A stretch of 61,320 nt of DNA from Candidatus Neomarinimicrobiota bacterium. Lineage in GTDB: Bacteria > Fidelibacterota > Marinisomatia > Marinisomatales > S15-B10. This document shows, piece by piece, positions 1-61,320 of the stretch (positions are counted from its first letter, which is position 1; each line of letters begins with the position of its first letter). A program made the position numbers and the translations under genes. The stretch covers positions 1 through 61,320 of the forward strand of contig JAZGBI010000026.1 of assembly GCA_036476315.1 (NCBI GenBank), read 5' to 3'. The notes under the pieces were generated by a model. It was not told where the DNA came from and made no database searches. It saw only the letters and a list, made by a program, of their open reading frames with translations.

Positions 1-200
1 TGTCTTTTGATGAGGGTTCATTTACCATACTGAAAGATAATCATTTCTAAAATAAAGGGGCTAACACTTTTCGTATAAAGGTATCAAATGAACCATAGAG
101 TAAAAATTGTCCTCTATATGAGAAGGAGCCTTGAGGTAAGATATTCTTAAAGAAAAACGGCAATTACCGACTATCTATATACCCCTTCTCTTTTATGGAA

Positions 201-1559
201 TTACCACTCCTTTATTTCTTCAATAATGGGCCGTAGGTGTATAGGACGGAACTTTCTGTATAGATCCACCGTCCTAGCGGAAGAATGACCTACATAATCA
301 GCAATTCTCGCAATGTTTTGGTCTGTATGAAACATCCTTGTAATAAATGCTCTTCTCCACGAGTGAAGACCGTAGTTTGGATATTTTAGTTCTCCCATCA
401 ACTCACTATGCAACTCGTGTAGCCTTGAAATAGAATAAGGTAGTTTAGTATAAGGGTTCTCAAACAGATAGGTAGAGTTCCATTCTCTATACTTTTTTCT
501 TCTATATCCTTTGGGGAAAGAATTACGAAGGTAGTGTTTTTTTATAGTTTCCGGGTGATGACCCATTCCAACTTTTCTTGGTATTCTGTCTATAATCCTA
601 CGTATGTGATTGATAGGTATTCTTCTAAACTTTTTCTTACAATAGATGCTCAACTCATCTTTATCTAAATCTAAATAAGACCAGAACTTTGAACCCCCTT
701 CAACATTTCCCTTCTGTTTCTCCCAAGTCATAACAAGTGTTTCACTCGGTCTCAAGCCTGTAAGAGATTGTATCAACAATACATAATAATACCAGGTCGG
801 TTTTTGTGAAGAAAGACCTAACTGATGAGTTGAATAATCAAGTTCTTCCACCTTCTTCCTTAAATAAGATATGTATTCTTTTTGATGGTCTGGTTGAGGG
901 TATAATTCATCTTCTTCCTTTATCCTCCTCAACTCAGGCCACTCAAACTTATTTAATATGTCTAACAATACCTCATTATCAAGGTAGTTAGAACGATTTG
1001 CCCATTTAAGAAAAGTCCTTATATAAGAAAGATAAGACGACCTCGTATTCGGGGCTAGACCAATCCCATAAGGAACTCGGTTTCTTCCAAGAAACTTTTT
1101 TTTATCGTATCGTAAGTATTCATCATACTCATTTATCATTTTCCAAGTAGTCTTGTTTATATCCAATACACCATACTTTTTTGTGGTCCAATCCAACCAA
1201 TTGTCTAATGATGTTTTTGTCTGTAATACAGTATAATGTGAAAGTTCGTTTTGCCTCACTCTCTTGTTGTTCCACTTGTAGAAATCAACAAGTAAGTCCC
1301 TAATAAAATATATTGGTTCTGTGGTGCTAGTCGTCTGTAATGAAAACTTCCAATCGTTCAAAAACTTTTCGTATCTATTTGTGTCTTTCTGTAAACAATA
1401 ATCCATGCCAATATACTTTATTTCTCTATATCGTTTTCCATCGGCTCTCTTTTTAGAGTATTGAAAGTAGGTTTTGTATTTCTCTCCTTCATACTTTTTG
1501 TAAATACCTCCTTTTGGGTTTCTGTGTTTCTTTGGAATTATTTGATAGATACTTGCCAT
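201..1559 (-). CDS. Tyrosine recombinase / phage-type integrase
   Basis: This 452-residue protein has the catalytic signature of the tyrosine recombinases in its C-terminal half: Arg270 in TGLRPSE, His399-x-x-Arg402 in GLHSWRR, His425 in YVGHSS and the nucleophile Tyr434 in DLYRKF. Residues 80-190 resemble a SAM-like core-binding domain, and the basic, aromatic N-terminus (1-60) resembles an arm-binding or AP2-like domain. Such enzymes cut and rejoin DNA through a 3'-phosphotyrosine bond to integrate or excise mobile elements. Codon use is strongly A+T-biased, unlike the genes to the right, which points to recent transfer. The start is ATG at 1559, with only a weak GGG-type ribosome site. All catalytic residues are present, so it looks functional. 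Its specific element type is unknown. Confidence 0.9.
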   Translation of the reverse strand: MASIYQIIPKKHRNPKGGIYKKYEGEKYKTYFQYSKKRADGKRYREIKYIGMDYCLQKDTNRYEKFLNDWKFSLQTTSTTEPIYFIRDLLVDFYKWNNKRVRQNELSHYTVLQTKTSLDNWLDWTTKKYGVLDINKTTWKMINEYDEYLRYDKKKFLGRNRVPYGIGLAPNTRSSYLSYIRTFLKWANRSNYLDNEVLLDILNKFEWPELRRIKEEDELYPQPDHQKEYISYLRKKVEELDYSTHQLGLSSQKPTWYYYVLLIQSLTGLRPSETLVMTWEKQKGNVEGGSKFWSYLDLDKDELSIYCKKKFRRIPINHIRRIIDRIPRKVGMGHHPETIKKHYLRNSFPKGYRRKKYREWNSTYLFENPYTKLPYSISRLHELHSELMGELKYPNYGLHSWRRAFITRMFHTDQNIARIADYVGHSSARTVDLYRKFRPIHLRPIIEEIKEW

Positions 1560-1586
1560 TATTTCCCGACCAATTACTATATGAAT

Positions 1587-1610
1587 TTACTATCTTACTT
1601 ACTATCTTAC
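1587..1610. repeat. Two tandem 12-bp repeats upstream of the integrase
   Basis: TTACTATCTTAC occurs twice without a gap, at 1587-1598 and 1599-1610, starting 28 bases upstream of the integrase start. Directly repeated short sites beside an integrase gene are often arm-type recombinase sites or regulator sites. That role is inference. Confidence 0.6.
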
Positions 1611-1725
1611 AAGATAAAATAGGAAGATACTGGTCTTAAATAATGATCGTAATATAATTTATCTATTGAAGTTATGAGCATTATTGTGTAAATTATACCA
1701 TCAATATGAATCAAAATAAGCGGTT

Positions 1726-2280
1726 TCATGCCGTCCTCGCGATGACCCCACGATTAACCTGCTCAACTTTCTCTCTTCCCACAAGGATTTCCACAAGCTT
1801 GAATGCGAATTCCATGGCACTTCCAGCCGCCTGCCCGGTGATCACCTTTTCATCCACTTCTACCCGCTTTCCCGTGTGATGCGCCTTGACCATGAACTTG
1901 GCTTGGTTAGGATGGCTCGTCACCGCCCGTCCATCGACGACCCCCGCCTCCTCAAGCACCACAGGTGAGGCACATATGGCCGCCGTGAATTTGTTGGCAT
2001 CTTTCAGGTTCTGAACGGCCTCAATGACCTGTTTCGACCGGCGTAGATTTTCCATGCCAGGCAGACCGCCGGGTAGAGCGATCATGTCGAACTCCTCCAG
2101 ATTCACTCTCGAGAGAAGCGTATCGGCACGAACCGTTATCCCATGGGAACCCTCCACCATCTCCTTTCCTACACCCGCAACCAGAACGTCCACCTCGGCG
2201 CGGCGGAGAATGTCGATGATGGTGATCGCTTCGATCTCTTCAAATCCATCCGCTAAGGGAACGATAACTCTGGGCATCAT
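1726..2280 (-). CDS. DJ-1/PfpI family protein (YajL/ThiJ-like)
   Basis: This is a 184-residue single-domain protein of the class I glutamine-amidotransferase-like fold, the usual length for the family. The nucleophile-elbow cysteine is in AAICASP near residue 103, and the conserved acidic residue that tunes it is in the GFEEIEA segment near residue 16. Members act as chaperones, glyoxalase/deglycase-like enzymes or oxidative-stress sensors; which applies here cannot be told. The start is one of two consecutive ATGs (2278-2280 or 2275-2277), preceded at good spacing by GAGGAG. It is the first native gene beside the integrase island, and its 3' end lies at the composition boundary. Confidence 0.88.
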   Translation of the reverse strand: MMPRVIVPLADGFEEIEAITIIDILRRAEVDVLVAGVGKEMVEGSHGITVRADTLLSRVNLEEFDMIALPGGLPGMENLRRSKQVIEAVQNLKDANKFTAAICASPVVLEEAGVVDGRAVTSHPNQAKFMVKAHHTGKRVEVDEKVITGQAAGSAMEFAFKLVEILVGREKVEQVNRGVIARTA

Positions 2281-2381
2281 TTATTCTCTCCTCGTATTGC
2301 TGAAAAATCACACGAAACTAAACATGCACGCACTCTCTCCTGACCCCTCAATCCTCCCACTATAGAAAGATCCAGTACCGA

Positions 2382-2581
2382 TTCTCCACAGGATCTTGAG
2401 ATTTTCGTCTCCTGATCAAATCGGGAAAAAGGAAAAGATTCAATGGATCATTGTTTGAGTTCACACCTCGGTTTGCGATTGCTTCCCTCCCGATCACGTT
2501 TTTGCTCACTGGGTAGTATATCTATCGTACTTTTCTTGGTCGCAAGAAAAGTACTGCAAAATCTCAAGATCCTGTGGAGAA
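2382..2581. repeat. Repeat with perfect 24-bp inverted ends and an internal hairpin
   Basis: Bases 2382-2405 (CCACAGGATCTTGAGAT core) are the exact reverse complement of 2558-2581. Inside, 2527-2538 and 2543-2554 form a perfect 12-bp hairpin with loop GTCG. A second element with nearly the same ends lies at 41278-41533. No gene is visible in the 2281-2760 gap, which holds this element and the hairpin at 2620-2691. Confidence 0.85.
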
Positions 2582-2619
2582 CTCCGGCTGAAAAACAATT
2601 TGGCTAAGGCCGCCCTCGT

Positions 2620-2691
2620 CCAGAGGAATCAATTGAACTCCTCCCCCGGCGTTGCCGGGGTCGTCAGACAGTAATTGATTCTTACCTCTGG
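2620..2691. repeat. Nested hairpin between the DJ-1 and SDR genes
   Basis: CCAGAGG plus AATCAATT (2620-2634) is mirrored by AATTGATT (2673-2680) and CCTCTGG (2685-2691). A perfect GC stem sits inside: CCCCGGC (2644-2650) and GCCGGGG (2654-2660) around a 3-base loop. It lies just after the SDR gene stop on the minus strand and could end transcription there, but no T-run follows, so a Rho-independent terminator is not supported. Confidence 0.55.
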
Positions 2692-2760
2692 CCGAGTTCA
2701 ATCTTCCTTTCGCCAAATTCTTTTAAGGCCGTTCTTTTATTTAATCCTTGCAACGAAAAA

Positions 2761-3468
2761 CTAAACATACACCACCTCTCCCGAGCGGTCGGACTCGATA
2801 AGCGAGACAATCTCCAGGGCGATTTGTTCCGGTCGAGTCCATTTCGAAAAATCAGCTTCCGGCATTGCCTTGCGGTTCCCAGGTGTGTCAATGGTCGTCG
2901 GCACGATGACGTTTGCGGTCACGCTGTATTCTTTCCCCTCCTGAGCCAGCGTTTTGGTCAGATTGATCACGGCTGCCTTGCTTACCGCATACGGCGCGGC
3001 TCGCGCCATTCCTTCCACTCCTGATGTGGAGCCAAAATTGATAATTCGACCGAACCCCTGAGATTTAAATATGGGAAGAATTTTCTTACAGCAATTCAGA
3101 GTGGAAATGAAGTTTAGATCAAACATTTTGGGCCAGTGGTCCGAATCCGTTTCTTCGACAAGGTTCCCCATCAAGAAGCCACCCACAAGGTTGATCCATA
3201 CGTGAAAGGCATCCAGATTACGCAGTATCTCGGAAACGAGAAAGGCGACACTCGTCTGACTCAGTATGTCAGCACTTACCTCGAAATGCCCAGGTCCCAC
3301 CGGATTCTCTTTCCTTGACGACGCGTTGGGAGTTTCCTTCCATTCCACCTCTATCCCACGCACCACACCAACCACGGTCTTGCACCTTTTGTCCAGCTCA
3401 TTGACAACGGCCGGCCCTGTACCGCCGGAAGCCCCCGTGACGACACAAATCATCTGCTCCAATTTCAT
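2761..3468 (-). CDS. Short-chain dehydrogenase/reductase
   Basis: This 235-residue protein has a Rossmann fold with the SDR cofactor motif TGASGGTG at about residues 12-19. The catalytic serine is in FGSTSGV, and the Tyr/Lys pair is in YAVSK. The usual NNAG motif is replaced by NLVGG, a known kind of variant. Such enzymes reduce or oxidise alcohols and carbonyls with NAD(P)H; the substrate is not evident. Its ATG overlaps the PlsC stop (ATGA at 3465-3468), so it is the last gene of a MutY-MrfB-PlsC-SDR transcription unit. The family call is firm; the function is open. Confidence 0.85.
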   Translation of the reverse strand: MKLEQMICVVTGASGGTGPAVVNELDKRCKTVVGVVRGIEVEWKETPNASSRKENPVGPGHFEVSADILSQTSVAFLVSEILRNLDAFHVWINLVGGFLMGNLVEETDSDHWPKMFDLNFISTLNCCKKILPIFKSQGFGRIINFGSTSGVEGMARAAPYAVSKAAVINLTKTLAQEGKEYSVTANVIVPTTIDTPGNRKAMPEADFSKWTRPEQIALEIVSLIESDRSGEVVYV

Positions 3469-4307
3469 AGGATCTCCCCAGCAAGTGCGAGGATTTTCTC
3501 CCGGACGTAATCGCGGACTTCTTCTACCGACATGGACTCATAGTCCTCATAGGGAATAAACTCTCCCACCTCTACCCGTACAACCCCAGGGCGAAGACGC
3601 CAGTCCGTCTTCTGTTTGATCCGGAATGCCCCACGGAGAACCATGGGAAGAATATCTGCCCCCGATCCGAGAGCTAGATGGAAAGGTCCTTTCTTGAATT
3701 CCCTGATCTTCCCATCAAGCGTTCGCGTCCCCTCAGGAGACACCATCACCGGTATTCCCGCCTTCAGTTTCTCCCGTGCCACGTTGATACTTTTCAAGGC
3801 TTCCCGGAGATTCTTCCTCTGTATCGGGATGATGCCCCAGCGGCGCAACAGATATCCCCAGAAGGGAAGACGGAACTGATAGGACGCTCCCAGGCCCGTA
3901 AGATAACGGTACACGACGGCACCCAGCACGAAAACGTCAAACAGTGATTCATGGTTAAACATCACGATAAATGCCTCGGGACGTTTGAAACGCGCCTTCC
4001 CATTTACTCTCACTACGACCCCTATGGAAAGGAGGACGAAACGGGAGAAGATCCTCACAAGAGGATGGAGGTACCTTGGCGGAATGATAATAAAAAGTGG
4101 AATCAGAATAAGGACGCCCACCAGGAATGACACGATTCCAAGAGGCCACAAGATGAGCGAAATGATGGTGTGGCCCCACCCCAGGTTGCTTACTTCTGGG
4201 CCGGGCTCCCTCACAGTGTGTGATTCAACAGTGCCCACCAACCGGATGACCTGGACCACCAGCAGCAACAGAACCACAGTGATTCCAATGATTACGGCAA
4301 TTCCCAT
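3465..4307 (-). CDS. plsC: 1-acyl-sn-glycerol-3-phosphate acyltransferase
   Basis: PlsC-type acyltransferases put the second acyl chain on lysophosphatidic acid to make phosphatidic acid. The catalytic HX4D motif is NHESLFD (His119, Asp124) and the substrate motif EGTR follows at 192-195. Two N-terminal hydrophobic stretches (about 3-25 and 45-77) anchor it in the inner membrane. An upstream TTG (4310) is possible, but the ATG at 4305-4307 overlaps the previous stop as TGATG, typical of translational coupling, so I use it. It sits between the MrfB-like nuclease and the SDR in one minus-strand operon. The assignment is firm as a family; substrate choice is inferred. Confidence 0.88.
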   Translation of the reverse strand: MGIAVIIGITVVLLLLVVQVIRLVGTVESHTVREPGPEVSNLGWGHTIISLILWPLGIVSFLVGVLILIPLFIIIPPRYLHPLVRIFSRFVLLSIGVVVRVNGKARFKRPEAFIVMFNHESLFDVFVLGAVVYRYLTGLGASYQFRLPFWGYLLRRWGIIPIQRKNLREALKSINVAREKLKAGIPVMVSPEGTRTLDGKIREFKKGPFHLALGSGADILPMVLRGAFRIKQKTDWRLRPGVVRVEVGEFIPYEDYESMSVEEVRDYVREKILALAGEIL

Positions 4308-5551
4308 CAAACTGCCCGCGACTCCATCTTCCCAATCCTTCGCTTCAAACGGTTCAGCCGGTGGATCAATGCCTCCACGTCACTTTGCCTGTAACGCGGG
4401 ATTCGTGAGAGGGCTTCCTCCACAAGTTCACGGGCACCTGTCAGATTCTTCGTCCCGTGCTCATAATACTTCGCCAGCTCCACATACGGTAAAAGATGAA
4501 AGGCAGTAGATGAATCGATCATCTCGCGCCAGAGAGCCTCCGCTTTTCTCCATTTTCCCAGAGACTTGTACATCATGGAAAGATGGGACAGAATGATGGT
4601 TCTCTTGCGGGGCGAGGCCTCCCGCCGTCTCGCAGCTTCCAGGGACCGTACCGCCCGTTCCGTCTCCCCGTGACGCTTCAAGATTTTCCCCCGGGAGAAT
4701 TCCACCATGGCATCCCGGTGAGAATCGTCTTCCTGAACCGCACGCCAGAGAAGATACATTACTGCCGACAGCGAGGTAATGTCATCTGCATTATGCCGGA
4801 AGACACGATAAAGGGGATCCGCCTTTCCCCACCGGACATAATCGAAATAGGCCTGGGGGATTTCCTCCCCCGGCAGATCGTCGTCACGATGAAACCCAAG
4901 CAGACGATACTCAATTGTTTGTAACCTACAATTATCTAGCGTAAGATTCCAGAGCTGCCGGCTGGGATGAAGAAGGTCAAGATGCTCCATGCGGGAAAAA
5001 GGATTCTCTTTGCGCTTGAGAAGGTAACGGGTCTCCAGCAGAGGAATATCGAATGCCTTCCCGTTGAACGTAACCAGGGTATTGAAGGGTCTCACAAACT
5101 GTGCGACGAGGTCGAGCATCCCCTCCTCTCTGGAATGGGAATCGGCAAAGAATTGCTCCACACGGAACTGACCCCGGTAGTAATAGCCAATTCCTATGAG
5201 AAAGGGAAGGGTTCCTCCCCCACCCGCGATTCCGGACGTTTCCGTATCCACGAAAATGGTTTTCCCGAAGTCAAACTTCCTGTGAGATGAGAACTTTCCC
5301 CATCTCGACAGCCAATCGTCGGAGATCTGGGTGACTGTTCTCAGGGAAATTCTCCCGTGACAGTAATCCCTGGGATGGCGTACCTGTGACACAAAAATAT
5401 CTCCAAAGGGAGTATTGACATATTCACCATCCACAAACTCGTGGATAGCTCGACGCGCCCGGGTCACCGATTCATCGGGGAAATGTTTTGCTGCGCTGTC
5501 CTGGGAATAGAGTCGCCGGAGTGTGTTCTTGATTGTGGTGGAGCCGGTCAT
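4307..5551 (-). CDS. mrfB: MrfB/YprB-like DEDD exonuclease with C-terminal TPR repeats
   Basis: The N-terminal half carries an RNase H-like 3'-5' exonuclease fold: FVDTETSG holds the first acidic pair, FNGKAFDIP the second block and HNADDITS the third, matching the YprB family. The C-terminal third is helical and TPR-like (about 290-410). In Bacillus subtilis MrfB works with helicase MrfA to repair mitomycin C adducts, and its length of about 413 residues fits the 414 here. A GTG at 5563 is possible, but the ATG at 5549-5551 overlaps the mutY stop as ATGA, so I prefer it. Its likely partner MrfA is at 17576-19960, not adjacent. Following mutY supports a DNA-repair role. Confidence 0.8.
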   Translation of the reverse strand: MTGSTTIKNTLRRLYSQDSAAKHFPDESVTRARRAIHEFVDGEYVNTPFGDIFVSQVRHPRDYCHGRISLRTVTQISDDWLSRWGKFSSHRKFDFGKTIFVDTETSGIAGGGGTLPFLIGIGYYYRGQFRVEQFFADSHSREEGMLDLVAQFVRPFNTLVTFNGKAFDIPLLETRYLLKRKENPFSRMEHLDLLHPSRQLWNLTLDNCRLQTIEYRLLGFHRDDDLPGEEIPQAYFDYVRWGKADPLYRVFRHNADDITSLSAVMYLLWRAVQEDDSHRDAMVEFSRGKILKRHGETERAVRSLEAARRREASPRKRTIILSHLSMMYKSLGKWRKAEALWREMIDSSTAFHLLPYVELAKYYEHGTKNLTGARELVEEALSRIPRYRQSDVEALIHRLNRLKRRIGKMESRAV

Positions 5552-6606
5552 GAACGATTCCACCCTTCACTCTCGAGCAGGTTGAAAAGTTTATGATTAG
5601 CCCTGGGAAAGGCGAATCTGGAAATATCCGAGGGGACTATCCATCTCCCCACTGACTCATTCCTTGTCCCGGACCCGCTCAAAACAGAACAATGGTAGGC
5701 ACTGAGAGTGATGGAAAAATGGGTGTAGGCGTGATCTACGCTGCCAATGGGCTTTTCAACCTCGACTCGCATACCCGTCTCTTCGGCAATTTCCCTCATG
5801 AGGGCCGCTTCCAGGGATTCACCTCGCGTGACCTTGCCCCCTGGCAGTTCCCAGAGCCCCCCTAAGAGTCCGTCTTCAGGACGTTTCTGAATAAGGAATT
5901 TTCTGTCATCCCAAATAACTCCAGCAACGATTGTCCTGTGAGGCCGGGGTTTCTTAAGAGAGCGAACGGGGAGTTCTTCTGCGATCCCCTTACGGTAGGC
6001 CAGGCAAGAATCCGTGACAGGACACGCAAAACAGTGGGGCTGATTCCTTCGGCAGACCAGACTCCCAAGCTCCATCATCGCCTGATTGAACTCCCCCGGA
6101 CGATCATGGTCAATCCACTCATTGAGCCTCTTCAGGAACACCTTTTGCCCTCTGGTCACCGGATCCGTAAACGCCAGAAGCCTGGACATGAGGCGACTGA
6201 CATTGCCGTCGAGAACAGGATGTACCCTCCCGAAAGCAAACGAGAGAACAGCAGCTGCGGTGTAGTCACCCACGCCGGGGAGCGGACGAAACTCCTTCCA
6301 CGTCGATGGAACCTCACCGCCGTATGTCCACTGTACAATCTGACACGCCCGGTGAAAATTTCTGCACCGTGAATAATAACCGAGACCTTCCCACACCTTT
6401 AGTGTCTCGTCCTGACTCGACGACGCTACTGAGTGAATGGTTGGGAATCTCTCAAGCCAACGCCAGTAATAGGGAATCACCGTTTTCACCTGGGTTTGCT
6501 GGAGCATCACTTCCGACACCCAGATCCGGTACGGATCGCTCTCATTCCGCCACGGAAGTGACCGGCCGTGATCCCGGTACCAGGCCAGAATGACTGCCTT
6601 TTCCAA
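5548..6606 (-). CDS. mutY: Adenine DNA glycosylase
   Basis: MutY removes adenine mispaired with 8-oxoguanine. Seen here: catalytic Glu32 in SEVMLQQTQV, a helix-hairpin-helix at LPGVGDYTAAA (109-119), catalytic Asp133 in VLDGNV, and the 4Fe-4S cysteines 185, 192, 195 and 201 with C-X6-C-X2-C-X5-C spacing. The C-terminal domain (about 225-345) is Nudix-like and recognises 8-oxoG. The Nudix box at 256-278 fits the full GX5EX7REUXEEXGU pattern, whereas many MutY proteins have lost it. The start is TTG at 6606: an in-frame stop lies four codons upstream and no ATG fits the family's N-terminus. It leads the repair/lipid operon. Confidence 0.95.
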   Translation of the reverse strand: MEKAVILAWYRDHGRSLPWRNESDPYRIWVSEVMLQQTQVKTVIPYYWRWLERFPTIHSVASSSQDETLKVWEGLGYYSRCRNFHRACQIVQWTYGGEVPSTWKEFRPLPGVGDYTAAAVLSFAFGRVHPVLDGNVSRLMSRLLAFTDPVTRGQKVFLKRLNEWIDHDRPGEFNQAMMELGSLVCRRNQPHCFACPVTDSCLAYRKGIAEELPVRSLKKPRPHRTIVAGVIWDDRKFLIQKRPEDGLLGGLWELPGGKVTRGESLEAALMREIAEETGMRVEVEKPIGSVDHAYTHFSITLSAYHCSVLSGSGTRNESVGRWIVPSDISRFAFPRANHKLFNLLESEGWNRS

Positions 6607-6694
6607 CGGTTCCGTTACACCCTTCCTCTGTTAACGGGATATTCCCATCCCCTCCCAAAACACTTATTTGGCATATACAAACGATTCATGCATC

Positions 6695-7123
6695 TTAGGA
6701 TGGATGCTTCAGGGTTGCCTTGGTGAGGCTCCAGAGAACCGTTTCGAGGGATTCGTGTACATCTTCCCTCCTCTCCGTAGACATGCCTGAGAGGACTTCC
6801 TCTCCCATGCTGTCGATGGTCCTCTCAATCTCATCTGCAAGTTCCTCTCCCTTTTCCGTGAGAGAAACGAGAGTAACCCGCCGGTCTGCTTTCGCTTTTT
6901 CCCGTCCAACCAGATCCTTATTCTCAAGCGTTCTTACCAGGCGGGTCATTGTACTGTTGTCCAGACCGAGATGACTTGAGAGAGTGGACATATCAACACC
7001 ACCGTCAGGGATAGAGAGAAGGAGAAAGCACTGGGAAAGTGTCTGACGGCCTGAACAGACCCTTCGCCTGTGGAGGGTATTCAGAACAAGCGTCAATTCT
7101 CTTAGCAGTTCTCCGAATTCCAT
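6695..7123 (-). CDS. MarR family transcriptional regulator
   Basis: This 142-residue protein has the MarR winged helix-turn-helix: a helical N-terminus, a recognition segment around LDNSTMTRLVRTLE (54-67), and a wing with the KADRRVTLVSLTEKG signature near 77-92. Proteins of this family are dimeric and usually repress neighbouring genes until a small ligand binds. The nearest candidates are the homocysteine methyltransferase-like gene upstream and mutY downstream on the same strand. No operator palindrome is obvious. Target and ligand are unknown. Confidence 0.88.
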   Translation of the reverse strand: MEFGELLRELTLVLNTLHRRRVCSGRQTLSQCFLLLSIPDGGVDMSTLSSHLGLDNSTMTRLVRTLENKDLVGREKAKADRRVTLVSLTEKGEELADEIERTIDSMGEEVLSGMSTERREDVHESLETVLWSLTKATLKHPS

Positions 7124-7160
7124 AATTGTATCTTACAACTAATCTAACATTTGGTGGCCT

Positions 7161-8066
7161 TCATGCCAAGGAATCAATGAGTGTTCGAAGTGCCCGGGTG
7201 TGGTCGGGTCCGGAGCCGCAGCAGCTGCCCATGATACGGGCACCCAAATCGAAGGCCGTTTTCATCTGCTCAAGGAAAAGCCCTTCTTCATAGAACTCCG
7301 CGATTTTCCCTTCGGGCGAAGGCATGGATTTTCCCAGGTTAGGATAGATTCCCGTGGGTATGGAAGTCACTCCCCGCAATTGTTCAAGGGCCTTTATGGA
7401 TTGAAATATGCTGGAACAATTGACCAAAACCGCATGGGCCCCCATGTCCACGGACATGGCTGCTGCACGTATGAGAGTGTCGCCACCGAGAAGATGCTCC
7501 TCGTCCCCAAGAATGAAACTCACCCATCTTGGACAATCCATCTCCTGAGTTGCCTTCAGGGCACTTTCGGCTTCGTCGATTCGTCCCATCGTTTCTATTA
7601 ACAGCAAGTCCACTTCTTCGCGAATCAGCCATTGGGCCAGCTCGGAAAACTCCGTCGCAGCCTCCCGTGTGCCCGGGAAGAGTTCCGGTCTGTAGCAGTC
7701 CTCCAGGGGCGCTATGGAACCTGCCACCCATGCGTTGCCGCCCGCCGCGGCCCTGGCAGCCTTGACGGCTCTCCTGACCAGTTTCCGTGCCCGGCGTCTG
7801 GCCGCTTCTTCATTTCCCATCACTTTCAAAAGGGTTCGGGTAGTGGTACGAAATGTAGTGGAGGTCAAAACCTCGGCCCCTGCGGAGATGTACTCCTGGT
7901 GGATGTCCACCACCATTTCCGGATGCACCTGGAGAACTGCCGCCGACCAGAGGGGAAGGGAGACGTCCGCCTTCCTCCGAAGAAGCTCCGTCCCCATGGC
8001 ACCATCCAGAAGGAGGGGCGGACCCGACTCAAGCCGATCATCCAGTGTCATGGGATTAGCCCGCAT
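7161..8066 (-). CDS. Homocysteine S-methyltransferase family protein
   Basis: This 301-residue TIM-barrel protein has the family's zinc ligands: one Cys in LVNCSS (near 216) and the pair in GSCCGSGPDH near 282-283. LLLDGAMGTEL at the N-terminus is typical. The family moves a methyl group from S-methylmethionine or a similar donor to homocysteine; it lacks the cobalamin and folate domains of MetH. The first ATG (8066) lies inside the terminal inverted repeat of an inserted element, which also supplies a GGTGAG ribosome site. A second in-frame ATG, six codons in, fits the family N-terminus equally well. Catalysis is likely, the donor unknown. Confidence 0.82.
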   Translation of the reverse strand: MRANPMTLDDRLESGPPLLLDGAMGTELLRRKADVSLPLWSAAVLQVHPEMVVDIHQEYISAGAEVLTSTTFRTTTRTLLKVMGNEEAARRRARKLVRRAVKAARAAAGGNAWVAGSIAPLEDCYRPELFPGTREAATEFSELAQWLIREEVDLLLIETMGRIDEAESALKATQEMDCPRWVSFILGDEEHLLGGDTLIRAAAMSVDMGAHAVLVNCSSIFQSIKALEQLRGVTSIPTGIYPNLGKSMPSPEGKIAEFYEEGLFLEQMKTAFDLGARIMGSCCGSGPDHTRALRTLIDSLA

Positions 8067-8244
8067 TTCTCACCACCAAATCTACTGCAACGGAGAATAT
8101 GTTCACGACTGCGGCGTTACACTTGAAAAACGTACTCGACGTACTGTCTAGTAAGCCTCCGTGCTTTTTTCTGCGTTGGCCTTGTATTCATAAACATCTC
8201 CTCTCCCGACGCGTTGGGACTACGTTTATGGTGAGAAAAGCGGG
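8059..8244. mobile_element. MITE-like repeat, family D copy 1
   Basis: A 186-bp segment bounded by inverted ends, GCCCGCATTTCTCACCA (from 8059) and TGGTGAGAAAAGCGGG (8229-8244). A copy in opposite orientation at 43891-44069 matches along most of its length. It has no coding capacity. The right end touches the stop codon of the SDR gene at 8245 and the left end overlaps the first codons of the methyltransferase gene. Compared with copy 2, it carries a different stretch near 8204-8219 (TCCCGACGCGTTGGGA). Confidence 0.85.
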
Positions 8245-9036
8245 TTAGCGTATCTTGTAAAGCCAGGTAAACAAACTCACAAATGTTTCCGGGAAATAAC
8301 GGTAAAGGGCGTACATCAGTTTGACATCCCAGGCATCGAGGATAACAAACCGGCCCTTTTTCATTCCTTTGATGAGGGATCTCACCGCATCGACAACTTC
8401 CAGGATCTTGAATTTACCTGCCCAAGCACCATAGTCGTCCCAGTGGTCTCTCACGAGGGGCGTATCAACAAGAGAGGGACACAAAACCGATATTTTTATC
8501 CCGAAGGGTTTCAGTTCATGACGGAGAGAATCGGAAAAGCGAAGTAGGGCAGCCTTACTGGCCCCGTAGGAAACCCACCTGGGAAAGCCCAGAAGGGCGG
8601 AAACGGATGCCATATTGACGATGTAACCTTCTCCCTGTTCCTTCATCACGGGAACAACGAGTCTGCAGTAGCGGGTGGCGGCAAAATAGTGGACTTCCAT
8701 GTGCTGACGGATACGATCTTCAGACATATCTTCGAAATATGCCGGCCCCCCCACGCCGGCACAATTGACCATGATATCGACTCCTCCCAGCTCTTTCAAA
8801 GTGGAATCCACCACTCTCTCCACGTCCTCTTTCCGGCTGACGTCCCCTGGAACGATAATGACTGTTCCTCCGCCACCTCTCACCTCCCCGGCCACCTGTT
8901 CCAATCTGTCTTCCCTTCTGGCAGTTAGTACGATACTCACCTCAAGCCGCCCAAACTCCCGGGCAATACCCGCTCCGATTCCGCTGGAGGCCCCGGTGAT
9001 AATCGCCCGCTTTCCTTTGAACTGATACTTAGCCAT
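8245..9036 (-). CDS. Short-chain dehydrogenase/reductase (classical)
   Basis: This 263-residue classical SDR has TGASSGIG near residues 15-22 for NAD(P) binding, NCAGVGG for the beta-4 region, a catalytic Ser in MASVSALLGF, and Tyr/Lys in YGASK. The C-terminal 50 residues are hydrophobic and aromatic and end in a basic tail, as in SDRs bound to membranes or lipid substrates. The substrate cannot be deduced. The start is ATG at 9036; family A repeat DNA lies directly upstream and the stop touches the family D element. It is separated from neighbours by repeats, so it may be its own transcription unit. Confidence 0.85.
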   Translation of the reverse strand: MAKYQFKGKRAIITGASSGIGAGIAREFGRLEVSIVLTARREDRLEQVAGEVRGGGGTVIIVPGDVSRKEDVERVVDSTLKELGGVDIMVNCAGVGGPAYFEDMSEDRIRQHMEVHYFAATRYCRLVVPVMKEQGEGYIVNMASVSALLGFPRWVSYGASKAALLRFSDSLRHELKPFGIKISVLCPSLVDTPLVRDHWDDYGAWAGKFKILEVVDAVRSLIKGMKKGRFVILDAWDVKLMYALYRYFPETFVSLFTWLYKIR

Positions 9037-9069
9037 TCACCATTGATGAGTAATTATTAAATAGCCTTT

Positions 9070-9237
9070 TACTTACGCTAAGGCTGAGATTTAGGCTAAG
9101 GCTAAGGTTCAAACTAATGAATGAGAGCATTTCCAATGGATCATTTGGATGGTTCCTCAATCTTAGTTCTTGGAAATTCGACCAAAAGAGTCTTTGTCTT
9201 TCCCTTCCTTCGCCTTCGCCTAAGCCTTAGCCTCGGC
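9070..9237. repeat. Family A repeat copy 1, period-6 tandem arms
   Basis: The left arm (about 9075-9110) is a degenerate tandem array of GGCTAA hexamers. The right arm (about 9203-9237) is the complementary array (CTTCGC, CTAAGC, CTTAGC units). The core, about 9133-9207, closely matches 20706-20780 in copy 2. The right arm contains the stop codon of the GNAT gene (9227-9229). No protein is convincing in it. Confidence 0.8.
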
Positions 9238-9769
9238 ACCAGTCAGATCTCAGCAGTCCGTAAGAAAAATGGTCCACCCGCTCGACGCCTATCGTTAAGT
9301 AGCCGCGCTTGATTCCTTCCAGACCGAACCCGTTTTTTTCAAGCACCCGGCTCGACGCCTCATTCTTCACAGAACAGTCCGCCTCGATGCGCTCCGTATT
9401 GGATTCCGAGAATATCTTTTGAATCGCTTCATGAACAGCTGCAGTGGCATAACCACGACCCCAGAATTCTTCGGAAATGGTATAACCTATCCGTCCAATG
9501 TTGTGTTCGAGATCCAGTTTGTCAAAAGAAATAACCCCCGTCCTTTCCCCTGTTTTCACATCAATGACAACCCATTTATGTGCCCGGTGAATGGGATGGG
9601 AGAGGTCGGTCTCGGAATATCGCCCCAACTCTTCAAGCAGTTCTTCCGCAGTGCGTATCCTTAGCGGTTGATGTTCCCGGACTAGCGGTTGACTGAGAAG
9701 CCCCTCCCAGAAATCGAGGTCCGATTCCTCGATGGGCTTCAGAACGACAGGTGGTGTTCTATCACTCAT
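9227..9769 (-). CDS. GNAT family N-acetyltransferase (RimJ/RimL-like)
   Basis: This 180-residue protein fits the acetyltransferase_3 subgroup, which transfers acetyl from acetyl-CoA to protein N-termini or small amines. The acetyl-CoA loop is in EEFWGRGYATAA near 107-118, and VLEKNGFGLEG near 145-155 is the typical beta-6/7 signature. The ATG overlaps the HAD gene's stop (ATGA at 9766-9769). Its final codons and TAA stop lie within the right arm of a family A repeat, so the original C-terminus may have been altered by a few residues. The substrate is unknown. Confidence 0.82.
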   Translation of the reverse strand: MSDRTPPVVLKPIEESDLDFWEGLLSQPLVREHQPLRIRTAEELLEELGRYSETDLSHPIHRAHKWVVIDVKTGERTGVISFDKLDLEHNIGRIGYTISEEFWGRGYATAAVHEAIQKIFSESNTERIEADCSVKNEASSRVLEKNGFGLEGIKRGYLTIGVERVDHFSYGLLRSDWCRG

Positions 9770-10422
9770 TGTTGCCTGAGACCCAGGTGGCGAATGAAAT
9801 CATCATTGATTTCATCCAGTGAATTGATCACAGTATCTGCCTCCTCCAGTTCGTTTCTCGAGAAAGAACTTGCGAGGGCAACACAGATCGCGCCCGATCT
9901 CCTGGCTGATTCAATGCCGTGAACGGAATCCTCAACCACTACCACTTCCTCTGGGATTACCTGAAGCCGCTCCATCATCGTGAGATATGGCTCGGGATGA
10001 GGTTTGCCGTTCAAGATATCATCGGCACAGATGATCTCGTCAAAAATGTCTTTGATGGGTAGAACCCTGCTTATCTGACGGAAAAACCGTTTGGTCGTCG
10101 ACGTGACAAGGCCTAGCAAATAATGCCCTGTCAGGCGATCTGCCAAAGCTGTAAATCCAGGCATAAACTCAAGATCGCTTACAAAAAGTTTTACCAGAAG
10201 TCGCCGACTCTCCGTGACCACCTCTGCCCGATTCCAATTTGGCTTGTATCTTTTCTCCACCCGGTCATAAAACTCTGCTTCGGTGGTCCCCTTCAGATCC
10301 TTCTGATCTTTATGGGGTATGGATATACCATACTGTTTGAACAGCAGTTTCTCCACCTTTTCATACAGGGGCTCGGAGTCGATCACAACACCATCCATAT
10401 CGAACAAAATGGCCCTGATCAC
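9766..10422 (-). CDS. HAD-superfamily hydrolase, beta-phosphoglucomutase-like
   Basis: HAD motif I is FDMDGVVIDSEP at residues 7-18, with the nucleophile Asp8 and acid/base Asp10. Motif II is LVTSTTK, the motif III lysine lies in the NGKPHPEPY segment, and motif IV is VVVEDSVHG. A helical cap between motifs I and II is typical of sugar-phosphate phosphatases or phosphoglucomutases (218 residues, usual length). The GTG start overlaps the upstream gene's stop as GTGA at 10419-10422. It is part of the S9 peptidase/START/HAD/GNAT unit. The exact substrate is unknown. Confidence 0.85.
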   Translation of the reverse strand: MIRAILFDMDGVVIDSEPLYEKVEKLLFKQYGISIPHKDQKDLKGTTEAEFYDRVEKRYKPNWNRAEVVTESRRLLVKLFVSDLEFMPGFTALADRLTGHYLLGLVTSTTKRFFRQISRVLPIKDIFDEIICADDILNGKPHPEPYLTMMERLQVIPEEVVVVEDSVHGIESARRSGAICVALASSFSRNELEEADTVINSLDEINDDFIRHLGLRQQ

Positions 10423-11102
10423 TTTTTCTCTCTCCGAATGGCTTCCTCAATCATGCCCCGAACCATCCTGGGAGCGGTAACGCGATTCGCCCTGGCCATG
10501 AGAAAATCCGGAACCCGTCCCGCGGGATCGATTAACAGACGGTACGATACTTCAATACCCCCCTCAGGCAGTCGTTGAATCTCCCAACCCCCCACATTTT
10601 CTCCCACATAGACGGGCGTTCCGTGGACTGCATCCATGGAGTCCAGAAAAGACCGGTTCTCTGAATTCCTGGGCACGAGAGTCCATTCATAACGGATACT
10701 GCCATCTGAGGAGTCTCCTTTTCGCGACATTCGATAGACGTAGTGCCGGTCCGAAATGAGAGGAAGATCAAGGAGGTGATAGCCCTCGATAACTTTCGGA
10801 TCGCGCTTCAGGAGATCCGATCTTTCAAGATAGACATCCTCAAGAAACCGAGTATAGTTTGCCACATCTTCAATGGCGGACGCCATGGCACCGGATGAAA
10901 CCGGCGCCGTTTTCTTCACCATAATGGCAGGAATTCCAAAATTCTCAACCTCCTTATTGAATACCCGCATATCCCCGTGGGTGAATGCGACTTCCGTCCA
11001 ACCGGACTCTCTGTACAATTCGGCAAGAATCTCTGAAGAGGATTGACCCACGACCCACAGCGAGGGTGACAGGAGAAAGATTAACCAAAACGTCCGGACC
11101 AT
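10419..11102 (-). CDS. Secreted START/SRPBCC-like lipid-binding domain protein
   Basis: The first 20 residues form a signal peptide ending in VVGQ. The remaining roughly 205 residues look like a START-type fold: long N-terminal helices, a run of beta-strands with RYEWTLVPRN and a GGWEIQRLPEGG hairpin, and a long C-terminal helix. START domains bind lipids or other hydrophobic ligands in a closed groove. It is probably periplasmic or cell-surface. It lies 6 bases after the S9 peptidase stop and overlaps the HAD gene, so it is co-transcribed with them. The ligand is unknown; the fold call rests on overall pattern. Confidence 0.65.
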   Translation of the reverse strand: MVRTFWLIFLLSPSLWVVGQSSSEILAELYRESGWTEVAFTHGDMRVFNKEVENFGIPAIMVKKTAPVSSGAMASAIEDVANYTRFLEDVYLERSDLLKRDPKVIEGYHLLDLPLISDRHYVYRMSRKGDSSDGSIRYEWTLVPRNSENRSFLDSMDAVHGTPVYVGENVGGWEIQRLPEGGIEVSYRLLIDPAGRVPDFLMARANRVTAPRMVRGMIEEAIRREKK

Positions 11103-11108
11103 GGATGG

Positions 11109-13082
11109 CTATTTGAGGTACCGGTCAAACCAATCCAGCATGAACTTCAGCCGGACTTCCCTCCGGTCAGGTCGCCCGTGGCGGGAGAGACCGTGGGGCT
11201 CCTCAGGGAAGCGGACGTACTCCACATCCCGCTTCAAGAATTTCAGGGCCATGAACATCTGATCATCCTGCTCAACATTGCAGCGCCAATCGTCTTCACT
11301 GTGGATAATTAGAAGAGGTGTTTCGCACCGTTTGATGTAGGTGATAGGCGACCATTTCGCATAAAGTTCGGGATCATCCCAGGGCGTTGACTTGAATTCC
11401 CAGTCCATATCAAAACCAAAATCCGAGGAGCCGAACATGCTGCTCAAGTTTGAGACGCTTCTCTGGGTGACTGCCGCGGCGAACCGGTTCGTATGGGTCA
11501 CCACCCAGTTTGTCATGTATCCACCATAACTGCCTCCCGTAACTCCCATCCGTTTTTCGTCCAGATATCCCAGAGATTGGGCATAGTCCACCGCCGCCAT
11601 TAGGTCCTTCATGGCAGGTTCGGCCCATTTCCCCGTAATGGCATCGGCAAATTTTTCACCGTATCCCTGGCTTCCTCTCGGATTCGTGTACATGACCACA
11701 TATCCGTGAGCGGCCAGAACCTGCATTTCATGAAAGAATAGTCTCCCGTACTGACACCGCGGTCCACCATGGATTTGCAGGATAAAGGGATATTTCTTCT
11801 TAACTTCCGGCGGCCTGAGGATCCAGCCTTGCAGGTCGGTCCGGCCGCTCTTGAACCAGATCTCCTCGGGGAGATTGAATTCCCGGGCGTTCAAAAAGAC
11901 CTGGTTCAGGTGGGTCACCTGCTTCAGCTTCCCTGTCTTCATATTCAAGAAATAAACCTCATCGGGACTTTCTTCCTGCCCGCCGTGGATAGCAACGGTT
12001 TTTCCATCTCGATCCAATGAGAAAGTAATCACTACCATTTCGTGGATAATACTTTCAATTTCTCCCGTCTCTGCATGTACACGATAGAGCGGTGATCCCC
12101 CTTCAGAAGAAGCCGTAAAAAATATCCACTGCCCCGACCCGTCCCACACCGGCGAGGTGATCAGAAAACTGGGGGTCAGGTCCCCCAGCGTAATAGAATA
12201 TGCCGTCCTGTCCAGTGCACCGGTTAAGTTCTTATAGTTCTTCCCGTTGACCCCCACCGTCCTGACGGTGTAATTGACAACGCCCCAACCCTCGTACGGC
12301 CGTGTATGTCCCAGGAAGGCCAGAGATTTGCCGTCGGGCGAAAAAGAGATTCCCTCCTTCGGTCCAGCGGGTGTCCGTATTTTCCGGATATTTCCCCCTT
12401 TCGCAGGGATAACAAACAGGTCGTCCTCCTCGAGACGGTATTGCCAATCTTTCTTCCGGTTCGAAATAAAGGCGATTCGCTTTCCATCGGGGGACCAGTT
12501 GAAGAACGTGTCATTCCAATCCCCCTTTACCACCTGGCGAGCCGCGCCGGTTCGGGCGTTGGCTGTCCAAACGTGAGTGAATTCGCTGTCAAGAAAACCT
12601 TCTCCGTCGAGGCGATACCAGATGTTCCGGATATGTCGATAAGCGGGAACTTCTGGTTTTCCCGATTCGTCAAATGTTACTTCCTTCCCAAGAGGGTGAA
12701 AGAGAAAACCGACAGTTTTTCCGTCAAAGGACCATTTCAATTGGTTGATTTTGCCCCGTGGCAGTCTGGTCAGTTTTTTCGCCTCGCCTCCCTCCATGGG
12801 GAGAAGCCAGATTTGACTCGATTCTTCCTTTTTCGACACAAAGGCGACGGTCTTCCCATCCGGTGACCACCTGGGAGCAAGGTTATTCTTCTTACCAGAT
12901 GTCAGGTACCTCACGCGACCTCCCTTCGTGGGCACAGCTGCCAGATTCGTGTAATATTTCTTATCCTTCTTATGTATCGTTTCCACGACAAAAACAATCT
13001 GTTCGCCATCGGGTGAAATCTGTGGATCGTTGACCAGCTTGAAGCGGTAGAGGTCGGAAATTTGAATGGGTCTTTTCTTCAT
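11109..13082 (-). CDS. S9 family serine peptidase (acylaminoacyl-peptidase type)
   Basis: A 657-residue prolyl-oligopeptidase family enzyme. The N-terminal two thirds are beta-propeller repeats of the PD40 kind, with several WSPDGK- and FSPDGK-type blades. The alpha/beta hydrolase domain (about 410-657) carries Ser518 in GGSYGG, Asp598 in HSEDDWR and His630 in EPHGLS, the complete triad. Such enzymes cut short peptides or remove acylated N-terminal residues. No signal peptide is evident, so it is probably cytoplasmic. It is the first gene of a four-gene minus-strand unit. Family and catalytic competence are firm; the natural substrate is not known. Confidence 0.93.
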   Translation of the reverse strand: MKKRPIQISDLYRFKLVNDPQISPDGEQIVFVVETIHKKDKKYYTNLAAVPTKGGRVRYLTSGKKNNLAPRWSPDGKTVAFVSKKEESSQIWLLPMEGGEAKKLTRLPRGKINQLKWSFDGKTVGFLFHPLGKEVTFDESGKPEVPAYRHIRNIWYRLDGEGFLDSEFTHVWTANARTGAARQVVKGDWNDTFFNWSPDGKRIAFISNRKKDWQYRLEEDDLFVIPAKGGNIRKIRTPAGPKEGISFSPDGKSLAFLGHTRPYEGWGVVNYTVRTVGVNGKNYKNLTGALDRTAYSITLGDLTPSFLITSPVWDGSGQWIFFTASSEGGSPLYRVHAETGEIESIIHEMVVITFSLDRDGKTVAIHGGQEESPDEVYFLNMKTGKLKQVTHLNQVFLNAREFNLPEEIWFKSGRTDLQGWILRPPEVKKKYPFILQIHGGPRCQYGRLFFHEMQVLAAHGYVVMYTNPRGSQGYGEKFADAITGKWAEPAMKDLMAAVDYAQSLGYLDEKRMGVTGGSYGGYMTNWVVTHTNRFAAAVTQRSVSNLSSMFGSSDFGFDMDWEFKSTPWDDPELYAKWSPITYIKRCETPLLIIHSEDDWRCNVEQDDQMFMALKFLKRDVEYVRFPEEPHGLSRHGRPDRREVRLKFMLDWFDRYLK

Positions 13083-13111
13083 TGTCTTACCTCAATCGTG
13101 CTTGAGTCCCT

Positions 13112-13873
13112 CTAGTTCAGTGGAAAGACTACCCTTAACACAAACACGTTTTGTCCACCGGATTCCACGGAGGCAGCCGGGAGGTCCTGCTCGCTCCAGA
13201 ACGCCACCCCGAACCCCTTCCCGATAGCGGTCCCCAGGGCCGCGCCCCCGATGACATCGGTCAGCCAGTGCTTGTTGTCGTGGATTCGTTGTACCCCAAC
13301 AAGTCCAGCCACCAGGTAAAAAGGGACGCCAACCCTCCAGCCGTAGAGTCCGTGCAGGGTGGATGCCAAGGCGAAAGTTCCCGACGTATGGCCGGAGGGA
13401 AATGATGTGGGGCTGCTCCCATTCGGCCGGTGACGCCGCGTTGCCCATTTTACTGTTTCAGTTAAGGTAGCAGTAACTATGAGAGATGTCCATAAATACT
13501 TTAGCTTACTCAGACCTTGTTTCATGCTCTCCCCCCTGAGGTAGGATGTCATTCCAACACCCAGCAGGGCCAGGGGATAGGCTTGTCTTCCACCGTAAAT
13601 ATTCAAAGCACGCGAAAGCTGCTTGGGTAATAGACCTTCTTTTTGGCTGTATTTCTGCATGGATCGGTCGTATTGTTGCAAGAACAGAATAGAAACAGCT
13701 GCAGTTTCTATAATGATTTGATTCCCCCTGTCAACTGCCGCATGGCGTATACCGATCGCAAGATAGTCGAGATAATTGCTCGGACCGTCATCAGGGGAAA
13801 CTCGGGTCTCCTGGGCAACAAGACAAGAGCAGAGAAAAGAGACGACATAGGCGCTCTTTACGTATTGAATCAT
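13112..13873 (-). CDS. PAP2 superfamily phosphatase, copy 1
   Basis: This 253-residue membrane protein carries the three PAP2 motifs: KWATRRHRP (KX6RP), FPSGHTSG (PSGH) and QRIHDNKHWLTD (RX5HX3D). It therefore has all catalytic residues for dephosphorylating lipid phosphates such as phosphatidic acid or undecaprenyl pyrophosphate. An N-terminal signal-like segment and several membrane helices surround the motifs. A close paralogue lies at 16656-17465, on the far side of two outer-membrane protein genes. The ATG at 13873 is the natural start. It is divergent from the gene at 14043, across a 169-bp gap without a clear promoter. The substrate is undetermined. Confidence 0.87.
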   Translation of the reverse strand: MIQYVKSAYVVSFLCSCLVAQETRVSPDDGPSNYLDYLAIGIRHAAVDRGNQIIIETAAVSILFLQQYDRSMQKYSQKEGLLPKQLSRALNIYGGRQAYPLALLGVGMTSYLRGESMKQGLSKLKYLWTSLIVTATLTETVKWATRRHRPNGSSPTSFPSGHTSGTFALASTLHGLYGWRVGVPFYLVAGLVGVQRIHDNKHWLTDVIGGAALGTAIGKGFGVAFWSEQDLPAASVESGGQNVFVLRVVFPLN

Positions 13874-14042
13874 CCCATGGAATCCCAGATTTGTTCAGTC
13901 ATCAAATGAAATAGACCCTTCACAAATTAATATATAAGTGAGACTGAAATTAATGATGGGAAATTACCAAAATGCAACGAACATTTCCTACTTCTCCGTC
14001 TACTTTCATGATGACGAGCCGCAGATCTATCGCTGTTGACTA

Positions 14043-14639
14043 ATGAACAAATCGCCTCCATCTGGAGTTATTGTTGCTCTATCGTTCATCATCGCCAACT
14101 TGGGATTTAGTTATGCTCTCAACAAATCGGAGGCTTTTCAAACTTTGGAGCTGGGCCTTACTGTTGACAAGAATGTCAATCGCAGTACGTTCCACGATTT
14201 CTGGAAACCTGATCTAGGTATCGAAACATTTGTAAAGACGCCATTTTATCAGGGTGACGTAGAGATAGGTTTTCAATTTATTTCATACATGGCGAAAGCC
14301 AATCGAATTCCGGACTACAAAAGCGTATATATTTATCTCGGATACGGTAAAGAATGGAGGCTACCATCACGAGTATACTGGTTCAACGGTTTCAAGATTG
14401 GAAACTACCTGATGATCTTTGAAGGTGGAAAATTGGGTGATCCCTCAAAAACTGAAAGTGAATTCAGTGCGGATCTGGTGTCTCGCATGAGTTACCCAAT
14501 CCATAAGACATTGCGAATCAGTGTCTCTACTTCCTACATGATTATTTATACGCACAAGCGTATTGAGTTCGCATTCATCTCGGTTGGCACAAGCTACTCA
14601 ATCAAGACACCCAAATGGATTCGCGATTTTCTGAACTGA
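14043..14639 (+). CDS. Predicted outer-membrane beta-barrel protein, unknown function
   Basis: A 198-residue protein with an N-terminal signal peptide (about 1-26). The body is rich in alternating aromatic and polar strands (VYIYLGYG, YWFNGFKIGNYL, FAFISVGTSY), the look of a small beta-barrel. I do not recognise a named family. Its last 25 bases overlap the start of the TonB-receptor-like gene, so the two are translationally coupled. The G+C content is visibly lower than the flanking housekeeping genes, as for the next gene. A porin-like or accessory role for the receptor is only a guess. Confidence 0.6.
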   Translation: MNKSPPSGVIVALSFIIANLGFSYALNKSEAFQTLELGLTVDKNVNRSTFHDFWKPDLGIETFVKTPFYQGDVEIGFQFISYMAKANRIPDYKSVYIYLGYGKEWRLPSRVYWFNGFKIGNYLMIFEGGKLGDPSKTESEFSADLVSRMSYPIHKTLRISVSTSYMIIYTHKRIEFAFISVGTSYSIKTPKWIRDFLN

Positions 14640-16600
14640 AGAAGTCCATTCCGTTTCTGCTGCTTTGGTCAATCGCCGTTAGCCAGTCTTACTATCACAA
14701 AGAGCCCGACAAATACATCGGACGTCAAATAATCACATGGCAGACGATTCGAAATGCCGGTCTGATGAGGTTGAGTGACATTTTGTTCCTAGCAAAGGAT
14801 TGGAATAGTTATACCATCGATGGGTTCACATATTACGCCACTGCAAATGGGCTATCCACCTTCCAAAGACAAACGTGGATCGTTATGTTGGATGGACACC
14901 GATTGGATTTCAATGTCTTTGATACAAAGAATCTGAACATGCTTCCCGTATCCCTAAACCAGATAGACTATGTGGAAATTATAAGCATACCTCAGGTTCA
15001 CGAGGGAGAATTTACCGAGAAAGGATTACTTCATTTCCACACAAAGAAACCGAAATCCGGCCTTTCCTTTCGAACCCATTTCGCCGCGGGAAATGAAACA
15101 GGGGATTCAGGACCTTATCGCTACACCGAATTTGTAACACCAAACATTGATAAAATAGGGCCCGATTTTTCTTTCACCACTGCCTTTGGCGGCAAACACT
15201 TTTATGCCATTGCCAATTTCCCCTTCCTAGAACATTTTGCTACTGATCCCAATATTGTACAAAGAAATAGAGGTATTTCGGCAGGACAGTACCCAGAATT
15301 GGAGGTGATGGCACCTTCCCTAAGGGTAGGTTTTAGCCATGAAAAGACAAATCTTGAATTGTTTGCCGCTAATTCCTGCTCTGAGGATTACTTATTCTTC
15401 AAACCTTTGGGGCGTGAAATTCCTGTCAAAAACTTTTTTGCTCATAGAGCTGTAAGAGGCTCTCTTACAATCGGTGAGAATTCAAATGTTCATTATTACC
15501 TAAAATACTCAATAAACCAATTGGAGAGGCGAAAGAATTCGCTCGACCTTGATTTCAACTGGAGATTGAACAACATTTATACAAACGTTGAAGGCAACTA
15601 TACTCGTTCATTTTACCGCGCCAAGCTAGGGGCTGGAATAGACCGGTTCTGGCGGAATTCTGGACAAGCAGAGGATAAGAACTCGATTCAAACTGCAAAA
15701 CTATATACCCAATTCAACTTTCCTTTTTTTGATAATATGCACCAGAGCATTGGTGCACTCGCAGTTTTCAGTGAAGACGAAATCGCTATTAAATCGCTGA
15801 TATCTAACGTTTGGAGAATCAACATGAATGAAACTCTACAATCGGTATTATCGTTTTCGCAAAGACTCTATCAAGAGGACAGTAGTGTGTGGTACTGGAC
15901 GGAAAATGGTTACACCTTTCTGCCAGAAATTGGGGTCAGATATCATTCCCCAGACAGGATCAGGAAGAACAATCAAGCGACTAGTGACATAATTTGGAAA
16001 CACCGTTTCAACGAGGGTTCATCGGTCGAAACTTCAGGTTCATTTCGAGTTTTTCATAATTTGTACGTGGAACAACAAGAATTTCATCTCAATGCGGAGG
16101 ACAATTCTTTTTTCTCAGTTCTACCCATACAAATCCTGACAGGCCTTACCGGCAAAGTTTTTCGAGGCCAAATCACAATTGACTCCAATTTCATTCCCAG
16201 TATGGCAAACCGGTTGTCCTATAACTATCAGACAGATTTTGACAGTGATGATGGTTTTAGATCCGTATGGTGGACCCTTCCTAAGCACAATTTCAGATAT
16301 TCGGTTACTTATACCCCAGTCGAAGGTTTTACAGTGTGGGCACACTTCAACTATTCTTCATCTTCGAAGTGGGTTGACTATCAGGAGATTGATGCAGAAT
16401 CAAACGGAAAATATTCTTCAACTATCAATGGCATAAACACGCTAGACATGGCCGTCCAAAAACAGTTGTGGAGTAAGAAACTGGAAACGACTTTGATAGT
16501 TCGAAATATCCTTAATAAAGAGAATAAATATCACCCGATTGGAGCCTCATTCAATCTAAGCTTTCATATTCAAATACGTCTTCTTCTTGATTCGGTATAA
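14615..16600 (+). CDS. TonB-dependent receptor-like outer-membrane protein
   Basis: A 661-residue protein with a short signal peptide ending near SQSYY (about residue 27). Residues 38-150 resemble a receptor plug domain: WIVMLDGHRLD, then the IDYVEIISIPQ strand that typically precedes the barrel. The rest is a long array of amphipathic beta-strands. No clear TonB box is visible after the signal peptide and the plug is short, so energy coupling is uncertain. Such proteins import siderophores, cobalamin, glycans or peptides. The ATG at 14615 overlaps the upstream gene. It stands between two PAP2 paralogues in an A+T-richer cassette. The ligand is unknown. Confidence 0.7.
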   Translation: MDSRFSELKKSIPFLLLWSIAVSQSYYHKEPDKYIGRQIITWQTIRNAGLMRLSDILFLAKDWNSYTIDGFTYYATANGLSTFQRQTWIVMLDGHRLDFNVFDTKNLNMLPVSLNQIDYVEIISIPQVHEGEFTEKGLLHFHTKKPKSGLSFRTHFAAGNETGDSGPYRYTEFVTPNIDKIGPDFSFTTAFGGKHFYAIANFPFLEHFATDPNIVQRNRGISAGQYPELEVMAPSLRVGFSHEKTNLELFAANSCSEDYLFFKPLGREIPVKNFFAHRAVRGSLTIGENSNVHYYLKYSINQLERRKNSLDLDFNWRLNNIYTNVEGNYTRSFYRAKLGAGIDRFWRNSGQAEDKNSIQTAKLYTQFNFPFFDNMHQSIGALAVFSEDEIAIKSLISNVWRINMNETLQSVLSFSQRLYQEDSSVWYWTENGYTFLPEIGVRYHSPDRIRKNNQATSDIIWKHRFNEGSSVETSGSFRVFHNLYVEQQEFHLNAEDNSFFSVLPIQILTGLTGKVFRGQITIDSNFIPSMANRLSYNYQTDFDSDDGFRSVWWTLPKHNFRYSVTYTPVEGFTVWAHFNYSSSSKWVDYQEIDAESNGKYSSTINGINTLDMAVQKQLWSKKLETTLIVRNILNKENKYHPIGASFNLSFHIQIRLLLDSV

Positions 16601-16655
16601 ACCTTTGGTTCAGTGGTCAACGAGAGTTCTCTAGGTAAATCTCCAACTTTGAGTT

Positions 16656-17465
16656 CTAGGGAACAGTGACGTTGAGGTGAACGGTGGCACCACCACGGTT
16701 GTGATCGAAAGAAATTTTGACGTTCGATAGATTCTTCCTTTGCCGGTATTTGCGGTAGGTGTCAGCAAAACCTCGACCCATCGCCAGACCCAGACCTGCG
16801 CCAAATAGGACATCACTTAAGTAATGATCATTGTCATGGATCCTACTGATACCAACAAGAACAGCCAATAGATAGGCAGCAGCTCCCACGTTCTTGCCAT
16901 ACAGTTCCCGCGTTACGGCTGCCACCGCAAAACTACCGGATGTATGGCCTGAAGGAAAAGAATAGCGCACAAAAAAATTGGGGTGAGTAGAACCATTGGG
17001 GCGTCTCCGCTTTACCAAGACCTTCAATAGAGCCGTTGTAAGTTCCGTACAGGCGACGATAAGACCAGCATACTCAAGTTTCTGTTTTGTAGCCAGAGGC
17101 TCTTCGTTCTTGATTCGGGCTGTCGTAAAGATGGTCGATATGACCAATATGTAAGCGTAGCTCCCACCATAATTATAGCCGAATCTGGAAACCCTGTCCG
17201 GCATTAGACCGTGGCCTACAGCATATTTTTTAACCTCTTCGTCTAAATTGAGTGAAATGAGTGAACCGACAGTTGCTGCACCCAAGATCAAGCCATTCCC
17301 GTTAAGAACCGAACTTAAGTAGCCAGATACCAGATATCGCGGAACGTGCTGTATCCAGCCGCTAAAAGAGCTGTAGGAGTCCTGACCATTGACCGGGATC
17401 ACCAACATCAGTTGGAATAGAAAAAACAGCTTGAATGATTCCAGCAGCTTCTTTTCAGTTATCAT
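16656..17465 (-). CDS. PAP2 superfamily phosphatase, copy 2
   Basis: A paralogue of the PAP2 gene at 13112-13873, with the same three motifs: KVLVKRRRP (KX6RP), FPSGHTSG, and SRIHDNDHYLSD (RX5HX3D). It has a signal-like or anchor segment at the N-terminus and membrane helices between motifs. I start it at the ATG at 17463-17465, because the longer frame begins with TTG seven codons earlier and the short form gives a clean signal sequence. It converges on the receptor gene end-to-end, with a 55-bp gap. The substrate is unknown; lipid phosphate or isoprenyl-pyrophosphate removal is the family activity. Confidence 0.85.
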   Translation of the reverse strand: MITEKKLLESFKLFFLFQLMLVIPVNGQDSYSSFSGWIQHVPRYLVSGYLSSVLNGNGLILGAATVGSLISLNLDEEVKKYAVGHGLMPDRVSRFGYNYGGSYAYILVISTIFTTARIKNEEPLATKQKLEYAGLIVACTELTTALLKVLVKRRRPNGSTHPNFFVRYSFPSGHTSGSFAVAAVTRELYGKNVGAAAYLLAVLVGISRIHDNDHYLSDVLFGAGLGLAMGRGFADTYRKYRQRKNLSNVKISFDHNRGGATVHLNVTVP

Positions 17466-17575
17466 ACCACGCTCAGACTTTCTCAATCACAAGAAATATG
17501 TCCACCTTTTGGAATGCGGGAGGAGGCCCTCACCCTATCCATTTCCTCAGTCAATGAAACTAATTGAATGATTCC

Positions 17576-19960
17576 CTACTCCATGATGAGTGTCAAGAGA
17601 TCGCGACTTACGTATTTGCTCTTCTCCCCCACTTCTTTGGCCGGCCCCACGCAGGAGGGGCACCCTCTAGCGCATTGGCACTGTGAAATAAGGGAAAAGG
17701 TCTGCCGTATCAGCTCCTCGTGACTATCGAACAACTGCTGGCTGAATCCCACGCCGCCCTGATAATTGTCATAGATAAAGATGGTGGGCTGAAAGAGGGA
17801 AAGAGAATCCACGGCCACTTCATCATCAGAGAGACTGCCGTCGGGAGCAGAATAGAGTCCCCGGGTCCCAAATACATTTCTCGCGTACCATCTCGACGAT
17901 TTATCCCCCACGCTTCTATGAATATCGTGCACCGTGGACATTAGCTTCAGAGCTGAGACATAATGGAGTGAATTGGCTAATCCCAAAACCCCGTCCACAA
18001 TATCGGATGGGGAGTACGGCAGCTTTTCCAGCAAACTCTGGGGAAGTGTAAACCAGTAGGCGGTGGTATGCATGTCAACATCCGGCAGATTAATGTTCCC
18101 GTATCCCACATTTTCCATGGTATAAAATTTGATCTTTTTGAACCCCACAGCCCGGGTGGTCACCCGCACCTCTCCCAGGGAAACGTCGATCTTACCTGAC
18201 TGACGGCTCTCAAACTCGTCCAGCACCTTAACGTTGGTATAGTCGATGGCATCGGTGTAGTAGTCAGACTCAGTATCCCGGACGATGGCTTTTCGACCGT
18301 CCCAGTCGAGCTCATCAACGATGAATTCATTTCCGTCTGCCATATAGATGGCATCAGGATAAATGGTAGTGATGGCGCTCGTGTAGTCGACTTCCGCGAT
18401 GATCTTCGATTCATCACGACGGTTCACCACCACAAAGTTTCCCTTTTCAATTCGCCTGAGCGAAACATTGACAGCAGGGTAGACATCTTCCATCCAGTGC
18501 CACTGATCTTCATCCAGGCGGATGGTATTTCCCTCCTGGAGAAACTCGAGAATTTCATTCACGTCCGCCGCCTCCACCTTGCCGAAGGCTTCACCTTTTC
18601 GAAAGGGCAACTCAAAGGCGGCGCATTTCAGATGATCCACCAGAATGGACAAGTTATCCGGGTTGATGCGAGCGTGCTCCGGAGAGGAACCGAAAAAATA
18701 GTTGGGATTATTCACGAGGAATTGGTCGAGAGGATTCGACCTTGCCACGAGGACGGCAAGGGCAGGACGATCTCTCCGGCCGGCTCTTCCCGCCTGCTGC
18801 CACGTTGAGGCAATGGTGCCCGGATATCCTGATAGTACGGCCGCGTCGAGACTCCCAATATCGATCCCCAGCTCAAGGGCGTTGGTGGCCACCACTCCCT
18901 TAATGCTGCCATTGCGGAGCCCCCGCTCTATTTCCCGCCGTCGATTGGGAAGATAACCGCCCCGATACCCCGCAACAAATTCACCAGATGCCAACCGTTC
19001 ACGCGTCGATTCGAACTCATCCTTCAAGTACTTGGTCAGGATCTCCACGTTGAGGCGGCTCAAGGCAAAGACAATAGTGGAAATATCCCGGCCCAGGAGC
19101 GCGGTGGAGACTTTCCTCGCTTCCTTGAGATAACTCGCCCGGATCCCGAGTTGGCGGTTCACCACCGGGGGATTGTAAAAGATGAAGTACTTTTCGCTTC
19201 TTGGGGCACCCGATTCGTCCACAAGTGACATTTCCAGTTCCGTGAGGGCCTCAGCGTGCTCCTTGGGATTTGCGATAGTGGCAGAACAGCAAATGAATTG
19301 TGGCGAGGACCTGTGGAACTCGCAGACACGCTTCAGCCGGCGAATGACATTGGCCATGTGACTTCCAAAAACACCCCGATAAGTGTGCAATTCATCTATC
19401 ACAACATACTTGAGATTCTGGAATAGGTTAATCCACTTGGTGTGATGCGGCAAAATACCCTGATGGAGCATGTCAGGATTCGTCACCACAATATGGCCTT
19501 GCTTCCGGATGGCCTGCCGGGCATTTTGAGGGGTATCCCCATCAAAAGTATACACCTTAATGGCCTCATCCATTTCAGCGACCGTGTCATTCAGGTCCGC
19601 TACCTGGTCCTGGGAGAGCGCTTTCGTGGGGAAAAGGTACAGTGCTCTTGAACCTGAGTCGTGAAGTATCGCCTGGAGCACGGGCAGGTTGTAGCACAAC
19701 GTCTTTCCCGACGCGGTTGGGGTTACAATCGCAACGTTCTTCCCCTCACTGATGTAATCCCAACAGTCCCGCTGATGGGAATAGAGCCGGGAAATACCGT
19801 GGGATTTCACCGCTTCAACGATTCTCGTGTCGAGATTCGATGGAAAGTCAACGAACGCGGCATCCCGGGCGGAAATTTTGTGAACGTATACGATATTGGA
19901 ACCTAATTCCGGGCGGGAGCGCAGGAATTCAAGAACTTGCTCAGCGGAAGTCTCTTTCAT
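17576..19960 (-). CDS. mrfA: MrfA/YprA-like DEXH helicase with DUF1998-type zinc domain
   Basis: A 794-residue superfamily 2 helicase. Motif I is TPTASGKT (80-87), motif II is DELH (189-192), motif III is CSATI (224-228) and motif VI is QQAGRAGRR (388-396). The C-terminal domain ends in four cysteines (761, 763, 767, 770: CQCARGCPSC), the DUF1998/MrfA zinc signature. In Bacillus subtilis MrfA is a 3'-5' DNA helicase that works with nuclease MrfB in mitomycin C repair. The partner candidate is at 4307-5551. It starts at the ATG at 19960 without a strong ribosome site. The family call is firm; the repair role is by homology. Confidence 0.9.
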   Translation of the reverse strand: MKETSAEQVLEFLRSRPELGSNIVYVHKISARDAAFVDFPSNLDTRIVEAVKSHGISRLYSHQRDCWDYISEGKNVAIVTPTASGKTLCYNLPVLQAILHDSGSRALYLFPTKALSQDQVADLNDTVAEMDEAIKVYTFDGDTPQNARQAIRKQGHIVVTNPDMLHQGILPHHTKWINLFQNLKYVVIDELHTYRGVFGSHMANVIRRLKRVCEFHRSSPQFICCSATIANPKEHAEALTELEMSLVDESGAPRSEKYFIFYNPPVVNRQLGIRASYLKEARKVSTALLGRDISTIVFALSRLNVEILTKYLKDEFESTRERLASGEFVAGYRGGYLPNRRREIERGLRNGSIKGVVATNALELGIDIGSLDAAVLSGYPGTIASTWQQAGRAGRRDRPALAVLVARSNPLDQFLVNNPNYFFGSSPEHARINPDNLSILVDHLKCAAFELPFRKGEAFGKVEAADVNEILEFLQEGNTIRLDEDQWHWMEDVYPAVNVSLRRIEKGNFVVVNRRDESKIIAEVDYTSAITTIYPDAIYMADGNEFIVDELDWDGRKAIVRDTESDYYTDAIDYTNVKVLDEFESRQSGKIDVSLGEVRVTTRAVGFKKIKFYTMENVGYGNINLPDVDMHTTAYWFTLPQSLLEKLPYSPSDIVDGVLGLANSLHYVSALKLMSTVHDIHRSVGDKSSRWYARNVFGTRGLYSAPDGSLSDDEVAVDSLSLFQPTIFIYDNYQGGVGFSQQLFDSHEELIRQTFSLISQCQCARGCPSCVGPAKEVGEKSKYVSRDLLTLIME

Positions 19961-20011
19961 ACCGGGGGGAATTTAGCCGAAAAGAAAGGTGGGAGTCAGG
20001 GGATTTTCTGT

Positions 20012-20605
20012 TCAGATCCAGTTATCCAGGTCCCGTTTCATCTGCGGATCTGATTGATAATGAATCGTTTCAAATCCCATGGCCTGGGCGGCTCCAACAT
20101 TTTCCGGTTTATCGTCAATAAACAGTGAAGACCCGGTTTCTGCCCCGGCCAGGTCAAGGGCCCTCTGAAAGAATTCCGTTGACGGTTTTCTGACACCAAT
20201 TTCAAATGAATAGACCTTTCCGGCAAAACCATCGAAATAGCCTTTCTTCTCGCCATACCGGATATGGCAGGAGTTGGTGTTGGACGCAAGCCAGACGGGA
20301 TAACTCCTGGCAAGTTGTCGTGCCAGGGTCAGGGTCTTTGTGGGTTCCCCCAGCACCTGCAACCAGGCTTGAAAGAAATCATCTCTCGTGAGATTGTTCG
20401 GCTGAGGAATTGCTCTCTGATACCATCTGAAGAATTCCTCATCTGACAATTTCCCCGCTTCATAGGCGAAAAAATTGTCACCGTCGAGAGCCTTCTGGAG
20501 TTGACGGTCAGGCAGGCCTGTGCATTTCCGCAAATAATCCAGTATCCTTTCAGGAAAGACCTCAAGCAACACACCACCTATGTCGAAAAAGATATTCTTG
20601 ATCAT
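20012..20605 (-). CDS. HAD-superfamily hydrolase (YihX/epoxide-hydrolase-N-like subgroup)
   Basis: A 197-residue HAD protein. Motif I is FFDIGGVLL, with the nucleophile Asp8; the second Asp of DXD is Gly, as in some members, so the general acid may be missing. Motif II is LASNTNSCH, the motif III lysine is in VRKPSTEFF and motif IV is FIDDKPENV. A four-helix cap lies between. The GGV variant and the DDKPEN block resemble the YihX-type phosphatases. It stands alone between the MrfA gene and a family A repeat that fills its upstream region. The substrate is unknown. Confidence 0.82.
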   Translation of the reverse strand: MIKNIFFDIGGVLLEVFPERILDYLRKCTGLPDRQLQKALDGDNFFAYEAGKLSDEEFFRWYQRAIPQPNNLTRDDFFQAWLQVLGEPTKTLTLARQLARSYPVWLASNTNSCHIRYGEKKGYFDGFAGKVYSFEIGVRKPSTEFFQRALDLAGAETGSSLFIDDKPENVGAAQAMGFETIHYQSDPQMKRDLDNWI

Positions 20606-20611
20606 TTATAA

Positions 20612-20813
20612 GAAAGGCTGAGGCTAAGAATAAGGCTCAGGTTGAGGCATAGGCTAAGGTTTCTCCACAGGAGTCCCTATGGGACAACGAATGAATAAAG
20701 ACGTCTCTAATGGATCCTGTGGACAGTTCCTCAATAGTATTTCTTGGAAACTCAAGCAAAAGAGTCTTTGTCTTTCCCTTTGTTTTCCTTAGCCTTAGCC
20801 TGTGTCTTAGCCT
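20612..20813. repeat. Family A repeat copy 2, period-6 tandem arms
   Basis: The left arm (20612-20660) is a degenerate array of AGGCTA/GGCTCA hexamers. The right arm (20776-20813) holds the complementary CTTAGC/CCTTAG units. The core at 20706-20780 closely matches 9133-9207. It fills the space between the HAD start and the Xaa-Pro peptidase stop. An extra palindromic stretch (TCCCTATGGGA near 20674-20684) is present here but not in copy 1. Confidence 0.8.
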
Positions 20814-20841
20814 CTTATTTTCTAAATTCTTTCGCCTTGGC

Positions 20842-21921
20842 CTATCTCAGGATAAGAAGTTCTTTCGTCGACCGGTTCAGAATCTCACAACCGTCCTTTT
20901 TGATCAAGACATCATCTTCTATTCGTACACCACCCCAGTCCTTGATATAGATCCCCGGTTCGATGGTTACAACATAGTTTTCCAGCAGGGTATCTTTACT
21001 CGACTGAGACAGTCTGGGCATGGTGTGAACTTCCCGTCCCAGTCCGTGACCCGTATTGTGAACAAAAAATTCTTCATACCCCTTCTCGGTTATGTAGTCA
21101 CGTGTCGCACTGTCAAGCTCTCTGCAGCTAATTCCGTCTGTCGCGGCCTCACAGCCCCTGCTCTGGGCCTCTCTGACCACGTCGTAGACCTCCCGATGTC
21201 GGTCCGTGGCATTGCCTATCACGACGGTTCGGGTCATGTCGGCACAGTATCCTCCGTATCGTGCTCCAAAATCGAGAATCACAAAATCGCCGGCCTGAAA
21301 TTCCCTGTCAGTGGGAACGGCATGAGGCAGGGCGGAATTAGGACCGGCTGCGACGATGGGATCGAAGGCATCTCCCTGGGCACCGAGCATTTTGTACAGG
21401 TATGAAATCTTACTTGCGATTCCCCGCTCCGTGGCTCCCGGGCGCAACTCGGGCACAATCTGCTCAAATGTCTTATCCGTAATCTCCACCGCTGACCGGA
21501 TGGCCCCGAGTTCTGTTTCATCCTTCACCGCGGCCAGCTCCTCCACAAAACGCGAGGTCGATATCCACTGACAACCGGGGAAAAATTCCTCAATCTGGTT
21601 CATCCTGCCTACAACCAGATGATCCCCTTCGAAACCCAGCGAGAGACCGTTTGGAATGAGGCCATTATTCTTGATAATCTCCGGATGGGGTTCCCTGCCA
21701 ATCACGATATGCATCCCCTTTACCTGTTCCTCAGACTGAATAAGATATCGTCCATCTGAAATGAAATACGCCTTGTCCATGAGTATAAGGCACGTTCCCG
21801 CAGTCCCGGTAAAGCCGGACAGGTATTGAACATTTGCCAGATTCGTCACAAGAATCCCATGAAGGGAATTCTTCGCGAGGCGTTCTCTCAAACGGTCCAC
21901 GCGCTGCTCAATCCGCGACAT
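20842..21921 (-). CDS. Xaa-Pro peptidase, M24 family
   Basis: A 359-residue creatinase-fold metallopeptidase. The metal ligands are visible in order: Asp in LDFGARYGG and Asp in CADMTRTV, His in HNTGHGLGREVH, Glu in TIEPGIY and Glu in GGVRIEDD. The N-terminal 125 residues form the creatinase N-domain. These enzymes remove the residue before proline at peptide N-termini, usually with two Mn or Co ions. The length fits short bacterial Xaa-Pro dipeptidases or aminopeptidases. It lies 6 bases after the TPR gene's stop, so the two are probably co-transcribed. Active-site residues appear intact. Confidence 0.92.
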   Translation of the reverse strand: MSRIEQRVDRLRERLAKNSLHGILVTNLANVQYLSGFTGTAGTCLILMDKAYFISDGRYLIQSEEQVKGMHIVIGREPHPEIIKNNGLIPNGLSLGFEGDHLVVGRMNQIEEFFPGCQWISTSRFVEELAAVKDETELGAIRSAVEITDKTFEQIVPELRPGATERGIASKISYLYKMLGAQGDAFDPIVAAGPNSALPHAVPTDREFQAGDFVILDFGARYGGYCADMTRTVVIGNATDRHREVYDVVREAQSRGCEAATDGISCRELDSATRDYITEKGYEEFFVHNTGHGLGREVHTMPRLSQSSKDTLLENYVVTIEPGIYIKDWGGVRIEDDVLIKKDGCEILNRSTKELLILR

Positions 21922-21927
21922 TCGACT

Positions 21928-22548
21928 TTACTCCACTTCCACTTTCAAAAGTATCAGCAATTCTTTTCTCTCACGGTCAATTCTTTCCGTGTCGGCCCCC
22001 TCCTTCCGCGACATGGCAGTCAAAACATCAAGGGCCTGATCGTATAACTTTTGACTTTTCAGGATTGCCATCAGAGTAAAGGTCGCCATTCGAGGGCTGA
22101 TGGAAAGGTTCGCCAGGTCGCCCGCTGGCCCGGCTTTCCTGGGAACCGTTTTGGGCTTTTCAAGACCTTCCCTGGCTCGATCGTCCCCTGGATGAATGTC
22201 AAGGATCTCCCTGTAGCGCCTTCGGAGAGTGCTCGGTGCACGGCCCAATTTCTCCTGAACCTCAGCAAGCAGAAGATGGGCCTGATAGTGACGTGGATCG
22301 AGCGCTATAATCCGTTTCGAGACCTCCTCAGCCGATTTCAGATCCTCCTCAGCCAGATGGATCTTCGCCTGTACGTAAAGTCCTGGGATAAAACCGGGAT
22401 GATAGCCAAAACCGATTTCCAACACTTTCTGAGCGCGAGGGAAGTCCTTTCGCTCCCTGTAGTGCTCCGCAAGTACGGGGAAAAGGACGGAATCGAAGTG
22501 GTGGGCGAAATAAGACTCGAGAGCTTTTAGATCGTCCAGATCCGGCAT
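21928..22548 (-). CDS. Tetratricopeptide-repeat protein
   Basis: A 206-residue helical protein with TPR-like pairs, for example the HYRERKDFPRAQKVLEIGF and IHLAEEDLKSAEEV segments and a third near HYQAHLLLAEVQEKLG. These repeats mediate protein contacts. There is no signal peptide or membrane helix, so it is probably cytoplasmic. The ATG at 22546-22548 is preferred to the TTG one codon earlier. It is directly upstream of the Xaa-Pro peptidase on the same strand. No specific function can be given. Confidence 0.75.
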   Translation of the reverse strand: MPDLDDLKALESYFAHHFDSVLFPVLAEHYRERKDFPRAQKVLEIGFGYHPGFIPGLYVQAKIHLAEEDLKSAEEVSKRIIALDPRHYQAHLLLAEVQEKLGRAPSTLRRRYREILDIHPGDDRAREGLEKPKTVPRKAGPAGDLANLSISPRMATFTLMAILKSQKLYDQALDVLTAMSRKEGADTERIDRERKELLILLKVEVE

Positions 22549-22562
22549 CAATTCACCGATAA

Positions 22563-22716
22563 ACCACAGAGAGATTAACCACAGAGTTCACAGAGGAAAG
22601 ACATGGTTTCAGAAAAAGATGACATTGACCAACGTACTTTTAGAAGCAAGTGGGACACCAGTCATTCTAAGATTTCTAACATCACAAAAGTATCTTCTCT
22701 GTGTTCTCTGTGGTTA
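22563..22716. repeat. Family B repeat copy 1 (CACAGAG arms)
   Basis: The left arm (22563-22596) has three CACAGAG units. The right arm (22695-22716) reads CTCTGTGTTCTCTGTGG, complementary to it. The core holds GAAAGAC and an AAAAGATGACATTGACC stretch shared in part with the copies at 33851 and 34360. It fills the gap between the TPR start and the carboxylase stop. Confidence 0.82.
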
Positions 22717-22720
22717 AGGG

Positions 22721-24265
22721 CTACAACGGTATGTTGCCGTGCTTCTTTTTCGGATTCGAATCCACTTTCGTATCCAGCATGGAAAGGGAGCGGATGATGT
22801 GATGCCGCGTGGTGCGAGGTTCAACGACGTCGTCGATATAGCCTTGCTCAGCCGCCACATAGGGGTTCGCAAACTTTTCCCGGTATTCTTCGATCAGCTT
22901 CTCTTCAGCAGCTTCGGAATCTTTGGCTTTTGCTATTTCCTTTTTGAAAATGATTTCCACGGCACCTTTCGGCCCCATAACGGCAATCTCCGCCGTTGGC
23001 CACGCCAAGTTGATATCGCCGCGGATATGTTTTGAGTTCATCACGTCATAGGCTCCCCCGTATGCTTTGCGGGTGATGATCGTAATCCTGGGGACCGTCG
23101 CTTCACAGAAGGCATAAAGAAGCTTGGCTCCATGACGGATAATGCCCCCCCACTCCTGCTCAGTGCCAGGGAAGAATCCCGGTACATCTTCGAACACCAC
23201 GAGAGGAATGTTGAAAGCATCACAGAAACGGATGAACCTGGCACCTTTGGTTGAAGAATCAATGTCAAGGGCACCCGCCAGATGTGAAGGCTGGTTTGAG
23301 ACAATTCCCGCACTGCGACCGTTAAATCGTGCAAAACCGACAATAATATTAGGAGCGAATTCGCTCTGGACTTCCAGAAATTCACCTTTGTCCACAACCC
23401 GTGAAATGACGTCGTGCATGTCATAGGGTTTGATGGGATTCTCTGGAACGACAGAATCCAATTCGGGGTCTTCCCTGTCAACAGGGTCATCATTCTCAAG
23501 AACGGGGGGATCCTCAAGATTATTCTGTGGCATATACGAAAGCAACGCCTTTACGGTCTGGATGGCTTCCACTTCATTATCACAGGCAAGATGAGCCACC
23601 CCGCTCTTCGTGGCGTGCGTTTCTGCCCCACCGAGATCCTCGTAACTGACGTCTTCATGTGTCACTGTCTTCACCACACCTGGTCCTGTCACGAACATAA
23701 AACTGGTCCCTCTCACCATAAGGGTAAAATCGGTAATGGCCGGTGAATAGACCGTACCTCCGGCACAGGGTCCCATGACAACCGATATCTGAGGCACCAG
23801 ACCCGAGGCGAGGGTGTTTCTCAGGAAAATATCGGCGTATCCCCCCAGCGAAGAGACACCTTCCTGGATGCGGGCTCCGCCGGAATCATTCAGCCCTATG
23901 ATGGGGGCTCCCACCCGCATGGCATGATCCATAATCCTGCAAATCTTCTCAGCATTCGACCTGGAAAGAGAGCCCCCGAGAACGGTAAAATCCTGGGCAA
24001 ACACGAAGACCAGCCTCCCATTGACCTCACCGTACCCCGTGACCACTCCATCGCCGAGGAACCGTTTCTTGTCCAGTCCAAAATCGGACGACTGATGCCT
24101 CACAAACATCCCCATCTCCTGGAACGAGCCCTTGTCCAGAAGAAGATCCAGACGTTCCCGGGCCGTCAGCTTCCCTTTCTCATGTTCCCGGGCAATGCGG
24201 TCGTCGCCACCCCCCTTCAGAGCCTCCTCACGAAAGGCTTTCAGAGTGTTACTCACATCACTCAT
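22721..24265 (-). CDS. Acyl-CoA carboxylase / methylmalonyl-CoA decarboxylase carboxyltransferase subunit
   Basis: The 514-residue product matches the carboxyltransferase (beta) subunit of propionyl-CoA carboxylase or methylmalonyl-CoA decarboxylase (PccB/MmdA). Seen: [15 protein letters not shown] for acyl-CoA binding, [12 protein letters not shown], the second carboxyltransferase half with [13 protein letters not shown], and [10 protein letters not shown]. The biotin carboxylase and biotin carrier parts are not in the window. The longer frame starts at 24292, but the ATG at 24263-24265 overlaps the upstream stop as ATGA and fits the family N-terminus. Linkage to the mutase B12 subunit points to propionyl-CoA/methylmalonyl-CoA exchange. 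Direction (carboxylase or Na+-pumping decarboxylase) cannot be told here. Confidence 0.9.
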
Positions 24266-24681
24266 CGTTTCCATCGATTCTCCGAAACCCAATCCTTGAT
24301 ATAGTCAACGGTCTCTTGAATGGGCGTCCCCGGTCCGAAGAGTCTCCCCGCTCCCAGCTTCGCCAGAGCTTTCGTATCCTTCTCGGGAATGATTCCTCCT
24401 CCGGTTAGCAGGACGTCTTCCAGTCCGTTCTCTTTCATCAACTCGATTACGCGCGGCAGGACGGTCATATGTGCGCCGGATAGAATGGAAAGGCCGATAA
24501 CGTCTGCGTCCTCCTGCAGGGCAGCAGTGACAATCATCTCGGGGGTCTGCCTCAGGCCCAGGTAGATGACCTCCATTCCCGCATCCCGGTAGGCCCGAGC
24601 CAGCACCTTGATCCCTCGATCATGCCCATCGAGACCCGGTTTTGCCAGGAGAATCCGTACCTTTCGTTCCTTTGTTTCCAC
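24262..24681 (-). CDS. Methylmalonyl-CoA mutase, cobalamin-binding subunit
   Basis: A 139-residue stand-alone B12-binding domain. The lower-ligand motif DGHDRG (residues 18-23; DXHXXG) is followed by the SILSG and TGGGIIP blocks of the Rossmann-like cobalamin fold. It corresponds to the C-terminal part of methylmalonyl-CoA mutase, which interconverts methylmalonyl-CoA and succinyl-CoA; the large catalytic subunit is not in the window. The start is GTG at 24681, with AGGAGG upstream, partly inside a GGAGGTCCTCC palindrome. It is coupled to the carboxyltransferase gene by ATGA overlap. Confidence 0.9.
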
Positions 24682-24912
24682 TTCCCCCGGAGGACCTCCT
24701 TTGAGAACAAATTAGCGATCCAATTTCGCACTCTTTTGCAAAAAAGAGAAGAGAAATCCCTGCCCCTCGGGATCATCTGGGCGCTGACAGGGGGGCGTTG
24801 GCCGCATTCTTTCCAAGAAACCAGCCATGAATATCAGCAATCACAGATTATTACGTGATTTCTATGATTCAAACCCTTGCCAATTGACAGCGGTAAGCCT
24901 ACATTTGGCTCA

Positions 24913-25734
24913 GTGAGGATACTTGCGATAGCTTCTCTATCCTTGTCTTTTGTCTTTTCCGCCTTCGAAACCCTCCCTCAGTCTCCCCTGCAGGTGGGAT
25001 CGGGATTTACCCATTTTGCTGAGGATTCTTGGGAGGTCAATTTCCTGTCTCATCCGGCGAGTCTCGCCCACCTGCGGCGCACCGGAGGTACGTTCCTCTA
25101 TACCTCCCGGTTCCAGCTAACACCCCTGAATCAATATTCCCTGGCCGCTGCGTTTCCGGCCGGACCGGCAAACCTGGCCCTCGCCTTCACATCTTTCGGA
25201 AAAGGAGTCTACCGGGAGACGACGTTTTCTCTCGCCACCGGCTACACCATTGGCCAAAAAATGGAAACGGGACTCACGATAAACGGTCATGAATTGTCCA
25301 TTCGTGACTACGGCAGCAGTCGCACCATGGGCATAACCGCTTCCGTCAGTTATTATCTTGCGGAGACCGTCCGGTGGTCACTTCTATACAGAAACCTCAA
25401 CTCCCCAAAACTGGGCCGGTCGAAAGAGTCGCTTCCTCAGGTCCTCGTGACGGTCTTTGACTTTTCTCCGGTTCCCTCCGTCACGGCCGCGATGGAGCTG
25501 GAACGTGATTTGGAATTCCGGAGCCGGTACAAATTCGGCATGAGATGGCAGCCCATGAACATCATGACCATTGCCACCGGATTTATATCTCACCCAGGAC
25601 AGGTCACCGCCGGGATCTCACTCCGACCCGGAAAGGGATCCTCAAAATGGTTTGGAGAAATCGGCTATGCCATTGCAACTCATCCCGAGCTGGCTATCAG
25701 TCAGGTTTTCGCTGTTCGGTTTACTCTGCCTTAG
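24913..25734 (+). CDS. PorV/PorQ-like outer-membrane beta-barrel protein
   Basis: Starting at the GTG at 24913 the product has a good signal peptide (RILAIASLSLSFVFSA). The frame opens earlier with a TTG at 24877, and neither start has a clear ribosome site, so the exact start is uncertain. The mature part resembles the UPF0164/PorV-type barrel: an early FLSHPASLAHL segment, then strand-rich sequence such as LALAFTSFGKGVYRETTF and MRWQPMNIMTIATGF. Such barrels serve as outer-membrane scaffolds in FCB bacteria. The gene is divergent from the mutase subunit and overlaps the next gene by 68 bases. The family call is moderate. Confidence 0.65.
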   Translation: MRILAIASLSLSFVFSAFETLPQSPLQVGSGFTHFAEDSWEVNFLSHPASLAHLRRTGGTFLYTSRFQLTPLNQYSLAAAFPAGPANLALAFTSFGKGVYRETTFSLATGYTIGQKMETGLTINGHELSIRDYGSSRTMGITASVSYYLAETVRWSLLYRNLNSPKLGRSKESLPQVLVTVFDFSPVPSVTAAMELERDLEFRSRYKFGMRWQPMNIMTIATGFISHPGQVTAGISLRPGKGSSKWFGEIGYAIATHPELAISQVFAVRFTLP

Positions 25735-27544
25735 TGTCATTCCGGCCACCGGACAGTCACTTGAAGACATTCTGGCTACGCTTCAGATTGAAGAAGATGG
25801 AAGCATCGTTTCCGACGATGAATTACTCATCCTGGAAGATCTCGTACGACGACCCCTGGATCTGAACCGGATCGACAGGAAGCTGATGGAAGGAATTCCA
25901 CTTATCACGTCAACCGATGTTTTCCTCATTCTGAAGAAACGGAAGGAGCTGGAGTCATTCTCCTCTCATGAACAGATTCTCAGTATTCAGGGACTCTCTC
26001 TCTTTGCAAGTGAGTTGTTGCCTCTGGTAACAACGGTAAAAACGGTTCCTGCCACAAATATGGCACTGAGAAACCGTTGGGTCACTTCCGAGAAGGATGT
26101 CCGAATACTAACCCAGCAGACCATTATTCGAGGTGGATGGAGCGGCGGCTTCCTTCTGGAGCGGGACCCGGGAGAGAGGGGACTGGCCGATTTTGCAAGC
26201 GGTTACGTGATTGTTCCCATAGCAGATGGTATGCGCCTGGTTGTGGGAGATCATCAACTCCAAAGTGGTTACGGCCTGCTCTTCGGCCGATCCATCCCGT
26301 CCATCAAGGGGTATGCGAGCCTGACGGGAATGGGTCGCCTGGGAAAGGGACTGAAGCCGTACCGTTCTTCCATAGAATATTGGGCCTTGCGAGGGATTGC
26401 CCTTGAGAAAAGCGACCGGAAGGGACGATGGACGGTTTCACTCACGGCATCTCCCAAGGACGCCACGGTGGATTCAAATCGCGTTCTTTCCGTCTCCACC
26501 ACGGGCCTCCACCGGACAGCGGCATCACTCGCCAGGAAACATAATCTTCGCGAGGATATGGCGCTCATTTCATGGCAACAGGATAAGGCGGAAAGCGGAA
26601 GCTACGGAATGGTTCTCGCCCGGGACAGGTGGACCCTCAAGGGTTCCCCGGTCGTCAACCGCTCCCCAAAAACGTACGGTTCTGTCTTTGGCCAGATTGA
26701 GTCCCATTCTCTACAATTCTTCGGAGAAATGGCAGCGAAATCCGGAACTCGACCGTCTTTTCTCGGTGGAATCATTCTCGTCCAAAAAGACCTGCGTTGG
26801 ATCTCCAGTCTCCGTCGATATCCTTCCGGATTCCAGGGTCCCAGATCCCAGCCATTCCGGGAATGGACCGGCTCACGGCTCAACGAATCCGGCATCTACC
26901 AGGCGGTTTCTCTGAAATTGGGAAGGCACCGACTTAACGCTTACGGAGACCTCTATAAGCAGTCTTCCGCCACGACCGAAGCGGGAAGAAGTCTCCGGGG
27001 TTTCGAAGTCGCCAACACCTGGAGATACCGTTGGCGAAGAGGGCAGATCTCCATCCGATGGAGACGGGAGGAAAGATACCGTGACCAGGAAATACTCTAC
27101 CCGGGAGATAAGGTTACCGAAAGCAGGGAGAAGGAATCGTGGCGCCTTAATTCATCCATCCCCGTGAATAAATTCTTTCGGGTTCAACTGCAGGGAGATC
27201 GTACATCCGTCACCGAAGGAGGGACGAGCTCCAGAGGATATGGCGTCTCGATAAAGACCTACCTTGTTCACGAATTCTGGCAATTCTCACTCAACTGGGT
27301 GTCCTTTAAAGCTGACGATTACCCATCCCGGGTGTACGTGTGGGATCTAAACCTCCCGGGAGAGCTGAGAAACAAAACATTTTTCCCCTCGGGTCACTCT
27401 GTAGCATCTCTTTTTCGGCTGAAAACGCCAACCGGTGCCACCCTATCTTCCCGGATTCGCGTCACTTGGGAGTACTCGGTCGACAACTCCCTCTGGTCGA
27501 AACCACAATGGGAAGCCGGGTGTCAGATCGATATTGCTTTCTAA
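25667..27544 (+). CDS. Outer-membrane protein with N-terminal helix-hairpin-helix pair
   Basis: A 625-residue product when started at the ATG at 25667, which has a GGAG ribosome site and a clean signal peptide (SLFGLLCLSVIPATGQ). Residues about 55-120 hold two helix-hairpin-helix-like units (PLDLNRIDRKLMEGIPLI and SFSSHEQILSIQGLS), the type found in ComEA and T2SK. The rest is a long beta-strand region ending in an aromatic residue, as in outer-membrane barrels (final GCQIDIAF). Its start lies inside the preceding barrel gene, so they are coupled. The combination suggests a surface protein with a DNA- or protein-binding periplasmic head. The function is unknown. Confidence 0.7.
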   Translation: MPLQLIPSWLSVRFSLFGLLCLSVIPATGQSLEDILATLQIEEDGSIVSDDELLILEDLVRRPLDLNRIDRKLMEGIPLITSTDVFLILKKRKELESFSSHEQILSIQGLSLFASELLPLVTTVKTVPATNMALRNRWVTSEKDVRILTQQTIIRGGWSGGFLLERDPGERGLADFASGYVIVPIADGMRLVVGDHQLQSGYGLLFGRSIPSIKGYASLTGMGRLGKGLKPYRSSIEYWALRGIALEKSDRKGRWTVSLTASPKDATVDSNRVLSVSTTGLHRTAASLARKHNLREDMALISWQQDKAESGSYGMVLARDRWTLKGSPVVNRSPKTYGSVFGQIESHSLQFFGEMAAKSGTRPSFLGGIILVQKDLRWISSLRRYPSGFQGPRSQPFREWTGSRLNESGIYQAVSLKLGRHRLNAYGDLYKQSSATTEAGRSLRGFEVANTWRYRWRRGQISIRWRREERYRDQEILYPGDKVTESREKESWRLNSSIPVNKFFRVQLQGDRTSVTEGGTSSRGYGVSIKTYLVHEFWQFSLNWVSFKADDYPSRVYVWDLNLPGELRNKTFFPSGHSVASLFRLKTPTGATLSSRIRVTWEYSVDNSLWSKPQWEAGCQIDIAF

Positions 27545-27570
27545 AACAATCACTCGATAAATTTCAGGCG

Positions 27571-29073
27571 ATGAGCCGCCATTTTGTTTTACTCTGTATA
27601 ATAGTGTCCTTTTTCTCTCCACGGATCTTCGGAGGAAAGGTAGCGGTTCAGTTCCCCAGCGCTCCCGAGAAGGTTGGAGAGATCAAGACTTTCGAGTCCG
27701 GTGCCACCGTATATATCTCCACGCTAGAGCTCATTGACGTCCTTTCAGCAGGCATGTTCGCAAATGTGGAGCGGAGCAAAATTGTCATCTATTTCCGCGG
27801 TCACCGCATCAAGGTGTCGGCCCAGAGCAGTTTTGTCGTTATCGACAACCGCGTCTACCAGATGCCTAACCATGCCCTTTTTGACGGGGCGGACATCTAC
27901 TTGCCCATGAGGGCGTTCCTTTTGTTATTCAATCTACGTGTCGCACCCGGAGTTTTCTACGACGAGGCGACCGGCGTGGTCGTGGTCGACCTCCTTGCCT
28001 TCAATATCACGAACGTGACCATTGACGAGAAAGCCAACGGGACGATCATACGTCTTCGCACAACTCTCAATTTCGACCCGGGCGCCCTCGCAGCCTGGTC
28101 AGCCAGAAACGGGTGGTTTTACCTCACGGTTGAGGGGGGAGTGGTGGATACTTCCGCATTTCATCAGATTCGGCCCGTAGGGGTCGTGCGAGCCATCAAT
28201 GCCAGCCAGATGGAAGAAAAGACTGCCCAGATCGCTTTTCAAATTAGATCGGAAGTCGAAGATCATGAACTGATCCAAAACCGTGACCCGAGCGAAATTG
28301 TCATTACCCTCCGCACACCTCTCAGACTTACTGCTGATAAGATCAAGAAATTGCGGGACAGCTGGTACATTGATACGGTAGTCATCGACGCGGGTCATGG
28401 GGGGAAAGACGGTGGGTCCACCGGGACGTACGGACTCCAGGAGAAATTCGTCACCCTGGACGTAGCAAAGCGTGTGGGACGTCTAGTGGAGAAATATACC
28501 ACTACCAAGGTAATTTATACTCGGGATGAGGATGTATTCGTCCCCCTCTGGAAGCGGACGAAGATGGCGAATGAACGCAACGGAAAACTGTTTATCAGCA
28601 TCCACGCAAACTCCAATAAAAACCGTCGCATAAGAGGTTTTGAGACCTATATCCTCCGCCCCGGGAAATCAGCAGACGCGGTGGGAGTGGCCGAGCGGGA
28701 GAATGCCGTAATCAAGCTCGAAGAGGAGATATCGAGGTACGACCGTCTGGCTGAAGATAACTTCATCATTGCGTCTCTGATGCAAAACGCATTCATGAAG
28801 GAAAGCGAGGATTTCGCCGCCATTATACAGGAACAGCTGCACAAAAGCATCCCGTCTCCCGATCGCGGAGTCAAGCAGGCGGGTTTCTACGTTCTTATCG
28901 GTGCCTCCATGCCTAACGTGCTTGTGGAAGTTGGCTTTCTTTCCAATCCTCAGGAAGAAAGGCAACTCCGTAAACCGGGGTATCGCCAGAGCGTGGCCCA
29001 GGCTATCTATCAGGGTCTACGACGGTTCAAGGACAAGTACGAACGGGTGCTTGAGGAGGAGACCCAGGGGTAG
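27571..29073 (+). CDS. N-acetylmuramoyl-L-alanine amidase (Amidase_3)
   Basis: The frame is open from 27340, but the ATG at 27571 yields a signal peptide (HFVLLCIIVSFFSP), so I use it: 500 residues. The C-terminal domain is a zinc amidase: His in DAGHGGKDGG (near 273), Glu in GLQEKFVTL, His in SIHANS (near 343) and catalytic Glu in LVEVGFLSNP (near 452). It cuts the bond between MurNAc and L-alanine in peptidoglycan during cell separation. The N-terminal 250 residues contain AMIN-like strands and a stalk that may bind the wall or division proteins. It belongs to the plus-strand outer-membrane/cell-wall group upstream of folC. Confidence 0.9.
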   Translation: MSRHFVLLCIIVSFFSPRIFGGKVAVQFPSAPEKVGEIKTFESGATVYISTLELIDVLSAGMFANVERSKIVIYFRGHRIKVSAQSSFVVIDNRVYQMPNHALFDGADIYLPMRAFLLLFNLRVAPGVFYDEATGVVVVDLLAFNITNVTIDEKANGTIIRLRTTLNFDPGALAAWSARNGWFYLTVEGGVVDTSAFHQIRPVGVVRAINASQMEEKTAQIAFQIRSEVEDHELIQNRDPSEIVITLRTPLRLTADKIKKLRDSWYIDTVVIDAGHGGKDGGSTGTYGLQEKFVTLDVAKRVGRLVEKYTTTKVIYTRDEDVFVPLWKRTKMANERNGKLFISIHANSNKNRRIRGFETYILRPGKSADAVGVAERENAVIKLEEEISRYDRLAEDNFIIASLMQNAFMKESEDFAAIIQEQLHKSIPSPDRGVKQAGFYVLIGASMPNVLVEVGFLSNPQEERQLRKPGYRQSVAQAIYQGLRRFKDKYERVLEEETQG

Positions 29074-29111
29074 ACTTCCGCCGGGTTCCTCACAGGGCGA
29101 AAGACATTTAC

Positions 29112-30419
29112 GTGGCTTCAACCAGCGACTGGTTGACTTATCTCTTTTCCCTTCGTCGCCGGGGAATCAAAGTCGGTCTTCACCGAACGAAAGCTCTCCT
29201 GAATCGATGCAACAATCCCCACGAAGAAGTCCCTATGATTCATATTGCCGGCACCAACGGAAAAGGATCCACGGCGGCCATGATTGCTTCCGTCCTGAAA
29301 CAAGCGCAACGGAAGGTCGGATTGTATACCTCTCCACACCTTGTTACTTTTAACGAACGGATCCGCGTGAATGACGTTCCGATCGATGATAAGGATATTG
29401 TCGCCTTCCTGGACCGCTACCGTAAGGATATCGACAGATTAGGATCCACATTCTTCGAAACGACAACAGCCCTCACATTCCATCATTTCGCCCGGAAGAA
29501 AGTCGACGTGGCCGTCATGGAGGTTGGAATGGGGGGTCGTCTCGATTCGAGCAACGTGGGTCACTCTGTTCTCTCGGTTCTCACCCCCGTCGATGTGGAT
29601 CATGGTGAGTATCTCGGTTATGATCTCGCCTCAATCACCAGGGAGAAGTGCGGGATTCTGAGAGAAAACGTACCCGTCGTGGTGGCTCCACAGCACGATG
29701 ACGTCCTGGATATTATCCGGGAATCGGCCTCCCACGCGGGGTCGGACATTTCTTACGCTCCTGAAGCGTCACCCGTAAGCGACATAAGCGTTTCCCGGGA
29801 GGGAACCCGGTTCTACATGGAGAACCAGTGGTGGAAGATCCCTCTTCTTGGAAAACACCAGGCGACCAACGCTCAAACAGCGGCCATTTCCTGCCGACTA
29901 TATGACAAGGCGATAGCCCACACGGCCATTGAAGAGGGACTTCAAAAGGTTTTCTGGCCCGGGAGACTTCAGAGGGTGTGGGATACCCCTCCTGTCTATT
30001 ACGATGTGGCCCATAACCCGCACGGTTTGGCGGCTGTGCTGGAAACGCTCAGAGATCTTTTCAGTGGCCACACCCTGGGGGTCGTCTTTGGCTTGAAGAA
30101 GAAGAAGGATATAAGAAAGATCGGTCATTTGCTAAAACAGTACTGCGCCCATGTGGTGACAACTGCACCCGAGAATGGCGACTTCTTTACATCGGATTCT
30201 CTGGCACATGAACTGTCGAACCTGGGAATCCCTTCCATCGCGGCGCCATCCCTTCCTCGGGCACTTGACTACTGCAAGACAAGATCTCTCCCTTGTGACC
30301 TGTGGCTTATTTTCGGCACCCATTACATTTCGGGCGATGTTTTTCGCAGATTCCATTTTCCCTTTGACAAAGATGAGAATTGGTCTAAATTAATCATGAC
30401 CGCAAGATTAGATATCTGA
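29112..30419 (+). CDS. folC: Dihydrofolate synthase / folylpolyglutamate synthase
   Basis: A 435-residue Mur-ligase-type enzyme that adds glutamate to dihydropteroate or folates. The P-loop HIAGTNGKGST (about 44-54) is followed by LYTSPHL, ERIRVN and the METGMGGRLDSSN-type block seen here as MEVGMGGRLDSSN. The C-terminal domain has the YDVAHNPHG motif. The start is GTG at 29112, 38 bases after the amidase stop. The length is typical. It sits between the amidase and rho on the plus strand, and the identification is firm. Confidence 0.93.
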   Translation: MASTSDWLTYLFSLRRRGIKVGLHRTKALLNRCNNPHEEVPMIHIAGTNGKGSTAAMIASVLKQAQRKVGLYTSPHLVTFNERIRVNDVPIDDKDIVAFLDRYRKDIDRLGSTFFETTTALTFHHFARKKVDVAVMEVGMGGRLDSSNVGHSVLSVLTPVDVDHGEYLGYDLASITREKCGILRENVPVVVAPQHDDVLDIIRESASHAGSDISYAPEASPVSDISVSREGTRFYMENQWWKIPLLGKHQATNAQTAAISCRLYDKAIAHTAIEEGLQKVFWPGRLQRVWDTPPVYYDVAHNPHGLAAVLETLRDLFSGHTLGVVFGLKKKKDIRKIGHLLKQYCAHVVTTAPENGDFFTSDSLAHELSNLGIPSIAAPSLPRALDYCKTRSLPCDLWLIFGTHYISGDVFRRFHFPFDKDENWSKLIMTARLDI

Positions 30420-30478
30420 ATAGCGTTTTCAGCAGTTTCCAATTCTTCCATCCAAGATATTCTAGGTAACAAATCGGT

Positions 30479-31726
30479 ATGGATATTAACGAGCTTCAGG
30501 CGTTGAAAATCAAAGAGCTCACCAAGCTCGCACAAGAGTTGGACGTCCCCCGCTACTCGGGTGTGAAAAAGCAGGACCTGATCTTAAAGATCCTGGAAAC
30601 GAGCGCCGAAAAGGAGGGTCGCCTCTTTTCCAATGGCGTCCTGGAAGTCATGCCGGAGGGATACGGCTTCTTGCGATCCCAGGACTACAATTACCTTCCT
30701 GGCCCGGACGATATCTACATCTCACCCTCCCAGATCAAGCGCTTCGGTCTCCGGACCGGGAATAAGGTTGCCGGGCAAATCCGGCCCCCCAAGGACAATG
30801 AACGGTTCTACGCCCTGTTGAAAGTGGAATCCGTGAATAATCAACCTCCTGACCAGGTGAAAAAGGCGATCCTGTTTGACAATCTCACGCCCCTTTATCC
30901 CGATGATAAGATTAATCTTGAGACGTCGCAAAAAGGTCTTTCTATGAGAGTTCTTGATCTCATGACACCCATCGGGAAGGGACAGCGCGGTCTCATCGTA
31001 GCTCAGCCGAAGACGGGAAAAACCATCCTGCTGCAGAAAATTGCCAATGCCACCACGACGAATCATCCTGAAGTCAAATTGATCGTTCTCCTCATCGCCG
31101 AGAGGCCTGAGGAGGTGACGGACATGCAACGGAACGTGGATGCGGAGGTGGTGAGTTCAACCTTCGATGAACCTCCGGAACGGCACGTCCAGGTTGCAGA
31201 AATGGTTCAGGAAAAGGCAAAACGTATGGTTGAGTACGGTGACGACGTGGTCATCCTCCTCGACAGTATTACGAGGCTGGCCCGTGCCCACAATGCTATA
31301 GTACCCCACAGCGGTAAAATCCTTTCTGGCGGGATTGACGCCAATGCCCTCCACAGGCCGAGGCGCTTTTTCGGCTCCGCGCGTAATACCGAGGAAGGGG
31401 GTAGCCTCACCATTATTGCGACGGCACTCATCGACACGGGTAGCCGAATGGATGACGTCATTTTCGAAGAATTCAAGGGTACCGGAAATATGGAATTGGT
31501 TCTCGATCGCCGCTTGAGTGACCGGAGAATTTTCCCCTCATTTGATCTCATTCGCTCGGGTACCCGTAAGGAGGAACTTCTCCTGTCCAAAAAAGAACTT
31601 GCAAGAGTCTGGATTCTTAGAAAGATTCTGAATGAAATGACTCCTGTTGAAGCCATGGAGTTTTTACTCGATCGCATGAGGCGCACTTCGAACAATCAAG
31701 AGTTCCTCGACACAATGAGTCAGTAA
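30479..31726 (+). CDS. rho: Transcription termination factor Rho
   Basis: A 415-residue hexameric RNA-dependent ATPase that ends transcription. The N-terminal Rho_N helical domain (1-45) is followed by the cold-shock-like RNA-binding domain with [19 protein letters not shown] (60-78). The Walker A motif is AQPKTGKT (175-182) and Walker B follows around [16 protein letters not shown]. The compact length means it lacks the long N-terminal insertion of some phyla. It is followed after 33 bases by an orphan Cas6b-like gene. The identification is firm. Confidence 0.97.
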
Positions 31727-31759
31727 CCTGTACCCCTTTTTTCATTATCTAGCCATTCC

Positions 31760-32632
31760 ATGCCGGAGAATTCTGAACCTATAAGATCCATCGTCGCACG
31801 TCTTTCCACCGATAAGCCTGTCCGGAAAACCCCCTACCAAGTCAAGGGAGTGATCATGCACGATTTTCCCGCCGAACCCATCGTGCCGCTCATTGACGGA
31901 TCCTACCGGGAACAATTCCTCTACCCACGGGTACAGGTCAAAATTTTGAATGAGCAGATCTACCTGGTTGGAATCAAGGAGGGGGTTGAGCCCGTCGAAT
32001 CGATTCTGGACATGCTCAAAACGTTAAATTTCGGGAACATTACGTTTGAGGTGCAAGATTTTGATGCAGAGATTGAGAATGATCGCTTCATGCCCACATC
32101 GCGGATGATCCGTTACAAGTTTCTCACACCCTGGATTGCCCTGAACGAGACAAATCTCATGAAGTACAAGTACATGTATGGGGAGGAGAGACTGAAACTT
32201 CTCATACGCCTTTTGAGTCAGAACATCGTTTTCCTGGCTAAGGAAATGGGACTACAGCTCCAGACAAAGATCTTTTCCAAATTGAAGCTTGAATCCCTCT
32301 ATCCCAAACTGGTGGATGATGGTCAGATGGGGTCCTTTCAGGGAGAATTCCGATGCAATTTTATCCTGCCGAATTTTCTGGGTATCGGCAACGGTATCAC
32401 GAAAGGGTATGGTGTTCTCTTCAGCCATTTCAATCCCGCGGACTTCACGTTTGATGAGAGCGAACTGGAGAAGAAATCCCACAATGAGCAGGACGTGGAA
32501 GATCTTCCGGAGAATTGGGAAGAAGAGGCCATCGCACCTGACGACATACCCAGGAGCCGCCGTGGCGCCGGGGAGTCCAAGAAGGACGAACCCAACTACA
32601 ACGCTCTCGAGTATCACAAGCGTAAACACTAA
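31760..32632 (+). CDS. Cas6b-like RAMP-fold protein without a CRISPR locus
   Basis: A 290-residue protein that I match, from memory of the family, to Cas6b. The N-terminal half has a YPRVQVKI strand (55-62) then YLVGIKEGVEPVESI (68-82). The middle has YKFLTPWIALNE (119-130). The C-terminal RAMP glycine-rich loop is FLGIGNGITKGYGV (206-219), followed by an acidic then basic tail (225-290). Cas6 enzymes bind and cut CRISPR repeat RNA. The catalytic histidines of known Cas6b proteins fall near residues 42-46 here, where I see VPLID and no His, so it may bind RNA without cutting. There is no repeat array or other cas gene in the window. It sits between rho and an aminotransferase gene with 33- and 24-base gaps, suggesting a housekeeping role. 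Homology is moderately sure, function unknown. Confidence 0.6.
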   Translation: MPENSEPIRSIVARLSTDKPVRKTPYQVKGVIMHDFPAEPIVPLIDGSYREQFLYPRVQVKILNEQIYLVGIKEGVEPVESILDMLKTLNFGNITFEVQDFDAEIENDRFMPTSRMIRYKFLTPWIALNETNLMKYKYMYGEERLKLLIRLLSQNIVFLAKEMGLQLQTKIFSKLKLESLYPKLVDDGQMGSFQGEFRCNFILPNFLGIGNGITKGYGVLFSHFNPADFTFDESELEKKSHNEQDVEDLPENWEEEAIAPDDIPRSRRGAGESKKDEPNYNALEYHKRKH

Positions 32633-32656
32633 GCCATACACCCTGCCGCCTTCCCT

Positions 32657-33841
32657 ATGTTAGCCCATCGGGTGAATCGCATTCAACCATCGTTCACCCT
32701 CGAAATGACCGCCAGAGCGGCGGAACTTCGAAGTGAGGGGATAGACGTGATTGACCTGGGGGTGGGGGAACCCGATTTCAACACCCCCGAGAATATCCGT
32801 CAGGCGGCAAAACGTGCCATGGATGAAGGTTACACCAAGTACACTCCAGTGTCAGGAATGCTGGAATTGCGCGAGGCCATCTGTGAGAAATTGAACCGGG
32901 ATAACGATCTTTCCTATTCTCCTAATCAGATCATCGCTTCAAACGGGGCGAAACACGCCCTCAGCACGGCCTGCCAGGCTCTGTTCAATCCCGGCGATGA
33001 GGTGATCATTTTTTCTCCTTACTGGGTTTCTTTCCCGGAATTCGTCCGACTTGCAGACGCAAGCCCCGTTATCGTAAGGACAGACGCCGAAAGAGAATTC
33101 ATTCCCGACTTCGAGGATCTGGAAAGAAAAATCAACTCCAACGTCCGGGGTATGATTGTCAATTCTCCGTGCAATCCCACCGGAGCCGTGTGGGACGATG
33201 AAACCGTCACCAGGCTCCTTGAGCATGCTGCCAGTCACGACTGGGTGGTTATTTCCGATGAATGCTACGAACGGCTGGTTTATGACGCTCCTTTCACCTG
33301 TGCCGAGAAGCTCAACAAGGACGGTGCCAATGTTCTCACCATACAGAGCTTGTCCAAAACGTATGCCATGACGGGCTGGCGAATAGGCTATGCCGCGGGA
33401 GATGCGGCCATCATAGCAGCCATGGGAAAGATTCAGGGCCAGGCGACTTCCTGTCCGAATTCTATCGGCCAGAGAGCGGCAATTGAGGCCCTTCTTGGAG
33501 ATCAGAGCGAAGTGCAAAAAATGGTAGACATTTTTCAAGAAAGGCGTGTCAGCATGATCGATCGTCTGAGTGAGATTCCCGGCCTGTCATGTACCATGCC
33601 CCGAGGTGCGTTCTACGCTTTTCCTCAGGTGACCGATTACCTCGGCCGCTCTGCGGACGGCAAGAAAATCGACACTTCTTTCGATTTATCTGATTACATT
33701 TTGGACTTTGCCAGAACGGTTACAGTGGCGGGTGCGGGATTTGGCGATGAAGGACACATTCGTCTTTCCTATGCCACCGACACGGCCACCTTTCTTGAGG
33801 GTATTAAAAGAATTGAAGAAGCTTTGAGTCGATTAACCTGA
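32657..33841 (+). CDS. aspC: Class I pyridoxal-phosphate aminotransferase (aspartate aminotransferase type)
   Basis: A 394-residue fold-type I enzyme. The cofactor lysine is in LSKTYAMTGWRIGY. The NSPCNPTGAVWDDE segment carries the substrate/PLP asparagine, SDECYERLVYD holds the pyridine-contacting residues, and FARTVTVAGAGFGDEGHIRLSYA carries the C-terminal arginine that binds the substrate carboxylate. It most likely moves the amino group between aspartate and 2-oxoglutarate; related prephenate or aromatic substrates cannot be ruled out. It starts at the ATG at 32657, 24 bases after the Cas6b-like gene. The family call is firm. Confidence 0.9.
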   Translation: MLAHRVNRIQPSFTLEMTARAAELRSEGIDVIDLGVGEPDFNTPENIRQAAKRAMDEGYTKYTPVSGMLELREAICEKLNRDNDLSYSPNQIIASNGAKHALSTACQALFNPGDEVIIFSPYWVSFPEFVRLADASPVIVRTDAEREFIPDFEDLERKINSNVRGMIVNSPCNPTGAVWDDETVTRLLEHAASHDWVVISDECYERLVYDAPFTCAEKLNKDGANVLTIQSLSKTYAMTGWRIGYAAGDAAIIAAMGKIQGQATSCPNSIGQRAAIEALLGDQSEVQKMVDIFQERRVSMIDRLSEIPGLSCTMPRGAFYAFPQVTDYLGRSADGKKIDTSFDLSDYILDFARTVTVAGAGFGDEGHIRLSYATDTATFLEGIKRIEEALSRLT

Positions 33842-33850
33842 ATTAATCGC

Positions 33851-34047
33851 CACACCTGCCCGCTCCCGACCAAAGGGAGGTCAAGCGGGGAGACCACAGA
33901 GAAAAATAATGAATATGGATTTACAAAAAGACAATATTGACCGGACTACCCTAAGAACAAAAAGTGCAAGTTAGTCGTCTTGAAGTTTCTAATTCCATTT
34001 ATGTACTCTGTGTTCTCCCCGCCTGACCAGCATGTCGGGCACGTGTG
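33851..34047. repeat. Family B repeat copy 2 with nested inverted arms
   Basis: Outer arms CACACCTGCCCG (33851-33862) and CGGGCACGTGTG (34036-34047) pair at 11 of 12 bases. Inner arms 33879-33901 and 34006-34028 pair at 21 of 23 and contain the CACAGAG / CTCTGTG unit. The core (33909-33965) shares the AAAAAGACAATATTGACC stretch with copy 1. It fills the gap between aspC and rpmE. Confidence 0.82.
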
Positions 34048-34061
34048 GTTGAGGAGTTAAC

Positions 34062-34283
34062 ATGAAAAAGGACATTCATCCCGAGTATAAACTCGGAACA
34101 GTGACTTGCGCCTGCGGCAACACGTTTCAGGTGCGAAGCACTGTGGGGGATATGCGCGTGGAAATCTGCTCAGCGTGCCACCCCTTCTTTACGGGTAAAC
34201 AGAAGTTGGTGGATACGGCAGGAAGGATCGAGAAGTTCAGAAAAAAGTACGGGCGACCTGAAGCGCCTGACAAAAACTCATAA
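34062..34283 (+). CDS. rpmE: 50S ribosomal protein L31, zinc-binding type
   Basis: A 73-residue L31 with [10 protein letters not shown] at the N-terminus, the family signature. Four cysteines (TCACG and ICSACHPF) show it is the C+ zinc-binding form, not the zinc-free paralogue used in starvation. It binds the 50S central protuberance and bridges subunits. The gene is bracketed by two family B repeats and ends in a clear intrinsic terminator. The identification is firm. Confidence 0.96.
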
Positions 34284-34297
34284 GACAATCCACGCAG

Positions 34298-34336
34298 CGG
34301 TTTCCGAAGGCTAGAGAGCCAGGAAACCGTTTTTTT
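34298..34336 (+). terminator. Rho-independent terminator after rpmE
   Basis: The stem CGGTTTCC (34298-34305) pairs perfectly with GGAAACCG (34322-34329), followed at once by seven T residues (34330-34336). It ends the rpmE transcript, 14 bases past the stop codon, and separates rpmE from prfA. Confidence 0.88.
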
Positions 34337-34359
34337 GTGTCATCAGCCACATCCGAAGT

Positions 34360-34529
34360 CACAGAGAAAGACAATAGGTATAGCTCTACAGAAGGATAAG
34401 ATCGAGGAAAGCAGATTAGGAATTAAATTGGAAATGAGTCATTCTAAATCTCTTAATATCAAGTTTCTATGCTCTGTGTTCTCCCCGCCTGCCCCCTCCC
34501 GCTGCGGCGGGATCGGGAGGGGCGGGCAG
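34360..34529. repeat. Family B repeat copy 3 with GC-rich hairpin end
   Basis: The left end begins CACAGAGAAAGAC (34360-34372). The right end has CTCTGTGTTCTCCCCGCCTG (34472-34491), identical to copy 2 for 18 bases, then a GC hairpin (CCCTCCCG / CGGGAGGG, about 34494-34519). The core shares GTCATTCTAA (34438-34447) with copy 1. The prfA start is 27 bases beyond. Confidence 0.78.
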
Positions 34530-34555
34530 ATATGGCTTCATGAAAAAAATCGGTC

Positions 34556-35626
34556 ATGCTTGAAAAGATAAAAAAAATAATCGAAAAGTCTGAGGCCCTC
34601 GCAAGCCAGTTGGCTGATCCTGAAATCCTCTCGGATCCAAAGCGATTGCGGGAAATCTCCAAGCAGCACCATGAGCTGGAGCCCCTGGTAAAAAAAGGGA
34701 AGTCTTATCTCAAGGTGATGGATCAAATTGAAGAGGATGAGGCTCTTCTTGGTGGCGATGATCTCGAACTGAAAGCCCTTGTGAAAGAAGAACTTGATGA
34801 GTTAGCTCAAAAGCGGGAAGTGCTGGAAGAGGAGCTCAAACTTCTTCTTCTTCCCAAAGATCCAAGAGATGATAGGAACACCATTGTGGAAATAAGAGCG
34901 GGAACAGGGGGAGAAGAGGCCGCCCTTTTTGCTGCTGATCTCTTCCGCATGTACAGTCGATATGCGGAACGTAAGGGGTGGCAATTGACCGCCTTAAGCA
35001 GCAGTGAAACGGGCAACAAGGGATTCAAAGAGATCATTTTTTCCCTGGAAGGAGAAGAGGTCTTCGGAGAGATGAAATTTGAGGGAGGCGTCCACCGGGT
35101 ACAGAGAGTCCCGGAAACGGAAGCGAGCGGCCGTATTCACACCTCCGCTGCCACCGTTGCCGTACTCCCGGAAGCGAGTGAAATTGAAGTGGATATCGAT
35201 CCTGCGGACCTGAGAATCGATACTTTCCGTGCCAGTGGTCATGGCGGACAACATGTCAACAAGACGGAATCAGCCGTTAGAATCACACACATGCCCACAA
35301 ATCTTGTCGTAACCTGCCAGGACGAAAAATCGCAGCACAAAAACCGGATGGCCGCTATGAAAGTGCTTCGATCTCGACTGCTGGCCCTTGAGGGTGAAAA
35401 GCAGCGAGCAAAGCGAGATCAGGCCCGAAAGAGCATGATCTCTACAGGCGATCGAAGTGCAAAAATCCGTACCTATAACTTTCCTCAAAGCCGAGTCACA
35501 GATCACCGGATCGATGTTACTCTATACAAACTCGATGATATCTTGGACGGTGACATATCGGTGCTCGTGGAGAAACTCCGTATAGGCGACCAGGTGGAGC
35601 GCCTGAAGGCCGAAACGCTCAACTAA
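34556..35626 (+). CDS. prfA: Peptide chain release factor 1
   Basis: A 356-residue class I release factor. The catalytic GGQ is in [14 protein letters not shown] (about 229-231). Domain 2 shows [18 protein letters not shown] upstream, and the C-terminal end has the [14 protein letters not shown] block. RF1 reads UAA and UAG stop codons and hydrolyses peptidyl-tRNA; the methylase for its glutamine, prmC, follows 5 bases later, as in many bacteria. It starts at the ATG at 34556. Confidence 0.97.
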
Positions 35627-35631
35627 CTCCG

Positions 35632-36513
35632 GTGTCCGCTTCCCCTGGAACAGATCGGCACTGGCGAGTTATTGAACTTCTCAAGCGGGGCGAACGCCAT
35701 TTTTCTTCTCACGGATTTGACTCCCCACGGAGGGAAATTGAATGGCTCTTGATGGGTCTACTCTCCGTTTCACGCCTTGACCTTTACCTCAACTTCGAAA
35801 AGGTCGTCCACGCACATCAATTGGAGACTCTCAGGTCATGGGTTAAACGCCGCATTTCCCGTGAACCACCACAGTACATAACGGGAAAAACGGAATTTTT
35901 CGGACTTCCCATCTCCGTGGACCCTCACGTATTGATTCCCCGTCCCGAAACGGAACGACTGATAGAAGTAACCTTGAATATGGCTACAAAAACCGGCGCA
36001 AAACGGATCGTCGATGTGGGTACCGGCAGTGGATGTATCGCCATTGCCCTGGCGGCCAATCTTGAATCCGTAGGAATTGTGGCAATCGACAATGATGAAA
36101 CCGTTCTTGAAGTTGGGAAAAAGAATGCGGAACTGAATGACGTAGAAGAACGGATATCGTTTCAGAAAAGGGATGTCTTTTCTGACCACCTGACCGAAAC
36201 GTACGATCTTCTCGTGAGCAACCCTCCATATATTTCAGAAAGCGAACTCGACACAGTCATGCCTGAGGTGAGAGACTTTGAGCCCTTGAGTGCGCTCACG
36301 GACGGTGAAGACGGACTGAAATTCTACCGCCTGTTTGCGAAAAAGGGAAGAACCTGGGTGAAAAAAGGTGGCTATCTTTTGCTGGAGGTGGGACTCGGTT
36401 CGCACCCTCGGCGGGTGAAGGCCCTCTTTCAGGATGCAGGATTTGAAAACGTGACAGTCTTCCAGGACTATAACGGCGATGACCGTGTCGCCGCCATTGA
36501 AGTAGCACCATGA
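35632..36513 (+). CDS. prmC: Peptide chain release factor N5-glutamine methyltransferase
   Basis: A 293-residue SAM-dependent methylase. The N-terminal helical domain is followed by the Rossmann domain with VDVGTGSGCIAIALA (motif I) and the hallmark SNPPYISESEL (near 196), which places the substrate glutamine. It methylates the GGQ glutamine of RF1, encoded directly upstream. The start is GTG at 35632. The length is typical and the identification is firm. Confidence 0.95.
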   Translation: MSASPGTDRHWRVIELLKRGERHFSSHGFDSPRREIEWLLMGLLSVSRLDLYLNFEKVVHAHQLETLRSWVKRRISREPPQYITGKTEFFGLPISVDPHVLIPRPETERLIEVTLNMATKTGAKRIVDVGTGSGCIAIALAANLESVGIVAIDNDETVLEVGKKNAELNDVEERISFQKRDVFSDHLTETYDLLVSNPPYISESELDTVMPEVRDFEPLSALTDGEDGLKFYRLFAKKGRTWVKKGGYLLLEVGLGSHPRRVKALFQDAGFENVTVFQDYNGDDRVAAIEVAP

Positions 36514-36517
36514 GCTG

Positions 36518-37351
36518 GTGAAAGCGGTCGTCGCTCTTTTCACTCTGTTCCGTCCTCTCAATCTTCTGCTGGGCGCCAGCGCGGTCCTTATCTCATCCGC
36601 TATTCTCGAATCTATGGGGAATTTCCACACCGTCATCAAGGCCATTCTTGTGGTGGTTTTCCTTAATGCGGCGGCAAATGCTTTCAACGACCATAGGGAC
36701 TTGGAAACGGACCGCATCAACCGGCGTAATCGACCCCTTCCCCTGGGCAAGATCAGTCCACGAACGGCCCTTGCATCTTCATTGGTTCTCTTCGGCATGG
36801 GAATCGTGGTCTCTGCGTTCATAAATCCGGCCGCTTTCTTCATTGCCACTCTTATCGCCACTCCCCTCATGATCGCATACAGCCTGTGGCTGAAAGGGTG
36901 GCCACTGGTGGGAAACATCGTTGTTTCTGTCATCATCGGGCTTACTTTTGTTTTTGCGGGAGCGGCTTTCGGAAACGTCGGGGGAATGTTCACTGCTGCC
37001 CTCCTCGCCTTTGGTCTCACCATGGTCCGGGAAATCATAAAGGATATAGCTGACAAAGAGGGCGATAAAGCGGCAAACCTCAATACATTTCCCGCACGTT
37101 TTGGTATCCAAACGTCCATCAGACTTGCTATCTTCCTTATCTTTTTTCTGGCTGTTGGCGTTGTTATCCCCTACTGGTACGGGGCATACGGAAAACTTTA
37201 TCTTATTGTGCTCGCTTTGGGAATTGAAATTCCTCTACTTTTCATCGTATTTTTCCTCATGATATTTCCTTCAATCAGGACCTGTAAGATCTCATCCCAG
37301 ATTCTCAAAGGTTGCATCGTCGCCGGATTGTTGGCCATCTACTTGGGTTAG
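36518..37351 (+). CDS. UbiA family prenyltransferase
   Basis: A 277-residue membrane protein with about eight or nine helices. The first aspartate-rich motif is NAFNDHRDLETDRINRRNRP (about 52-71), the second is KDIADKEGDKAANLNTFP (about 174-191). UbiA enzymes transfer a polyprenyl group to an acceptor. This subgroup resembles the geranylgeranylglyceryl-phosphate and chlorophyll-type synthases more than UbiA proper, but the acceptor cannot be told. The start is GTG at 36518, 4 bases after the prmC stop. Confidence 0.82.
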   Translation: MKAVVALFTLFRPLNLLLGASAVLISSAILESMGNFHTVIKAILVVVFLNAAANAFNDHRDLETDRINRRNRPLPLGKISPRTALASSLVLFGMGIVVSAFINPAAFFIATLIATPLMIAYSLWLKGWPLVGNIVVSVIIGLTFVFAGAAFGNVGGMFTAALLAFGLTMVREIIKDIADKEGDKAANLNTFPARFGIQTSIRLAIFLIFFLAVGVVIPYWYGAYGKLYLIVLALGIEIPLLFIVFFLMIFPSIRTCKISSQILKGCIVAGLLAIYLG

Positions 37352-37355
37352 CGTA

Positions 37356-40300
37356 GTGGCATCGGAATTCATCCACCTTCATAATCACTCCGACTACAGC
37401 CTCCTTGACGGCGCCCAGACGGTGTCCACGCTGGTGGACACTGTGGGTGATCTCGACATGGACAGCGTCGCTCTCACGGAACACGGAAATCTCTTTTCGG
37501 CCATCGATTTCTACACAGCGGCCAGGAAAGCCAGCATCAATCCTATCCTCGGGTGTGAAGTATATGTGGCCCAGGGGAGCCGCTTTGACAAGACGCCCAG
37601 AAGAGATAGAGGCTGGGGTAACAACCATCTGGTGCTTCTGGTACAGAACTTCACGGGATACCAGAATTTGATGAAACTGGTAACGGTGGGATACCTGGAA
37701 GGATTCTATTATCGTCCACGTGTTGACAAAGACCTTTTGCGTAAGCACAATGAGGGGTTGATCTGCCTTTCAGCCTGTCTGAAAGGAGAGATTCAGGAAT
37801 TTGCACTGAAGGGGGAATATGAAAAGGCAAGGAACACGGCACTGGAATTTGCCGAGATTTTTCCCGGCCGTTTCTACCTGGAGCTTCAGCATCACAGTCT
37901 TCCCGATGAAGAGGAATCGCGACAGGTGGTCGCCAGGCTTGCCAGTGAACTGGATCTCCCTCTCGTGGCCACCAACGACTGCCACTACGCCCGACACGAA
38001 CATGCCGACGCTCACGACGTCATGTTCTGTCTCGGGACGGGCAAGGATCGTAACGATCCCAAACGTCAGCGGTACGCCACACCGGAATTCTATCTCAAAT
38101 CCCAGGATCAGATGTGGAAACTGTTCAAGGAATACCCCCAGGCAATGGAGAACACACGCCAGATTGCGAACAACTGCAATCTGGAAATCCCCTTGGGAGA
38201 GAACCTGCTGCCATCTTTCCCCCTTCCCCCAGATGCCGGCACGAAAGATCCCGATGAGTATTTGACGGCCAGATGCCGAAAACGACTTGAGGCTCTCTAC
38301 AAACCTGCCACCGCCGAAGTGGAGGAACGACTCGAGTATGAACTGAAGGTCATAAGAAAAATGGGATATGCTGGATATTTCCTTATTGTTATGGACTTCG
38401 TCAACTATGCGAAGGGCAAGAAAATCCCGGTGGGACCAGGGAGGGGATCCGTGGCTGGGAGTTTGGTGGCCTATACCCTGGGGATAACCACTATCGATCC
38501 CATCAAGCACGATCTTCTGTTCGAACGGTTCCTGAATCCAGAGCGAGTGTCCATGCCCGACATCGATATTGATTTTTGCTATGAGCGCCGGTCGGAGGTA
38601 ATTGACTATATCAAGCTGAAGTATGGGGAAAACTCGGTAACCCAGATTATCACATTTGGGAAATTGAAAGCCCGTCAGGTGGTTCGTGACGTGGGGCGGG
38701 TCCTGGGACTGAGTTATGGGGAGGTTGACAGGATCGCCAAAATGATCCCCGCGGGTCCCGGTATCACCCTCGATGCGGCCCTCAAGATGAGCCCGGAACT
38801 CCAGAAGATAGCCGGGAAGAATAAGATTTACGAAGAACTCATAGAATTTTCCAGGACGCTGGAAGGAATGAACCGACATGCCTCAACGCATGCGGCGGGC
38901 GTTGTCATCGGTCCCGGAGAACTTACTGACTATATCCCCCTCTATCGATCCCCACAGGGTGACATCACTTCCCAATATGACATGAAGGGGCTCGAGAACC
39001 TGGGACTGTTGAAGATGGATTTCCTGGGCCTTCGGAATCTGACGGTGATCGATCAGACGATAGAACTTCTGAAGGAGCGCGGGATAAAGATCGATATTGG
39101 CCAGATACCGCTGGATGACTCGAGGGTCTACAAGATATTTTCACAGGGAAACACTGTGGGAGTATTCCAATTTGAGTCCACCGGGATGCGTGAGTATCTC
39201 AAGAAACTCAGGCCCAACGGGATCGAAGATCTTATCGCCATGAATGCCCTTTATAGGCCGGGGCCCATGGAGCACATAAACGATTTCATAAAGCGGAAAC
39301 ACGGACGCAAGAAAATCGACTACATCCATCCCCATCTCGAGCCCATCTTGAAGGAGACATACGGCATCATCGTTTACCAGGAGCAGGTGATGCAAATCGC
39401 CAACAAGATTGCAGGCTTTTCTCTTGCCCAGGCGGATATCATGCGGCGGGCCATGGGGAAAAAAAGACGAGGGCTCATGAGCAGACAACAGAAGGCCTTT
39501 GTTGAAGGAGCCGTGAAGAACGAAACCTCAAGAGAGGTGGCTCGAAAAATATTCGGTATGATCGAGAAGTTTGCCCAATATGGATTCAATAAAAGTCACA
39601 GTACCGCGTACGCATTCATCGCCTATCAGACAGCATATCTGAAAACCCACTACCCATCAGAGTTCATGGCAGCCAATCTCACCACTGAAATGACGAATAC
39701 ACCGCGCGTGGTCACCCTCATTAACGAATGTCAGAAGCTGGGTATTACGGTTCATCCCCCCGATGTGATGGAATCGGATATCTATTTCAAGGTGATGGAT
39801 GAAAAATCCATTTCCTTTGGTCTGAACGCCATCAAGAACGTGGGTGCTAAGGCACTCAGGAACATTATCGCCATGCGAACGAAGCATGGACCGTTCGAAA
39901 ACCATTTCCAATTCTGCAAGCCTCTCGACCTGCGACTGGCCAATCGAAAAGTCATTGAGAGTCTGATTGCAGCGGGAGCCATGGATTCTCTCGAGGGCAA
40001 CAGGGCTCAGAAGTACGCATCCGTTGAGGCGGCCCTGAAGTTTTCCCAGCAGTTTCAGTCGGAACTCAACGGGGATCAGTTTTCCATGTTCGATGTTTCG
40101 GATTCTGAGGAAACGCTGTTCCGTTCCACTCCCCGGCTGCCGGATCTCCCAGAATGGTCGGAATCCGAAAAGCTCAAACGGGAGAAGGCCCTCATGGGCT
40201 TTTACCTCACAGGCCATCCCCTTCTCAAGTATGCCGATGAGCTCGAAGAATACTCAAACTACGATTTTTCCGATCCCGCAAACGATACGGAATTGCGCGA

Positions 40301-40796
40301 AATTCGTCTGGCGGGTGTCATTCAGGATACACGGTACCACTTTGACAGGAAAGATCAACAGATGGCCTTTTTCAGTCTTGAGTGCCTCGGTGGGAGAGCC
40401 GACGTACTTGTCTTTCACAAAACCTTTAAGCAGTACAGAGGTCTCATCAAGGATGACAATCTCGTTTTTGTGCGGGGCCGCCCTACGACGCCCCTTGCGG
40501 AGGACACGCCCAAAATGATCGCTGACGAAATTCTCTCACAGGAGGACGTTCAGAACCGCCATTCCAAAAAACTGAACATCCTTGTGGAACTGGACAAAAT
40601 GAAAGATGAGGATGTCGATTCGCTCTTCAAATTGGCCAAGGAAAATGAAGGGGATTCTCCCCTCTTTTTCCATGTTCAGGATAGAGAAGGCAACGGCAAG
40701 AAGATACTGACTCATAAGGTACGGGTCTCCTTGAATCCCACTTTCCTTAAGAGACTCAAGGGACTCTACGGTGACCAAAACGTCTGGGTGGATTGA
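37356..40796 (+). CDS. dnaE: DNA polymerase III alpha subunit
   Basis: An 1146-residue replicative polymerase of the DnaE1 type. The PHP domain begins at once (IHLHNHSDYSLLDGAQ, residues 6-21). The polymerase core has PGRGSVAGSLVAYTLG and the catalytic aspartates in MPDIDIDF (near 400-407), then AQYGFNKSHSTAYA for the thumb/fingers region. The C-terminal part includes the HhH (about 815-880) and OB-fold (about 985-1060) domains that bind DNA and ssDNA. Start GTG at 37356, 4 bases past the UbiA-family stop; its stop overlaps the dtd start as TGATG. Confidence 0.97.
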   Translation: MASEFIHLHNHSDYSLLDGAQTVSTLVDTVGDLDMDSVALTEHGNLFSAIDFYTAARKASINPILGCEVYVAQGSRFDKTPRRDRGWGNNHLVLLVQNFTGYQNLMKLVTVGYLEGFYYRPRVDKDLLRKHNEGLICLSACLKGEIQEFALKGEYEKARNTALEFAEIFPGRFYLELQHHSLPDEEESRQVVARLASELDLPLVATNDCHYARHEHADAHDVMFCLGTGKDRNDPKRQRYATPEFYLKSQDQMWKLFKEYPQAMENTRQIANNCNLEIPLGENLLPSFPLPPDAGTKDPDEYLTARCRKRLEALYKPATAEVEERLEYELKVIRKMGYAGYFLIVMDFVNYAKGKKIPVGPGRGSVAGSLVAYTLGITTIDPIKHDLLFERFLNPERVSMPDIDIDFCYERRSEVIDYIKLKYGENSVTQIITFGKLKARQVVRDVGRVLGLSYGEVDRIAKMIPAGPGITLDAALKMSPELQKIAGKNKIYEELIEFSRTLEGMNRHASTHAAGVVIGPGELTDYIPLYRSPQGDITSQYDMKGLENLGLLKMDFLGLRNLTVIDQTIELLKERGIKIDIGQIPLDDSRVYKIFSQGNTVGVFQFESTGMREYLKKLRPNGIEDLIAMNALYRPGPMEHINDFIKRKHGRKKIDYIHPHLEPILKETYGIIVYQEQVMQIANKIAGFSLAQADIMRRAMGKKRRGLMSRQQKAFVEGAVKNETSREVARKIFGMIEKFAQYGFNKSHSTAYAFIAYQTAYLKTHYPSEFMAANLTTEMTNTPRVVTLINECQKLGITVHPPDVMESDIYFKVMDEKSISFGLNAIKNVGAKALRNIIAMRTKHGPFENHFQFCKPLDLRLANRKVIESLIAAGAMDSLEGNRAQKYASVEAALKFSQQFQSELNGDQFSMFDVSDSEETLFRSTPRLPDLPEWSESEKLKREKALMGFYLTGHPLLKYADELEEYSNYDFSDPANDTELREIRLAGVIQDTRYHFDRKDQQMAFFSLECLGGRADVLVFHKTFKQYRGLIKDDNLVFVRGRPTTPLAEDTPKMIADEILSQEDVQNRHSKKLNILVELDKMKDEDVDSLFKLAKENEGDSPLFFHVQDREGNGKKILTHKVRVSLNPTFLKRLKGLYGDQNVWVD

Positions 40797-41245
40797 TGAT
40801 CGCCGTTCTTCAGCGCGTTTCGAATGCCCGGGTTGTGGTGGATAGCACCACTTCCGGCGAGATTAATCAAGGACTATTAATCTTCCTGGGTGTCTGTCAG
40901 GGAGACACAGAAGAGCACGGTGAATTTCTCACCCGGAAGATATCCAATTTCCGCATCTTCAACGACGATGCGGGAAAGATGAATCTCTCCATCAAGGATG
41001 TAAAGGGGGCATCATTGGTGGTTAGCCAGTTCACACTTTGCGCAGATTGGAAAAAAGGTCGCCGGCCCAGTTTTGTTCGGGCAGCACCCCCGAGCCTGGG
41101 GAAAGACCTGTACGAAAGATTTGTCCAGCAACTCGCAGATCAGGGAGTCCTCGTTCAATCTGGCGTTTTCGGGGCAATGATGGAAGTCAACCTTACGAAT
41201 GACGGTCCTGTGACGTTCGTTCTGGACAGTAACGACCGCAATTAG
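40796..41245 (+). CDS. dtd: D-aminoacyl-tRNA deacylase
   Basis: A 149-residue DTD protein that frees tRNAs charged with D-amino acids or glycine. SQFTLCADWKKGRRPSF holds the SQFT motif, and LTNDGPVTFVLDS carries the Gly-cisPro that rejects L-amino acids. A TTG one codon earlier is possible, but the ATG at 40796-40798 overlaps the dnaE TGA. The length is standard and the identification is firm. Confidence 0.95.
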   Translation: MIAVLQRVSNARVVVDSTTSGEINQGLLIFLGVCQGDTEEHGEFLTRKISNFRIFNDDAGKMNLSIKDVKGASLVVSQFTLCADWKKGRRPSFVRAAPPSLGKDLYERFVQQLADQGVLVQSGVFGAMMEVNLTNDGPVTFVLDSNDRN

Positions 41246-41277
41246 GTAACTATTCACTACCGGAATTTTCTAGCCCA

Positions 41278-41533
41278 GATTATCCACAGGATCTTCCAAA
41301 GGATCTTGAGATGAGATTTGCCACCTCCATAGGAGTCCCTTTGACCCGTGGGGTCTCCTACGGAGGGAAAAGACATCTACCCCGTGAGATATGGCTTTGT
41401 ATTTCACGGGGCATAGGCACCAAGCTATTTGAGAATAAAAACATTAGTGGCATGAAACTCTGAAGATTTGCTGTGAAACAGTCCCGACGCGTTAGGATTA
41501 ATAACCTATTCTCAAGATCCTGCGGATAATATC
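41278..41533. repeat. Inverted-end repeat related to 2382-2581
   Basis: The left end GATTATCCACAGGATCTT (41278-41295), then GGATCTTGAGA (41301-41311), pairs with TCTCAAGATCC (41510-41520) and AAGATCCTGCGGATAATATC (41514-41533). Internal hairpins: CCTCCATAGGAG / CTCCTACGGAGG (41324-41335 and 41355-41366) and CCCCGTGA / TCACGGGG (41380-41387 and 41404-41411). No gene is visible in the 41246-41651 gap, which holds this element and the hairpin at 41559-41587. Confidence 0.8.
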
Positions 41534-41558
41534 AATAACTTTGTGTCTTACCCGCCCG

Positions 41559-41587
41559 CCTGCCCCTCACGGAGTGGGGCGGGCAGG
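41559..41587. repeat. GC-rich hairpin upstream of motA-like gene
   Basis: CCTGCCC (41559-41565) pairs with GGGCAGG (41581-41587), with further GC pairs inside. It resembles the GC hairpin at the right end of the repeat at 34360-34529. No T-run follows, so it is not called a terminator. Confidence 0.5.
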
Positions 41588-41651
41588 GTGCCTTGGTGGC
41601 TGCTGAATAGATTAGGCTAAGAACCATCTCCACTGGTAGAAAGGGGGTTCT

Positions 41652-42464
41652 ATGGATTTGGGCACGGCTCTGGGACTTCTTCTGGGCGTAGGATTCATTG
41701 CCGCAGGCATCGTAAGTAACCACGGTGATCTCCGGTGGTTTCTCGATTTTGATGCCATCTTAATCGTACTGGGGGGCACATTTGCTGCCACGCTTGTTAA
41801 CTATCCCGTGAAGAATGTCCTGGGAATATTCAAAATCCTGACCCAAGCCTTCCGCAGAGAAGATGTTGGACATCAGGGCGTTATCGACCAGCTGGTTGAG
41901 AAGGCAGAGAAGGGAAGGAAAAAGGGGATCATGTCCCTGGAGACCGATCTTGATGGAATCTCCGACCATTTCCTGAGGGGTGGTCTCGAGCTGGCCATCA
42001 ATGAACGGGATCCCGTCCGTCTGCGCAACTATCTGGAACTGGAACTTTCCAACATGGAGCGGCGGCACAGTCTGGGACAGGAAATCTTTCTGTATATGGG
42101 TGCTTATTCCCCTGCATTCGGATTGCTGGGAACGGTCCTGGGACTTATCATTATGATGACCCACTTTTCCTCTACGGAGAACGTTGGAATTGCCGGGATC
42201 GAGTTCGACGTGGCCAAGCGATTTGCAGAACTTCTTGGGGGAATGGGGCTGGCCCTCATTACCACCTTTTACGGCATTCTACTGTCAAACCTCGTGTTCC
42301 TCCCCCTGGCGGGGAAGCTGAAACGAAAGTCCGAAGAAGAATTGATGCTGAAAGACATCCTGGTGGAAGGTATAATCGGAATCCACGCAAAAGAACATCC
42401 TATCCTTCTGAGAGAGAAACTGATGACGTTTGTTCCCCAGAGCAAGCGAACGGAAGAGACGTAG
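41652..42464 (+). CDS. motA: MotA-like proton-channel stator protein
   Basis: A 270-residue inner-membrane protein of the MotA/TolQ/ExbB superfamily, closest to MotA by pattern: DLGTALGLLLGVGFIAAGI at the N-terminus, FDFDAILIVLGGTFAATLVNYP (signature helix 2), a cytoplasmic loop of about 90 residues, then two helices with AYSPAFGLLGTVLGLIIMM. The next gene is a MotB partner, 5 bases on. Stators drive flagellar rotation, but no flagellar gene occurs in the window, so another motility or envelope role is possible. Confidence 0.88.
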   Translation: MDLGTALGLLLGVGFIAAGIVSNHGDLRWFLDFDAILIVLGGTFAATLVNYPVKNVLGIFKILTQAFRREDVGHQGVIDQLVEKAEKGRKKGIMSLETDLDGISDHFLRGGLELAINERDPVRLRNYLELELSNMERRHSLGQEIFLYMGAYSPAFGLLGTVLGLIIMMTHFSSTENVGIAGIEFDVAKRFAELLGGMGLALITTFYGILLSNLVFLPLAGKLKRKSEEELMLKDILVEGIIGIHAKEHPILLREKLMTFVPQSKRTEET

Positions 42465-42469
42465 TCCCA

Positions 42470-43177
42470 ATGCCTCGACGGGTATCCAAACTGTCATTCG
42501 ATGAAGCCAGGTCAAAACGGACCGCCTGGGCCGTGACTTTTGGTGATATGGTCACCCTTCTCCTCACATTTTTTGTCATGCTCCTGGTGATCATGAACGA
42601 TGCCGAGAAACACGTGGACCGTGTCATCAATATGCTTCTCGACGAAACCTACAAAGAACTCCACAATCAGCTCCACTCTGCCTACGTCTCCGTGGAACGG
42701 GTTACAAAAGGGGTTAAGGTTACCCTGGCCAGCGGGCAACTCTTTCGTTCCGGTGATTCCCAACTCCGTCCTGAAGTGTATCCCCTGATTCAGCAAATCG
42801 GTATGATTATCAAGATGTCCAGGCTGGTGAAGATCCAGGAGGATCCCGAATTGAGACCCTTCGTTGAGGCGGTTGAAAAGAAGGACCATTTTCTGAACAT
42901 AGAAATCAGATGCGAGGGGCATACGGATAACGTTCCCCTGCCCGATGAATTAAAGTACAAATGGGAAACCAACTGGGAGCTGTCCACGGCAAGAGCGCTG
43001 AATGTTGTAGAACACCTGAGGCAATTTGCCGGAATCAGTGAAGATAAGTTCTCTGCGATGGGATACGGTGAATTCCGCCCTGTTGACTCCAATGAGTCCC
43101 CAGAGGGCCGTGCAAACAACCGGCGCGTGGAAGTCTACCTGGACGCTTTTCTCACGACGAAAACCCTTACCCTTTGA
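42470..43177 (+). CDS. motB: MotB-like stator protein with OmpA peptidoglycan-binding domain
   Basis: A 235-residue partner of the MotA-like protein. One membrane helix near the N-terminus carries the channel aspartate in TFGDMVTLLLTFFVML (about 23-38). The C-terminal OmpA-like domain has GHTDNVPL, and ends in GRANNRRVEVYL, the peptidoglycan-binding signature. It anchors the stator to the cell wall. It is probably co-transcribed with motA (5-base gap). The next gene begins beyond a family C repeat. Confidence 0.88.
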   Translation: MPRRVSKLSFDEARSKRTAWAVTFGDMVTLLLTFFVMLLVIMNDAEKHVDRVINMLLDETYKELHNQLHSAYVSVERVTKGVKVTLASGQLFRSGDSQLRPEVYPLIQQIGMIIKMSRLVKIQEDPELRPFVEAVEKKDHFLNIEIRCEGHTDNVPLPDELKYKWETNWELSTARALNVVEHLRQFAGISEDKFSAMGYGEFRPVDSNESPEGRANNRRVEVYLDAFLTTKTLTL

Positions 43178-43209
43178 CTTGTATGACCAGAGAGAACTCC
43201 AAGAAAGGG

Positions 43210-43315
43210 GTGTTAAAGTGTTTCAGTGTTCGAGTGTTCAGGTTGTTGGATCCCGAACCCGTTTCTTTTCTCTTGAACACATGAACACACAAACACATAA
43301 ACACATGAATACATG
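43210..43315. repeat. Family C repeat copy 1, period-8 tandem arms
   Basis: The left arm is four GTGTTNNN units (43210-43241). The right arm is five AACACNNN-type units (43276-43315), the last being AATACATG. The arms are complementary. The final ATG of the right arm is the start codon of the gene at 43313. Copy 2 is at 56748-56852. Confidence 0.85.
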
Positions 43316-43891
43316 AAAACAGTCATTATCATAACGTGGGTGACACTGTGCGTTTCGGTTTGTGGTCAGATAACCCAAACCATCAAGAAGGCGGATATTA
43401 TTGCGGACCCCAGTGACCCCAAAAGTGTTTTGGGTCGACTCTATCCGGGGACAGAGATCAGGAAGATAGGGAAGGATGCATCGGGTGAGTTTATCAAAGC
43501 GACCCTGGATTTCTACCTCCCCCTGGAGACGCTAAAGGAAGGACGAGTTGCGAAGAAGATCGGCGAATGGCAAACCGCTGACAATGCGAGAGTGAAACTC
43601 TTGCAAGTATCCAAACAAGGAAATACCGTAGAAGTATCCGTGATCATCGAAAATCGCGATAAGAACGATATGGACGTGAGTGCGCTTTTGTTATTCAAGA
43701 TGGTTGACGGCCAGGGGAATATTGGCAACCTGGAGTTCCTGGAGAGCAAGAACAGTGTGGGGATCGTAAAGCCTAGCCAGAGGTTGAGATCCGATCTGGT
43801 CTACAGGTTCATGGAGCCGCCCGACAACGTGGAGTTGAGCTTTCAGTCAAAACTGGGGGGAGATCAGGTCTTTTTTCTTCTCGGGTTTTAG
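43313..43891 (+). CDS. Small secreted protein, SH3-like N-terminus, unknown function
   Basis: A 192-residue protein with a signal peptide (TVIIITWVTLCVSVCG, ending near residue 19). Residues 30-65 look like a bacterial SH3-type beta module (LGRLYPGTEIRKIGKD). The C-terminal half is a beta-sandwich-like segment with VEVSVIIENRDKNDMDVSALL, reminiscent of DUF4352-type domains. I do not recognise a named family. Its start codon is the last three bases of a family C repeat arm, without a visible ribosome site. Its TAG stop overlaps the first base of the family D element. Confidence 0.7.
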   Translation: MKTVIIITWVTLCVSVCGQITQTIKKADIIADPSDPKSVLGRLYPGTEIRKIGKDASGEFIKATLDFYLPLETLKEGRVAKKIGEWQTADNARVKLLQVSKQGNTVEVSVIIENRDKNDMDVSALLLFKMVDGQGNIGNLEFLESKNSVGIVKPSQRLRSDLVYRFMEPPDNVELSFQSKLGGDQVFFLLGF

Positions 43892-44069
43892 CCCGCTTTT
43901 CTCACCATGAATCGTGACGAAACGGAGGAGACGTTTATGAATACAAGGCCTACGCAGGAAAAATGACGGAGGTGTACTAGACAGTACGCCGAGTACATTT
44001 TTCAAGTAGAACGCCGTAGTCGTAAGCATATACTCCGTTGCAGTAGATTTGGTGGTGAGAAATGCGGGC
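43891..44069. mobile_element. MITE-like repeat, family D copy 2
   Basis: A 179-bp element in the opposite orientation to 8059-8244. The ends GCCCGCTTTTCTCACCA (43891-43907) and TGGTGAGAAATGCGGGC (43053 bases from the left arm; 44053-44069) are inverted repeats. It begins with the G of the upstream gene's TAG stop. It has no coding capacity. Confidence 0.85.
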
Positions 44070-44074
44070 TCGGT

Positions 44075-44101
44075 CAACCTGACAGGATACCAGTCAGGTT
44101 G
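44075..44101. repeat. Perfect 9-bp hairpin between convergent genes
   Basis: CAACCTGAC (44075-44083) and GTCAGGTTG (44093-44101) form a perfect stem with a 9-base loop, between the element at 43891-44069 and the ftsB stop. Being symmetric it could slow transcription from either side, but no T-run follows. Confidence 0.55.
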
Positions 44102-44112
44102 AGTCTTCAAAA

Positions 44113-44460
44113 TCATTTCTTGGGTTCTTCCACCACCTTGAAAACTTTTTCCCCTGGCTTTGCCATGCGATGCCGTTCCCGGGCCAGCTTTTCAATATAC
44201 TCAAGATCGTTCTCCAACCGTTCCTTGTTCTGATCCAGCTCCCGTTGTTCTTCTCTTAAACGGTCAATGTCCTTGAGGACGTGCTTCTTTTCCCGTTTCA
44301 TTTCATAGAGACGATAGATTCCGTGATCCCCAAAAAAGAAAATAATTACTAAAATAACACCCACAAGCAGCAGGAGCTTGGGAACGAGCGAGCTCCGGCT
44401 CTTATGTCTCTTTCTGGGAGGGTCCCTCCGCAGCTTCCGTCGCCTTCTCCGCGGTTTCAC
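44113..44460 (-). CDS. ftsB: Septum formation initiator FtsB/DivIC
   Basis: A 115-residue bitopic membrane protein. A very basic cytoplasmic tail (1-26: repeated Arg/Lys) precedes one membrane helix ([15 protein letters not shown], about 29-43) and a periplasmic coiled coil rich in Glu, Lys and Leu (55-95). The [16 protein letters not shown] end is the family signature. It links FtsQ and FtsL in the division complex. The GTG start overlaps the eno stop (GTGA), and eno-ftsB is a common gene pair. Confidence 0.9.
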
Positions 44461-45752
44461 CTGTTTGTCCCCAATACCTCCATCCCGGGGAACCGGGCCC
44501 GATCACCGAGACTCTCCTCAATGCGGAGCAGCTGATTGTACTTACAAATTCTATCCGTGCGCGAGGCGGACCCACTCTTAATCTGACCCATTCCCATTGC
44601 GACAGAAAAATCGGCAATCGAACTATCCTCTGTCTCACCGGAACGGTGAGAAATGATCGCGGCCATTTTGCTCCTTCGAGCGAGCTCGATGGTCCGGATC
44701 GTCTCCGTCACCGTACCCACCTGATTGAGCTTGATAAGGATCGCATTCATGGCACCAGTTTCAATCGCTTTTTCCAATCGAGAAACGCTTGTGACTGTCA
44801 AATCATCACCCACAATCTGGATTTTTTCCCCCAACTCGCGATTAAGATGGGACCATCCTTCCCAGTCATCCTCCCACAAACCATCCTCGATGGACACAAT
44901 AGGATATCTTGATGCAAGATCCACATAGTACTCCACCATATCATGGGACGAGAGTTCCCTTTTTTCCGATGCCAAAACATAAACGGAATGTTTGCTGTCA
45001 TAGAACTCACTGGCGGCGGCATCCAGGGCAAGAAATAGTTCGTGACCCACCCCATGTCCGGTGCGCTCAGCCGCGGACAGAATAATCTCGATGGCCTCCT
45101 CATTGGACCGCAAATCAGGAGCGAAACCTCCTTCATCTCCCACCGCCGTGTTCAGCCCCTTCCGCTTTAGGATCTGCTTCAGATGGTGGAACGTCTCTGT
45201 CCCCATCTGCAATGCTTCGGAAAAGCTAGCAGCTCCCACGGGGAAAATCATGAACTCCTGAATATCCACATTATTGTCGGCGTGCTTTCCCCCGTTAAGG
45301 ATATTCATCATGGGAATGGGCAGAAGGTCCCCGGAATCGGTTGAAAGGTATTCAAAAAGGGGGATTCTCTTGTGGGCAGCTGCTGCTTTGGCTGCCGCCA
45401 CGGAGATACCCAGAATGGCGTTTGCTCCTAACTTCCCTTTGTTGGTCGTTCCGTCAACCTCAATGAGTCTTTCGTCTACAGACAACTGGTCAAGAACATC
45501 CATTCCATCTACTGCGGGGCCCAGAACCTCATTAACATTCTTCACAGCCCTTCGGACACCTCTCCCCAGGTATCGATTGGATTCACCGTCTCGAAGCTCC
45601 ACCGCTTCATAGCTCCCCGTGGAAGCCCCTGAGGGAACAGCCGCCCGTCCGAAACTTCCATCTTTCAGGGTCACGTCTACCTCAACGGTAGGATTTCCGC
45701 GGGAATCCAGGATCTCCCTCGCTAGGGTGCTGACAATACTGTTTGCTCCCAT
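44457..45752 (-). CDS. eno: Enolase
   Basis: A 431-residue glycolytic enzyme that turns 2-phosphoglycerate into phosphoenolpyruvate. Seen: [20 protein letters not shown] (the mobile loop), [28 protein letters not shown] (the acid/base Glu), [14 protein letters not shown] and GDDLTVTS (metal Asp/Glu), [13 protein letters not shown] (catalytic Lys) and [15 protein letters not shown]. All ligands are in place. It starts at the ATG at 45752 and runs into ftsB. A 156-bp region separates it from the divergent polysaccharide operon. Confidence 0.97.
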
Positions 45753-45832
45753 AATATCCGAATAGACGTATCAACCAGAGAAATCTGCTGTCAAAAAATA
45801 ACGAAATATTCGGGCTATCACATCAGGAATTT

Positions 45833-45861
45833 TTGGTCATCCCGACGAATGACTGTATATT
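45833..45861 (+). promoter_or_regulatory. Sigma-70-type promoter of the polysaccharide operon
   Basis: TTGGTC (45833-45838) and TATATT (45856-45861) are separated by 17 bases, and a TG precedes the -10 hexamer. It is about 48 bases upstream of the GTG at 45909. The same TATATT box with 17-base spacing occurs at 61216-61244. Confidence 0.6.
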
Positions 45862-45908
45862 CACGCTTCGGAACCGACCTTCCTCTTGAGACGTTTTAAC
45901 ACAAATCC

Positions 45909-48293
45909 GTGACTTCTCAGATCAGGCGACTGGCACGACAGACTTTCGTATACGGCGCAGGAAATGTGTTGACCCGCCTCATCACGTTCCTCCTTTTGCC
46001 TCTCTACACCCACGTCCTATCCCCAAGGGAATACGGATTGGCCACGCTCGTCTACGTATTCCTTGGCTTTATGAACATTATCTATCATTATGGCCTCGAT
46101 GCCGCTTTCATGAAACGGTACAGTGATGCAAAAGAAAATGAAGAACAGAGACGACTATTTTCAACAGCCGTCTGGCTTTCGGCGGGAACCAGTGGAGTCC
46201 TCTCCCTCCTTATCCTATCCGTTTCGAGATCTTTGGCATCCGCAGTCCTGGTAGATTCCGGATACGGTCACCTTTTCAGACTCGCGGCCGGTATCCTCTT
46301 TCTCGACGCGCTGGCCCACGTCCCGTTTGCGTTCCTGAGGATCCGGGAGAAAGCAGGTGCATTCATCTCCATCAAACTTATCAATGTTTTCACAACTCTC
46401 GGACTCAATATCTATCTCGTAGCCATTCTGCATCGTGGAATTACTGGCATATTCATCAGTGTATTCGTTGCCTCCGTGGTGACAACCCTCTCCGTTTTTG
46501 TCCTCTCCATCTTCTCCCTCCGGCCTACGTTTTCTTCCCCGGTGGCGAAAGCGTATTTGAAGTTCGGACTTCCATTCATGCCGGCAGGACTGGCGAGTAT
46601 CGCCATGGAGATGATCGACAGATATATTCTGGCACACCTGAAGGATTCAGCAACGGTGGGCATCTACAGCGCCGGATACAAACTGGGCATCTTTATGTTA
46701 CTGCTTACCACGGCTTTCCACTATGCCTGGCAACCTTTCTTCCTGAAAATGGGGAAAGGGGAACAGTCGCGTCCTCTCTTTGCAAAAGTCTTTTCATATT
46801 TCATTCTGGCTTCCACGTTTGTCTGGATCCTTCTATCAGCATTCATTCACGAAATCGTCAGACTCCGCGTTGCGGGATATTCGATCATAGGACCTTCATT
46901 CTATGAGGCTGAAGCAATCGTACCACTCATTCTTCTGGCCTACATCTTTCAGGGCGCCTATCTCAATTTTCTACCGGGGATCTATTTTGAGAAGAAAACC
47001 TTCTATATCCCCATTATCACGGGAGGAGGCGCCGTTATCAATGTTGGACTCAACTTCGTCCTCATCCCGCCTTTCGGGATGATGGGCGCAGCTGCGGCAA
47101 CAATCGCCGGATACTTTGCCATGAGCATCATAACCTTTTTTGTTGCGAAGCGCCTCTACCCTGTACCCTATGAATGGCGGAAGATTGTTCGAATCGCCCT
47201 TCCCGCCGGTGCATCAATGGCGGTAATTCTCTTTCTTGGTGAAAGTATCCCCTTCAAACTCATAGGGATTTCCATCTTCATCATCGGAATTCTGGCCTTC
47301 AGAGTTGTCTCGACTGACGAAAGAAAAAAGGTCCTCTTTTTTTCCACTTTTACCACACCATTTATTGAAATTGATCGACGAATCATGCAGGAGATTGCAG
47401 AAGTTCGTTCTGTGACTGCAAAGAGATTTACTGCCATTGCCAGGATAAAATGGTCTATTTTGTCATCCCATGTTGTGGTGGCATGGTTCGCCTCCACTTA
47501 CAGTGCGCTGGCCGTTTCTCTGGCGAGACTTTTCAGAAAGAAGTCCATCGTGATCGTGGGTGGCGCTGACGTTGTTGTGGATCGTGGATTGGGGTACGGC
47601 ATGGTTACCTCCCGGTGGAAGGAACGATTCGTGAAATATAGCCTCCGGAACGCGACCTACGTGCTGCCCACATCAAAGTACTTAATGGAGAGTGCCCGGA
47701 TGATGGGCGACTACGACGGCGGAAACATGCGGCTCGTCTCTCCTGGGCTCGATTCGAACATCTGGGTGGCAGCTGGGAAAAAGGAACGGTTGATCCTTAC
47801 AGTGGCGGCATGTCCCACAGAAAAGAGACTCCGGATCAAGGGGATTGATATCCTCATCGATGCCGCACGTCTCGTTCCCGAGGCAGAGTTTCTGGTCGTA
47901 GGTGTTGAGAAAAGGATTCTGGAATTGCTTCCGGGTGAGATTCCGCCTAATGTGACAACCATGCCGTTCCTTGGAGAGGGCGAATTGCTTGAGTACTATC
48001 AGCGTGCTCAGGTATACTGCCAGCCAAGCAGGATTGAATCCTTCTCTTTCTCCCTCGCCCAGGGAATGCTTTGCGAATGTATTCCCGTGGGCACCCATAT
48101 CGGCGGTATTCCCGAAGTGATGGGTAAGTCGGGATTCCTTGTCCCCCCCGAAAACAGCGAATCGCTGGCGTCTGCGCTGAAGAAAGCCCTCAAGGCCAAT
48201 ACCCGAATGGGAGAGGCAGCCAGAAGTCACGTTCAGAGAGAGTTTTCGCTGCAGAGAAGATCGAAAGAGCTGGAGCAACTCATAAAGGAATGA
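45909..48293 (+). CDS. Flippase (Wzx/MOP family) fused to a GT4 glycosyltransferase
   Basis: One uninterrupted 794-residue frame. Residues 1-467 are a polysaccharide flippase: RQTFVYGAGNVLTRLITFLLLPLY at its start, 12 to 14 membrane helices, and an FGMMGAAAATIAGYF helix. From about residue 470 (ERKKVLFFSTF) a cytoplasmic GT-B glycosyltransferase follows, with LPTSKYLMESARMMG, VSPGLDSNIWVAAGKK, and the EX7E-like SRIESFSFSLAQG near 707-719. Such proteins are normally two genes; here lipid-linked glycan export and sugar transfer are joined. The GTG start follows a good promoter. It overlaps the next flippase by 4 bases. Whether the fusion is native or due to loss of a stop between two genes should be kept open. 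Confidence 0.85.
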   Translation: MTSQIRRLARQTFVYGAGNVLTRLITFLLLPLYTHVLSPREYGLATLVYVFLGFMNIIYHYGLDAAFMKRYSDAKENEEQRRLFSTAVWLSAGTSGVLSLLILSVSRSLASAVLVDSGYGHLFRLAAGILFLDALAHVPFAFLRIREKAGAFISIKLINVFTTLGLNIYLVAILHRGITGIFISVFVASVVTTLSVFVLSIFSLRPTFSSPVAKAYLKFGLPFMPAGLASIAMEMIDRYILAHLKDSATVGIYSAGYKLGIFMLLLTTAFHYAWQPFFLKMGKGEQSRPLFAKVFSYFILASTFVWILLSAFIHEIVRLRVAGYSIIGPSFYEAEAIVPLILLAYIFQGAYLNFLPGIYFEKKTFYIPIITGGGAVINVGLNFVLIPPFGMMGAAAATIAGYFAMSIITFFVAKRLYPVPYEWRKIVRIALPAGASMAVILFLGESIPFKLIGISIFIIGILAFRVVSTDERKKVLFFSTFTTPFIEIDRRIMQEIAEVRSVTAKRFTAIARIKWSILSSHVVVAWFASTYSALAVSLARLFRKKSIVIVGGADVVVDRGLGYGMVTSRWKERFVKYSLRNATYVLPTSKYLMESARMMGDYDGGNMRLVSPGLDSNIWVAAGKKERLILTVAACPTEKRLRIKGIDILIDAARLVPEAEFLVVGVEKRILELLPGEIPPNVTTMPFLGEGELLEYYQRAQVYCQPSRIESFSFSLAQGMLCECIPVGTHIGGIPEVMGKSGFLVPPENSESLASALKKALKANTRMGEAARSHVQREFSLQRRSKELEQLIKE

Positions 48294-49696
48294 AACCTCT
48301 CCCGCGGCACGTGCTTTCTCTTACGTCCTCTGAGCTCATGGGTCGCATCTTAAGCTTTTTTGCTGTCGCTTATGTCGCCCGGAAACTGGGTCCCGCGGGC
48401 ATGGGCACGCTTGCTTTCGGCACAGCTATTCTGGCCTATGGATCTATTTTCGCGGATGCCGGATTGCCTATTCTTGGCACGCGCTCTGCGGCCGCAGGCG
48501 ACGAAGATCTGAACTCGCTTGTCAAACGAATTCTATCACCTCGCCTCTTTCTCTCTGTTGCTACGATCGTCGCGGGGAGTGCTGTTCTGTTCGTAGGAAT
48601 CAAAGATAGCACAACCCGGAATGTCGCCATTATCTATCTCCTCACACTGATTCCTTCCGCAGTCATCCTGGACTGGCTCTTTCAGGGTCTAAAATCGATC
48701 ACAACACTTGCCATGGGACGAATTCTCGGAATGGTCGCTTATTTGCTTTTTGTCATATTCCTGGTCTCCGAAAAAGGTGATATCGTTTTCGTTCCCGTGG
48801 CGTGGGTCGCTGGGGCAATCGCTCAGGCTCTCTTCCTCTGGACTGCCTACAGAAGATTGAACCGCGCGCGCGGTCAAACGTTGACATCCCCTCGCGGACT
48901 CTGGGGCACGATCCAGCAGGGAGTTCCGTTGGGCATTGCCACTCTCATTTCACAGGTGGTCATCCAGTTTCCCTTTATCTACATGGCTCTGTTCAGCAGC
49001 GCAAGGATCACCGGTATCTACAGCGTCGCCTTCCGGGTGATCGTTCTCATGCTGATCGTCGACAGGGTGTTCTACACTCTCTTTTTCCCGGCCATCAGCG
49101 AAAGTTTCAAAGAAGGGATGGTTTCTCTCGCCCGAAAATTCGATCGAACCCTGAAATTTGTGTCTGCCGGTGCACTGGGCGTGGGAATTCTGGCGATTCT
49201 CGCCAGCCGGTCAATTTTCCCCGCAATTTTCGGTTCTGAGTTTACTGACTCAAGCGCCGTATTCCAGTTCCTGGTAGTGTACTTTATCCTTACAGTCATA
49301 AACAGTACCTTCACCTTCACGCTCATCGGTGCTGAAAAGGAGATTGTCTATACTCGGTCACTGGCAGTAGGTGGTGTTGGATTTTTTGCCATCATGTTTC
49401 TGCCAGTCCCCGTCCCCCTTACGCTCCTGGCACCTCTGGCTCTGACTGTTTTTCAGACTTTTTCTTTCATGGTGATGTCCAGAGCGCTGCAAACCATCAT
49501 TCCTCTGTCACTCTTTAGAAGGATATTCGTCCCCATCCTTACGGCCATTGGACTGCTTCTTCTCTTTACCCCCTGGGAGCGGGAAGGGCCGTTGCCGACT
49601 CTAGTTGTCGCGCTTATAGTATCTTTTCCTCTTCTGGCCTTTGCCTCGGGTGTCAAAAGGGAAGATCTTCATGAACTAAGGCGGCTGTTCGTATGA
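48290..49696 (+). CDS. Polysaccharide flippase (Wzx/MOP family), second copy
   Basis: A 468-residue membrane protein with about 14 helices, beginning LTSSELMGRILSFFAVAYVARKLGP-like, the usual Wzx N-terminus. AILAYGSIFADAGLPILGTR and the WLFQGLKS motif are typical. It moves lipid-linked oligosaccharides across the inner membrane. Its ATG overlaps the fusion gene's stop (ATGA). Two flippases in series suggest two glycan products or one duplicated step. Confidence 0.88.
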   Translation: MKPLPRHVLSLTSSELMGRILSFFAVAYVARKLGPAGMGTLAFGTAILAYGSIFADAGLPILGTRSAAAGDEDLNSLVKRILSPRLFLSVATIVAGSAVLFVGIKDSTTRNVAIIYLLTLIPSAVILDWLFQGLKSITTLAMGRILGMVAYLLFVIFLVSEKGDIVFVPVAWVAGAIAQALFLWTAYRRLNRARGQTLTSPRGLWGTIQQGVPLGIATLISQVVIQFPFIYMALFSSARITGIYSVAFRVIVLMLIVDRVFYTLFFPAISESFKEGMVSLARKFDRTLKFVSAGALGVGILAILASRSIFPAIFGSEFTDSSAVFQFLVVYFILTVINSTFTFTLIGAEKEIVYTRSLAVGGVGFFAIMFLPVPVPLTLLAPLALTVFQTFSFMVMSRALQTIIPLSLFRRIFVPILTAIGLLLLFTPWEREGPLPTLVVALIVSFPLLAFASGVKREDLHELRRLFV

Positions 49697-51246
49697 GGTT
49701 GACGGTCGGCGTTACAACGGTTCTTCCCCAATGGGAGCTTCTTCTCGGCCAGATTGGGCTCCCGATGGAACGTGTAGTTTCGGATCAGGCAATTCCCCCG
49801 GACCGGTACGCCGTCATCATTGTCACCCAGGGGGGAGGACCATCAGAAAAAGAGTCCCTGCTTCACTATGTGAAACAAGGGGGATCTCTTCTAACAGAAG
49901 CGGATGCGGCACATTGGCTTTTCGGAATAAGAACGATCCAAGGCTATGTCAGTTATGTGGCAACAGCGGGAGATCCCATCTTCGATGCGGTGCTGCCGGG
50001 ATTTGTGGATGCGAGCGTTCGTATCCCTCATAGCGCATCGCACCTCCAAAGTGACTCCGGACGGAAACTTGTCCGCGTCCTCCATGAGGGTCGAGGTTCG
50101 GTCATCATTCTTCCCTCACTCTTATCGAGCACAGTGCTCGATAGCAAGGTAAGACGACGGAATTTCCCCAGCCGGGGACCTCTTCTCCCTTCCGAGCGTG
50201 TGTCCCGCCGATCGAAGCAGACGATCCGCGAGACAATTCAAGGTTCACTGGAATATCTCTACATGAAAAGAGGTCTCCCCTTTGTTTCCCTCTGGCCGTT
50301 TCCTGACGGCGCGAGAACATTGTTCAATTTTCGCATTGATACGGACTTCGCGTCACGGGAGAATGTGAACAACCTGTATGAACTGTGTGATAAACGGGAG
50401 GTCCCCGCCACCTGGTTCCTTGAGGTACACAGTTCCCGGAAATGGCTGGCCAGGTTCGGCGAAATGGAGAATCAGGAAATGGGAGTCCACTGCTACCGCC
50501 ACCGCATATTCCCTGATTTTGTTCGAAATGAAAGAGACATCAACAGAGCGGTAAGAATGCTGAACGATCTCCGTATTCGTCCTTCAGGCTATGCTGCCCC
50601 GTTCGGGGAGTGGAACGTACCGTTAGCCAAAGCCCTGGAACATCACGGTTTCTATTATTCCTCCGAGTTCTGCCTCGATTACGACAACCTTCCTTTCAAT
50701 CCCTACCTGGGAGACCGATTCACTTCCGTTCTTCAAGTCCCCATTCATCCCATCGCCACCAGCCGTTTGCGGAATGCTCATCATTCCCCAGAGGATATGA
50801 AGATCTATTTTGAGGATCTCATACAAACCTGCATAATACACCATCTTCCCGTTTTTGTGTACGATCATCCTTCCAATGCTGATCTCAAAACGGTAAATTG
50901 GCTTTTCTCGACGATACGAAGACGTCAACTGAGCAGAGTTTCGCTGGCAGAATATGCCCGGTGGTGGAAGAAACGGTCCAATCTGAAATGGACGGCTGAT
51001 TGGGACTCAGGAAACCTGACCGTGGAATGTCCTTTCCCGGATTCTTCCATCTGCCTGTATTTACGGAATTCCACAACGAAATGGGCCACCGTGAAAATTA
51101 AAGATGAGATCGACCTGGATACCGTCGCGTGGAAAAAGGACAAGAAGGCCAAGACAGTCCGCACTCCCATGAGGAATCTGGCAAGTTGGAATCGAAAAAT
51201 GACGATGAATGATATCCTCCATTTCTATTGGAAACTGAGATATTGA
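49693..51246 (+). CDS. Polysaccharide deacetylase-like protein with extra N-terminal domain
   Basis: A 517-residue protein. Residues about 1-160 resemble a glutamine-amidotransferase-like or ThuA-like sandwich (VIIVTQGGGPSEKE, LLTEADAAHWLFG). Residues about 205-430 are a NodB-type deacetylase fold: FNFRIDTDF (metal Asp), EMGVHCYRHR (metal His pair), RPSGYAAPFGEWN, and VFVYDHPSNAD near the end. It could remove acetyl groups from the glycan made by this cluster. It overlaps the second flippase by ATGA. Substrate and activity are inferred. Confidence 0.72.
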   Translation: MRLTVGVTTVLPQWELLLGQIGLPMERVVSDQAIPPDRYAVIIVTQGGGPSEKESLLHYVKQGGSLLTEADAAHWLFGIRTIQGYVSYVATAGDPIFDAVLPGFVDASVRIPHSASHLQSDSGRKLVRVLHEGRGSVIILPSLLSSTVLDSKVRRRNFPSRGPLLPSERVSRRSKQTIRETIQGSLEYLYMKRGLPFVSLWPFPDGARTLFNFRIDTDFASRENVNNLYELCDKREVPATWFLEVHSSRKWLARFGEMENQEMGVHCYRHRIFPDFVRNERDINRAVRMLNDLRIRPSGYAAPFGEWNVPLAKALEHHGFYYSSEFCLDYDNLPFNPYLGDRFTSVLQVPIHPIATSRLRNAHHSPEDMKIYFEDLIQTCIIHHLPVFVYDHPSNADLKTVNWLFSTIRRRQLSRVSLAEYARWWKKRSNLKWTADWDSGNLTVECPFPDSSICLYLRNSTTKWATVKIKDEIDLDTVAWKKDKKAKTVRTPMRNLASWNRKMTMNDILHFYWKLRY

Positions 51247-51357
51247 CGATGGAATATGGACTATTGAACAATAAACTAACGGAGAAATGGGGACTTGGAG
51301 AGTTGTTCCGTAGGGTCTCCTGTTGAGGAGGAGGAATGGAGTGACGGGGAATTGTAG

Positions 51358-52410
51358 ATGAAGATTACGCTTGCCAGTTACCATACCGTCACGCTTCGCC
51401 ACGGGGGACCCAAAACCCAGATTCAGCAGACCAGGAATTACCTTGAACAGGCAGGAGTGGAGGTTAAGCTCATGGATACCTGGGAGGAGAGAAAGGCGGT
51501 CCTTGACTGTGACCTGTTTCATCTGTTTGCATCGAATTTCGGAACGTACGACCTCGCCCGGTATCTGAAAGCCCATGACCTTCCCTTCGTAGTAAGTCCC
51601 ATTTTCTTCACCCGAAGATCACCGCGAGCTGTTCGCCTGGTCTCCACTGCCGACAGGCTTGTGCGGCATCTGATTCCGGGAATCTGGTCCGATTACGGTA
51701 TCACCCGTGACATCTGCCACTGGGCGGAGCATTGTCTCCCGAACACCTCCGCGGAACAACATCTCATGGTGTCGGGTCTCGGGATTCCCGTCGATGCGGT
51801 AACAGTGGTTCCGAACGGTGTTGAGGATCGATACTTGAATGGCAATCCTGATCTCTTCTATCAGAAATATGGAATCAAAGAATTCGTTCTGCACGTGGGT
51901 CACATTGGCGTGGAAAGAAAAAATACCCTGTTCTTGATTCGGGCCCTTGGCAAGCTCGATGTACCTGCTGTGATCATTGGACGAATCTATCCATCGAAAG
52001 AGGCAGCCGCCTGCCTCGAAGAAGCCGGGAGAAATAGGAATCTCCTCATCATTGAGGGGCTCGATCATGACTCTCCCATGCTTTCGGCCGCCTATGCAGC
52101 CTGCGATGTGTTTGTCCTGCCCGCACGATACGAAACGCCCGGTATTGCCGCTCTGGAAGCGGGTCTCGCGGGGGCCAAGGTGGTCATCACCCCCTACGGC
52201 GGGACGAAAGATTACTTTGGAAACATGGCTACCTATGTGAATCCCTATTCCGTAGACTCTATCAGGAAGGGTATTGAATCGGCTCTCAGTCGGGATACCG
52301 ATGACAGATTGAAACGGCACATTCAGGAGAATTTCCTCTGGCAGAGAGTGGCTCAGAACACGGTGCAGGTCTACGAATCCGTTCTGGGAACCGGGGTGCA
52401 GATATCGTGA
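51358..52410 (+). CDS. GT4 family glycosyltransferase
   Basis: A 350-residue GT-B enzyme. VLHVGHIGVERKNTLFLIRAL marks the start of the nucleotide-sugar domain, and YETPGIAALEAGLAGAKVV holds the EX7E motif that contacts the donor. It adds a sugar to the growing surface glycan; donor and acceptor are unknown. It starts at the ATG at 51358, 111 bases after the deacetylase-like gene. The GTG of the next gene overlaps its stop. A palindromic stretch without a gene precedes it. Confidence 0.88.
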   Translation: MKITLASYHTVTLRHGGPKTQIQQTRNYLEQAGVEVKLMDTWEERKAVLDCDLFHLFASNFGTYDLARYLKAHDLPFVVSPIFFTRRSPRAVRLVSTADRLVRHLIPGIWSDYGITRDICHWAEHCLPNTSAEQHLMVSGLGIPVDAVTVVPNGVEDRYLNGNPDLFYQKYGIKEFVLHVGHIGVERKNTLFLIRALGKLDVPAVIIGRIYPSKEAAACLEEAGRNRNLLIIEGLDHDSPMLSAAYAACDVFVLPARYETPGIAALEAGLAGAKVVITPYGGTKDYFGNMATYVNPYSVDSIRKGIESALSRDTDDRLKRHIQENFLWQRVAQNTVQVYESVLGTGVQIS

Positions 52411-53339
52411 AAGTTTCGGTAATCGTCTCCATTTACAATGGAGAAGATGTTCTGCCACTTACCATACCCGCGCTCCTAAACCAGAATTATCCTCATGAAT
52501 CGACAGAGATCATCCTTGTGGATGACGCCTCCACCGATGAAACCCCATCCCTTTTGGAAAACCGGGAGTGGAAAGATCGGGCCACCGTAGTCCGCCACAC
52601 GGAAAATCGAGGTCGGACCGCCACTCGCAACTCGGGAATTGACACTGCCACGGGAGATCTCCTGGTATTCGTGGACTGTGATATTGAGGTGGGTCCAGAG
52701 TTTCTTTCCCTGCACGTGGAGCAGCACAGGAATTCCGGGATCGTGGGCGTTCTGTCAAACGTCAGGCCCCGGGAAATGAAATCAAGCAACAAGTATCATC
52801 GCTATCTTTTTTCCGGCCGCCGGGGGGCCAAACTCGTGGGAGAAAACCACCCTTTGCCATTCAGATACTTCATCATGACATGCGCTTCTATTAAGGCATA
52901 CGCTGTCAGAAAAACCGGAAAGTTTAACGAAAAACTGCCCGGATACGGCATCGACCTGGAATACGCATACAGACTGTGGAATAACTATCCAAACGGACTG
53001 TTCTACTCCTCTGGTATAGTCGTCTTTATGCACAAGGCGAAGGACCTCCATGAAACGCTTGTGGATTTCAGAGAATACGGCCGACGAAATGTTCCCATCA
53101 TTCTATCGAACTTCCCTGAACTCGCACCCTATGTGGGTGCCGATTTTGTGTCATCTCCTCCCGGGAGTTTCTCATTGAGAGGCCTTGTGGGATCTCTCCT
53201 CATAAATCAGGTCATGTCGTCACTAGCCAGGATGCTGTTGATGCTTGCACCTTATCCGTTGAGCAACCACTTTGTCCGCTATCTCATGCTCTCAGCGGCG
53301 GCCATGGGATACCGCGAATCCCTGAAGAGCCGTGACTGA
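52407..53339 (+). CDS. GT2 family glycosyltransferase
   Basis: A 310-residue GT-A fold enzyme. SVIVSIYNGEDVLPLTIPAL opens it, ILVDDASTDETPSLL carries the first acidic residues, and LLVFVDCDIEVGPEF is the DXD-like metal site. The last 60 residues contain a hydrophobic stretch that may attach it to the membrane. It starts with GTG overlapping the GT4 stop (GTGA). It is the last typical polysaccharide gene of the operon. Confidence 0.88.
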   Translation: MKVSVIVSIYNGEDVLPLTIPALLNQNYPHESTEIILVDDASTDETPSLLENREWKDRATVVRHTENRGRTATRNSGIDTATGDLLVFVDCDIEVGPEFLSLHVEQHRNSGIVGVLSNVRPREMKSSNKYHRYLFSGRRGAKLVGENHPLPFRYFIMTCASIKAYAVRKTGKFNEKLPGYGIDLEYAYRLWNNYPNGLFYSSGIVVFMHKAKDLHETLVDFREYGRRNVPIILSNFPELAPYVGADFVSSPPGSFSLRGLVGSLLINQVMSSLARMLLMLAPYPLSNHFVRYLMLSAAAMGYRESLKSRD

Positions 53340-54108
53340 GATCCGCATTGGCACAAGCGGGTATAGTTTCCAGGACTGGCGCGGCGTTTTCTACCCCCAC
53401 AACATTTCCAATGGCGAAATGCTCACTTTCTACGCACAGCGCTTTACCTGCGCGGAGATAAACTCCACATACTACCGCATTCCTCACGCTCGTGTGTTTC
53501 AGCACATGGTGAACAAGACACCCGGAGAATTCGAATTCATCGTCAAGGTGCACGCCGAGGTTACTCACGCGAGAAAAAATCCGGATCGATCCGTAGCGGA
53601 TCTCACCACCGCGATAAGGCCTCTCATGGAGCAGGACAAATTCCGAGGCTTCCTCGCCCAGTTTCCCTATTCTTTCAAGAACCGATTTGAATCGCGAAAA
53701 TATCTGATTCATCTGTCGCAGCTCACGGGCGACTTGCCCTTGTTCGCAGAATTCCGCCACAGTAGCTGGACAACTCCTCCATTGTACGATTTCTTGAAAC
53801 AGCATGAGATCGGTTACGTGGATGTGGACGAACCGGAACTGCCGAACCTCGTGCGGCCTCAGCAGGTCACCACAACAGATACGGCATATGTCCGATTCCA
53901 CGGTCGAAATGAGCTGGCGTGGTGGGACGGGGACAAGGGCGATCGCTACGATTATTTGTATACGGCTTCTGAGCTGGAGCAATGGAAAGACGACATTACC
54001 GGCATTCTCGACAGGGTGAAGAAAATATATCTCTTCTTCAACAACTGCTATCACGGTCAGGCCGCCCTGAATGCCCTCGATATGAAAGCGTTGTTGCCCG
54101 GGGAGTGA
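53332..54108 (+). CDS. DUF72 family protein (YecE-like)
   Basis: A 258-residue TIM-barrel-like protein. The N-terminal IRIGTSGYSFQDWRGVFYP and FAEFRHSSW / YVRFHGRN blocks are the DUF72 signature. The biochemical function of the family is not established. The GTG start overlaps the GT2 gene by 8 bases and the stop directly abuts the Ppx start, so it is translated with the operon. Confidence 0.88.
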   Translation: MTEIRIGTSGYSFQDWRGVFYPHNISNGEMLTFYAQRFTCAEINSTYYRIPHARVFQHMVNKTPGEFEFIVKVHAEVTHARKNPDRSVADLTTAIRPLMEQDKFRGFLAQFPYSFKNRFESRKYLIHLSQLTGDLPLFAEFRHSSWTTPPLYDFLKQHEIGYVDVDEPELPNLVRPQQVTTTDTAYVRFHGRNELAWWDGDKGDRYDYLYTASELEQWKDDITGILDRVKKIYLFFNNCYHGQAALNALDMKALLPGE

Positions 54109-55014
54109 ATGCGACTCGCTTCGCTCGACCTGGGAACCAACGCTCTTCTTCTCACGATCGCCGACTGGGAGGGCACCTCGCTCAACCCCGTATACGAAGA
54201 TGCCACTCTCATCCGCCTGGGACAAGATTTGAAGAGAGGGGGATTACTGCACCCCGACGCGAAGGAAAGATGTCTCGATGCTCTTTCGACCTACAGCGTC
54301 ATTGTCTCCCGTCACAAGGTGGAAAAGACCATAGCAGTGGCGACCGAAGCCCTTCGAAGGGCATCCGATGGAGGCAAATTCCTCAATGATATCAGGGAGA
54401 AATGGGGAATATCATTCAGGATTATTCCTCCCAAGGAGGAGGCAAGAACGACATTCAAGGCGACTCAGAAAGAGTTCGCCTATCTTGACAGGAATCTCCT
54501 CATGTTCGATATTGGAGGAGGAAGTACTGAAATTGTATACGGAGACACTGGAAAGATTCACTCCATGACGAGTTTGGACATTGGAACTGTAACTGTAACG
54601 GAACAGTTTATCCGGCATGATCCTATTCCCTCCGCGGAACTTGAAGTTGCCGACAAGTTTGTCCGGGAGATTCTTGCTCCGGTCTCCCAGGAGACCCGCG
54701 ACCTGGCCGGTGTCGGTATCGCGGGAACGATCACGACATTGAAGGCTGTTACGCTTGAGATGGAAACCTACGACCACGCTATTGTTCACAGGTCAACGCT
54801 CACCCGGGCGCAAATTGATGACCTGTTGAAACTGTTTACCTCTATGACCGTAGAGGAACGACTCGTATTAAAAGGACTCCCGGAAATGAGAGCCGACATC
54901 ATTCCCGCAGGGGTCCTTATCACGCAGGCCATCATGGACGCCTACGGGCTATCCGAGATTTATGTGAGTGACCGGGGACTCAGGTGGGGTCTTCTCTACA
55001 GCTGGATTGACTAG
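54109..55014 (+). CDS. Ppx/GppA family exopolyphosphatase
   Basis: A 301-residue protein of the ASKHA fold. RLASLDLGTNALLLTIAD is the phosphate-1 loop, VATEALRRASDG and LMFDIGGGSTEIVYG follow (phosphate 2), and the C-terminal part has GVGIAGTITTLKAV. The single-domain length fits bacterial Ppx2-type enzymes that remove phosphate from polyphosphate or from pppGpp. It lacks the C-terminal HD-like domain of long Ppx. The ATG directly follows the DUF72 stop. Confidence 0.88.
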   Translation: MRLASLDLGTNALLLTIADWEGTSLNPVYEDATLIRLGQDLKRGGLLHPDAKERCLDALSTYSVIVSRHKVEKTIAVATEALRRASDGGKFLNDIREKWGISFRIIPPKEEARTTFKATQKEFAYLDRNLLMFDIGGGSTEIVYGDTGKIHSMTSLDIGTVTVTEQFIRHDPIPSAELEVADKFVREILAPVSQETRDLAGVGIAGTITTLKAVTLEMETYDHAIVHRSTLTRAQIDDLLKLFTSMTVEERLVLKGLPEMRADIIPAGVLITQAIMDAYGLSEIYVSDRGLRWGLLYSWID

Positions 55015-55015
55015 T

Positions 55016-55087
55016 CTTATGGAGTGAACCATCTCCTGATGGTTCAGCATCATCGGGAGATGATGCAGTCCATATTCACTCCATAAG
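55016..55087. repeat. Two-state cruciform-like palindrome between convergent genes
   Basis: A perfect 13-bp stem CTTATGGAGTGAA (55016-55028) / TTCACTCCATAAG (55075-55087) encloses two perfect hairpins, AACCATC-TCCT-GATGGTT (about 55027-55044) and GCATCATC-GGGA-GATGATGC (about 55048-55067). CATCTCC of the first can also pair with GGAGATG of the second, giving a single long hairpin. It lies just past the Ppx/GppA stop. No T-run is present. Confidence 0.85.
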
Positions 55088-55102
55088 ATGGTTAGCAGCA
55101 GA

Positions 55103-55936
55103 CTAATCTCTTTCCTCTTCTCCTGAAAGCTTCTTGCTCGCTTCGTAAAGAAAACTTCTTTCCGACTTGGTCAGTCCATCATACCCCACCTGGTTGATCT
55201 TATCGAGAATTCGATCAACCTCTGACCGCATTTCCTCAAACTTCTCACGCCTTTTCGTTTCATGGCGTTGCTTCAGACCATCTTTCTGCCGGCGCAGAAA
55301 TTGCCCCATGATATCCCATCGGGGATTTGACCGGAGATATAGATAGCCGATGGCCATTCCCGAAAGATGAGTCAAATGGCTTATGTTCGAATACTGGGGA
55401 TTAAGTGAGGAAAAGAATGCCATAATACCGACAAAAATCACAAAGTATTTCACCTTGATGGGGAGAAGGAAATAGATGTAAACATAGCGGTTAGGAAACA
55501 TGAGGCCGTATGCAAGGAGAATTCCATAAATGGCCCCGCTTGCCCCCACTACAGGTATTTTCGAATTGTAATTGAAAAGTATGGTCACAATACCCGCACC
55601 CACACCCGTGAGGAAATAGTACTTGAGAAAATCCCGTTTGCCCCAATGCCTCTCGAGCTCAGATCCAAACATCCAGAGCACGAACATGTTGATCAACACA
55701 TGCCAGACACCGCCGTGAAAGAACAGATAAGTGAAGGGCTGCCACACCATGAAACGGCTCCACGTATCCCTGGGCACTATCCCAAAAAGCTGATATAAGA
55801 TTCCCTGTTGACCGGAAATGGTCTGGAGAATAAATATCAAGAAATTGATGGAAACCAGAAGCTTTATGGCGTCCGTAAACATGCGAGGCCTGAAGTAATT
55901 GCCTTGAGAAAAGTCACTCTGAAATTGATATCTCAT
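55103..55936 (-). CDS. Rhomboid family intramembrane serine protease
   Basis: A 277-residue protein with six or seven membrane helices. The catalytic serine is in VGASGAIYGIL and the histidine in SHLTHLSGMAIGYLY. The HVLINMFVLWMFGSELERHWG block is family-typical. The C-terminal 70 residues are a charged cytoplasmic tail. Such proteases cut single-pass membrane proteins. It faces the Ppx gene end-to-end and lies 49 bases downstream of recO. Confidence 0.92.
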   Translation of the reverse strand: MRYQFQSDFSQGNYFRPRMFTDAIKLLVSINFLIFILQTISGQQGILYQLFGIVPRDTWSRFMVWQPFTYLFFHGGVWHVLINMFVLWMFGSELERHWGKRDFLKYYFLTGVGAGIVTILFNYNSKIPVVGASGAIYGILLAYGLMFPNRYVYIYFLLPIKVKYFVIFVGIMAFFSSLNPQYSNISHLTHLSGMAIGYLYLRSNPRWDIMGQFLRRQKDGLKQRHETKRREKFEEMRSEVDRILDKINQVGYDGLTKSERSFLYEASKKLSGEEERD

Positions 55937-55985
55937 GCTGACACAGTTTCCGATTTCCCGACCCGAAAGTCAAGGGCTCTTTGGG

Positions 55986-56735
55986 TCACGTAAGCACCTT
56001 TTCCATAACACCGAGAGACTTGACTTCTCCCAGCCCTTCAATGTGATAGTGGAGATAGTCGTTCAGGATTTTCCCCACTTTCTTTCGATCTCCCGGCCGC
56101 AGAGAAATGTCACCAATCCCATCCAACGGGTTCCGCTTCAGCTTTCTTAGAATATCGATAGATCGACTGGACACTGGATACTCACCACGCGCATCACAGC
56201 GACGGCAGACGAGTTCACCGTACTCCATAGCAAAGAACCCCTCTTTGAGAGCTCCGTGACACCGGGGACATTCGGAAAGAATGGGTTGAAATCCCAGGAG
56301 GACAAGAAGGTGCATCTCGAAATACCAGAAAATCAGGTTGATATTCCCCTCGCTGTCATTGATTGCCTGCAAAATATCCACGAGCAGCTGAAACAATTGA
56401 TCCTGAGGTTCCTCTCCTGTTACTGCCTTGTCGATGAGTTCTACCACAGCAAAACCGTAAGTGAGTTTCTTGACGTCCTTCTTCAGCCCAAGCCATATGC
56501 TCTGAAATTCCGCTTTTGAAAAAATCTGCAGCCTCCGTGCAGGTGCATAATAGAAAAGGAGGGAGAGATAATTCATAGGCTCGATATAGCCACTCTGTAG
56601 TTGCTTGCTTTTCCTCACCCCTTTTGCGATAATAGACACCTTGCCGAAATCCCGGGTATAACACCTGGCTATTTTGCTTGTGTCTCCATAATAGAAGCTT
56701 CTCAGAATAACTGCTTCGGTTTTTTCAAGAGGCAT
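55986..56735 (-). CDS. recO: DNA repair protein RecO
   Basis: A 249-residue protein with an N-terminal OB-fold (EKTEAVILRSFYYGDTSKI) and a helical C-terminal domain. Four cysteines, in CPRCHG and CRRCDARG (about 182-207), form the zinc site present in many RecO proteins. It helps load RecA on gaps with RecR. It starts at the ATG at 56735, just beyond a family C repeat. Confidence 0.92.
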   Translation of the reverse strand: MPLEKTEAVILRSFYYGDTSKIARCYTRDFGKVSIIAKGVRKSKQLQSGYIEPMNYLSLLFYYAPARRLQIFSKAEFQSIWLGLKKDVKKLTYGFAVVELIDKAVTGEEPQDQLFQLLVDILQAINDSEGNINLIFWYFEMHLLVLLGFQPILSECPRCHGALKEGFFAMEYGELVCRRCDARGEYPVSSRSIDILRKLKRNPLDGIGDISLRPGDRKKVGKILNDYLHYHIEGLGEVKSLGVMEKVLT

Positions 56736-56747
56736 TGAATTAATTAG

Positions 56748-56852
56748 GTGTTAGAGTGTTAATGTGTTAGCGTGTTCAAGTGGATCAAAGGGATTACCAG
56801 CAAGTCACCCCAGCACTTGAACACCTGAGCACCTGAACACTCGAACACTTCA
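56748..56852. repeat. Family C repeat copy 2, period-8 tandem arms
   Basis: The left arm is four GTGTTNNN units (56748-56779), then GTG. The right arm is five 8-base units from 56813 to 56852 (ACACNNGA type), complementary. The last unit ACACTTCA contains the stop codon of proS (56850-56852). Copy 1 is at 43210-43315. Confidence 0.85.
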
Positions 56853-58325
56853 GTACGCCTTTGCGAAGATGACTTCGTGTCTGGCAGGCTTGCCCGTGTA
56901 GACACATTTCCTGCCGTTTGGATTCTCGTCAAAGGGGATGCAACGAATAGTGGCTTTGGTATCTTCCTGAATCGCGGCTTCCGCTGCGGAATCGCCGTCC
57001 CACGGGCACCGTATAAACCCCCCGTCCGATTCAATAATCTTCTTGAATTCATCATACGAGTCTGTGACGTGAGTATTATCGTGCATAAAATTCTTTGCCT
57101 GATCATAGAGAGACGTCTGAATCTCGTCCAGAAGGCTGTCTGTCTCTTCCACCAGCTTCTCCTTAGAAACTTGAATTTTTTCTCCGGTATCCCGGCGTAC
57201 AAGAATGGCCCTCCCATTTTTCATCTCGCGGGCTCCCGCTTCAAGCCGAAGGGGAACGCCCTTCCTTTCCCATTCGTTGAATTTGAAACCGGGCGTGACT
57301 TCCAGTCGGTCGTCAACCCGGATCCTTTTCCCTTCCGACTTCAGACCATTCATGGGTGCCTCAAGGTAATCAAGAACTTTCGCCATCTCTTCACCGGTTT
57401 TCCCGATGGGCACCACCACCACCTGATGAGGTGCCAGAGAGGGCACCAGTCGAAGTCCCTGATCATCTCCGTGAACCATGACGAGGGCACCGATGAGGCG
57501 TGTACTCACCCCCCAGCTCGTGGCGTAGACATACTCCAGCCTGTTATCTTTTGTCTGAAAGGTGACGTCAAACGCCCTGGCAAAATTCTGACCCAGGTTG
57601 TGCGTGGTGCCGGCCTGGAGAGCTCGCCTGTCCCCCATCATGGCCTCGATACAATAGGTGTGATCGGCTCCCGCGAATTTTTCCACTTCGGTTTTCTTCC
57701 CTGTAATAACAGGAATCCCGAGGACGTTCTCAGTCACGTCACGATAAATGTCCAGTATCAATCTCGCTTCTTTCTCCGCCTCCTCGTAGGTCGCATGGGC
57801 TGTATGTCCCTCCTGCCAGAGAAATTCGGTGGTCCGCAGAAAAAGCCGTGTGCGCATCTCCCATCGCACCGCGTTGACCCATTGATTTATGAGTATTGGA
57901 AGGTCCCTGTAGGATTGAATCCACTTCTTGTACATGGGCCAGATGACCGCCTCGGACGTGGGCCTGACAATAACCTCTTCTTCCAGGGCTGAGTCGGGAT
58001 CTACCACCAAGCCGTCACCGTCTGGATCCTGCATGAGGCGGTGATGAGTCACCACGGCGCATTCCTTGGCAAACCCCTTCACATGTTCCGCTTCTCTGCT
58101 CAGAAATGACTTCGGTATGAAAAGAGGGAAATAGGCATTTTCGTGGCCCGTCTCTTTGAAACGCTTGTCGAAGCTCTCTTTCACAGCCTCCCAGATGGCG
58201 TATCCGTAGGGACGGATAACCATGGTCCCTTTCACCGGACCGTAGTCCGCCAATTCTCCTTTGGTGACCACATCCGTGTACCACCTGGCGAAGTCTTCAC
58301 TTTTTGGCGTTATGGGTCCTGGCAT
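56850..58325 (-). CDS. proS: Prolyl-tRNA synthetase, type 3 (ProS-like)
   Basis: A 491-residue class II synthetase without the editing insertion of the long bacterial form. Motif 2 is in RTRLFLRTTEFLWQEGHTAH and motif 3 is in TSWGVSTRLIGALVMVHGDD. The N-terminal FARWYTDVV and the C-terminal zinc-type domain with the tail ending in AKAY match the archaeal/eukaryotic-like ProS group. It charges tRNA-Pro. The start is the ATG at 58325. The stop lies in a repeat arm. Confidence 0.94.
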   Translation of the reverse strand: MPGPITPKSEDFARWYTDVVTKGELADYGPVKGTMVIRPYGYAIWEAVKESFDKRFKETGHENAYFPLFIPKSFLSREAEHVKGFAKECAVVTHHRLMQDPDGDGLVVDPDSALEEEVIVRPTSEAVIWPMYKKWIQSYRDLPILINQWVNAVRWEMRTRLFLRTTEFLWQEGHTAHATYEEAEKEARLILDIYRDVTENVLGIPVITGKKTEVEKFAGADHTYCIEAMMGDRRALQAGTTHNLGQNFARAFDVTFQTKDNRLEYVYATSWGVSTRLIGALVMVHGDDQGLRLVPSLAPHQVVVVPIGKTGEEMAKVLDYLEAPMNGLKSEGKRIRVDDRLEVTPGFKFNEWERKGVPLRLEAGAREMKNGRAILVRRDTGEKIQVSKEKLVEETDSLLDEIQTSLYDQAKNFMHDNTHVTDSYDEFKKIIESDGGFIRCPWDGDSAAEAAIQEDTKATIRCIPFDENPNGRKCVYTGKPARHEVIFAKAY

Positions 58326-58410
58326 AGTCTTTCAGACAATTCCTCTCGCGAATTTAGGTGGAGGGTGTTGGCCTTTCAATGAAAAACCACCAAGCCGTTG
58401 GTGCCTCGAT

Positions 58411-61095
58411 TCAGGCCGTGACGGGATTGGGCTTTTCCGGATCGATCCCGAAAACCTTGATCGCTTTCTGAACAGCGGTTAATTCCATAACTCCTCGCTT
58501 TGCCAGTTGATAAAGTATGGTCACCGCTATGCTTTCTGCATCCACTTCAAAATGTCGTCTCAGAACAGGCCGTGTATCACTCCTTCCGAAGCCATCTGTC
58601 CCAAGAGAATAGAGTCCTCCGGGCACCCATCGACACACCTGGTCTGGGACAAGTCTCATATAATCAGAGACGGCAACAAAGGGTCCTTTTTCCTTTTCCA
58701 ACTGCCGTGCGATAAAGGGTTTTTTGGAGTTTTTCGTGGGGTGCAACATATTCCATCGTTCAGTCTCCATTGCCTCTTGCCTCAGATTCTTGTAGCTGGT
58801 TACGCTCCAAACATCTGCGGATACATCGTAGTCCTCACCGAGAATCTCCTGAGCCCGGAGGCCCTCGCGAAGCAAGGCTCCGCTGCCCAGAATATGGGCC
58901 TTGTGCGTCTTCCCCTTCGGTCCCCGCTTGAACTTGTACAGACCATTCAAGATTCCTTCTTCGATGCCTTCCCTCATGGGTGGCATTGGGTAGTTTTCAT
59001 TTCCAAATGTGATATAGTAGAAAACATCTTCCCGGTCTGAATACATTCGCTTCAGCCCATCCTGGACGATCACGGCAATCTCATAGGCAAAAGCTGGATC
59101 GTATGTCACCAAATTGGGTACAGTAGAGGCGAGAACGTGACTGTGTCCGTCCTGGTGTTGCAGCCCTTCGCCGTTCAGGGTGGTGGTTCGTCCTGATGTG
59201 GCTCCCAGTAAAAAGCCTTTCCCCCGCATATCACCGAATGCCCAGATAAGATCGCCAACGCGTTGAAATCCGAACATGGAGTAGAAGATGAAAAACGGGA
59301 TCATGTCCACACCCTGAGTGGCGTATGCGGTTCCCGCCGCCGTGAAACTCCCCATGGAACCCGCTTCAGTAATTCCCTCTTCCAGGATCTGGCCGTCCTT
59401 TGCCTCCCGATAGTAGAGAAGCATGTCGGCATCCACGGGCTCGTAGACCTGACCTGAATGGGAATAAATCCCCACCTGCCGAAACAGAGATTCCATGCCG
59501 AATGTGCGTGCTTCGTCGGGCACGATGGGAACAATCCTCGGCCCGATCCGGTCATCCTTCAACATCAATGAGAGCATCCGCACAAAGGCCATGGTGGTGG
59601 AGACGGGCCGTTCACTGCCCTTGGCAAATTCCCGAAACAGGGTGCTGTCCGGGATATCCACCCCGTTCACCTGGATTCTGCGCTGGGGAACAAATCCCCC
59701 CAGGGCCTGCCGTCGCTCCATCAGATACTGAATCTCCTCGCTATTCTCGGGCGGCCGATAGAAAGGTGTTTCTTGAATTTCATCATCGGTGATGGGGATA
59801 TCGAACCGGTCTCTGAAGTTCCTTAATTCTTCCTCATTCAGTCTTTTCTGCTGGTGAGTGATATTCTTCCCCTCCCCAGCTTCTCCCAGACCGTACCCCT
59901 TGATGGTTTTGGCCAGTATGACAGTGGGCATGTCCCCCGTTTCCACGGCCTTCCGGTAGGCGGCATAGACTTTCTCAGGATCGTGTCCCCCCCGGCGCAA
60001 GCGTCGCAGCTTGTCGTCGGAGAGATCTTCCACCGCCTTCAACAGTTCCGGATGTTTTCCGAAGAAATCCCGCCGGATGTAGTCACCCGATTCCACAACG
60101 TATTTCTGGTACTGCCCGTCCACCACCTCATTCATCCTCTGCACCAACAACCCTGCGGGATCTTTTTCCAGCAGAGGATCCCAGTCGTCCCCCCAGATCA
60201 CCTTAATGACATTCCAGCCTGCACCACGGAAAACCGTCTCCAGCTCCTGAATGATTTTCCCGTTCCCGCGCACGGGACCGTCCAGCCGCTGCAAGTTACA
60301 GTTAATCACGAAAATAAGATTTCCGAGTTCCTCCCGTGAAGCGAGGGTGACTGCCCCCAGGGCTTCCGGTTCGTCCAGTTCACCGTCTCCAAGAAACGCC
60401 CATACTATCTGATTCGATGTATCTTTGATGTCCCTGTCCCGCAAATACTTATTGAACCGGGCCTGGTATATCGCCGTGATGGGCGATAAACCCATGGAGA
60501 CTGTGGGGAATTCCCAGAAGTCAGGCATTAGCCATGGGTGTGGATAGGACGAAAGTCCCCTCCCGCTCTGTAACTCCCTTCTGAAATTTTCCATCTGTGA
60601 GCGGGTAATTCGTCCCTCAAGAAACGCCTGTGCATAAATGCCCGGCGACGCGTGCCCTTGAAAAAAGATCTGATCCCCACCGGAATCGTCTCCCTTTGCC
60701 CGGAAAAAATGATGAAATCCCACCTGATATAATGTCGCCGCCGATTGAAACGTGGAAATGTGGCCGCCGATCCCCTCGGACTCCCTGTTCGCCCGCACAA
60801 CCATGGCGGTGGCATTCCAGCGGATAATGCTCTTTATGCGACGTTCAAGCTTGCGATTACCCGGATAAGGCGGCTGTTCCGAAACGGGGATGGTATTGAC
60901 GTAAGGGGTATTCGCGTTGAAGGGAAGGCGAATTCCCAGTTCGTGCGCCCGTTCCATGAGCTTATTCAGAATGAATTGTCCCCTCCCAGTCCCCTCATGA
61001 AGAATAACTTCGTTCAGGGACTGTATCCATTCCCCCGTCTCCTCAGTATCGAAGTCTGTCTGAAACTCATGGGTCATCACGGTGTTATGGTTCAT
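58411..61095 (-). CDS. aceE: Pyruvate dehydrogenase E1 component, homodimeric
   Basis: An 895-residue product from the ATG at 61093-61095, which has an AGGGGGT ribosome site. The frame stays open to 61296, but that extension is not family-like. The thiamine-pyrophosphate motif is WAFLGDGELDEPEALG through the VINCNLQRLDGPVRGNGKI block. GGHISTFQSAATLYQVGFHHF, the VPDEARTFGMESLFRQ block and GTDGFGRSDTRPVLRR are all typical of the homodimeric AceE. It decarboxylates pyruvate and reductively acetylates the E2 lipoyl group. E2 and E3 are not in the window. Confidence 0.95.
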   Translation of the reverse strand: MNHNTVMTHEFQTDFDTEETGEWIQSLNEVILHEGTGRGQFILNKLMERAHELGIRLPFNANTPYVNTIPVSEQPPYPGNRKLERRIKSIIRWNATAMVVRANRESEGIGGHISTFQSAATLYQVGFHHFFRAKGDDSGGDQIFFQGHASPGIYAQAFLEGRITRSQMENFRRELQSGRGLSSYPHPWLMPDFWEFPTVSMGLSPITAIYQARFNKYLRDRDIKDTSNQIVWAFLGDGELDEPEALGAVTLASREELGNLIFVINCNLQRLDGPVRGNGKIIQELETVFRGAGWNVIKVIWGDDWDPLLEKDPAGLLVQRMNEVVDGQYQKYVVESGDYIRRDFFGKHPELLKAVEDLSDDKLRRLRRGGHDPEKVYAAYRKAVETGDMPTVILAKTIKGYGLGEAGEGKNITHQQKRLNEEELRNFRDRFDIPITDDEIQETPFYRPPENSEEIQYLMERRQALGGFVPQRRIQVNGVDIPDSTLFREFAKGSERPVSTTMAFVRMLSLMLKDDRIGPRIVPIVPDEARTFGMESLFRQVGIYSHSGQVYEPVDADMLLYYREAKDGQILEEGITEAGSMGSFTAAGTAYATQGVDMIPFFIFYSMFGFQRVGDLIWAFGDMRGKGFLLGATSGRTTTLNGEGLQHQDGHSHVLASTVPNLVTYDPAFAYEIAVIVQDGLKRMYSDREDVFYYITFGNENYPMPPMREGIEEGILNGLYKFKRGPKGKTHKAHILGSGALLREGLRAQEILGEDYDVSADVWSVTSYKNLRQEAMETERWNMLHPTKNSKKPFIARQLEKEKGPFVAVSDYMRLVPDQVCRWVPGGLYSLGTDGFGRSDTRPVLRRHFEVDAESIAVTILYQLAKRGVMELTAVQKAIKVFGIDPEKPNPVTA

Positions 61096-61215
61096 TACAC
61101 CCCCTATCGTATTACTACGGATTCTTACGCCCGGTAAGACCTGGGGCGATTTCCCATTCCCCGTACGGTCCTCCGAAGGCTCCCATATCGTTTCTATATG
61201 AAACGTCATTAATAT

Positions 61216-61244
61216 TTGCGCATCATTGAGGATTATGTTATATT
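61216..61244 (+). promoter_or_regulatory. Sigma-70-type promoter for the right-edge gene
   Basis: TTGCGC (61216-61221) and TATATT (61239-61244) are exactly 17 bases apart. Transcription would begin near 61251, within the palindrome at 61246-61278. Confidence 0.65.
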
Positions 61245-61245
61245 C

Positions 61246-61278
61246 GGAACAAACCAATTGTATAAGGAGGTTTGTTCC
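61246..61278 (+). promoter_or_regulatory. Perfect 10-bp palindrome over the start site and ribosome site
   Basis: GGAACAAACC (61246-61255) is the exact reverse complement of GGTTTGTTCC (61269-61278). The right arm uses the last GG of the AGGAGG ribosome site (61265-61270), and the left arm covers the predicted start of transcription. It could be a repressor operator or an RNA hairpin that limits translation. Confidence 0.6.
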
Positions 61279-61279
61279 C

Positions 61280-61320
61280 ATGAAGCGAATAACCATACCG
61301 GATAGAGAAACTTATGTTGC
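61280..61320 (+). CDS. Start of an unidentified gene, cut by the window edge
   Basis: An ATG at 61280-61282 follows AGGAGG at a spacing of 9 bases and a good promoter. Only 13 codons are visible (MKRITIPDRETYV), too few to name the product. It is divergent from aceE and has a palindrome in its leader, so it may be regulated at that site. Confidence 0.6.
   Translation, partial: MKRITIPDRETYV

Follow-up and report, generated by a model that had tools for sequence, protein, structure and literature searches.

Our analysis identified a protein of Cas6b descent, here termed Cas6L, that stands outside CRISPR in the rho locus of Fidelibacterota (Marinimicrobia). A preliminary description of this DNA had proposed an orphan Cas6b-like protein in a housekeeping gene cluster; its core claim was right, and its reach is wider than it stated. 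A Cas6b fold that lacks the catalytic histidines, lies beside rho and occurs in genomes nearly always free of CRISPR is therefore apparently a CRISPR part that has turned into a cell gene. We tentatively propose, at slightly less than an even chance, that Cas6L is a co-opted Cas6b in the rho unit, binds RNA without acting as a nuclease and acts together with Rho or upon rho mRNA. The open-access literature that was searched, with most subscription journals and all preprints outside it, contained no publication on a rho-linked or orphan Cas6.

The window, a stretch of 61,320 nucleotides from a Candidatus Neomarinimicrobiota bacterium (contig JAZGBI010000026.1), carries an open reading frame for Cas6L on the forward strand (31760-32632, start codon ATG, 290 residues). 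It lies 33 nt behind rho and ends 24 nt before an aspC-like aminotransferase gene (32657-33841), past which are rpmE (34062-34283) and prfA (34556-35626). These coordinates confirm the rho-aspC-rpmE-prfA setting described earlier. A promoter-like TTGACA-N16-TAAATT before rho is a possible promoter of a rho-Cas6L unit, although promoter-like sites in the region are no more numerous than expected by chance. In an alignment of rho leaders the conserved parts are mostly folC coding sequence and this promoter-like stretch, and an Rfam search of the window gave no match. The features discussed here are the following.

30364-30391, forward strand: promoter-like TTGACA-N16-TAAATT in the 3' end of folC; a similar stretch is present in near relatives.
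30479-31726, forward strand: rho, found upstream of Cas6L in every one of the 126 genomes.
31760-32632, forward strand: Cas6L, rho-linked Cas6b-like protein of 290 residues, from Pfam, PADLOC and PDB matches, the AlphaFold2 fold and Foldseek.
31784-32059, forward strand: N-terminal Cas6b_N domain (RAMP/ferredoxin-like; PF17955), residues 9-100.
31883-31897, forward strand: VPLID, without histidine, where CRISPR Cas6b has its HxH catalytic motif, from alignment and counts.
32096-32419, forward strand: C-terminal Cas6b_C domain (PF17262), residues 113-220.
32378-32413, forward strand: glycine-rich RAMP loop LGIGNGITKGYG, with Asn where the CRISPR-type GIGK has Lys.
32435-32629, forward strand: acidic low-confidence tail, net charge -9, ending in the conserved motif YNALEYHKRKH; an order-level addition.

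The homology to Cas6b is strongly supported in both sequence and fold. The profile search places Cas6L above the Pfam cut-offs of both domains, with 88 bits against a cut-off of 39 for Cas6b_C (E = 5.6e-25) and 36 bits against 25 for Cas6b_N (E = 7.7e-9). PADLOC matched it to Cas6 (2e-41), and its sequence matched the solved Cas6b structure 4z7k (E = 1.2e-23); an NCBIfam search returned no match. The AlphaFold2 model, built with 45 relatives in the alignment, has a mean pLDDT of 82 and a pTM of 0.79; its low-confidence residues are mostly those of the tail. Structure prediction and comparison had been named beforehand as a test of the family assignment, and they recovered the Cas6b fold rather than no match. 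The top five Foldseek hits are Cas6b chains (E = 3e-17 to 2e-13, TM-scores of 0.80-0.84 by target length), the best being M. maripaludis Cas6b 4z7k (E = 3.2e-17), and below them rank Cas6 proteins from other systems, type IV among them. The structure and the tree described below exclude a chance profile match. Of the motifs picked out in the preliminary description, YPRVQVKI is present at residues 55-62 and the glycine-rich loop at residues 207-218. Cas6L shares with CRISPR Cas6b, both that of M. maripaludis (4z7k/4z7l) and the CRISPR-type proteins of the same phylum, the two Pfam domains, the two-domain RAMP fold, the glycine-rich loop and the core residues Y119, W125, N155, N200 and P204. 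Unlike these proteins, it has neither the HxH motif nor the loop lysine, is less basic, has no array or cas genes alongside, adjoins rho, is inherited vertically and has gained a tail in one order. The Cas6-related protein 3ufc of Pyrococcus furiosus, a Cas6 paralogue, also has the Cas6 fold (Foldseek rank 10), but it is a distant structural match with 15% identity. P. furiosus is a CRISPR-bearing archaeon, and the 3ufc gene is not known to adjoin a housekeeping gene.

The differences at the active site bear directly on whether Cas6L cuts RNA. VPLID occupies residues 42-46, and alignment with the phylum's own CRISPR Cas6b proteins, which read IHNH there, agrees with the earlier placement of VPLID at the position of the catalytic histidines. 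None of 93 rho-linked proteins has the HxH motif, whereas 15 of 16 CRISPR-type proteins do, the remaining one reading NNH; no conserved histidine stands in for HxH across the rho-linked family. The residue after GxG in the loop is Asn in 86 of the 93 rho-linked proteins vs Lys in 13 of the 16 CRISPR-type proteins. M. maripaludis Cas6b has been reported to use two histidines, and Sulfolobus solfataricus Cas6 (Sso1437), which like Cas6L departs from the usual catalytic histidine, is active in crRNA processing in a CRISPR organism (PMC3652601). Because this enzyme cleaves despite missing the canonical histidine, loss of HxH does not prove that nuclease activity is lost; it is strong but not conclusive evidence, read from sequence, against such activity. 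On balance Cas6L has probably ceased to be a nuclease of the Cas6 type. It appears unlikely that its active site has been rebuilt to cleave cellular RNAs, such as mRNA of the rho operon or the RNA ends that Rho produces. Cas6-family active sites are known for their plasticity (PMC3652601; PMC6452270), the rho-linked proteins conserve N-terminal Y26, R50, Y55, R57 and K61, and two histidines of the tail motif are invariant within the order. However, Y55 and K61 are general fold residues common to CRISPR Cas6b, no conserved histidine replaces HxH family-wide, and the tail histidines are missing from deeper clades.

The linkage to rho holds in every sampled genome with Cas6L. We searched 245 Fidelibacterota genomes with the Cas6b_C profile and found it in 130, 4 of which have only a CRISPR-type Cas6b; the other 126, about half of the sample, have rho-linked Cas6L. 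The preliminary description had called for a survey of the gene behind rho in CRISPR-less relatives, and rho was found upstream on the same strand in all 126 genomes. The spacing is within 330 nt in 124 of them and 413 nt in one, and in one Cas6L lies behind a frameshifted rho; the median gap is 35 nt (107 loci). In a separate contig scan, which started from a single query sequence, reached close relatives only and included many of the same organisms, 60 of 60 loci were also rho-linked. Other phyla were sampled separately (about 147 genomes) and yielded eight Cas6b genes of the CRISPR type; each has HxH and none adjoins rho. Several lineages have an intact rho but no Cas6L; there aspC, rpmE or another gene comes next, and no hidden Cas6-like reading frame was found behind rho. 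One family, with very small genomes (about 0.4-1.0 Mb), keeps rho intact and misses Cas6L, and outside this family the absences checked within the same order were assemblies without rho or ending inside it. Rho is therefore not dependent on Cas6L everywhere. Two of the genomes without Cas6L carry second, divergent rho genes (L188, G022:C15, 47% identity; L189, G204:C128, 42% identity).

A maximum-likelihood tree was built from 24 rho-linked and 18 CRISPR-type proteins, the latter from the phylum, other phyla and M. maripaludis. A branch supported at 98/94 divides the two kinds, so that the rho-linked proteins stand apart from CRISPR Cas6b and not within it. The rho-linked subgroups largely track taxonomic families. 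Distances of Cas6L correlate with those of Rho beyond chance (r = 0.73, whereas permutations reached at most 0.32), and the two trees have 24 of 55 splits in common, which gives strong support to vertical inheritance beside rho. Cas6L evolves about 3.4 times as fast as Rho, and dN/dS values of 0.04-0.20 in close pairs strongly support purifying selection. Recent transfer or decay is excluded by these dN/dS values and the agreement with the Rho tree. The direction of change was probably from CRISPR to the rho-linked kind, because the latter is confined to one phylum.

It might be argued that Cas6L is merely carried near rho and functions elsewhere, for example in translation, given that rpmE, prfA and prmC are nearby. 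Indeed, many genomes of the phylum keep folC, rho, prfA and prmC together with or without Cas6L. But none of the downstream genes is as constant as rho, and the rho linkage persists in several lineages in which aspC is missing or has moved, so that a mere passenger seems quite improbable. A role with Rho or the rho transcript leads because the linkage is constant even where the next genes change.

The mean net charge of the core is +3.9 in rho-linked proteins vs +8.1 in CRISPR Cas6b, and +3 in the window protein. The tail motif [YF]N..[YFH]H...H is found in 71 of 93 members, H286 and H290 are invariant among 45 relatives of the order, and the end motif may be a binding motif. Rof/YaeO are acidic Rho inhibitors. 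Cas6L could be comparable to them in effect, as a protein-binding adaptor or Rho inhibitor that has lost RNA binding; the less positive core, the acidic tail with its conserved end motif and the constant pairing with rho fit such a function. In contrast, the deeper clades keep the rho linkage without the acidic tail. When Rho sequences were compared, no residue was found that tracks Cas6L cleanly; at the best column the frequency differs by 0.61 between genomes that have Cas6L and those that lack it. A fused rho-Cas6L was modelled by extending the rho reading frame past its stop codon into Cas6L, with which it is in frame in the window; the model reached a pTM of only 0.38 with Rho itself poorly modelled, and does not speak for or against contact. 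We regard an adaptor or inhibitor of this kind as distinctly improbable.

Cas6L is almost certainly a derived protein independent of CRISPR. Of the 245 genomes 31 have Cas1, and among the 126 with Cas6L the number is 12; the two genes show no positive association (odds ratio 0.55, p = 0.18). The 114 Cas6L genomes without Cas1 and the fixed site behind rho bear out the orphan, non-CRISPR status proposed at the outset. The window's genome (95.8% complete) and nine members of its family, all with Cas6L, gave no Cas1, Cas5 or RAMP match. No match of these kinds thus points to a CRISPR-Cas locus in this genome that lacks its own Cas6, the finding named in advance as contrary to the proposal. A scan that detects arrays in cas loci found none in the window, as had been noted before, or in the rho-linked loci that it covered. 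Six genomes (G006, G007, G033, G070, G083 and G179) have a separate second Cas6b-type gene in addition to Cas6L, and several of these second copies are on a Cas1-bearing contig or beside an array. The CRISPR-type Cas6b proteins of the phylum are encoded away from rho, in several cases with Cas1 on the contig or an array nearby, read IHNH and GIGK and score 104-146 bits vs 67-99 for the rho-linked ones (partial genes excepted). One CRISPR-type cas6b (L147, G209:C10) has its frame broken by a stop codon in the N-terminal part. That Cas6L still matures crRNA in trans for arrays elsewhere in the genome could draw on its Cas6b domains and fold, on the 12 genomes with Cas1 and on the atypical active site with which SsoCas6 cleaves (PMC3652601), but it is rejected for lack of a positive association with Cas1. 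It is scarcely credible, given that genomes with CRISPR can have a Cas6b of their own with HxH, that neither Cas5 nor RAMP matches occur in the window's family and that Cas6L is inherited with rho rather than with cas genes.

In the mechanism that we favor, a Cas6b-family protein would have been taken over once, early in Fidelibacterota, as a cell gene of the rho transcription unit. It would have lost crRNA cutting, while its RAMP body of two domains would still serve to bind RNA. Because of this fold, Cas6L is rather likely to bind RNA still; this step is weakened because the core is less basic than that of CRISPR Cas6b. Cas6L would be made together with Rho and could influence either Rho-dependent termination or the rho transcript. 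For instance, it might bind particular single-stranded RNA and then pass this RNA to Rho or shield it. We consider the chances that its function is tied to Rho or to rho mRNA to be even. A bolder version, in which Cas6L is a lineage-wide Rho partner that reads specific RNA and steers termination or rho expression, is more doubtful.

The CRISPR exaptations listed in one review are reduced whole systems, mostly on mobile elements (PMC6452270). The exapted minimal CRISPR-Cas variants (Tn7-linked I-F/I-B, type IV and V-U5; PMC6452270) resemble Cas6L in that CRISPR parts serve in non-defence roles. However, these are mostly whole reduced systems and largely mobile, whereas Cas6L is a lone Cas protein fixed in a chromosomal rho locus with no other Cas component. 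A lone Cas6 fixed by rho phylum-wide, with its catalytic motif lost, would exemplify how a Cas protein becomes a component of cell housekeeping. If Cas6L acts with Rho, it could offer a new way into termination control in uncultured marine bacteria, and as a Rho partner it would represent a new class of bacterial transcription regulator of Cas origin. Our results also call for caution in annotation: profile libraries label Cas6L as Cas6, though most carrier genomes are without Cas1.

The preliminary description had suggested palindromic repeats in the window as a target of the protein, which did not hold. The short repeat CTCTGTGTTCTCCCCGCCTG flanks rpmE in both orientations (33882-33901, 34006-34025 and 34472-34491). 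In its own genome CTCTGTGTTCTCCCCGCCTG has three exact copies, compared with none in nine family members that keep Cas6L, and this absence rules out a repeat of the CTCTGTGTTCTCCCCGCCTG type as a conserved Cas6L substrate. Beyond the sites at rpmE, one further exact copy of CTCTGTGTTCTCCCCGCCTG is present elsewhere in the genome. The window also contains an inverted pair of about 190 bases (8058-8247 and 43889-44070), 84% identical and 36 kb apart, and a direct repeat pair of about 125 bases (9112-9234 and 20686-20814), 78% identical.
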